Of a DNA stretch of 33,397 nt, positions 1 to 33,397 are shown in pieces; the stretch's first letter is position 1; every line of letters starts with the position of its first letter. A program made the translations under genes and the position numbers. The notes beneath the pieces were generated by a model. It was not told the DNA's origin and searched no databases. It was given only the letters and a program-made list of their open reading frames with translations. The stretch spans positions 1-33,397 of the forward strand of contig JAICUQ010000017.1 in NCBI GenBank assembly GCA_025935755.1, read 5' to 3'. This DNA is from Chthoniobacterales bacterium. Its GTDB lineage: Bacteria; Verrucomicrobiota; Verrucomicrobiia; Chthoniobacterales; UBA10450.

Positions 1-69
1 AACGGTTGGTACGGCGGTCCGCCGGCCGAAAAAATCAAAAACCTCTATAGTTCCTCACAACCCCGCTGA
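1..69 (+). CDS. C-terminal end of a gene entering from the left, possibly a hexapeptide-repeat acyltransferase
   Basis: Frame 1 is open from the first base to a TGA at 67-69 and encodes 22 residues ending in IKNLYSSSQPR. The stretch YGGPPAEKIK resembles the G-x-P-A-K-x-I motif that closes many left-handed beta-helix (hexapeptide) acetyltransferases, which are common in polysaccharide loci. That is all the evidence: the piece is very short, and frame 2 is also open, to a TAG at 88-90. The family assignment is a guess from one motif, and even the reading frame is uncertain. Confidence 0.35.
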   Translation, partial: NGWYGGPPAEKIKNLYSSSQPR

Positions 70-162
70 GAACTTCATTCGGTTCGTTTAGGAACTCGAC
101 CCGACAACTCGGCGGCCAATGATGACATAGAGGTCCAATTCTTTGTTGGATTGGCATGGCCT

Positions 163-190
163 TTGACACCTCAGTTTTCCCGTAGATAGT
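163..190 (+). promoter_or_regulatory. Candidate sigma-70 promoter for the ABC exporter and following genes
   Basis: A perfect TTGACA lies at 163-168. It is followed after 16 bases by GATAGT (185-190), which matches the -10 consensus at four of six positions. The expected start of transcription is near 197, about 60 bases before the TTG start of the ABC exporter. The stretch 70-255 has no convincing gene, so a promoter here fits. It was found by eye only. Confidence 0.4.
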
Positions 191-255
191 TGGCAAATTC
201 GCGCCGTTCCATCACTATGGGTGTTTCCTTTTTGAATGCGTAACTCGGAGCTGCC

Positions 256-2043
256 TTGCCCCCGTTCCTTCATAACGTTGCTGACTTAATTCGGCGCGTT
301 CTCTTTCTGGCGCGGCCGTACGGCAGGGGCAAGCTTGCCGCGATTTTCTCGCTGTCGCTGGCACAAGCATTGTTCCAGGTCATCGGCATCACATCGATCT
401 TTCCCTTTTTAGCGATTGCCGCTGATCCCGAGCGGATTCGTCGCTCCCATTTTGGTACGAAGTTTCTAAGTCTGTTCCCGCACATGGAAGACAGGCAACT
501 GCTTCTTGTTGCCGGCATCATCGCCATTGTCGCTCTTCTTTTATCAAATGCGGTGAACCTGTTGTCGGAATATGCGCGCACTCGTTATACCCAGGACTTT
601 GGCCATTGGTTGCGCGTTCGACTGCTGCGCCGAATGGCGTCTCAGCCATACACTTATTTTCTTCAACGCAACTCCGGCGATCTCCTGAAGAAAATTCTCG
701 GTGACGTGGCGAATTATACAAACGGCGTGCTCCTCCCGTTGCTGGACAGCGTGGCCCGCGTCCTGACGGCATTGCTTTTGTTGGCGACACTATTTTTGGT
801 GCAACCGGTGATCGCGATTTCGGCGGCGGTTATTCTGGGCGGGTTCTACGCAATCACTTTCCAGCTTCTTACCCGCAAACGCCGCGAGGTGAATGAGAAT
901 CTGAAAACGCATGTCGGCGGCCAGTTCCGCGAAGCGCAACAGATGCTGGGCGGGATCAAGCCCGTCAAAGTGCATCGGGCGGAAGAACTTTTCCTCGGTC
1001 GATTTGCGAATCATTCCGCGATCGTAGCGCGGATGAATGCATGGCTGCCGGTTTTTTCCAACAGCGCCCGGTATGTTGTGGAGCCGCTCGCTTTTGGCGG
1101 TCTCGTTGTGGCGGTGCTCCTACTCGCAGCAAAGGGACGCGATTTCTCTGACATTCTTCCCAATCTCGGTGTCATGGCACTGGCAGGTTATCGGCTGCTG
1201 CCTTCGCTCCAGTTGCTTTACGGACAGTTGACTCAGGTCAGTTCAATGCGCCATGCGGTTGATGAGGTGTACGACGAGTTTGCTGCTGCCGAGACTGAGA
1301 GATCCACTCCGAGTGTCGTTAGTATCGAACCTGTCACGCCTGTGCAGGATCTTACTTGGAATAACTCGATCACGCTGTGTGACATCGGGTTCCACTATCC
1401 GGGTGTTTCCCGGTCTGCGATCGAAGGGCTTTCAACAATTATTCCGAAGAACAGTTCGCTCGGCGTGATTGGCCCGACGGGCTCGGGGAAATCGACGTTC
1501 GTTGATTTGTTGCTTGGCCTTTACCTGCCAACAACAGGCGAGATCCTCATCGATGGTCAGACGCTCACGCCCGCGCTCGTGCCTGCGTGGCAGGCTACCA
1601 TCGGATACGTGCCGCAGGATATTTTTCTTATCGATGACACGGTCGTCCGAAACGTCGCGTTTGGTCTACCGGATGAGAAGATTGATCACACACGGGTGCG
1701 CGAAGCTTGCGCTATGGCGCAAATACTCGATTTCATCGAAGCGGAACTGCGCGATCGCTTTGAAACGAAGGTTGGCGAACGCGGCGTCCGCCTTTCTGGC
1801 GGACAACGTCAACGGATTGGGCTTGCTCGCGCGCTTTATCATCGTCCATCGCTGTTGATTCTGGATGAAGCGACCAGTGCGCTCGACGTTGCGACGGAAG
1901 CAAAGCTACTCGAGGCGTTGGGTGAGCTTAGCGGCAAGCTTACCATGATTGTGGCGGCGCACCGTCTCAGTGCTGTGGCGAATTGCGATCAACTGATCGA
2001 CTTGTCTAATGAAATGCACGTTGTTGTTGCCGGTGCGAACTGA
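256..2043 (+). CDS. ABC exporter, fused membrane and ATPase domains (MsbA/PglK-type glycolipid flippase candidate)
   Basis: This 595-residue half-transporter has an N-terminal six-helix exporter domain (about residues 20-340) and a C-terminal ATPase. Walker A GPTGSGKST lies near residues 405-413, the signature LSGGQRQR near 514, LILDEATSALD near 535 and the H-loop AAHRLSA near 568, so it should be an active homodimer. Exporters of this build flip lipid-linked sugars (MsbA, PglK) or export lipids. With no Wzx-type flippase in the window, a role in flipping the repeat unit is a reasonable inference but not shown. The start is TTG at 256, with GGAG five bases upstream. It is the first complete gene of the plus-strand run. 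Confidence 0.9.
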   Translation: MPPFLHNVADLIRRVLFLARPYGRGKLAAIFSLSLAQALFQVIGITSIFPFLAIAADPERIRRSHFGTKFLSLFPHMEDRQLLLVAGIIAIVALLLSNAVNLLSEYARTRYTQDFGHWLRVRLLRRMASQPYTYFLQRNSGDLLKKILGDVANYTNGVLLPLLDSVARVLTALLLLATLFLVQPVIAISAAVILGGFYAITFQLLTRKRREVNENLKTHVGGQFREAQQMLGGIKPVKVHRAEELFLGRFANHSAIVARMNAWLPVFSNSARYVVEPLAFGGLVVAVLLLAAKGRDFSDILPNLGVMALAGYRLLPSLQLLYGQLTQVSSMRHAVDEVYDEFAAAETERSTPSVVSIEPVTPVQDLTWNNSITLCDIGFHYPGVSRSAIEGLSTIIPKNSSLGVIGPTGSGKSTFVDLLLGLYLPTTGEILIDGQTLTPALVPAWQATIGYVPQDIFLIDDTVVRNVAFGLPDEKIDHTRVREACAMAQILDFIEAELRDRFETKVGERGVRLSGGQRQRIGLARALYHRPSLLILDEATSALDVATEAKLLEALGELSGKLTMIVAAHRLSAVANCDQLIDLSNEMHVVVAGAN

Positions 2044-2062
2044 GCGTTGAGTTGGAAAGATC

Positions 2063-2848
2063 ATGAACCGGTATCTGGAGGCGTTGCAGGGATTCAATCT
2101 TGCGGCTTTGCGGCGCGGCCTCCAGGAGGGTCCACGTGCGCTGGGTCGCGCTAGTCGAGCGGCATGCATCGCCGCACAGGCGGACGCCGATCGTCAGCGG
2201 ACACTCGCGCGTGAACAGATCAGTCGGATTCCCGTCGTGGCTCTGGATGATTTGTTAGGCGACAGGAAGTGCCAGATCAGGCTGCGCGTGATGAAATATG
2301 AGGATGGTATGACCCCGTATCATGATTCCCTCGCGCTGCTTTCCATTTTGGTGGCAGAAAATCCCAGCGAAGTTCTTGAAATTGGAACTTACATGGGACA
2401 TACCGCTCGCGCGATGGCCGAGAACCTCGACTTTGCCACGATTCACACGATTGATTTGCCACCGGATTTTTCGGCCGAACAGGGAAATGGCGATGTTCCT
2501 CCGAAGAATGATTTTCACCTGATAGCCCGGCGCGACGTCGGACGTGAGTTCAAGGGACAGCCTTGTGCAAGCCGGATTGCCCAGCACGTCGGCGACACAG
2601 CGGTGATGGATTTCAAGCAAATTGGCAGGCCAACGTTTTTCTTCATCGACGGCTCGCATACCTACGAATATTGCAGGAATGACTCGGAAAAGTGCCTCTC
2701 ACTTTGTCCAAAAAACGGCACGTTTCTCTGGCATGACTGTTATGAAGGTCAACCTGGTGTCATTAAGCTCTTGTCAGAGTGGCGGACGCAGGGAAGAAAA
2801 GTGCTGCGAATAGAGGGAACAGGCCTGGCGTATTGGAAATCGATTTAA
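2063..2848 (+). CDS. Class I SAM-dependent methyltransferase (Methyltransf_24-like)
   Basis: This protein has 261 residues. The SAM-binding loop is seen as VLEIGTYMGHTARAMAENL near residues 103-121, and a late strand FFFIDGSHTYEY near 191-202 is followed by LWHDC. The F-I-D-G-S-H-x-Y pattern is typical of the methyltransferases that accompany glycosyltransferases in O-antigen and capsule clusters, where they methylate sugars. The first ~75 residues, rich in Ala and Arg, form an extra N-terminal segment. The gene begins 19 bases after the ABC exporter, so the two are probably cotranscribed. The substrate cannot be read from the sequence. Confidence 0.82.
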   Translation: MNRYLEALQGFNLAALRRGLQEGPRALGRASRAACIAAQADADRQRTLAREQISRIPVVALDDLLGDRKCQIRLRVMKYEDGMTPYHDSLALLSILVAENPSEVLEIGTYMGHTARAMAENLDFATIHTIDLPPDFSAEQGNGDVPPKNDFHLIARRDVGREFKGQPCASRIAQHVGDTAVMDFKQIGRPTFFFIDGSHTYEYCRNDSEKCLSLCPKNGTFLWHDCYEGQPGVIKLLSEWRTQGRKVLRIEGTGLAYWKSI

Positions 2849-2857
2849 TCACTTACT

Positions 2858-3970
2858 GTGGTTAGGTTCCGACAAATCGCGGTTTCGATCCTGCCTGCTC
2901 CAGTGCAGTCCGTGTTGCGGCCGTGGTGGCGTCGATTCTTCGATTTTAAATTGCGCGCGCGAGGTTGGATACCTTTCACTGTTTGGCTGGTATTCCACTG
3001 CGTCCGCCATGCGAAAAAAGCCGTAATTGTTTGCCGCTGCGGGGGAATCGGGGACGTGCTTTGCACTTTGCCGATGTGTGAAGAAATACGTCGTCGACAC
3101 GCCGGGAAATTGCTGATTTTCATCACAGCGTCAGTTTGGCGAGAGGCGGTTAAACTTTCCGGCGTGGCTGATTTGGTCTATGCGAATAAGTGGTGGATCT
3201 ATCCGTTTACGTTTCCAACTAACAGCAAGTGGTTTGGGCTCGTGGACGAGGTTTACAATCCGCTCACAACGGGCGAGAAATTGTTCGCGGCCGGGACGAG
3301 CGCTCATCTGATAGATGATCTCGCTGCTTCATGCGGACTCAAGGTTACGCCGCGGCTACCGAAGCTTTGTCTGTCATCGGACCTGATCGAGAGAACGCGG
3401 GGGCGATACGGATTGGACCGCAAGACTGTCGAGAACCGTTTGCTTATCGGGATCAATCCAGGTCCCAGTTGGCGGGTGAGAGAATGGGAAGCGTCCAAAT
3501 GGCAGAGCCTGGTGAACAGGATTCACTCAGAGTACCACGCTCTGATCATACAGTTTGGCATTAACAAAGGAGACGGATCTTCTGAATATAGCAATCTCAG
3601 TGGGGTGACGTTGCTGGCCGGCCGACTCAGCGGCGAAGAGCTTTTAGCCATGATTTCGATTTGTGACTTGATTATATCCATCGATTCCGGCCCGGTACAT
3701 GTTGCAGCAGCCGTTGACACACGTGTTATCGGCTTATACGGAGCTCTCGACCCGGCGTCGAGACTACCTTCGGGAACGCCTGCAATCGGCTTGTTTGGTG
3801 ATGTTCCCTGCCTGTTTTGTCATAACAGAACGCCAGTCATGCATTGGATCGATGGGTGTCCTAACGACATCGCTTGTATGAGGAAGCTTGACGATGGGAC
3901 TGTGTTCGAGGCAATGAAATCGATGCTGCCGCATAACATCAAACGAGGGTCGCTGGTTTCAGTCGACTAA
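2858..3970 (+). CDS. Glycosyltransferase family 9 (heptosyltransferase-like)
   Basis: This 370-residue GT-B enzyme has the family's N-terminal loop, GGIGDVLCTLPMCEEIRRR (about residues 60-78), and the donor-site region with IDSGPVHVAAAVDTRVIGLYG near 275-295. GT9 enzymes transfer heptose or related sugars from nucleotide donors in the cytoplasm. Here the gene sits inside an exopolysaccharide cluster rather than a lipid A core cluster, so the sugar need not be heptose. A basic, hydrophobic N-terminal segment (first ~55 residues) precedes the catalytic domain. The start is GTG at 2858, nine bases after the methyltransferase stop. About 147 bases without a gene follow. Confidence 0.85.
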   Translation: MVRFRQIAVSILPAPVQSVLRPWWRRFFDFKLRARGWIPFTVWLVFHCVRHAKKAVIVCRCGGIGDVLCTLPMCEEIRRRHAGKLLIFITASVWREAVKLSGVADLVYANKWWIYPFTFPTNSKWFGLVDEVYNPLTTGEKLFAAGTSAHLIDDLAASCGLKVTPRLPKLCLSSDLIERTRGRYGLDRKTVENRLLIGINPGPSWRVREWEASKWQSLVNRIHSEYHALIIQFGINKGDGSSEYSNLSGVTLLAGRLSGEELLAMISICDLIISIDSGPVHVAAAVDTRVIGLYGALDPASRLPSGTPAIGLFGDVPCLFCHNRTPVMHWIDGCPNDIACMRKLDDGTVFEAMKSMLPHNIKRGSLVSVD

Positions 3971-3973
3971 ACC

Positions 3974-4002
3974 TTGCAAGCTACTGGCATTTTCACTGTT
4001 AT
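3974..4002 (+). promoter_or_regulatory. Weak candidate promoter in the gap before the GT2 gene
   Basis: TTGCAA (3974-3979) and TGTTAT (3997-4002) are separated by 17 bases, and each matches the sigma-70 consensus at four of six positions. The 147-base gap is one of the few breaks in this tightly packed run, so an internal promoter is plausible. The match is weak. Confidence 0.25.
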
Positions 4003-4117
4003 TTAGTGACTAAGAATTTCATGGACCGTTGTCCGGCAGCGCCAGCTCATATTGGAGGTTGAGTCAGCCGTTCGATAGAACGATGCCCGTTAAGAGCCTC
4101 GAAACAACAGGACCTGC

Positions 4118-5053
4118 TTGAAGATGAATGTCTCAGTCATCATCTGCACAAATAATCCCCGGCTGGATTATCTGTCGCGCGTGTTAGAGGCTTTGAGGCA
4201 GCAAAGCTTGCCCGCTGACGAATGGGAGCTTCTATTGGTCGATAACGCATCCCATGTTCCCTTGGAGCGAAGCTGTGACTTGACCTGGCACCCGCAGGCG
4301 CGTTGCATCGTTGAAAACGAACTCGGCGCCAGTCATGCCCGCTGGCGTGCTATTCGCGAGACGCAAACCGGAATTCGCGTGTTTGTAGATGACGACAACC
4401 TACTTCATCCAGATTACCTGGCCACGGCTGTTCGGTTGTTAGGCGCGCATCCGTGGCTTGGAGCAATTGGTGGGCAGACACTTCCGGAATACGAAGTACC
4501 TCCGCCTGGCTGGTTGACCCGATATGAGCGGGTTTTGGCAATCAGGCGCTTCAAAAAGGCGCGATGGAGCAATGCCGCAGATGATTGGCAATCCCAACCA
4601 TGGGGCGCAGGAATGGTCGTCCGTAAATCGGTTTGCGACATCTATGACGCCAACCTGTCGAAAAGTCCTGAGAGGCGCGCATTGGGCCGCAAAGGCTCCG
4701 TTTTGGGATCGGCGGAGGATATCGATCTCATCCTGGGTTGCCTGGATGTCGGACTTGGATTCGGCACTTTCCCCGAACTGGTTGTCACCCACTTGATACC
4801 GGAGCGGCGGATGACTGAAGCGTCTGTGGCTGCGATAACAAGAGCCATGGTCACATCAAACCTCTTACTGTCGCACCTTCGCGGAGAGCCGACCAACCTT
4901 TCGGAGCGCCCATCGGTATACACGCATTTGCGTGGCTTTTATCATTTCTTAAGAATGAACTCGACAGACCGCCGGTTTGCAGCGGCTGTTGAAGCGGGCC
5001 AACAGGATTTTCAAGGGATGTTAAAGTCTCGGAACTTGCCCCGTACCCAATAG
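4118..5053 (+). CDS. Glycosyltransferase family 2
   Basis: This 311-residue GT-A enzyme begins with VSVIICTNNPRLDYLSRVL, the nucleotide-binding strand typical of GT2. Its metal-binding acidic cluster VFVDDDN includes Asp91-Asp93. A later WGAGMVVRK and an acidic EDIDL (near residue 200) match the acceptor-side motifs of this family. It should add one sugar to the growing lipid-linked repeat unit at the inner membrane face. Two starts are possible: TTG at 4118, five bases after AGGA (4109-4112), or ATG at 4124, two codons later. The spacing favours the TTG, the codon favours the ATG. Confidence 0.87.
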   Translation: MKMNVSVIICTNNPRLDYLSRVLEALRQQSLPADEWELLLVDNASHVPLERSCDLTWHPQARCIVENELGASHARWRAIRETQTGIRVFVDDDNLLHPDYLATAVRLLGAHPWLGAIGGQTLPEYEVPPPGWLTRYERVLAIRRFKKARWSNAADDWQSQPWGAGMVVRKSVCDIYDANLSKSPERRALGRKGSVLGSAEDIDLILGCLDVGLGFGTFPELVVTHLIPERRMTEASVAAITRAMVTSNLLLSHLRGEPTNLSERPSVYTHLRGFYHFLRMNSTDRRFAAAVEAGQQDFQGMLKSRNLPRTQ

Positions 5054-5128
5054 TGTTTGTTGCAGGCCGGTGCCGTTTATCACTTAGACTTCGAAAATGA
5101 GTGGTGTAAGCACCGGGAAAAACGAGCA

Positions 5129-6337
5129 ATGAGTTACGACCACGAACTCCTGCACAGTTGTCCGCCGGTATCCGGAACCGTGTTCGGCAGAAAGGACGAC
5201 GGCTACCCAGCACGCCTGGCTCAGGCGAAATTCCTCTCGGCGCAGATGCGCAGTCGCAAGCCATTTTGTTTTTTGCGCATGGGCGACATGGAACTCAGAT
5301 ATCTTCTGGCTAAACAGCATAACCGACTCGACGGCATCGAGCCTGGGACCGGGCCGATCTCCGGAACGCGCGCGTACGGAAATCCCGGCCTGACCGCAAA
5401 ACATGCGGAGCGATTACGCCGAGCTTATGAAGGGGCGGATTATGTTGATTTTCACGAGCAGAATTGGCCAAACGAACATTTGATATCCCGATTAGAGCTT
5501 CGGAGAGCGCCCGGTTCTTATCGCAACCTGACCAAAGAAACATCGCTTGTATTTCTCACATGGACCGAGAAGGAGTTTAAGGAATACTGCCGGAACCGCA
5601 GGATTGGATTTGCTGCAGCCGAGGCGCGCTTGTTAGAACTCCTTTCACAAACACCTGAATTCAGGGAAGCGGCTGCGGATTACTGGCCCGACAACGCAGA
5701 GATTTTTTATCATCAAGTGCGAAACGATGGCCGCGATCTCGACGCCAATCTGGATGTGATAAAAGAAGACCTGCAAGGATTCGCTAAGGAGCATCGACTC
5801 GACACAATCTTTCTGTCGCTGGGAGGCGGAGCGAAGATTTTGAGCTACGAATTATCCCGGGAACTGGGAATTTGTTGTTTTGACTTTGGGGCGATGATCC
5901 GGGCGCTGACGTACAGCGGGTCCGATGGAAACCGCGCGGCGCGTTCGACGCATTCGCCCTTTCTGTTTCGCATTCCGTTCGACACCTACATGACCGCTCT
6001 CGAGCGAGCTTTCCCCGGCCTGACGCCGGCTGAGCTTCTGGCGAAAGCGCACGGCCAACTTCTGCTGGAATTGATGAGAAAGGAGGTCGGATGGACGTCA
6101 GTTTCCTGGGATTTCGATTTTAACGAACAAAATGTGTCTGCGTTTCGTGACGCATTCCGGGCGTACCGTAAGCGCTATCGAAAATTGTTCGGTTCATCTT
6201 CGGCGACCAAGATGGAGCGTGCTGGATTTCTTCATTTTTGCGGAAAACACAGGCTGACCCTGGAGGGGCGATTGTTCCTTTTCGTGTTCCGCGTGAAGAC
6301 ATTACTGCGGCACTGCTCCCGCCGAACTTCGGGATGA
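5129..6337 (+). CDS. Hypothetical protein with GT-D-like glycosyltransferase features
   Basis: This protein has 402 residues from the ATG at 5129. The same frame also opens at TTG 5057, but no ribosome site is seen there. Two regions recall the GT-D fold (DUF1792): FCFLRMGDMELRYLL near residues 43-57, where the D-x-E of the family's G-D-G-E motif is kept as D-M-E, and FLSLGGGAKILSYELSREL near 226-244, like the family's L-G-P-x-A-x-x-L-A-Y-x-L. It then continues through an acidic/aromatic region to a basic C-terminus. GT-D enzymes transfer a hexose from a UDP-sugar. The middle is unlike the members I know, so this is a candidate, supported also by its place among transferases. Confidence 0.6.
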   Translation: MSYDHELLHSCPPVSGTVFGRKDDGYPARLAQAKFLSAQMRSRKPFCFLRMGDMELRYLLAKQHNRLDGIEPGTGPISGTRAYGNPGLTAKHAERLRRAYEGADYVDFHEQNWPNEHLISRLELRRAPGSYRNLTKETSLVFLTWTEKEFKEYCRNRRIGFAAAEARLLELLSQTPEFREAAADYWPDNAEIFYHQVRNDGRDLDANLDVIKEDLQGFAKEHRLDTIFLSLGGGAKILSYELSRELGICCFDFGAMIRALTYSGSDGNRAARSTHSPFLFRIPFDTYMTALERAFPGLTPAELLAKAHGQLLLELMRKEVGWTSVSWDFDFNEQNVSAFRDAFRAYRKRYRKLFGSSSATKMERAGFLHFCGKHRLTLEGRLFLFVFRVKTLLRHCSRRTSG

Positions 6338-6359
6338 AGATTCTCCTGGTAACTGTAAC

Positions 6360-7424
6360 ATGCGAATCTTAATCACTGGTGGCGCAGGTTTTATCGGTTC
6401 CAATCTCGCGCTGCATCTTCGTCGAACGTCTCCCGAAGCGATAATTGTTTGCATGGACAATTTGCACCGCCGCGGCTCGGAGTTGAATGTTCCGCGCCTG
6501 CAGGAAGCTGGAGTTCGATTCCACCGTGGTGATGTGTCAGACGGCAATAGCTTTCCGAGTGGGCCGTTTGATTTTATCGTCGAATGTTCTGCCGAGCCAT
6601 CGGTGCTTGCCGGCAAGAATGATTCGCCGGATTACGTGTTTCAAACGAACCTGGTTGGTGCGTATCAATGTCTGGAAAAAGCACGGTCGTGGGACAGTAA
6701 ATTCCTGTTTCTTTCCACTAGCCGGGTCTATCCAATCGCCCGCCTCGAAGCACATCCATGGCATGAGGAAGAATCGCGCTTTGTGTGGGAAGATCACAGC
6801 ACAAGCGACATCAGCTCGCAGGGTGTTACTGAGCAAATGGCGTTAACCGGTGCACGCTCTTTGTATGGGTTTACGAAATTGGCGGCGGAACAACTGATTG
6901 AAGAATACCGGGCCGCTTATGCCATGAAAGCTGCTGTAAATCGCTGCAGCGTTATAGCCGGGCCATGGCAATTCGGTAAGGTCGATCAAGGAGTAGCCGC
7001 TCTCTGGGTGTTGGCACATCATTTTGGTTATCCATTGAGTTACATCGGCTACGGCGGCAGGGGCAAACAACTCCGCGACGTTCTCCACGTGGATGACTTA
7101 TGCGATCTTATTTGTGAGCAAATCAACGACTTTGATCGATGGGACGGCTGGTTAGGCAACGTGTCGGGTGGACTAAGTAACTCGGTCTCACTTTGCGAAC
7201 TCACCGCGTTGTGCAGGAAAATCACAGGTAACAAAATTCCGATTTCGTCCGTGATTGCTAATCGACCTAACGACGTAAGGATCCTGGTGGCTGACTGCTC
7301 ACGGCTATTTGAGCGCACGACATGGCGGCCCAAACGCGATCTGTATTGTATCATTGAAGACATAAACAATTGGGTCCACAGGCATGCCGATGCATTGAAG
7401 CACCTGTCGCCGGTTCGCACGTGA
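6360..7424 (+). CDS. NAD-dependent epimerase/dehydratase, CDP-paratose 2-epimerase-like (extended SDR)
   Basis: This protein has 354 residues. It opens with the Rossmann motif ILITGGAGFIGSN, and the active site includes LSTSRVYPI (residues 118-126) and YGFTK with Tyr169 and Lys173. The S-T-S-R-V-Y string is what I associate with enzymes annotated as CDP-paratose 2-epimerase, which convert one nucleotide-activated sugar into its C2 epimer. No other CDP-3,6-dideoxyhexose gene is visible here, so the true substrate may be another nucleotide sugar. The gene follows the GT-D-like gene by 22 bases. Its TGA overlaps the GTG of the next gene by four bases, implying translational coupling. Confidence 0.8.
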   Translation: MRILITGGAGFIGSNLALHLRRTSPEAIIVCMDNLHRRGSELNVPRLQEAGVRFHRGDVSDGNSFPSGPFDFIVECSAEPSVLAGKNDSPDYVFQTNLVGAYQCLEKARSWDSKFLFLSTSRVYPIARLEAHPWHEEESRFVWEDHSTSDISSQGVTEQMALTGARSLYGFTKLAAEQLIEEYRAAYAMKAAVNRCSVIAGPWQFGKVDQGVAALWVLAHHFGYPLSYIGYGGRGKQLRDVLHVDDLCDLICEQINDFDRWDGWLGNVSGGLSNSVSLCELTALCRKITGNKIPISSVIANRPNDVRILVADCSRLFERTTWRPKRDLYCIIEDINNWVHRHADALKHLSPVRT

Positions 7425-8614
7425 CGTCAGAAAGAAAAGTAAGAGTGCTGCTAGTCAGCATTGTGCCGCCGAGAAATGATTGCGGGGTACGAATTGTGAT
7501 GCACCGAATGGTCGTGGAGCGTTCGCCGTTTGAATTGCACGTCGCCAGCAATGCGGACTTTGCGAACGATCTCCTGGTGCACACGCCGCTCCAGCTGCCG
7601 CGTCCTATTCATTGGCTGAAAAAGAGCCGACTAGGGCCGGGACTGGCACCATGGATTACCGATTACGAAAACTTTGTCTGGACACTGGAAAATAACAAAA
7701 CGTTAGACAACGCAGTGGAAAGTTTCAAACCGGACGTCATTCTCACGCTGGCGGAGTGCGGGTTGTGTCATATTGCCCGCAAAACAGCAAAACGATATGG
7801 ATTGCCGCTCGCCGGACTGTTTCTCGACTGGTTTCCTGTGATGAAAGGACATTTTGGTCATGCATTCACACAGGGAACTTTGAATCGAAGGTATCGCGAA
7901 CTTTACTTCGCATGCGACCTCGCCTTTTGCACCAGCGATGGAATGCAAGAGATGTTAGGTCCACATCCAAATAGCCACGTGATTTATCCGATGCCAGGCA
8001 GACATGTTCGATCGGACAGATCATCACCATCCTCGGGCGGAAGGTTCCGCCTCGTGTACGTCGGCTCCGTCGAAAATTTCTATGGAAGAATGCTTTGTTC
8101 GCTGATCGAGAAAATCGCGTTAACGAAGGACCTGGAAGTTGTTGTAGTAGGACCAAACGCCGATTGGCCGCTGGAAATTCTCGAACGTGCTAAAGCAAAC
8201 GGCATTTATCTTGGTTTCAAATCTCCCGAGGAGGCCGCCGATGTGATGGTCAGCGCCGACGCGCTGCTGGTAGTGATGAGCTTCGAGAAGGAGCACGAGC
8301 TTTTCATGCGCACCAGTTTTACCACGAAATTTCTCGACTACGTCGCTTTCCGGAAACCGGTGATCCTTTGGGGACCCGACTATTGCACACCGGTTCGTGT
8401 GGCGCGGAAACACGGCGGCGCTGTCGTCGTGACTCAGAATGATGCTGATGCGATTATTTCCGCCTGTCGCGAGATTGCAGCGGACACCTCACGGCGCGAA
8501 GACCTTTCACGACAGGCTGCACAACTGCACCAGACGCTGTTTAATCCTGACCGCTTGCAGGAAATTTTCGTCAGCGAAATTGAAAAATTGGTCGGTCGCG
8601 GACGTCATAACTGA
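7421..8614 (+). CDS. Glycosyltransferase family 4-like, first of a tandem pair
   Basis: This protein has 397 residues. I chose GTG 7421 because it overlaps the epimerase stop as GTGA and lies just before VRVLLVSIVPPRND, the first strand of the GT-B fold; an upstream TTG at 7370 is less likely. The C-terminal donor domain starts at RLVYVGSVENFYG and runs to ADALLVVMSF and VILWGPDYCTPV. The usual E-x7-E is not obvious; a T-S-F-T-T-K-F-L-D-Y block stands at that point. The next gene shares the same block order and several strings, so the two look like a duplication. The donor sugar is unknown. Confidence 0.8.
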   Translation: MTSERKVRVLLVSIVPPRNDCGVRIVMHRMVVERSPFELHVASNADFANDLLVHTPLQLPRPIHWLKKSRLGPGLAPWITDYENFVWTLENNKTLDNAVESFKPDVILTLAECGLCHIARKTAKRYGLPLAGLFLDWFPVMKGHFGHAFTQGTLNRRYRELYFACDLAFCTSDGMQEMLGPHPNSHVIYPMPGRHVRSDRSSPSSGGRFRLVYVGSVENFYGRMLCSLIEKIALTKDLEVVVVGPNADWPLEILERAKANGIYLGFKSPEEAADVMVSADALLVVMSFEKEHELFMRTSFTTKFLDYVAFRKPVILWGPDYCTPVRVARKHGGAVVVTQNDADAIISACREIAADTSRREDLSRQAAQLHQTLFNPDRLQEIFVSEIEKLVGRGRHN

Positions 8615-8621
8615 ATCCTGC

Positions 8622-9785
8622 ATGGGTTTTCCTATGGAGCGAATCAAAGTTCTTGTTGTCTCTTCCGTTGTTCCAAACGCACCAGGTTCAGGCGGTGAAC
8701 TGGTTTTGCATCGGCATCTTAAATTAAACTCACAGGTCGAAGCCGCGGTGGTGTCATGGGAACGCTTTCCATTTCGTCTGAAAATTATCGGCAAAATGCG
8801 GGAACTTGGTTTCCGCTCTCTCTCGCGATGGATGGAATGTCTCTTTCCTGTGTTGCCTTCCAGTAAAATGGTTGGTGATCTTGTTCAGTCGTTTCGCCCT
8901 GATGTTATTCTCACGGTGGCTCATGGCTGGTGGCATATACAGGCCAGAAGAGTGGCAACGGAATTCGAAGTGCCGCTTGTTTCTTTCTTTCAAGATTGGT
9001 GGGCCGACTTTCCGGATGTCCCCCGCGCATTCCGTTCACGAGTTGAACGTGAATTTCGCCAAACCTGCGCGGACAGTGCCGTTGCGATTTGCGTAAGCGA
9101 TGGGATGCGTCGCGCATTAGGTGAACCTGAAAATGCCCTGGTAATTCATGACGTCCCCTCTTTCACCACGTTTCGAAGCGATAGGTGCGATGTTACCGCG
9201 CCGATGCGCGTCGCCTATTTTGGAAATCTTGGCGAATATGGACCATTAATCGAAAGTGCTTTACATGTTCTGCGAAACTCGAAGCGAGTGCGTTTGGAAG
9301 TTTTCGGATCCAACCCCTTGTGGACTGCCGGGACAGAGGAGGAGTTTCGGTCCCTTGGTCTTTACCACGGATTTCTCCCAACGGATCAACTCGAGGAATC
9401 ACTTCGGCAGTTCCAAGCTGTCCTCGTCGTCATGAGCTTTGCTCCTGAGTTTCGTCGACGAATGACGACGAGTTTCCCCTCGAAAATGATTAACGCGACG
9501 CAACTCGGCTTGCCGGTAATCGTGTGGGGACCTGAATATTGTTCGGCGGTGCAATGGGCGCGGGTGGGAGACAGAGCTTTATGTGTGACAGGCGCCGATT
9601 CCTCTGCGCTTCGCCACGCTCTTGAAGCACTTGCTGATTCGCCGTCCGACCAGGAACGTCTCGCCAACTCAGCACGCGAAGCTGCCGCGGGCGAATTCAA
9701 CTCTGAACGCATTGAGGACGAATTTATTTCTGTCCTGAGGCGAGCGATTGCCAACCGGCTTTCATCGCGTAATCCAAGCGGATAG
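8622..9785 (+). CDS. Glycosyltransferase family 4-like, second of a tandem pair
   Basis: This protein has 387 residues from ATG 8622; ATG 8634, four codons later, is equally possible, and neither has a strong ribosome site. It parallels the preceding gene block for block: VKVLVVSS-type first strand, DVILTVAHGWWHIQARRVA, a later CVSDGMRRALG, VLVVMSFAPEF and VIVWGPEYCSAV. It should be a GT-B retaining transferase. The gene starts only seven bases after its paralogue. Divergence in the N-terminal acceptor half suggests different acceptors (inference). Confidence 0.8.
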   Translation: MGFPMERIKVLVVSSVVPNAPGSGGELVLHRHLKLNSQVEAAVVSWERFPFRLKIIGKMRELGFRSLSRWMECLFPVLPSSKMVGDLVQSFRPDVILTVAHGWWHIQARRVATEFEVPLVSFFQDWWADFPDVPRAFRSRVEREFRQTCADSAVAICVSDGMRRALGEPENALVIHDVPSFTTFRSDRCDVTAPMRVAYFGNLGEYGPLIESALHVLRNSKRVRLEVFGSNPLWTAGTEEEFRSLGLYHGFLPTDQLEESLRQFQAVLVVMSFAPEFRRRMTTSFPSKMINATQLGLPVIVWGPEYCSAVQWARVGDRALCVTGADSSALRHALEALADSPSDQERLANSAREAAAGEFNSERIEDEFISVLRRAIANRLSSRNPSG

Positions 9786-9792
9786 GATCAAA

Positions 9793-9903
9793 ATGAGTCA
9801 GAGATCTTTCGCTCCGCTCAAGATAACAGTATACGACTTGAGCGGCTTGGAACTGAAACGCGTTTTGTCGATGCAACCGTTGACCTTTCTGACGCCCGCA
9901 TAG
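9793..9903 (+). CDS. Short ORF, possible out-of-frame N-terminus of the exostosin-like gene
   Basis: ATG 9793 has a good ribosome site (AGGA at 9784-9787, five bases away) and opens a 36-residue frame starting MSQRSFAPLKITVYDLSG, ending at TAG 9901-9903. The frame of the following exostosin gene is itself open from 9786, yet contains no ATG, GTG or TTG before 9930. A single-base change between the two frames would join this start to the exostosin protein. It may instead be a leader peptide or chance. The product is not recognised. Confidence 0.3.
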   Translation: MSQRSFAPLKITVYDLSGLELKRVLSMQPLTFLTPA

Positions 9904-9929
9904 TTCCGCCGGCGAACTGGCGCGTTGTC

Positions 9930-10964
9930 ATGAACATCTTTCTTTCCTCCTGCGTTGGGCAGTCAGTCAATTCTACGTATTGCGCAGAGCTGGGCCGGCT
10001 GGCGAATTTGTCCCGGATTAAAAATCTGAATTTGGTTTCGACACCAGAAGCCGCCGATCTGATCCTGGTGGTGGACATCTTCGAAGAAGATCTGTATGCC
10101 GGGTTGCGCCAGAACCGGGTTTGGCAAAACTGGCCAGAAAAATCCTTCGCCTATTGCGAGATCGACTTCCCGCCCGCTTTTCTACATGGGCTCCATAGTT
10201 CCGCGAGTAAAACACTCTCTGACAGCGGCCGTTTTCAGGCGTGTGCCTATCAAGTGCATCAGCTTTGCTATCCGAATCCCTGTCCGTCTTTGTCGGAACT
10301 CTCGGCAGCGCGCAAAGACTTGCTGTTTTTTTTCGCAGGCCGCGCCAGCCACCGTGTGCGCCGGCAATTATTCGCGCAGACGTTTGATGGCGCCGATGTG
10401 CTGATCGAAGACACTTCCGTCTACAACCATTTCGACGGATGCGAACCGGAGAGTCGCCCGGCAGCCAGGCGGAATTATTGGCAAATGGCAGCGCGTTCGA
10501 AGTACTCCCTGTGTCCGCGGGGAGCCGGAACATCCACCGTGCGCATTTTTGAAATGATGCAGGCGGGCATCGCACCAGTGATCGTAGCCGATGATTGGCT
10601 GCCGCCACTCGGTCCTTCATGGGAGGAATTCGCGTTGTTTGTTCGCGAGAACGAAATCGATTCAATTTACGAAAAAGTTAAAGCTCATGAAGCCGAATAC
10701 AGGGATCGTGGTCGCCTCGCTCGTGAGGCTTGGGAGCAATATTTTTCGCCGGAAAACTACTGGAGCTTTATATTGGCTTCGATTCAACGTATTCAGGAGA
10801 ACCAAAAAATTCCGGAATCACTTTACGCCAGAAGTCTGCCACTACTTACTTTTCAAGAATGGACGCGACAGCGGCGAATCCAGACTGTGATCCGCTTAAA
10901 AGGTCGGTTGAAGAGAATGTTACCAAAAAAATTGGTGCCGGTTATCTCTACTCAAAAAAATTGA
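9930..10964 (+). CDS. Exostosin / GT47-like glycosyltransferase
   Basis: This protein has 344 residues from ATG 9930. The C-terminal half carries the exostosin hallmark SKYSLCPRGAGTSTVRIFE (about residues 189-207) followed by MMQAGIAPVIVADDWLPP. The residues R-G-x-G-T-x-x-R-x-x-E lie in the nucleotide-sugar pocket of this GT-B family. Eukaryotic members build heparan sulfate; bacterial ones occur in exopolysaccharide and O-antigen clusters, and their sugars are mostly unknown. No ribosome site precedes 9930, whereas one precedes the short ORF at 9793, so the real N-terminus may lie upstream in a shifted frame. Confidence 0.8.
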   Translation: MNIFLSSCVGQSVNSTYCAELGRLANLSRIKNLNLVSTPEAADLILVVDIFEEDLYAGLRQNRVWQNWPEKSFAYCEIDFPPAFLHGLHSSASKTLSDSGRFQACAYQVHQLCYPNPCPSLSELSAARKDLLFFFAGRASHRVRRQLFAQTFDGADVLIEDTSVYNHFDGCEPESRPAARRNYWQMAARSKYSLCPRGAGTSTVRIFEMMQAGIAPVIVADDWLPPLGPSWEEFALFVRENEIDSIYEKVKAHEAEYRDRGRLAREAWEQYFSPENYWSFILASIQRIQENQKIPESLYARSLPLLTFQEWTRQRRIQTVIRLKGRLKRMLPKKLVPVISTQKN

Positions 10965-11130
10965 TCCATTGTGCTGTAACATTTTTATCCGTGCCGATGC
11001 GATTGTTTGATGCAGTTGATGAATTCATTGCTCGTTCTGCATTCGTGCATTGTTGGGGCTGTATGTGCTCATGAAGTTGCTACGACGTCTTTCGTTTTTC
11101 CGTAGCCGGAAGGGGGCATAAAGCAGGGCT
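10965..11130 (+). other. 166-base gap with two tiny overlapping ORFs
   Basis: There is no recognisable gene here. ATG 10997 opens a 25-residue frame ending HCWGCMCS at 11074. Its stop overlaps ATG 11071, which opens a 16-residue basic frame (MKLLRRLSFFRSRKGA) ending at TAA 11119-11121. That TAA is in the same frame as the next gene's ATG 11131. The gap may be remnants of a longer reading frame or simply a spacer. No good promoter was seen. Confidence 0.25.
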
Positions 11131-11958
11131 ATGGCAGCCGCACCATCTCGTGTAAATCATGCCTTGTTAAGCTTCAAGGCAAGGGCTGTGTTCAATTTCA
11201 ATCGTTACGTCAGGAAGCAAATCATTCTACAAATCGGCCATGGCGGCTTGGGAGATAATCTCTTTTTGAGTCATATTCCTCAAATAGCGAAGCAAAGCAG
11301 TGACGTACACAGCGTGTTTATTTCCAATAAGTCGGTATTCCGCGACGCGGCCTATAAATCTTTGATTTGGACCTCCAACCCGTACGTGGATGGATTTGTG
11401 GATGAGCAGGGGATCGAGATCGTTGGGCCGCACACCCGGAATGTTCGGGGCAGATCGTTGGATACGTTCTTGTTAAAGGCGGGATTCGACAACCGAATTT
11501 CCCATGTGGACCCGGGCTGTAACTTGTTAGACCAGTACATGCTTGGCCTGGGGCTTGATGATGGATTGAGATTCCATGAACCGAAAATTTACAAGCGCAT
11601 TCCCGAAAGACATGAATACGAGAATGCCATTATTTATGATCCAAATTTTATTACGAACGCCGGCGAAATTTCCAGCGAAGCCGTTCGCGAATTCTTCAAC
11701 CGGGAGGAGGTACGCCCGAATTTCCAGATGCAGCAGTACGCCAACGTTATAGATCTTCCGGAGATTACCGACCGCATTTCCGCAACGAGTATGGAGGATT
11801 TTTGCTCACTGATTGTGTCGTGTAAGGCGCTATATTGTTTAACCACTGGGACTGCCACATTAGCCGCTGCTCTAGGCAAACCTTGCACTGTTTTGTATGG
11901 CGATGGAGTTAACACGATTTACCATCACTCGCGCATGCATCGTTATGTGCACGTTTAG
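11131..11958 (+). CDS. GT9-like (heptosyltransferase-related) glycosyltransferase, short
   Basis: This protein has 275 residues, about 75-100 shorter than a usual GT9. The N-terminal loop reads IILQIGHGGLGDNLFLSHIP (about residues 30-49), matching the G-G-L-G-D-x-L of the family. The C-terminal part, SLIVSCKALYCLTTGTATLA followed by AALGKPCTVLYGDG, corresponds to the donor-site S/T-G-x-x-H/T-L-A-A-A-L-G-x-P segment. The length suggests a compact GT-B protein or a diverged one. A basic N-terminal 25 residues may touch the membrane. An AGGG lies close before the ATG. A gap with tiny ORFs precedes it. Confidence 0.65.
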   Translation: MAAAPSRVNHALLSFKARAVFNFNRYVRKQIILQIGHGGLGDNLFLSHIPQIAKQSSDVHSVFISNKSVFRDAAYKSLIWTSNPYVDGFVDEQGIEIVGPHTRNVRGRSLDTFLLKAGFDNRISHVDPGCNLLDQYMLGLGLDDGLRFHEPKIYKRIPERHEYENAIIYDPNFITNAGEISSEAVREFFNREEVRPNFQMQQYANVIDLPEITDRISATSMEDFCSLIVSCKALYCLTTGTATLAAALGKPCTVLYGDGVNTIYHHSRMHRYVHV

Positions 11959-11996
11959 ATGGCTTCTGGCATAACCGCGAGCACAGGAGAGGGCCG

Positions 11997-12899
11997 GTGA
12001 AGGGATTTTTACGAGGACAGATTGGTTATCTTTTGCGGATGCTGCCGTATCGGGACCGTTGGCGGGATAAGCTCGGGACATTCCTGGAGGCAATATACTT
12101 GTTAGGCGGGTATGCTCGCCTGAAGATTGCAACGCGATTTAGCGCGGAGGCGGCGGCGGTCTGTGGTAAAACGTGCGTGGCAGTGCTCCTGTCGCACAAT
12201 CGTCCTCAAAATATGCCACTCCTGGTAGAGGCTGCGCTACGCAATCGCTTTGTCGCAAGAGTCATTGTTTCCAACAGTAATCCAGAAGTGAGAATGAGAG
12301 ATTGGATAACATCCAAAGATCCACGGCTGGTTATCACGGACGAAGCAACCCGGACCCAACCTGGTCACCGACTGGTTCTCGCAAAACAGACCGGGGCAGA
12401 GTACATTCTCTCGATCGATGACGACATCTTCCTTGCACCGGCACAGTGGAAAAGCTTGTTCGAATTTCTTCTCGCCGACGAACAATGTCCGCATGGCATC
12501 GTTGGCGACGTGTATTGTCCAGAAATGGAGTCTTCGAACGGTCTCCTATTTAATCACGTTTCCGGGCGAGACATGGAAGTGGATGTGTTGACTGGAGTGT
12601 ACGCATTTACTGGCGAACACTTGAGGCGCGTGTTTGAGCTCGCTGCCAGGATTGGCGTGTCGAATCTGTCACAGCTCCGCAACGGCGAGGACATTCTACT
12701 TTCATTTAGTGGCACAACGCGGCCACACATCCACGAGGTGAAGCCGGCCTTGTTATGCGCTTCCGGGTGTCTTCCCGGTATAGCTTTATGGAAAAGTGAT
12801 GACGGATTTTGGGATGAACGGATTCGCGTATTCAAGAAGGTGCGAGACGCGAGCGTTGCAATGGAAACCTTGCCGGAGACTCCGAAACTAACGGGCTGA
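11997..12899 (+). CDS. GT-A glycosyltransferase (GT2/GT64-like)
   Basis: This protein has 300 residues. After a ~55-residue basic/hydrophobic N-terminus it enters the GT-A domain at CVAVLLSHNRPQNMPLLVEA. The metal site ILSIDDDIF contains Asp141-Asp143. The layout of strands before the acidic cluster (VIVSNSNPE, then PRLVITDE) also recalls the exostosin C-terminal (GT64) fold. The start is GTG 11997, preceded by AGGAGAGGG with the AGGAG seven bases upstream, one of the best ribosome sites in the window. It is followed directly by the next gene. The sugar is unknown. Confidence 0.75.
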   Translation: MKGFLRGQIGYLLRMLPYRDRWRDKLGTFLEAIYLLGGYARLKIATRFSAEAAAVCGKTCVAVLLSHNRPQNMPLLVEAALRNRFVARVIVSNSNPEVRMRDWITSKDPRLVITDEATRTQPGHRLVLAKQTGAEYILSIDDDIFLAPAQWKSLFEFLLADEQCPHGIVGDVYCPEMESSNGLLFNHVSGRDMEVDVLTGVYAFTGEHLRRVFELAARIGVSNLSQLRNGEDILLSFSGTTRPHIHEVKPALLCASGCLPGIALWKSDDGFWDERIRVFKKVRDASVAMETLPETPKLTG

Positions 12900-12900
12900 A

Positions 12901-14211
12901 ATGGCCCGCGACGGATTCAGCATGAAGGTATTGCACCTCAACACTCACGCTTCAGGCGGCAGCTACGAATATGCGGCGTTACTTTCCACCGCGTTAGCCG
13001 ACGAGGGGATCGAAAGCCGGGTGCTTTGCAAAGATTCGCAGCCACTCAAGGCTGGCATAAATTTGGCAGATCGAGTTATTCGAAAAGGATACGTCTCATT
13101 TTCAACTAAAGCATGGCACGGCACGAGACGACTTCTGGCACCACCGCGTCCTGACGAACTGCAAGATTTCGATCTGGTGCATCTACACACAGTTGCAGAC
13201 TGGTTCAATGTTCCCAGGTGGCTGGAGATGTTGCCGAGCGATCTAGGCGTGATCGTCACTTTACATGACTTGTGGCATATCACCGGCGGGTGTTTCCTTT
13301 TTGATAATTGCGATCGTTTTATCGAAACGTGCGCACCATGTCCGATCTTGAAGACGCCGTTGAATCGAATTCTGGCGAAGGACGAACAGCACCGAAAGCT
13401 TCAGGCATACCGGGCCCGACGTGTGCAATTTGTTTCCAACAGCCAGTGGCTGGCAGATTTGAGCAATCGAAGCCCGATTGTGAGAGCGTGCGGCCGGGCT
13501 CAGGTAATTCCGCCGGGAATCGATACGGATGTTTTCAGGCCACAAGATAAGTCGGGATGCCGGGCGGAGCTTGGCATACCGGGTGATGCATTCGTAATTG
13601 CAGCTGGAGCGGCTTCGCTGACGGATTCCAACAAGAATATCGCGTGGTTGTTGCAACAACTTGCGGGATTGCCCGATCTTGAAGACGTAATGGTCGTGCT
13701 CACCGGCGAAGGGAATGTCGAGATTCCCAACAAGCTTAATGTCCGGTTAATGGGCGGGATTTCCGATCGATCGAAACGCGCCGCGTTTTTCTGCGCTGCA
13801 GATGTGTTCGTCAGTGCGTCGTTAATGGAAACCTACGGTTTGACGTTGATTGAAGCGATGAGTTGCGGCGTCCCAGCGGTGGCTTTTCGCACCGGCGGAG
13901 TTCCTGAAGCGGTTCCAGAGCAAGGAGGGATTTTATGTGACCTCCACGACGCGGCTGCATTCAAGGCTGCGATTCAGAAGCTGCGGAATAACGAAGCGTT
14001 TCGAGATGAACTTGGGGACGCAGCCAGCAAGCTTGTTGCCGCTCGAAATGCGAAAAGTCGATTTGCTACGGAATATGCACGGCTTTACGAAACATACTGG
14101 AACAATTCCAGAACGCGCCACGGAGACGAGGGCTCGCTGAGCTCCCCGCTCCATTTGCATCGCGAAACGCCGTTTAAGGCGGAGCTCTGCAAGGCCAGCG
14201 ATCAGCTTTAG
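12901..14211 (+). CDS. Glycosyltransferase family 4
   Basis: This 436-residue GT-B enzyme starts, after a short leader, with MKVLHLNTHASGGSYEYA, a G-G-S loop typical of GT4. The donor site has METYGLTLIEAMSCGVPAV with Glu310 and Glu318 as the E-x7-E pair. A Cys-rich segment (C-F-L-F-D-N-C-D-x8-C-A-P-C, near 135-155) sits in the acceptor half, as in GT4 proteins of the colanic-acid/WcaC type, and might bind metal. The ATG 12901 is one base past the previous stop; ATG 12922 is an alternative start. It is expected to be retaining and cytoplasmic. Confidence 0.87.
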   Translation: MARDGFSMKVLHLNTHASGGSYEYAALLSTALADEGIESRVLCKDSQPLKAGINLADRVIRKGYVSFSTKAWHGTRRLLAPPRPDELQDFDLVHLHTVADWFNVPRWLEMLPSDLGVIVTLHDLWHITGGCFLFDNCDRFIETCAPCPILKTPLNRILAKDEQHRKLQAYRARRVQFVSNSQWLADLSNRSPIVRACGRAQVIPPGIDTDVFRPQDKSGCRAELGIPGDAFVIAAGAASLTDSNKNIAWLLQQLAGLPDLEDVMVVLTGEGNVEIPNKLNVRLMGGISDRSKRAAFFCAADVFVSASLMETYGLTLIEAMSCGVPAVAFRTGGVPEAVPEQGGILCDLHDAAAFKAAIQKLRNNEAFRDELGDAASKLVAARNAKSRFATEYARLYETYWNNSRTRHGDEGSLSSPLHLHRETPFKAELCKASDQL

Positions 14212-14215
14212 TGTC

Positions 14216-15169
14216 GTGAGAGTGCAGGCGCCGTTTGGTTTTGTGACCGGCTGCCATGCCGGGGACAAGTTGATGGTTCAGGCAACCCTGGCAAGCATGA
14301 GGCATTATTGTCCACATGTTCCGATATGCCTGGTGGTGGACGGCGATCTGTACGTCTCAGATCTGGAGCGCGAATATGATTTAATCGTTTTACGTGTTCT
14401 GGAACTGCCTTCAAAACAAATGCGGAGCCTTATAGGTGGTAACGGGCGCGCCAAACTCGCTGCGATTTGGGAGGGGCCTTTTGAGTTTTATGTATGGCTC
14501 GATTCGGACGCGATTGTCTGGGGTGATTTTACTCCACAGATCCGCACTGACGTCGATTTCCAGGTCTTTTGGAGCGAGATTTCAATCCCGGCCGACGCCA
14601 CGGAAATTCCTCCCTGGTTGCCGCATTTTTATTTTGATCCCCAAAAACTCCGACGTTTTGATGCTGATTTTGATTGGCGTGGGAAAGCGTATTTTTCTTC
14701 CGGGGCTTTCGCGTGCAGGCGAAACGTTATCGGATTCGACGAATGGACGACCGTCGAGTCGTGGGGGAGAGAGACGCCCGGGTTGTTTGGTAATTTCTAC
14801 GAGCAGCCAATATTAAATTACTTTGTCCATTCAATGGCCGAACGGGGAGAAATGAACGTCACGATGTCCAATTTACAGCACATCGGCGGACATCATGGTT
14901 TGGACGAGCTAAAACAAGATTGTGCCGGGAGCAAATGGCGTTTCCCGAAACAGATTCGACGACCGCGTGTCGCACATTTTTGTGGACGCAAGCCGTTTAT
15001 GTTTGATCGCAAGGCATATTCTCATCCGTTCACGATCGCGCGATTGGAACATCATCGGCGTGACCGCGGGGAACTCGGCGCCTGGCTGGCCATGTTGAAG
15101 GAAGAAGCCCCGGTTATCGGCACCAAGGTCCAACGCCGCCTTTCGAATTTGATTGCAGGATCAAGATGA
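14216..15169 (+). CDS. GT8-like nucleotide-sugar glycosyltransferase
   Basis: This protein has 317 residues. It begins FGFVTGCHAGDKLMVQATLA, the opening strand and donor helix of GT-A transferases that resemble GT8/GT24. The D-x-D metal motif is VWLDSDAIVWGD with Asp96 and Asp98. A glycine-rich HIGGHH near residue 224 and a late VAHFCGRKPFM recall the metal-binding H-x-x-G-x-x-K-P-W of GT8, with His at the right distance. GT8 enzymes are retaining. The GTG at 14216 follows the previous TAG by four bases; GTG 14222 is an alternative. The acceptor is unknown. Confidence 0.65.
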   Translation: MRVQAPFGFVTGCHAGDKLMVQATLASMRHYCPHVPICLVVDGDLYVSDLEREYDLIVLRVLELPSKQMRSLIGGNGRAKLAAIWEGPFEFYVWLDSDAIVWGDFTPQIRTDVDFQVFWSEISIPADATEIPPWLPHFYFDPQKLRRFDADFDWRGKAYFSSGAFACRRNVIGFDEWTTVESWGRETPGLFGNFYEQPILNYFVHSMAERGEMNVTMSNLQHIGGHHGLDELKQDCAGSKWRFPKQIRRPRVAHFCGRKPFMFDRKAYSHPFTIARLEHHRRDRGELGAWLAMLKEEAPVIGTKVQRRLSNLIAGSR

Positions 15170-15228
15170 ACAGCCGGGATTGACCTGCGTATTCCCGCAG
15201 TCCCTGCCTCAATCCGCCTCGGAACCTG

Positions 15229-15945
15229 ATGCTAAACCAGCTGACAACGATAGCGAAGAAATTGAAGAACCTGTGCCGCGGAAGGCAATCCGGGAGATCA
15301 TTGCTCCAGGAGTTGCGGGCCATGCGCGTTAGCTATTCTCAGTTTGGCGAGGATCTGGTAATCCTTAATCACTTCTCGGATTTGGACAATTCCACCGGGC
15401 GATTCATCGATGTCGGAGCCTATCATCCATTCAAGTATTCAAACACCATGTTACTCAGCAAGCTTGGCTGGCGCGGCATCAATATAGATTGTGACCAGGC
15501 GAAAATGAGGCAGTTCGATAGCTTGCGCCCAGGCGACGAAAACGTCTGCGCAGCAGTGGCTGATGCGTCGCGCGATATGATTTGGATCGAATATCCGTCT
15601 GGCCTAACGAATCGGTTAGCCGATTCAGGGGAAAAGGATCTGCTATCATTCTGTGGTGAAACGCCATCGAGGATCACCCCGGTGAAAGCGATGACGTTGA
15701 GTGATATCATCGAACACTCCGCTTTCCGGGGACGACATTTTCATTACTTGAACATAGATTGCGAAGGACAGGATTTATCCGTTCTCAAGGGCTTGAATTT
15801 TTCACGCTATCAACCCGATCTGATAACCGTAGAAGCGTTCGCCAAGGCAGCTCGACCGGAACTTACTGATTTTCTCGAACGTGTGGGATACGAACTAACG
15901 GATATTGTGCACGTCACATTATTCTTCAAAAAATACACGGTTTAG
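15229..15945 (+). CDS. FkbM family SAM-dependent methyltransferase
   Basis: This protein has 238 residues. It shows SQFGEDLVILNHF, then the SAM loop GRFIDVGAYHPFKYSNT (near residues 61-77), INIDCD, and the typical end of the FkbM domain, FHYLNIDCEGQDLSVLKG (near 171-188). FkbM proteins O-methylate sugars or polyketides; here a sugar hydroxyl in the repeat unit is likely. The I-D-V-G-A-x-H-P form is common in polysaccharide clusters. The start is ATG 15229 after a 59-base gap, with a weak GGAA upstream. Confidence 0.86.
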   Translation: MLNQLTTIAKKLKNLCRGRQSGRSLLQELRAMRVSYSQFGEDLVILNHFSDLDNSTGRFIDVGAYHPFKYSNTMLLSKLGWRGINIDCDQAKMRQFDSLRPGDENVCAAVADASRDMIWIEYPSGLTNRLADSGEKDLLSFCGETPSRITPVKAMTLSDIIEHSAFRGRHFHYLNIDCEGQDLSVLKGLNFSRYQPDLITVEAFAKAARPELTDFLERVGYELTDIVHVTLFFKKYTV

Positions 15946-15967
15946 TTGAATGCCTTGAATAGACTGC

Positions 15968-16828
15968 GTGTTGATGACCCTGTCTGTAATGATCACCACC
16001 AGGAACCGGCTCGTGGAATTGCGTCGGACTTATCATGCTTTGCAGCAATTGGACCCGCCGCCATTGGAGGTGCTCATAGCTATGGACGGCTGCACAGACG
16101 AGATCGTCGATTTAATCAAAGCGGAGTTGTCGCAAGCGCGGCTTTTCGTGAATCGAACAGGCGTCGGTTCGGTAGTTTCCCGCGATCGCATGATCCGCGA
16201 GGCGCGAGGTGATCTCGTGCTGGCTTTGGATGATGACAGTTATCCGGAGCAGTTAGATTGTATATCACGCTTCACAACGTTCTTTGAGGAACGACCCAGG
16301 CTCGCGGTGCTTCATTTCCCTCAGCGGACCGATGAGTATCGGGAAACGCTCACACAAACAAAGTTTGGTTCCGAACACTTGACGCGTTCGTTTGCGAACT
16401 CTGGCGCGGTGCTGCGTCGCGCCACTTATCTGCAGTTACCCGGGTTTGAACCGCGCTTTTACCACATGTATGAAGAGCCGGATTACGCGTTGCAATGTGT
16501 GGCGGCGGGTTACGATGTGTGTTTCTCGCCTGTTGTTACTATCCGGCACCATTATTCCAAACATGCGCGAGATGAGATTCGGATTCACCAACGCCATTCG
16601 CGCAATGAGTTATGGAGCACTTTGATGCGATGTCCTTTTCCGTTCACACTTGGGTTGTTAGTCTGGCGTGTTATCTCTCAATTTCGTTACGCGTGTAAAA
16701 GAGGGTGGTCTTGGGTCGTTCGTGAGCCTGTCTGGTGGTGGCAAGCTCTGGTCGGTGTTCCGCATTGTCTCCGGAACCGAAGGCCTGTTCCGTGGTCGGG
16801 CTATAAGCGCTGGTTGCGACTGCCTTAG
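15968..16828 (+). CDS. Glycosyltransferase family 2
   Basis: This protein has 286 residues. It opens LSVMITTRNRLVELRRTYHA and has the acidic metal site LALDDDSYPE with Asp88-Asp90. The later F-Y-H-M-Y-E-E-P-D-Y-A-L supplies the E-D/E-x-D-x-x-L-type acidic motif of inverting GT2 enzymes. The C-terminus has hydrophobic and Trp-rich stretches and may sit on the membrane. GTG 15968, TTG 15971 and ATG 15974 are adjacent possible starts with no clear ribosome site. A palindromic repeat follows the gene. Confidence 0.85.
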   Translation: MLMTLSVMITTRNRLVELRRTYHALQQLDPPPLEVLIAMDGCTDEIVDLIKAELSQARLFVNRTGVGSVVSRDRMIREARGDLVLALDDDSYPEQLDCISRFTTFFEERPRLAVLHFPQRTDEYRETLTQTKFGSEHLTRSFANSGAVLRRATYLQLPGFEPRFYHMYEEPDYALQCVAAGYDVCFSPVVTIRHHYSKHARDEIRIHQRHSRNELWSTLMRCPFPFTLGLLVWRVISQFRYACKRGWSWVVREPVWWWQALVGVPHCLRNRRPVPWSGYKRWLRLP

Positions 16829-16842
16829 CATGTTCTCAGAAA

Positions 16843-16967
16843 TCCTCATGTTCTCGTCTGACTGCTGTAGTGTCCGTTGTCCCCAGCGGATCATTCGCAT
16901 ACTAGTAAGCCGACAGCCGTGCGCTGAGGACAACGCACACTACAGCAAGTAATCGTGAGCATGAGGA
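16843..16967. repeat. 125-nt imperfect palindrome (MITE- or REP-like element)
   Basis: The inner arms 16863-16888 and 16922-16947 are complementary at 24 of 26 positions. The symmetry continues outward in register to 16843 and 16967, with 13 of 20 more positions pairing. The centre holds TACTAGTA (16900-16907). It fills nearly the whole space between the GT2 and GT4 genes. Transcribed, it would form a long hairpin. The right outer arm runs into the AG-rich stretch that supplies the ribosome site of the next gene. There is no transposase and no clear target duplication. Whether other copies exist cannot be seen here. Confidence 0.75.
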
Positions 16968-16983
16968 GGAGTAGGATGACTTA

Positions 16984-18207
16984 ATGAAGTGGATTTGTTG
17001 TCAGCTCGGTGCCAGAGAACATTACGCGATCCCACGTGCATTGTTTTCCCGCGGCTTGCTCGACTGTCTTGTTACCGATGCCTGGGTTCCGGCTGCAAGT
17101 TTTCTGGCCCAATTCCCTACGGGCAATCTCGCAGATCGGTTTCATAACGAGCTAAGTAATGCGCGCGTAATTTCCTTCAATCGCTCCGTCATCATGTTCG
17201 AAATGCTTGCACGCGTGAGGCGACTCTCAGAATGGCAAACAATCGTTAAGCGCAACGAGTGGTTTCAACGCAAAGTCGTCAGTGCTATTAAGGCTAAGGT
17301 TTCAGCTCTTAACAACCATCCCATTCTTTTGAGCTACAGCTACGCGGCGCTGAAACCATTTCGCCTGGCTAAGGCACGGGGATGGAAAACGCTGCTTGTT
17401 CAGATTGATCCTGGTCCTGAGGAAGAAAGAATCGTGGCAGAGGAGGCGGCGCGGGTACCCGCGCTCGCCGGCAGCTGGCAGCGTGCTCCGAAAGAATATT
17501 GGGCCGCCTGGCGTGAGGAGTGCAACCTTGCAGATCGCATCGTCGTCAATTCCGAATGGACCCGAGAAGGTTTGGTACGCTGCGGCATTCCGAACGGGAA
17601 ATTATGCGTGATACCTTTGGCGTACGAAGCTGTGCAGGTCGGAGATGAAACATCGCAAATCCGACAAAGTCGAACGTACCCTGTCCGTTTCACGCAAGAC
17701 CGGCCGATGCGTGTGCTTTTCCTTGGCCAGGTGAACTTGCGGAAGGGGATCGCCAGATTATTGGAAGCGGCTCGAAGTTTACGCGATGAACCTGTTGAAT
17801 TTTGGATGGTAGGTCCTGTTCAGATCACAAATAGCGCGGCCGAAGGAGATAATCCGCGCGTAAAATGGTTGGGCCCGGTGACCCGAAACCAGGCAGCTGA
17901 CAAATACAGATCTGCCGATGTATTTATTCTTCCGACGCTGTCGGATGGATTCGCGATCACACAGCTCGAGGCGCAAGCGTACGGGTTGCCGGTCATTTCA
18001 TCCAAATTTTGTGCAAGTGCGGTTCAGAACGGGCGCAACGGAATCGTTCTCGAAGGACCTACTGCGGCGTGCATCGCAGCTGCAATTCGCGACTGCGTCG
18101 CGAACCCGAAGCGGCTGGAAACATTCGCCGCGAGCTCGGGCCTGCCGAATCAATTCACAATGGATACGCTTGGTCAGCGCCTGCAGGAGCTTGGCTCGAC
18201 ACTTTAG
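16984..18207 (+). CDS. Glycosyltransferase family 4
   Basis: This protein has 407 residues. The N-terminal half is MKWICCQLGAREHYAIPRAL, a conserved start seen in polysaccharide GT4 enzymes. The donor half starts at MRVLFLGQVNLRKGIARLL, and the catalytic pair is DGFAITQLEAQAYGLP, where Asp321 stands for the first Glu and Glu329 for the second. The second half (from about residue 240) is a typical Glycos_transf_1 domain. The ribosome site AGGA (16973-16976), seven bases before ATG 16984, lies just beyond the palindromic element. The next gene, a Wzy-like polymerase, starts 71 bases later. Confidence 0.87.
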   Translation: MKWICCQLGAREHYAIPRALFSRGLLDCLVTDAWVPAASFLAQFPTGNLADRFHNELSNARVISFNRSVIMFEMLARVRRLSEWQTIVKRNEWFQRKVVSAIKAKVSALNNHPILLSYSYAALKPFRLAKARGWKTLLVQIDPGPEEERIVAEEAARVPALAGSWQRAPKEYWAAWREECNLADRIVVNSEWTREGLVRCGIPNGKLCVIPLAYEAVQVGDETSQIRQSRTYPVRFTQDRPMRVLFLGQVNLRKGIARLLEAARSLRDEPVEFWMVGPVQITNSAAEGDNPRVKWLGPVTRNQAADKYRSADVFILPTLSDGFAITQLEAQAYGLPVISSKFCASAVQNGRNGIVLEGPTAACIAAAIRDCVANPKRLETFAASSGLPNQFTMDTLGQRLQELGSTL

Positions 18208-18278
18208 CGATCGACCCAACCAACGACGACTTTGAGTTTCACGTTTGTGCCTTACAATGTTCGCCTCGCCTTCCGCTC

Positions 18279-19676
18279 ATGGTTACGCATGAAGTAACGT
18301 TCTATCTTGCTGCCGCTGCGTTGCTCGTACTGACGGTGGAGAGCTGTATAAAGCTACTGAACGGGGACAGCTTTTCGATCTCGCTGGCCGTATATGTCAC
18401 CGTGTTCGGGTGGTATTTTGTCGATCCTTTTATCAATCCAGAGCAGTACGAATATGTTCCTTCGTATTTGATTAATCAAAGTTACGGGCAGGTATTCTTG
18501 TTCCTGGTTGGGTATCGGTTTTTCATGCCCGTCGCGGTGCGTTGGATCGTTCGGCGGCGAGATAGCGCGGCTTTTCGTCCGCAACGCTTTGCTCCCGAGC
18601 AGATCTTGATTACTGCCGGAGCGATCTGGTTTGTGCTTCTGGTGATCGGTATCTACCGGCTAAACGGTGATGTAATCGGAGCTCTGTTTCCGGTGGATTC
18701 GCGCTCAGGCGCAACGATGTGGGGGCGCGGCGCAATAGACACCTCTGGATCTGGATTTCTCGTCGCCTCCGCCGGTTATATGTTCAATGCAGTTACTGCG
18801 TTTCTTGGCGTTCTGATATTCTTTCAGCGCACCACTTTCTGGCGACTGGTCGCGGGCGCGATGTTTGTTATTTCGCTCCCTTACTTCATGCTGGAGGGAG
18901 CACGCAGCCATTTCCTTGCCGTGATCTTGCCGTTCATCATCACCTATTTGTTTTATGGCCGGCATCCGCTGATCATCAAAGTCGCGATTCTGGCGGGGGC
19001 ATTCGTGTGCCTCGATGAAGGGTTCAAACTGGTCACGGCATTCCGAGGTACTGGTTTCAGAGAATTACTGGCTGCCGAGCATCCTTACGAGCTTGTCGAT
19101 GAAGATTTGCGACAGAGCGGGCTGAACATGATTCAGGAGCTTTGTTTCGCCAATGCTTATCTTGGGTCGGGTGCGGCAACTCCGGCCTATGGTGGGCGAT
19201 ATCTCAACGAGCTGCTTAACTTCGTTCCGCGCGTCATTTGGCCCTCAAAGCCACTGATCGGATTCGACTACGCGAAATGGCGCGGCTTAGAAACCCCGGA
19301 CGGCGGAATTTACGCGACGATTTCCACCGGGATGATTGGCGGTGGTGTTTTGAATTTTGGTACGTTCTTTGGACCAATCGCCGCTGGCATTATCATGGCG
19401 ATTTGGACTGGTCTGCTCATCCTGTGGTGGCAACAACGAACTTCGCTTTTGCGCCTGATGCTGTTCATGCTCGGTGCGGGTCTTACCTTTAATCTCGGTC
19501 GAGACATCACGCTTCTGGTCCTTTGGCCTGTCGTCTTTGCGTACTGTTTCATTCGTCTCATCGAGATCTGGTCGGCAAAACAGTCCCGCGTCCCGCAGAT
19601 CACAACGCGATCACCACATTTCACTGATCGAAATCTTCACCCGGCAGGTGCATCACCTGCTCGACTGCGTCGGTAG
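18279..19676 (+). CDS. wzy: Wzy-type oligosaccharide repeat-unit polymerase
   Basis: This is a 465-residue multi-pass membrane protein with roughly ten hydrophobic segments. The segment LNFVPRVIWPSKPLIGFDY (near residue 312) contains the P-R-x-x-W-P-x-K-P motif I associate with repeat-unit polymerases, and it lies in the large periplasmic loop. It is followed by ISTGMIGGGVLNFG and two more helices. Wzy joins lipid-linked repeat units in the periplasm. The frame is open for 90 codons further upstream, but that stretch overlaps the GT4 gene and lacks hydrophobic character, so I take ATG 18279. It is the last gene of region A and converges on the tRNA. The symbol is by function only. Confidence 0.82.
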   Translation: MVTHEVTFYLAAAALLVLTVESCIKLLNGDSFSISLAVYVTVFGWYFVDPFINPEQYEYVPSYLINQSYGQVFLFLVGYRFFMPVAVRWIVRRRDSAAFRPQRFAPEQILITAGAIWFVLLVIGIYRLNGDVIGALFPVDSRSGATMWGRGAIDTSGSGFLVASAGYMFNAVTAFLGVLIFFQRTTFWRLVAGAMFVISLPYFMLEGARSHFLAVILPFIITYLFYGRHPLIIKVAILAGAFVCLDEGFKLVTAFRGTGFRELLAAEHPYELVDEDLRQSGLNMIQELCFANAYLGSGAATPAYGGRYLNELLNFVPRVIWPSKPLIGFDYAKWRGLETPDGGIYATISTGMIGGGVLNFGTFFGPIAAGIIMAIWTGLLILWWQQRTSLLRLMLFMLGAGLTFNLGRDITLLVLWPVVFAYCFIRLIEIWSAKQSRVPQITTRSPHFTDRNLHPAGASPARLRR

Positions 19677-19699
19677 CGACTTTTCCAGCCGCGAGAAAT

Positions 19700-19772
19700 T
19701 GGAGGTAAGGGGATTCGAACCCCTGGCCTTCTCATTGCGAACGAGACGCTCTACCAGCTGAGCTATACCCCC
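19700..19772 (-). tRNA. tRNA-Ala (anticodon CGC)
   Basis: The minus strand folds into a full cloverleaf of 73 bases. The acceptor stem GGGGGTA pairs with TACCTCC and includes the G3-U70 wobble that identifies alanine tRNAs. The D arm is GCTC/GAGC, the anticodon stem TCTCG/TGAGA, the loop TTCGCAA (anticodon CGC, reading GCG), and the T arm AGGGG-TTCGAAT-CCCCT. The discriminator is A. CCA is not encoded. It faces the end of the Wzy gene. Confidence 0.95.
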
Positions 19773-19792
19773 GTCTTGCTGAAAGACGGAGG

Positions 19793-19821
19793 AATAAATG
19801 TGACAACAACCGCTTTGTCCA
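19793..19821 (-). promoter_or_regulatory. Candidate promoter of the tRNA-Ala gene
   Basis: On the minus strand TGGACA (19816-19821, five of six matches) is followed after 17 bases by TTTATT (19793-19798, four of six). The start of transcription would fall about 14 bases before the tRNA, so the tRNA has its own promoter rather than relying on the kinase transcript. By eye only. Confidence 0.45.
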
Positions 19822-19828
19822 CCTTCTT

Positions 19829-19848
19829 TGCGCGTGAGAAGACGCGCA
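19829..19848. terminator. Hairpin after the kinase gene, possible terminator without a U-tract
   Basis: TGCGCGT (19829-19835) and ACGCGCA (19842-19848) pair perfectly over seven bases with a six-base loop. It lies 22 bases after the minus-strand kinase stop. No T-run follows on either strand, so intrinsic termination is doubtful. Confidence 0.35.
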
Positions 19849-19869
19849 TCGCGGATTGACGACTGCCAC

Positions 19870-21366
19870 CTACAGCTCCATCGCGTGTGGTATCGTCCTC
19901 GCGCGCACGGTCTCCGCTTCTTCACTGGAGTGGGAAGGTGCGCCTGAGAGGTCCAATGACTTCATCGCTTCAGTGACAGACTTCATGGTGCCACTGTGCT
20001 CGCGAAGATCTTGAAAATCCGCAGAGGCGACGGCGTGGCGTGTCGATCGAGCGGGACCGCCGACCGAAAGCAAATGTGAAATCGTGAATATCGCGACCAG
20101 GTTTAGCATCGCTAGAAGGATGCTTGCTGCGAGCGCGCCGGCGAATTTTGGATTCCGCTTTGACCATTGCCAAACGCGTACGGGGGCTGCGATGCGCCGC
20201 GCAATAATGGGTCGTCCTTCCAGCCAACGCTCGAGATCTTCCGCTAGTTCACCCGCGGAAAAATAGCGCGCGTCTGGTTCGCGCTCCAAGCATTTCGCAC
20301 AAATCATTTCCAGATCACGATCGACTTCAGGAGCAAATGTTCTCAGTCTTGGAGCAGTTTTCTCGCTCGCTTCCTTGATGACCGCCAAGGCGTTTTCACC
20401 GACGAAAGGCGCTCGTCCTGCGAGCAGATAGAAAAGCAAAGCGCCGATACCATAGATATCCGCGGCGGCGCTTAGATCTTTTGCCGGGCCGTGTGCCTGC
20501 TCCGGAGCAATGAAACCGGGTGTGCCGAAACTGGTCATCGTTCGTGTAAGATCAGTGCGCGTTTCGAGGGATTTAGCGAGACCGAAATCGCTCACCAACG
20601 GTTCGCCGAAGTCGTCCAACAAAATATTTCCAGGTTTCAGGTCACGGTGCAGAACGCCTTCGCGATGCGCGTATTGCATGGCGCGCGTCACTTTGGCAAT
20701 CAGACGGACGATCCGACGCGGATCACGCCGCAGGGTTTGTGCAACGTCCAATAAACTTCCGCCGGCCGCGTACTTCATTGTGAAGAACGGCAGGCCGTCT
20801 TCCGTTTCTCCGAGCTCGTAAATCGGCAGAATGTTAGGGTGACGAAGGCTTGCTACCGTCACAGCTTCGCGTCGAAACCGCTCGAGCGTGTCACGCGAAT
20901 CAGCGTGCACGCTTAGGATGCGTTTCAAAGAGACGATTCGTTGCGAGTTTCGTTGGCGAGCCCGGTAGATTACGCCCATTCCGCCACGTCCGATTTCCTG
21001 GAGTATCTGGTAGTTCCCGATGCGCCATTCGGTACCGCGGACATTTACTTCGTCCAGCGCCTCATCCCATTCTGCTGCATTTTCACCATCGCATTCGAGT
21101 CCCTGCTGGAGAACACAGCTTAAACAGCAGCCATGTGCCACACGAGCTGGCGACCCGCATCGTTTGCAGGGAATCACGTCAGATTGATCGTTAGAACGAA
21201 CAGGAACGTTGCGTGCGGGCATTGGAAATTGTCGAGACGCCTGCAGCAACTGTACAAACCGGCCGCAACTGCTAATACGCGAATGGATCGCGACTCCATC
21301 CGCTAATCGCCCAATGTGCGAATCAATATCCGCCGTCTGGGGAAACACCATGTCCTTATTTGCCAT
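19870..21366 (-). CDS. Membrane-anchored Ser/Thr protein kinase (PknB/Hanks type) with N-terminal zinc ribbon
   Basis: This protein has 498 residues. A zinc-ribbon-like C67-x2-C70...C81-x2-C84 precedes the kinase domain (about 118-385), which has the glycine loop IGRGGMG, Lys148, HRDLKPGN with Asp242, DFG with Asp260, and APE at 287-289. All catalytic residues are present. WLEGRPIIARR ends the domain, as in related kinases, and a single membrane helix (about 409-431) follows. Only ~67 residues lie beyond it, far shorter than the repeat-rich sensor regions usual in this group. The ATG 21366 has GAGGG upstream. It is divergent from an ECF-type sigma factor, the usual partner in these bacteria, and may sense the envelope. 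Confidence 0.92.
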   Translation of the reverse strand: MANKDMVFPQTADIDSHIGRLADGVAIHSRISSCGRFVQLLQASRQFPMPARNVPVRSNDQSDVIPCKRCGSPARVAHGCCLSCVLQQGLECDGENAAEWDEALDEVNVRGTEWRIGNYQILQEIGRGGMGVIYRARQRNSQRIVSLKRILSVHADSRDTLERFRREAVTVASLRHPNILPIYELGETEDGLPFFTMKYAAGGSLLDVAQTLRRDPRRIVRLIAKVTRAMQYAHREGVLHRDLKPGNILLDDFGEPLVSDFGLAKSLETRTDLTRTMTSFGTPGFIAPEQAHGPAKDLSAAADIYGIGALLFYLLAGRAPFVGENALAVIKEASEKTAPRLRTFAPEVDRDLEMICAKCLEREPDARYFSAGELAEDLERWLEGRPIIARRIAAPVRVWQWSKRNPKFAGALAASILLAMLNLVAIFTISHLLSVGGPARSTRHAVASADFQDLREHSGTMKSVTEAMKSLDLSGAPSHSSEEAETVRARTIPHAMEL

Positions 21367-21849
21367 ACCCGACCCTCACCCTTAAACGGAGGGCAATAGA
21401 GGCTTGGACTCATTGAAGAAGGGATCGTTCGACTTCGCGTATTCGATGAAATTTGCTCGATTACGGTGACTATCGCACAAGTTGAGATGGCTCCCTTGTG
21501 GATGAAAATTCCTGCCGGTGAATCGCTTACGAATGCGTAGCGGTCTGAGTTCGGGAGAGGCTTAGGGACATTCTCTGAATGGGTGTAAGCGAATCTCGGG
21601 TGGTACAATCAGAACGTCGCTCGTTGGGTTGTGGTGTTCTTGTTACATAAGAATGAAAGACATCGGATCCTTCGATTCGCCGCGCGGCTGTTGCGCATTA
21701 AAGTTTGCGGTTGGGCACGCGACGAAATGTTTAACCACTCAACCTGACACACAGCCACTAGACGGTTCCGCCGCGAATATCCTTAAAGTTTCTAACCACA
21801 CTGGAGCAACTCACCGCGTGCGTCCGCGATTGAAGCTCCTTTCGGACCG
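21367..21849. other. 483-base divergent intergenic region between kinase and sigma factor
   Basis: This should hold both promoters, but I see no strong sigma-70 match. An inverted repeat, GAATCGCTTAC (21520-21530) and GTAAGCGAATC (21585-21595), pairs at ten of eleven positions across a 54-base spacer and could be an operator. Frames on both strands here (21303-21608 minus, 21629-21856 plus) have no protein-like features. A non-standard ECF promoter is possible but cannot be recognised by eye. Confidence 0.35.
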
Positions 21850-22632
21850 GTGTTAAACGAATTTCATAACGACAGCACAACTTCCCCCGGCACGTTTGTC
21901 ACTACGTGTTGGAATCTGATTCTCTCGGGCGCGGACTCGAAACGTGGCGACCGCGAGATTCGTTCTGCGCTTGCAGAACTCTGCCGAATTTATTGGCGGC
22001 CGATTTTTTTCTTTGTAGCGCGGCGTGGTTATTCACCGGAGGACGCCGAGGACCTGACGCAAGATTTTTTCTTGAGGATACTGAAAGGTGATTGGCTTCA
22101 AAAGGCAGATCCCACGCGGGGCCGTTTTCGTTCGTTGCTACTGAAGTCCGTCCAAAATTTCTTAAATGATGCTGCCGACAAGATCAAAGCCCGAAAACGC
22201 GGCGGCGATGTAAACTTTGTTTCATGGGATCCCTGGATGACGGAGGCTCCCTCGGAATTGGCGCTTTCCAATGAGGCACTCAATTCGTGGACTGCGGAAA
22301 GACTGTTCGATGCGGGGTGGGCTGCGACGGTCGTACAACGCGCAATTCGCCGGCTCCGTGACGAATGTGAGCGCAAAGGGCGTCGGCGAGTTTTCGAGGT
22401 ACTCAATCCCTATCTGACTGCGGAACGAGATGACATTTCGTACGCGCATCTCGCGACGAAACTGCGAGTTGCGGAAGGCACCGTTAAAAAATTGCTTTAT
22501 CACATGCGGCAGCGGTATCGCTTTTTACTCCGGGACGAAGTGGCGCAAACAGTGGCGGATCCTTCCGAAGTGGAGGACGAACTGCGCTATCTGTGTGGCG
22601 CGCTCGCCGCGCGCTCGGCCGCAACGGCTTGA
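21850..22632 (+). CDS. ECF-type RNA polymerase sigma factor, Verrucomicrobia/Planctomycetes type
   Basis: This protein has 260 residues, longer than typical ECF sigma factors (about 180). Region 2 includes LCRIYWRPIFFFVARRGYS and PEDAEDLTQDFFLRIL (about residues 45-78), the form seen in large ECF factors of these phyla. Region 4 is the helix-turn-helix near 195-225, with YAHLATKLRVAEGTVKKLLY. It starts with GTG at 21850. It is divergent from a Ser/Thr kinase, and such pairs are commonly linked functionally: the kinase may phosphorylate the sigma factor. Whether it drives the flanking polysaccharide genes is inference. Confidence 0.88.
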   Translation: MLNEFHNDSTTSPGTFVTTCWNLILSGADSKRGDREIRSALAELCRIYWRPIFFFVARRGYSPEDAEDLTQDFFLRILKGDWLQKADPTRGRFRSLLLKSVQNFLNDAADKIKARKRGGDVNFVSWDPWMTEAPSELALSNEALNSWTAERLFDAGWAATVVQRAIRRLRDECERKGRRRVFEVLNPYLTAERDDISYAHLATKLRVAEGTVKKLLYHMRQRYRFLLRDEVAQTVADPSEVEDELRYLCGALAARSAATA

Positions 22633-22947
22633 TAAACTCCTCCGCTGCTCGAGCCATGGAGGTCATTCCGTAACTCTGGAGACGACTCGTTGGGCGTGGA
22701 CATAAAAATCTTGTGGACAAAAAAAGAGTCGGAACCTTCCGGCTTCGCTTCCGTAGAACTAACCGTGCGGGACATTCCAGGGTTTCAGAGGCGTCGTTCC
22801 TGACACAGCTAAAAACGGGTTCTCCCGCTTCTGAAATCTCGCGGGTGCCTAACAAGTAGGGACGCACTGTGGGCAATTCAAAGCAGCAGACAGTAAAGAT
22901 TCACCTTGCAGCTGCAGGCAGGTGACCAAGGGCGGCAGCCTGTCGTG
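22633..22947. other. 315-base non-coding stretch before the sugar transferase
   Basis: No gene was recognised. It holds a 17-base-spaced direct repeat, GTGGACATAAAAA at 22696 and GTGGACAAAAAAA at 22713, and a 10-base palindrome GGAACCTTCC at about 22731-22740. A small hairpin, CGGGTTCTCCCG near 22817-22828, has a T-run beside it when read on the minus strand. It presumably contains the promoter of region C, but no clear -35/-10 pair stood out. Confidence 0.3.
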
Positions 22948-23658
22948 ATGGGCTCAACGATAAAAACGATCGATATCGCCGGCGGCGTTCCGCTGAGTTC
23001 CGGCCAGACAGTACCTGTTTGGAAATCGGCTCTGGATGTGCTGTGCATTGTTGTTTCGGCGCCGTTGTGGCTTCCGCTGATGCTATTGCTAATGCTCGTT
23101 ACGCGATTGGCCTCGCCGGGTCCGGTTTTCTATCGACAACGTCGCGTCGGGTTAGGCGGCAGACAATTTTTGATCTGGAAATTCCGAACCATGAAGGTCA
23201 GCGCCGAGACTGAGACTCACGAACGTTATTTCGAAGAGTTGATGCGGACGAACTGTGTGATGACAAAGCTTGATGCGAATGGCGATCCCCGCCTCGCTCC
23301 GTTCGGCCGGATTCTCCGTGCCAGCGGCCTGGATGAGTTACCTCAAATTTTTAACGTGTTAGCAGGCGACATGAGCCTGGTTGGACCAAGGCCGTGTCTG
23401 CCGAATGAGTTTGCAAATTACGAGCCGTGGCAGCGCAAACGAGTTAACGCTTTGCCGGGGCTGACTGGCTTGTGGCAGGTGAACGGCAAAAACAAAACCA
23501 CTTTCAACGACATGATCAGAATGGACCTGGCTTATGCCAACAACATGTCGCTGCTCCTCGACATGAAAATTATGCTCAAGACCGCTGGCGTAATCGCTCG
23601 GGAAGTTTTCGAATGCCACCAGGAGTCGCGGCGTGCGCGGCACCCTTACAGCCCCTGA
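22948..23658 (+). CDS. Bacterial sugar transferase (polyprenyl-phosphate sugar-1-phosphate transferase, initiating)
   Basis: This protein has 236 residues from ATG 22948; a TTG at 22906 in the same frame is an alternative. A hydrophobic re-entrant helix (about residues 25-50) precedes SPGPVFYRQRRVGLGG and FRTMK. The catalytic dyad is Asp129-Glu130 in GLDELPQIFNVLAGD, followed by MSLVGPRPCLP and PGLTGLWQVNG. This is the PglC/WcaJ catalytic core without the long multi-helix N-terminus. It loads the first sugar-1-phosphate on undecaprenyl phosphate at the inner membrane and so starts repeat-unit assembly. It opens the second polysaccharide module. Confidence 0.92.
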   Translation: MGSTIKTIDIAGGVPLSSGQTVPVWKSALDVLCIVVSAPLWLPLMLLLMLVTRLASPGPVFYRQRRVGLGGRQFLIWKFRTMKVSAETETHERYFEELMRTNCVMTKLDANGDPRLAPFGRILRASGLDELPQIFNVLAGDMSLVGPRPCLPNEFANYEPWQRKRVNALPGLTGLWQVNGKNKTTFNDMIRMDLAYANNMSLLLDMKIMLKTAGVIAREVFECHQESRRARHPYSP

Positions 23659-23699
23659 CGAATCGGGTCCGTTCCACCGGGCAAGAGCTCAGAAATCGC

Positions 23700-24836
23700 A
23701 TGAAAAGATTGATTAGAGTAGGCGTACTTGGATGCGGGTATTGGGGACCGCTTCTGATTCGGAATTTTCGCAGCCTGGCGGACTGCCGGCTTAAGATTGT
23801 GTGCGACTTGGATGTTGCACGACTTAAACACGCATGTGCGATGTACTCCGATTTGGAAACGGTCACCGCTCCTGAACGGGTGATCGAGGGAACCGACATC
23901 GATGCGGTCGTGATCGCAACTCCAGTAAAGACGCATTACCCGTTGGCTAAGGCGAGCCTGCTGGCCGGCAAACACACATTCATCGAAAAACCGATGGCCG
24001 CGTCATCGGCCGAATGCGAGGAACTGATCGACATCGCGCGGCGCAAGGGGCTGATTTTAATGGTCGACCATACATTCTTGTACTCGGCTCCCGTGCGGAA
24101 AATCGCTGAAATCGTGCAGGCCGGAGACCTCGGTGAGATCCGCTATGTGAATTCACGACGGTTGAATTTGGGATTATTCCAAAAAGACATCAACGTCGCT
24201 TGGGACCTCGCGCCTCACGACATTTCAATCATCCTGCACATCCTCGGCGAGTTCCCGATCGCGGTTAATTGCCAGGGGAATGCTCATGTGAGTCCGGGTG
24301 TCGAGGATGTGACAAACATGTCGCTGTTCTTCCCGCACAAGCGGTTTGCAACCATCCAAAGCAGCTGGCTTGAGCCAAGGAAAATCCGCGAAATGACGAT
24401 CGTTGGTTCGCAACGGATGATTGTGTACGACGATTTGCAGACCCGCGAAAAAATTCGGATTTATGATGTCCGGGTGGTGCGACCCCCGCATTACGACACG
24501 TTCGCCGAGTTCCATTACTCCTATCATTACGGCGACAGCTACATCCCGCACCTGCAGCAGGAAGAGCCACTCAATCTGGCCTGCAAGCATTTCATTGAAT
24601 GCATCGAAATGAATTCACCACCGATCACCGGTGGCCGCCACGGGCTCGAGATGATCAAGGTGCTCGAGGGGGCTTCGGCTTCTCTGAAGATGAACGGCGC
24701 CCCATTCACGTTCGACGGGCGAAATGGGACTGACTTGATCTCTGTGCAATCAAACGGAGCGCGTTATGCGCCGCGGCAGCGAAGAACACCCAAAACGACG
24801 AGGAACGCACGCCTGTTAGTTCGTGGCGTTGCTTGA
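23700..24836 (+). CDS. Gfo/Idh/MocA family oxidoreductase (first of two paralogues)
   Basis: This protein has 378 residues. The NAD(P)-binding start is RVGVLGCGYWGPLLIRNF, the E-K-P of the family is at Glu96-Lys97-Pro98, and the active-site region is LAPHDISII with His173. Enzymes of this family oxidise or reduce sugar carbons; WlbA/WbpB-like members oxidise C3 of UDP-acetamidoglucuronate. ATG 23700 is preferred over the long upstream extension, which overlaps the transferase gene. A ~45-residue basic tail follows the family domain. Its stop overlaps a TTG in the next gene's frame as TTGA. The substrate is not known. Confidence 0.85.
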   Translation: MKRLIRVGVLGCGYWGPLLIRNFRSLADCRLKIVCDLDVARLKHACAMYSDLETVTAPERVIEGTDIDAVVIATPVKTHYPLAKASLLAGKHTFIEKPMAASSAECEELIDIARRKGLILMVDHTFLYSAPVRKIAEIVQAGDLGEIRYVNSRRLNLGLFQKDINVAWDLAPHDISIILHILGEFPIAVNCQGNAHVSPGVEDVTNMSLFFPHKRFATIQSSWLEPRKIREMTIVGSQRMIVYDDLQTREKIRIYDVRVVRPPHYDTFAEFHYSYHYGDSYIPHLQQEEPLNLACKHFIECIEMNSPPITGGRHGLEMIKVLEGASASLKMNGAPFTFDGRNGTDLISVQSNGARYAPRQRRTPKTTRNARLLVRGVA

Positions 24837-24841
24837 GAGCC

Positions 24842-25933
24842 ATGATCGTTTCGCCTTCAAACCTGTTTTGGGGACAAGGAAACAAAAACGGAAGCTCTTT
24901 GCGAATGCGAGTGCTCGATCCTCTGCGCGGACACGAGTGGGATCGCGCGGTGGCCTTGCATCGCGATGGCAACTCTTTCCATACGAGCGCGTGGGCGAAG
25001 GTGCTTCATCAGACCTACAAACATCAGCCATTCTATCTGCAGTTTTTCCACAAACGGACTTTGGCAGCGCTGATTCCACTGATGGAGATCCGCAGCCGTT
25101 TCACTGGCTCTAGGGGCGTGTGCCTTCCATTTAGCGATGTTTGTGAACCGCTCATCTTCGATCCGAACATCGCGGAGTCCGTTCGGGATCAACTGCTGGC
25201 CTTCGCGAAGCAACGGGATTGGGGTCACCTCGAGATTCGCGGCGGTAAATCTTTTCCGCTTGCGTCAGTGGCGGCGAGCAGGTTTTACGGCCACACATTA
25301 AGTCTGAGTAGCAACTCGGCGCAGATCTTTGATCGGTTCGCCGGGTCGGTGCGTCGGGCGATTCGCAAGGCTGAACGAAGCGAAGTGAACACCGTGGCTG
25401 TCGAAGATCGTCAGGCAATCAGCGAGTTCTATGAACTGCACGTTCTGACACGTCGCCGGCATGGTCTCCCGCCGCAGCCGGCCTCGTTCTTCTTGAACAT
25501 CCATCATCATCTCATCAAATCCGGACAGGGCTTTACTGTTCTCGCTCGACGTGGGTCGCGCACAATTGCCGCTGCCGTCTTTTTTCGATTCGGGAAAAAC
25601 GCGTTCTACAAATTCGGCGCTTCTGACAAACGCTACCAGGAATTTCGCGCAAATAACTTGGTGATGTGGCGAGGTATTCAACGTCTCGTCGACAGTGGCG
25701 CGGAGAAATTACATTTCGGCCGAACAGACTGCGAGGACAACGGTCTGCGACGATTTAAGCTTTCGTGGGATACCGAGGAGCAGGCGATCGACTATTTTCG
25801 AGTCGATCCTTCCGGCCAGCAGCTTCCGGCTTCAGTCGGAGCTGACTCGGGATTCCACAAAAGGATCTTTGGGACGCTACCGCTCATATTCAACCGGTTA
25901 GCGGGCTCATTGGTCTATCCACACCTCGACTAA
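24842..25933 (+). CDS. FemAB/GNAT-like acyltransferase (Acetyltransf_6 type)
   Basis: This protein has 363 residues from ATG 24842 (TTG 24833, overlapping the previous stop, is an alternative). It has two halves: the first includes SFHTSAWAKVLHQTY and ALIPLMEIRSRF, and the second has the GNAT-like SGQGFTVLARRGSRTIAAAV and FFRFGKNAFYKFGASD. The final KLHFGRTDCEDNGLRRFK matches FemAB-like proteins of exosortase-linked polysaccharide loci. Such proteins are thought to attach acyl or aminoacyl groups to envelope glycans. No exosortase gene or PEP-CTERM protein is present here. The acceptor is unknown. Confidence 0.75.
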   Translation: MIVSPSNLFWGQGNKNGSSLRMRVLDPLRGHEWDRAVALHRDGNSFHTSAWAKVLHQTYKHQPFYLQFFHKRTLAALIPLMEIRSRFTGSRGVCLPFSDVCEPLIFDPNIAESVRDQLLAFAKQRDWGHLEIRGGKSFPLASVAASRFYGHTLSLSSNSAQIFDRFAGSVRRAIRKAERSEVNTVAVEDRQAISEFYELHVLTRRRHGLPPQPASFFLNIHHHLIKSGQGFTVLARRGSRTIAAAVFFRFGKNAFYKFGASDKRYQEFRANNLVMWRGIQRLVDSGAEKLHFGRTDCEDNGLRRFKLSWDTEEQAIDYFRVDPSGQQLPASVGADSGFHKRIFGTLPLIFNRLAGSLVYPHLD

Positions 25934-25943
25934 GGCATCAACC

Positions 25944-27917
25944 ATGGCTGAAATGCGACGCGAACAACAACTAAATTACCACTCCGGTATCGGTGCAAAC
26001 GACGTTCTCTTTGCGCTGTTCAGACGGAAATGGACCATCATCTCCTGGACACTTCTAGGTATAGGCGCTGCTGTAGCTTTCTTTTTTCTTTACCCACCTT
26101 CTTACCAGTCGGATGCCAAATTACTTGTACGTTATGTGCTTGAAAGGAGTGCCGTTGATCCAATCGATAACACCACGAAACCAAATGTAACCCAGACCAG
26201 TGCCAAGTCGGTTGACAGTATCATCGATGCTGAAGTCCAGATTCTGACCAGCTGGGATTTGGCTGTACAAGTCGCAGAAGCCATCGGCTACAAGCGGTTC
26301 GGCACCGCTTCGAAGGAGGCAGCAGCTGCCATCATCAGCGCAAATCTAACGGTCACCTCTAACAAGGGCAGCGATGTTATTTTGGTCTCTTACAAAAGCC
26401 GTGATCCACAGCTGGCGCCTCTCGTGTTGCAGGAACTCTTGAGCCGTTATTTCGTGAAGCACCTTGAGGTCCACCGGTCCGCCGGAGCCTTCGATTTTGT
26501 AACTCAGCAGACCGATCAGGTTCGGGCCCGCTTGAACCAAACGGAAGACGCGCTCAAGAAATTAAGGGAGAAGGCCGGAATTGTTTCAACTCTGGACGAT
26601 GGGTCTGACGCACTGAATGACGAAACCGCAGACATTCAGAAGCAACTGAACGTCGCGGAAGCGGATCTGGCGGAACAGCAGGCCCTTGTCAAACAAACAG
26701 GAGAGAAAAAAGCGAACAGCTGGACCACGCGCAAATCGAAGCCGGACAAAACTCCTGGTGCGGAGAAAGCCCTTCTGGCTGGAAAACAGGCAAAAGTTGA
26801 CGCGCTCAAAGCGCGACTTGCTGACACTCAACAGCGGACGAAACAACTCAGTGAGCTGCGGCCACAAATCCAGGACCTGGAGCGCAAACGCGACATGGAT
26901 GCGAACAATTATAAATACTTCGCAGCATCATTGGAAAAGGCCCGGATCGACGAGGCTCTCGATCCGTCTAAGATGCCCAACATAAGCGCTGTTCAGCGTC
27001 CCTCTCCTCCTTCTCTTGACACCAAAACACGCGATAAGGTCGCGCTTTGCCTCGCGGGCGGCGGATTAGGCCTGGGCATAGCGCTTGCCCTGCTGCGAGG
27101 ATTAATTTTGAGTCGTACAATCGGACGGCCACTGGAATTGGAAAGCCGGCTGGAGATTCCGCTGATGCTTTCGATTCCTTACCGTAACGGCTCCAACGGA
27201 CACAAGCCTTTACCTGCAAACGGTTCTTCACCTAATTCCAGAGCGCTTACTACAAAAGGACACAAGTCGAAGCTCGCCCCGTGGGATGCGGGCCATTTCA
27301 TAAGACCTTATTGCGATGCGATTCGAGACCGGCTCGGTTTGTATTTCGAACTGAATCATCTGACACATAGACCGAAGCTTGTAGGTGTTACCGGGTTTTC
27401 CGAGACCGCGGGAACTTCCAGCCTCGCTGCCGGTCTCGCTGCTTCGCTTTCGGAAACAGACGACGGAAAAGTTCTGTTGGTCGATGTTAACCTTGGTCCG
27501 GAAGATGTTGCTCCGTTTTTCGAAGGCAAACCCGCCTATCCGCTAAACTCGGCGCTTAAGCCGTCCGGCGAAATGACGTCAGCTGCCGATAACTTGTATT
27601 TGGCCACAGTCGGATCGCATAACGGTGCTGGGCCAGCGCAACTGGGCCTGAAGAAGTTTTTCGACATGATGCCAAACATGAAGGCCAGCGATTTCGACTA
27701 CATCATTTTCGATATGCCGCCGCTTCGTGAAACAAGTCCTACCTGGGGTATGGCTGCTTTCATGGACAAGCTATTGCTTGTTGTAGAAGCTGAAAAGAAC
27801 AGCCGGGACGTGGTCAAACGTGGCTACGCAAAGTTAGTCCAGGAACGGGATAACGTGTCAGTCTTGGTGAACAAGGCCCGTTCCCGTATTCCTCGCTGCC
27901 TGGACGGCGAATCCTGA
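25944..27917 (+). CDS. Wzz/GumC-like chain-length co-polymerase fused to a degenerate BY-kinase-like domain
   Basis: This protein has 657 residues. Membrane helix 1 lies near 30-50 and begins the Wzz domain. Coiled-coil stretches (about 190-215 and 230-350) fill the periplasmic part, and helix 2 is near 365-388 after a Pro-rich SAVQRPSPPSLD. The cytoplasmic C-terminal domain resembles tyrosine autokinases: VLLVDVNLG (Walker A', near 509) and FDYIIFDMPPL (Walker B, near 584). The Walker A position reads GFSETAGTSSLAAGLA with no lysine, and no tyrosine cluster ends the protein. It probably sets chain length but may not bind ATP in the usual way. It starts 10 bases after the acyltransferase. Confidence 0.87.
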   Translation: MAEMRREQQLNYHSGIGANDVLFALFRRKWTIISWTLLGIGAAVAFFFLYPPSYQSDAKLLVRYVLERSAVDPIDNTTKPNVTQTSAKSVDSIIDAEVQILTSWDLAVQVAEAIGYKRFGTASKEAAAAIISANLTVTSNKGSDVILVSYKSRDPQLAPLVLQELLSRYFVKHLEVHRSAGAFDFVTQQTDQVRARLNQTEDALKKLREKAGIVSTLDDGSDALNDETADIQKQLNVAEADLAEQQALVKQTGEKKANSWTTRKSKPDKTPGAEKALLAGKQAKVDALKARLADTQQRTKQLSELRPQIQDLERKRDMDANNYKYFAASLEKARIDEALDPSKMPNISAVQRPSPPSLDTKTRDKVALCLAGGGLGLGIALALLRGLILSRTIGRPLELESRLEIPLMLSIPYRNGSNGHKPLPANGSSPNSRALTTKGHKSKLAPWDAGHFIRPYCDAIRDRLGLYFELNHLTHRPKLVGVTGFSETAGTSSLAAGLAASLSETDDGKVLLVDVNLGPEDVAPFFEGKPAYPLNSALKPSGEMTSAADNLYLATVGSHNGAGPAQLGLKKFFDMMPNMKASDFDYIIFDMPPLRETSPTWGMAAFMDKLLLVVEAEKNSRDVVKRGYAKLVQERDNVSVLVNKARSRIPRCLDGES

Positions 27918-27952
27918 ACGGGCGTAATCTTCAACTTGAGCGCCAGGGTTAA

Positions 27953-30136
27953 GTGTTACGCAATAGGATTTATTACGGGCTAAAGCCGTTCGTTCCGCAA
28001 TCGCTTCGAACGGCGGTCCGAAGAAGAGTGGCTGTGCGTGTCCGAAGGCGCATCGGGCACGTATGGCCTATCGTTCCCGGGTCCGAGCGGCCGCCGCAGA
28101 ATTGGCAAGGTTGGCCGCAGGGCAAGAAGTTTGCCTTTGTGCTGACGCACGATGTCGAGAACAGCGCGGGACTGGCGAACTGCCGTTTACTCGCGCAATT
28201 GGAAAGCGAGTTTGGATTTCGTTCTTCATTCAATTTCGTTCCTGAGGGAGAATATCAGGTTCCCGCTGACCTAAGAAATGAGCTTACCGCCGCCGGATTC
28301 GAGGTTGGAATACATGACCTGAAACATGACGGTCACCTCTTTGACTCTCATCGCGGCTTCAAGCAATGCGCTGCGCAAATCAACCGGTATGCTCGTGAAT
28401 GGAAAGCAGCCGGATTCAGATCGGGGTTCATGATGTCCAATCTCGATTGGCTACATGAACTGGATGTGGAGTATGATGCCTCAACTTTTGACACGGACCC
28501 GTTCGAGCCGCAGCCGGATGGGAGTCACACGATCTTTCCTTTTTGGGTACCGCGTCTAACGAGTCACGAGATTAATGGTAAAGAGCAGCCCCGCTCGCGG
28601 GGTTACGTAGAGCTGCCATACACACTGCCACAAGACTCAACGCTATTTTTGCTATTGCGTGAAACAACGCCGGAGCTCTGGATGCGAAAGCTTGATTGGA
28701 TTGCGCAACACGGTGGGATGGTTCTTCTCGATTCGCATCCCGATTATATGTCCTTTGGCGACCGGCCGCAGACATCGACGCAGTATCCAGTCTCGTTGTA
28801 CAGGGAATTCCTGACCTATGTGAAGACCAGGTATGCAGGCCAGTACTGGCACGTGTTACCCAGGCAAATAGCACACCATGTGCGAACTACATCTGACAGG
28901 GTCGAGAATGCAAAAGCGCCGCCGCTGTTTGGCAAGCGTGCCGCAGTATTGCTCTTTTCACATTATCCGGCAGACCCTCGCCCCAGGAGAGCGGCGGAGG
29001 CGATCGCGGCGGAGGGTGTTAGTGTGCACGTGATTTGTTTGCGCGACGGCGATAACGACCAGCCACAGCAATGTTACGGCCGGATCAATGTGACTCGAGT
29101 CGGTTTAAAGCGGAAGCGTGGAGGCAAGTTAGGCTACGTCGCGCAGTATGCAGCTTTCATCGTCATATCTTTTCTTCATCTCACTGCCCGATCCATGAGA
29201 CGGCGGTATGACTTCGTCCACGTGCATAACATGCCAGACGCATTGGTTTTCAGCGCAATCGTGCCGAAACTGCTGGGGGCCAAACTAATTCTCGATCTGC
29301 ACGATCCCATGCCCGAGCTGATGCAGACAATTTTCAAACTCCCGGAACATAGCTTCAGCGTTGGTGTGTTAAAACGGCTGGAGAAGTGGAGTAGCCGCTT
29401 TGCAGACCTCGTTATCACAGTGAACCTGGCGTGTAAGAGGATCTATTCTTCGCGAAGTTGTGAAGCTAGCAAAATTCAGGTGGTGATCAATTCGCCAGAC
29501 GACGAAGTTTTTCGGATGCGCGATGGTGCTACTTCGGGCGGCAACGGAGCAAACGGTAATGGGTCAAAACCATTTGTTATCCTTTATCACGGCTCACTGG
29601 TTCAACGAAACGGCTTTGATCTGGCGGTAGACTCGTTAGAACAGGTGCTGTCGAGTATTCCATCAGTGCGGCTATCTGTTTGTGGCAGGCGAACCCAGTT
29701 TTTCGATCGAGTAATGGAATCAGCCGCGCGACGGGGCCTTGAACAACGCATCGATTACCTCGGGATTTGCGATCAGCATGAAGTTGTCGATGCCATCAAG
29801 CATTGTGACTTGGGGATTATTCCAAATCACCGCAACATTTTTACGGAGATCAACACCCCCACCCGGATCTTTGAATACCTCGCGCTCGGCAAACCCGTGA
29901 TTGCGCCAAAGACTCGAGGTATTCAGGATTACTTCGCGGACAATGAGTTAATTTTCTTTGAAGTCGGAAGCACAGACGATCTCGCTCGACAGATAGAATT
30001 TGCTTATTCTCACCCGACAGAAGTGGCCGAAACGCTGAAGCGCGGGCAAGCAATTTACGTGTCACAGAACTGGCAGCGACAACGTACCGCCTTTTTGAAT
30101 GCCGTTGGCCAACTTCTTCAAACTGGGACGGGATAG
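27953..30136 (+). CDS. Fusion of polysaccharide deacetylase-like domain and GT4 glycosyltransferase
   Basis: This protein has 727 residues. The N-terminal half (about 55-300) is NodB-like: FAFVLTHDVENSAG near 60-73 supplies the base and metal acids, and VGIHDLKHDGHLF near 118-130 supplies histidines. The C-terminal half (about 325-725) is a GT-B transferase, with AAVLLFSHYPADPRPRR, HVHNMPDALV, a Gly/Asn linker NGANGNGS, ILYHGSLVQRNGFDL and TRIFEYLALGKPVIAP. The two domains are normally separate proteins. Fusion suggests that a sugar is deacetylated and then extended, or that two steps are coordinated. The start is GTG 27953 with AGGG upstream. The frame is continuous. Confidence 0.85.
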   Translation: MLRNRIYYGLKPFVPQSLRTAVRRRVAVRVRRRIGHVWPIVPGSERPPQNWQGWPQGKKFAFVLTHDVENSAGLANCRLLAQLESEFGFRSSFNFVPEGEYQVPADLRNELTAAGFEVGIHDLKHDGHLFDSHRGFKQCAAQINRYAREWKAAGFRSGFMMSNLDWLHELDVEYDASTFDTDPFEPQPDGSHTIFPFWVPRLTSHEINGKEQPRSRGYVELPYTLPQDSTLFLLLRETTPELWMRKLDWIAQHGGMVLLDSHPDYMSFGDRPQTSTQYPVSLYREFLTYVKTRYAGQYWHVLPRQIAHHVRTTSDRVENAKAPPLFGKRAAVLLFSHYPADPRPRRAAEAIAAEGVSVHVICLRDGDNDQPQQCYGRINVTRVGLKRKRGGKLGYVAQYAAFIVISFLHLTARSMRRRYDFVHVHNMPDALVFSAIVPKLLGAKLILDLHDPMPELMQTIFKLPEHSFSVGVLKRLEKWSSRFADLVITVNLACKRIYSSRSCEASKIQVVINSPDDEVFRMRDGATSGGNGANGNGSKPFVILYHGSLVQRNGFDLAVDSLEQVLSSIPSVRLSVCGRRTQFFDRVMESAARRGLEQRIDYLGICDQHEVVDAIKHCDLGIIPNHRNIFTEINTPTRIFEYLALGKPVIAPKTRGIQDYFADNELIFFEVGSTDDLARQIEFAYSHPTEVAETLKRGQAIYVSQNWQRQRTAFLNAVGQLLQTGTG

Positions 30137-30173
30137 CGACTCCCTTGGGCGGCGGTTGCCGTTTTAATCGACA

Positions 30174-31808
30174 ATGATTGGTGTAGTTGCCGAGGAGCTC
30201 GAACTACCTGCCGTTACGGAGTTTTTCGAACTGTTCAAGTCACCCTGGGAACGTTATCAGCCGGGCAGACATTATGACGTGCTACTCAGCTCAGCCAATC
30301 GGGTCCCGGAGAGCGATGCGGCACTGGTTTTGATTTATGGCTCGAAAGAGAATGCATCCGATCGGCTTCAGCGTATTAGAGCGCGGGCTGCGCAGGGTCC
30401 GAAACTGATTAGCGTCTGTGGTGAACGCATTCCGATCTATGGAAGGTGCCGTGTGCTGGAAAATCATACCGATGAATTACTCTTTTATCAGACACAGCAG
30501 CAGTTATCCGCTTCTTCGCGAAAAGAAGGGGATCAGCAAACGCTGGTTCGCATCGGTTGCGATTTGTTTCACGAAGTTCGTTACCTGCTTACTATTGGTC
30601 AGCCGCTTGAATTCGCAGGCACGCCAACCCTTGAACTTCACATCGCGATGCTCCGTCGTCTTATCATTAGGGCGCGGTTGCCCTTTGTTGAAATCCTTCC
30701 GGTACCGACGGGGTATCCGTTTATTGTTTGTCTGACACATGACGTCGACCACCCTCGCGTCCGTTATCACGTATTTGATCATACGATGTTCGGGTTCCTG
30801 TATCGCGCGGTGTTTGGTTCAACCATACAGTTGTGTCGCGGAAGAAGGTCGCTCAGGCAAGTCGCTGTCAATTGGAAGGCAGCTATATCGCTTCCGTTTG
30901 TCTTCGCAGGGCTGGCAAACGACTTTTGGGATCAGGTCAATGAATATCTCGCCCTTGAGAAGGATCTCGCTTCAACGTTTTTTGTTATTCCTGTTCGAGG
31001 CGAGGCTGGTGTGGATCCTCAAGGCCATTCCCAAGCGAAGCGGGCCGCCAGCTATGATCTGATTGACGTCGCTGATGATTTCCACAAGCTGCAATCAGCT
31101 AACCGTGAAGTAGGCGTCCATGGGATAGATGCGTGGTGCGATATCGAAAAAGGCCGGGTCGAACGGGAGCGCGTTGAGAAAATAACAGGTCCGCGGCAAC
31201 TGGGAACACGAATGCACTGGCTGTACTTCGGTGTGCAAACCCCGGCCGTGCTGGAAGAAGCAGGGTTCGACTACGATTCCACTCTTGGCTACAACGAAAC
31301 GATAGGCTATCGCGCCGGTACGACTCAGGTGTTTAAACCATTGAACGCACGCCGGCTGCTGGAGCTTCCATTGCACATCATGGATACCGCTTTGTTTTAC
31401 CCAGCATACATGAATTTATCTGACGACCAGGCGAGTGCTGCCATGCAACCGCTGATCCAAAACGCAAACAGGTTCGGGGGCGTGCTGACGACTAATTGGC
31501 ACGACCGCAGCCTTGGACCAGAACGACTGTGGAGGAAGCCGTATCAGCAGTTGCTTGATGAGCTACAACATAATAAGCCGTGGTTTGCTACGGCGAGTGA
31601 CGTTGTCTCCTGGTTTCGAAAGCGCAGGCGCGCTAGCATCAACGAGGTTACCAACAAAGGGAGTCTGTTGCGTGCAGAATTGTCCGTTAGTGAAAATGGC
31701 GGCAACTTGCCAGGCCTGATTGCCAGAGTACACACGCCAACGCGAGGAGACAGGCCGTTTGTTGACGTGAGCGTCACTTCCAGAACGAACATCGAGGTGC
31801 CGATCTAA
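30174..31808 (+). CDS. Polysaccharide deacetylase family protein with unusual N- and C-terminal domains
   Basis: This protein has 544 residues. The catalytic block opens with PFIVCLTHDVDHPRVRYH (near 182-199) and continues with STFFVIPVRGE and VGVHGIDAWCD (near 312). It ends near LTTNWHDRSLGPERLW (about 440). The H-x3-H typical of NodB is not evident after the first His, so the metal site may differ. A ~180-residue N-terminal domain and a ~50-residue C-terminal stretch are not recognised. It may remove N-acetyl groups from the polysaccharide or its precursors. It starts 37 bases after the fused gene, whose deacetylase half carries a similar motif. Confidence 0.78.
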   Translation: MIGVVAEELELPAVTEFFELFKSPWERYQPGRHYDVLLSSANRVPESDAALVLIYGSKENASDRLQRIRARAAQGPKLISVCGERIPIYGRCRVLENHTDELLFYQTQQQLSASSRKEGDQQTLVRIGCDLFHEVRYLLTIGQPLEFAGTPTLELHIAMLRRLIIRARLPFVEILPVPTGYPFIVCLTHDVDHPRVRYHVFDHTMFGFLYRAVFGSTIQLCRGRRSLRQVAVNWKAAISLPFVFAGLANDFWDQVNEYLALEKDLASTFFVIPVRGEAGVDPQGHSQAKRAASYDLIDVADDFHKLQSANREVGVHGIDAWCDIEKGRVERERVEKITGPRQLGTRMHWLYFGVQTPAVLEEAGFDYDSTLGYNETIGYRAGTTQVFKPLNARRLLELPLHIMDTALFYPAYMNLSDDQASAAMQPLIQNANRFGGVLTTNWHDRSLGPERLWRKPYQQLLDELQHNKPWFATASDVVSWFRKRRRASINEVTNKGSLLRAELSVSENGGNLPGLIARVHTPTRGDRPFVDVSVTSRTNIEVPI

Positions 31809-31864
31809 TCCCCGGTTCGGTCTCTGGCATCTCTCCGCATTTTACTCACCGAGATTAGCATTAG

Positions 31865-32920
31865 ATGAGCGTTTGTAATCAAAACAAGCCTGTAGTTCTC
31901 GCGCAACTGGGTTGTGGCTATTGGGGGCCGAATCTTCTGCGCAACTTCTCGGCCTTACCGAATTGCACAGTCAAGTACGTCGCGGATTTTAGTGCTGCTC
32001 GTCGCGCCTTCGTAGAAACGAATTTTCCGTTAAGTCGCACAATCAGTCACTACGATAGAGTTCTTGAGGATCCGAGCGTCGATGGCGTAGTGATCGCCAC
32101 ACCGGCTGCGACCCACTTTTCTCTGGCTAAACAGGCGCTCGATGCCGGGAAGCATGTTTTCGTAGAAAAGCCGTTAGCCAGGACGGTTGCTGAAGTAGAC
32201 GAGCTAGGGCGGAGAGCAGCTCGCCACAATCTGGTTGTTATGGCTGGTCATACCTTCATCTACAACTCAGCCGTTCGTTACATAAAAAAGCTGATCGATT
32301 CGGGAGAGATCGGTGAACTTCGTTACCTGTATAGCCAGCGATTGAACCTCGGGCGAATCCGTTCGGACATAGACGCTCTTTGGAATTTTGCGCCGCATGA
32401 CATCAGCATCATTCAATATTGGCTTCGGGATGTGGCGCCACTTGCGATCGGACGCCAGGGAATGGCTTACATGCAGGAAGGCATTGATGACGTCGTCTTC
32501 CTCACACTCGAGTATCCAGGCAAGGTCATCGCAAACATTCATGTGAGCTGGCTTGACCCGCAGAAAGTGCGGAAAATGATCATCGTGGGCTCACGCAAGA
32601 TGGTGGCGTACGATGACATTTCGGAAAACAAGATCGTCATCTACGATAAGGGAATTGATCGTCGGGCGATTCTGGGTGAACACATGGATTTTGATAATCC
32701 GCGCGGCCCCGAGTTCAATTACCGCGCCGGCGACGTTGTGATGCCGGGGGTAAAGATGGCCGAGCCGCTGCGTGTGGAGGCGCAACACTTCGTCGATTGT
32801 ATCCGTAACGGCTGTGAGCCGCTTACCGGCATCACGCACGCGCGAAACGTGGTGTCGGTTCTCGAACGCGCGGGATCCCTCGATAGCAAGGTCATCCACC
32901 CACTGGCCATAGCTGTATGA
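31865..32920 (+). CDS. Gfo/Idh/MocA family oxidoreductase (second paralogue)
   Basis: This protein has 351 residues. It shows AQLGCGYWGPNLLRNF, Glu101-Lys102-Pro103 (VEKPLA) and FAPHDISII with His178. The layout and many short strings (QRLNLG, SWLDPQKVRKM, IIVGSRKMVAYDD) match the other oxidoreductase in this module, so they are paralogues. Its neighbour, a hexapeptide acyltransferase starting inside this stop codon (ATGA), suggests a WbpB/WbpD-type pair making an acetamido sugar. The aminotransferase expected between the two reactions is not in the window and may lie just downstream. Confidence 0.86.
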   Translation: MSVCNQNKPVVLAQLGCGYWGPNLLRNFSALPNCTVKYVADFSAARRAFVETNFPLSRTISHYDRVLEDPSVDGVVIATPAATHFSLAKQALDAGKHVFVEKPLARTVAEVDELGRRAARHNLVVMAGHTFIYNSAVRYIKKLIDSGEIGELRYLYSQRLNLGRIRSDIDALWNFAPHDISIIQYWLRDVAPLAIGRQGMAYMQEGIDDVVFLTLEYPGKVIANIHVSWLDPQKVRKMIIVGSRKMVAYDDISENKIVIYDKGIDRRAILGEHMDFDNPRGPEFNYRAGDVVMPGVKMAEPLRVEAQHFVDCIRNGCEPLTGITHARNVVSVLERAGSLDSKVIHPLAIAV

Positions 32921-33397
32921 ATAAAGTCGAGCTCCGGACTGTTGGTCTGGTAGATGTCAAGTTTGGGAACAACGTGATCGTTGTCGAGCCGGCCAACCTG
33001 TATGGCTGCGAGATCGGAGACCACACCTTTGTGGGCCCTTTTGTTGAGATCCAACGGGGAGCAAAGGTCGGTAAACGATGCCGCATTCAATCGCATGCTT
33101 TTATCTGTGATCTGGTCACCATAGGTGATGACTGCTTCATCTCTCACGGTGCCATGTTCATTAATGATCTTTTTGGCAACGGCGGCCCCGCGGGCGATCC
33201 ACGACTTTGGCGGAGAACGACAATCGGTAACCACGTTAGCGTGGGAACAAACACAACCATTTTGCCTGTTGAGATCTGTGATCATGCGGTTATCGGCGCA
33301 GGTGCGGTAGTTACCAAGGATGTTACCGAGCCCGGCATTTATGCCGGTAACCCTGCTCGTCTGCTGAGGCGTTTGCCTGACAAATCCACAACCAGGT
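32917..33397 (+). CDS. Hexapeptide-repeat N- or O-acetyltransferase (WbpD-like), cut by window end
   Basis: ATG 32917 overlaps the stop of the oxidoreductase as ATGA, and 160 codons are present without a stop. The protein is almost all left-handed beta-helix: repeats such as VTIGDDCFISHGAMFIND, then TTIGNHVSVGTNTTILP, then AVIGAGAVVTKDVTEPGIYA and GNPARLLRR. This is the classic LbH acetyltransferase end, so little is missing. With the WbpB-like oxidoreductase beside it, it may N-acetylate a 3-amino sugar nucleotide. The substrate is inferred from the neighbour only. Confidence 0.9.
   Translation, partial: MNKVELRTVGLVDVKFGNNVIVVEPANLYGCEIGDHTFVGPFVEIQRGAKVGKRCRIQSHAFICDLVTIGDDCFISHGAMFINDLFGNGGPAGDPRLWRRTTIGNHVSVGTNTTILPVEICDHAVIGAGAVVTKDVTEPGIYAGNPARLLRRLPDKSTTR

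Follow-up and report, generated by a model that had tools for sequence, protein, structure and literature searches.

The gene at positions 5129-6337 of the window (the whole stretch of 33,397 nucleotides that was analysed) probably encodes a cytoplasmic, metal-dependent glycosyltransferase of a divergent GT-D fold, which would use a nucleotide sugar to add a single sugar residue to a lipid-linked repeat unit and whose C-terminal tail would bind the acceptor or the membrane. Computation supports the fold and the motifs, and it is the metal, the donor, the acceptor and the role of the tail that we infer. Within the context of known systems, the protein is a GT-D branch of a known kind with an added helical extension, and it involves no new principle. 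GT-D is a rarely described glycosyltransferase fold: in the literature searched, three papers use the exact wording 'GT-D fold'. A branch that keeps D-x-E and carries a conserved helical tail would show this fold fitted to polysaccharide assembly in uncultured bacteria; it also singles out well-defined residues for testing. Features of the gene and the main genes of its surroundings are listed in Table 1.

Table 1. Positions of the features discussed, numbered along the window
Feature	Positions	Strand	Basis or remark
Whole gene, probable divergent GT-D-like glycosyltransferase	5129..6337	+	402 aa, ATG start; start supported by orthologs
GT-D-like domain, about residues 31-262	5219..5914	+	PF22882 match; model residues 31-295 aligned to 4phr, Z 10.7
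R-x-G-D-x-E motif, residues 50-55	5276..5293	+	D53 and E55 presumed metal/donor site; ortholog conservation
C-terminal GT-D core motif SLGGGAKILSYELSRELGICCFDFG, residues 230-254	5816..5890	+	profile-profile match over 221-256, probability 29%; alignment
Conserved, predicted helical C-terminal extension, residues 263-402	5915..6334	+	two models and ortholog conservation; no library match
Last predicted helix, residues 378-401, hydrophobic and basic	6260..6331	+	helix in full-length and tail-alone models; may contact the membrane
ABC transporter	256-2043		proposed to flip the unit
Probable Wzy	18258-19676	+	no Pfam match; TIGR04370 (oligosaccharide repeat unit polymerase) at 27.4 bits vs. cut-off of 40
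Bacterial sugar transferase	22906-23658		member of the cluster
Wzz-like protein	25944-27917		member of the cluster

The gene and its orthologs

The open reading frame is confirmed on the forward strand, from an ATG at its first position to a stop codon ending at 6337. The frame stays open upstream as far as a TTG at 5057; however, in each of the five orthologs whose 5' end is covered (L001-L004 and L008/L033), an in-frame stop lies no more than 12 codons 5' of the equivalent ATG, and position 5129 is therefore the likely start. Over 395 codons, the differences at codon positions 1/2/3 amount to 78/59/213 with respect to L001, 83/62/222 with respect to L002 and 105/70/224 with respect to L003. 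Third codon positions account for most of the differences from these three orthologs, which marks this as a real protein-coding gene under protein-level selection. Its GC content (0.54) and GC3 (0.59) both fall between the extremes found among 12 neighbouring ORFs.

Seven distinct orthologs were collected, i.e., the window protein itself, L001, L002, L003, L004, L005 and L008. L001-L004 come from Verrucomicrobia MAGs (that of L003 from sediment), and we infer the same placement for the window and L008, which makes six of the seven; L005 is found on a 4-kb contig labelled Acidobacteria, which may be misbinned. Further loci (L006, L007, L009 and L022-L027) represent either the window again or genomes and contigs already represented and were kept outside the alignments. 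Within the genus, the gene is present in 4 of 35 genomes, the window's own included, and in the phylum sample it is present in 1 of 387, which is again the window's own. Likewise, 1 of 396 sampled genomes from the phylum of the Acidobacteria-labelled contig has the gene, namely that contig's own genome. A pattern scan of 84,980 species genomes yielded at least five loci. Viral contigs gave 89 pattern matches with no relative among them, and the plasmid and phage collections searched contained no relatives.

The GT-D-like core

The sequence-only reading had proposed that a G-D-x-E-like stretch and a second stretch downstream match the two ends of the GT-D fold, with an altered middle between them. 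Both ends are indeed present: the first motif stretch (FLRMGDMELRYLL) provides R50, G52, D53 and E55, and the second (LSLGGGAKILSYEL) occupies approximately residues 229-242, with SLGGGAKILSYEL found near residue 230. They correspond to the two end motifs seen in members of PF22882 (R-x-G-x-x-E and a glycine-rich strand-loop near the C-terminal end of the domain). When three proteins of this branch were aligned with three each from PF08759 and PF22882 (nine sequences), five columns were invariant (R50, G52, G232, G247 and G254), and all of them fall within these two motifs. The complete R-x-G-D-x-E, including D53 and E55, is kept in all six orthologs that cover it, the window protein among them (the seventh, L005, starts at residue 201), and MAFFT pairs it with RFGDGE of GT-D proteins; at the sequence level, the D-x-E anticipated in the presumed donor site is thus in place. 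In the predicted structure, it is located just after the first strand.

PF22882 (GT-D-like) is the only Pfam family listed for the window protein, with 27.8 bits against a gathering cut-off of 27 (E 2e-06), which is a marginal pass; the best-matching stretch comprises residues 36-164. In the ortholog alignment, all seven members match this family at E<=1 (best 5.6e-07). Because of these two results, the two end motifs cannot be put down to chance. PF08759 (GT-D) is matched weakly by three of the seven orthologs (best E 0.11), and the window protein gave no match to it at a limit of E 10, where the HMMER filters drop most matches above 0.1. The NCBIfam model NF040628 (GT-D_rel) was not reached either (12.2 bits vs. 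a cut-off of 75), and the three other PF22882 proteins tried also remained below this cut-off (31.2-35.8 bits). It should be noted that L029, a clear PF08759 protein (182.3 bits), also matches PF22882 below the cut-off (21.4 bits), which suggests that PF22882 and PF08759 are neighbouring Pfam families.

All profile tests are limited by the ortholog set, which is small and has little diversity (Neff 1.4). In a profile-profile comparison with three GT-D proteins, residues 221-256 only were aligned (probability 29%, E 5.8e-04, 35 columns), and when the extension of the alignment was forced in hhalign, the first motif was left unpaired. Alignment A3 comprises three of the five PF08759 matches, without the fragments L031 and L032 and with L028 from base 1414 only. 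Against eight other PF22882 proteins, hhalign returned a probability of 0.4%; nonetheless, the path pairs the R-x-G...E motifs. The altered middle is therefore real in terms of sequence, and the profile-profile check that had been suggested gave weak results, whereas the curated PF22882 profile does match. Sequence searches of the PDB revealed nothing credible, either with the window protein (best E 0.054, for an entry with an unrelated name) or with the family profile (best E 1.3).

The AlphaFold2 model, which was predicted from a 6-sequence alignment (L008 was excluded from structure predictions), has a mean pLDDT of 63.5 and a pTM of 0.65; in blocks of ten residues, pLDDT reaches 76-93 at residues 41-60 and 201-250, with much of the rest lower. 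When the model was compared with the PDB by Foldseek, the top three matches were the DUF1792 GT-D entries 4pfx, 5v4a and 4phr (probability 1.00, E 3.5e-03 to 1e-02), with no PDB match at E<=0.001. In VIA-align, for which models without a clear match typically give a best Z of 7 to 8, 4phr scored 10.7 (rmsd 4.2, 200 residues), 4pfx 10.6 and 5v4a 9.9, with GT-D alignments spanning 200-206 residues. Among the folds compared, solved GT-D enzymes give the best superposition with the predicted core, GT-E being next, and the proposal of a GT-D branch is supported by these best matches together with the PF22882 score just above the cut-off.

DUF1792/GalT1 (GT-D, CAZy GT101, PF08759), to which these three entries belong, has two elements in common with the window protein, i.e., R-x-G-D-x-E after the first strand and LGPxAxVLxxDL...G..AID.G near the end of the core. 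However, the two share only 14-16% identity, PF08759 is unmatched, the middle differs, and the window protein has an extra helical tail of 140 residues. Among viral structures, the model matched uncharacterised proteins from a moumouvirus (E 2.0e-04) and an uncultured Caudovirales phage (E 4.2e-04), and it is possible that GT-D-like proteins also occur in viruses.

The C-terminal extension

The orthologs confirm the long C-terminus and show it to be conserved. Among the five full-length rows of the seven orthologs (L004 and L005, cut by contig ends, were left out), pairwise identity averages 0.76 at residues 263-380 vs. 0.72 at residues 31-262, and 0.52 over the last 22 residues; on this measure, the extension matches the core in conservation, with its last 22 residues less conserved. 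The same extension is found in six relatives (L001-L003, L005, L008 and, as far as its contig end, L004), its identity is 65-73% for the five relatives in alignment A5, and the conserved stretches within residues 263-402 are DGNR, RSxHxPFxFR, AKAHGQ and HFCGxH. These residues gave no credible Pfam or NCBIfam family match. The full-length and tail-alone models both predict helices and no strands in the extension, with low to middling confidence. Folded alone, the tail consists of helices only (mean pLDDT 61.3), and a fold search of the PDB with the tail alone returned nothing below E 0.53, although at this pLDDT a missing match means little.

A membrane-binding amphipathic helix in the tail was considered, but the scores do not show one. 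When the window protein was shuffled 300 times, the best score of each shuffle had a median of 2.28 and a 95% mark of 2.92, and the unshuffled protein (2.62 at most, residues 344-361) falls within that range; among the seven orthologs, the 95% mark is exceeded by L004 alone, and barely (2.95). It is conceivable, if rather doubtful, that the proteins make up a glycosyltransferase subfamily of their own, in which a new helical domain (residues 263-402) added to the GT-D core would contribute to the active site or provide a site for the acceptor or the membrane. In the literature searched, neither a description of a second GT-D architecture with a helical domain nor the term 'GT-D-like' was found.

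Alternative readings, proposed role and gene context

In the phylum sample, PF22882 gave 12 matches in 11 of 288 genomes. This is a lower bound, given that a six-frame PF22882 search of the window's own genome gave none and missed the 5129-6337 gene itself; for this reason, negative results of such six-frame searches count for little. None of the 14 control genomes had a match in the searches for the PF22882 and PF08759 families. The motif could be read in ten of the 12 PF22882 matches: eight lack the Asp of D-x-E and keep the Glu, and two (L010 and L012) have RLGDGE. As judged from these motifs, the window branch keeps a D-x-E form that is absent from eight of the ten. Alignment A4 comprises eight of the 12 matches and leaves out L010 and L012, as well as L014 (a frame without the motif) and L015 (another frame). 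All eight of L011, L013 and L016-L021 carry [RK]-[IF]-G-x-x-E without the Asp and have a short conserved ...YW tail with no long extension; perhaps they constitute a branch with a different chemistry.

Two alternatives concern the identity of the fold and the integrity of the protein. TagA has a C-terminal appendage, which the helical tail of the window protein recalls, and in VIA-align TagA/TarA follow directly after GT-D (Z 9.3-9.5, before a drop to 4.7); since rows within 1 Z count as tied, Z does not distinguish the GT-E rows from the lowest GT-D one (9.9). Nonetheless, it is very improbable that the protein is closer to the GT-E fold (TagA/TarA, GT26), i.e., to a transferase that needs no metal and carries a membrane appendage at its C-terminus. 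The GT-E alignments are shorter (165-170 residues), Foldseek places GT-D first (E 3.5e-03 vs. 0.31 for TarA), PF22882 is the sole Pfam match listed, and the end motifs are common to the window protein and GT-D. In PMC6493773, the Asp-X-Glu of DUF1792 is described as coordinating Mn2+ and TagA as lacking it, and because of this difference the sequence motifs decide for GT-D, which they favour over GT-E together with the Pfam match. With regard to the structural comparison that had been called for, the GT-D entries did come out best, but with GT-E nearly as high. It is hardly credible that the long C-terminus is an artefact, such as the product of a frameshift or fusion: the extension has no family match in Pfam or NCBIfam and the model is weak there, but six relatives share it with core-like conservation, and the artefact is rejected on these grounds.

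The remaining alternative accepts a GT-D-like fold but not sugar transfer, and assigns the protein to another glycan modification or to the role of a non-catalytic partner of a neighbouring transferase. Many glycosyltransferase genes are already present in the cluster, and the absence of the first acid of D-x-E in eight of the ten PF22882 proteins of the phylum that were read implies that the broad family need not share one chemistry. However, this reading is unlikely in view of the whole R-x-G-D-x-E kept in every ortholog covering it and of the glycan genes found alongside in six of seven loci.

In the favoured reading, i.e., that of a divergent GT-D glycosyltransferase, D53 and E55 would hold a divalent metal, which by analogy with DUF1792 would be Mn2+; this role is suggested by the alignment. 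The metal would bind the phosphates of the nucleotide sugar, which is probably UDP-linked, and the sugar would be added to an undecaprenyl-diphosphate-linked oligosaccharide, with the helical tail helping to bind the acceptor or the membrane face. Flipping of the completed unit would fall to the ABC transporter and its polymerisation to the Wzy-like protein (Table 1).

The window is a large repeat-unit polysaccharide cluster, as had been supposed from the sequence, and this is borne out by the ABC transporter, the glycosyltransferases, the sugar transferase, the Wzz-like protein and the polymerase-like match. The cluster also contains two methyltransferases, GT9, GT2 and GT4 proteins, an exostosin (GT47), an epimerase, a FemAB-like acyltransferase and a GT64-like protein that falls just under the family cut-off. 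L001, L002 (where it is cut), L003 and L033 each have a homologous ABC transporter upstream (46-81% identical), and the gene directly 5' of the GT-D gene encodes a GT9 protein in L001 and L002 and a GT2 protein in L033. The downstream neighbour varies (an epimerase in the window, GT4 in L001 and L005, a methyltransferase in L002 and GT61 in L003), as is to be expected if the enzyme contributes a single sugar to a unit that differs between strains. Glycan genes adjoin the GT-D gene in all six of the seven loci for which neighbours were identified, none having been identified for L004.

Several other genes of the window deserve mention. The conserved ORF at 14216-15169 (+), which is 72% identical in L001 and 61% identical in L002, has no Pfam match and a weak NCBIfam match, and its product is possibly a glycosyltransferase. 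The ORF at 11131-11958 (+), likewise unmatched in Pfam, matches heptosyltransferase II very weakly (E 0.0074) and possibly encodes a shortened GT9-like protein. The run of glycan genes is interrupted by a tRNA-Ala(cgc) gene (19700-19772, -) lying inside the polysaccharide region, a Ser/Thr kinase gene near it (19870-21366, -) and a sigma-factor-like gene (21850-22632, +; 23.9 bits vs. a cut-off of 24).
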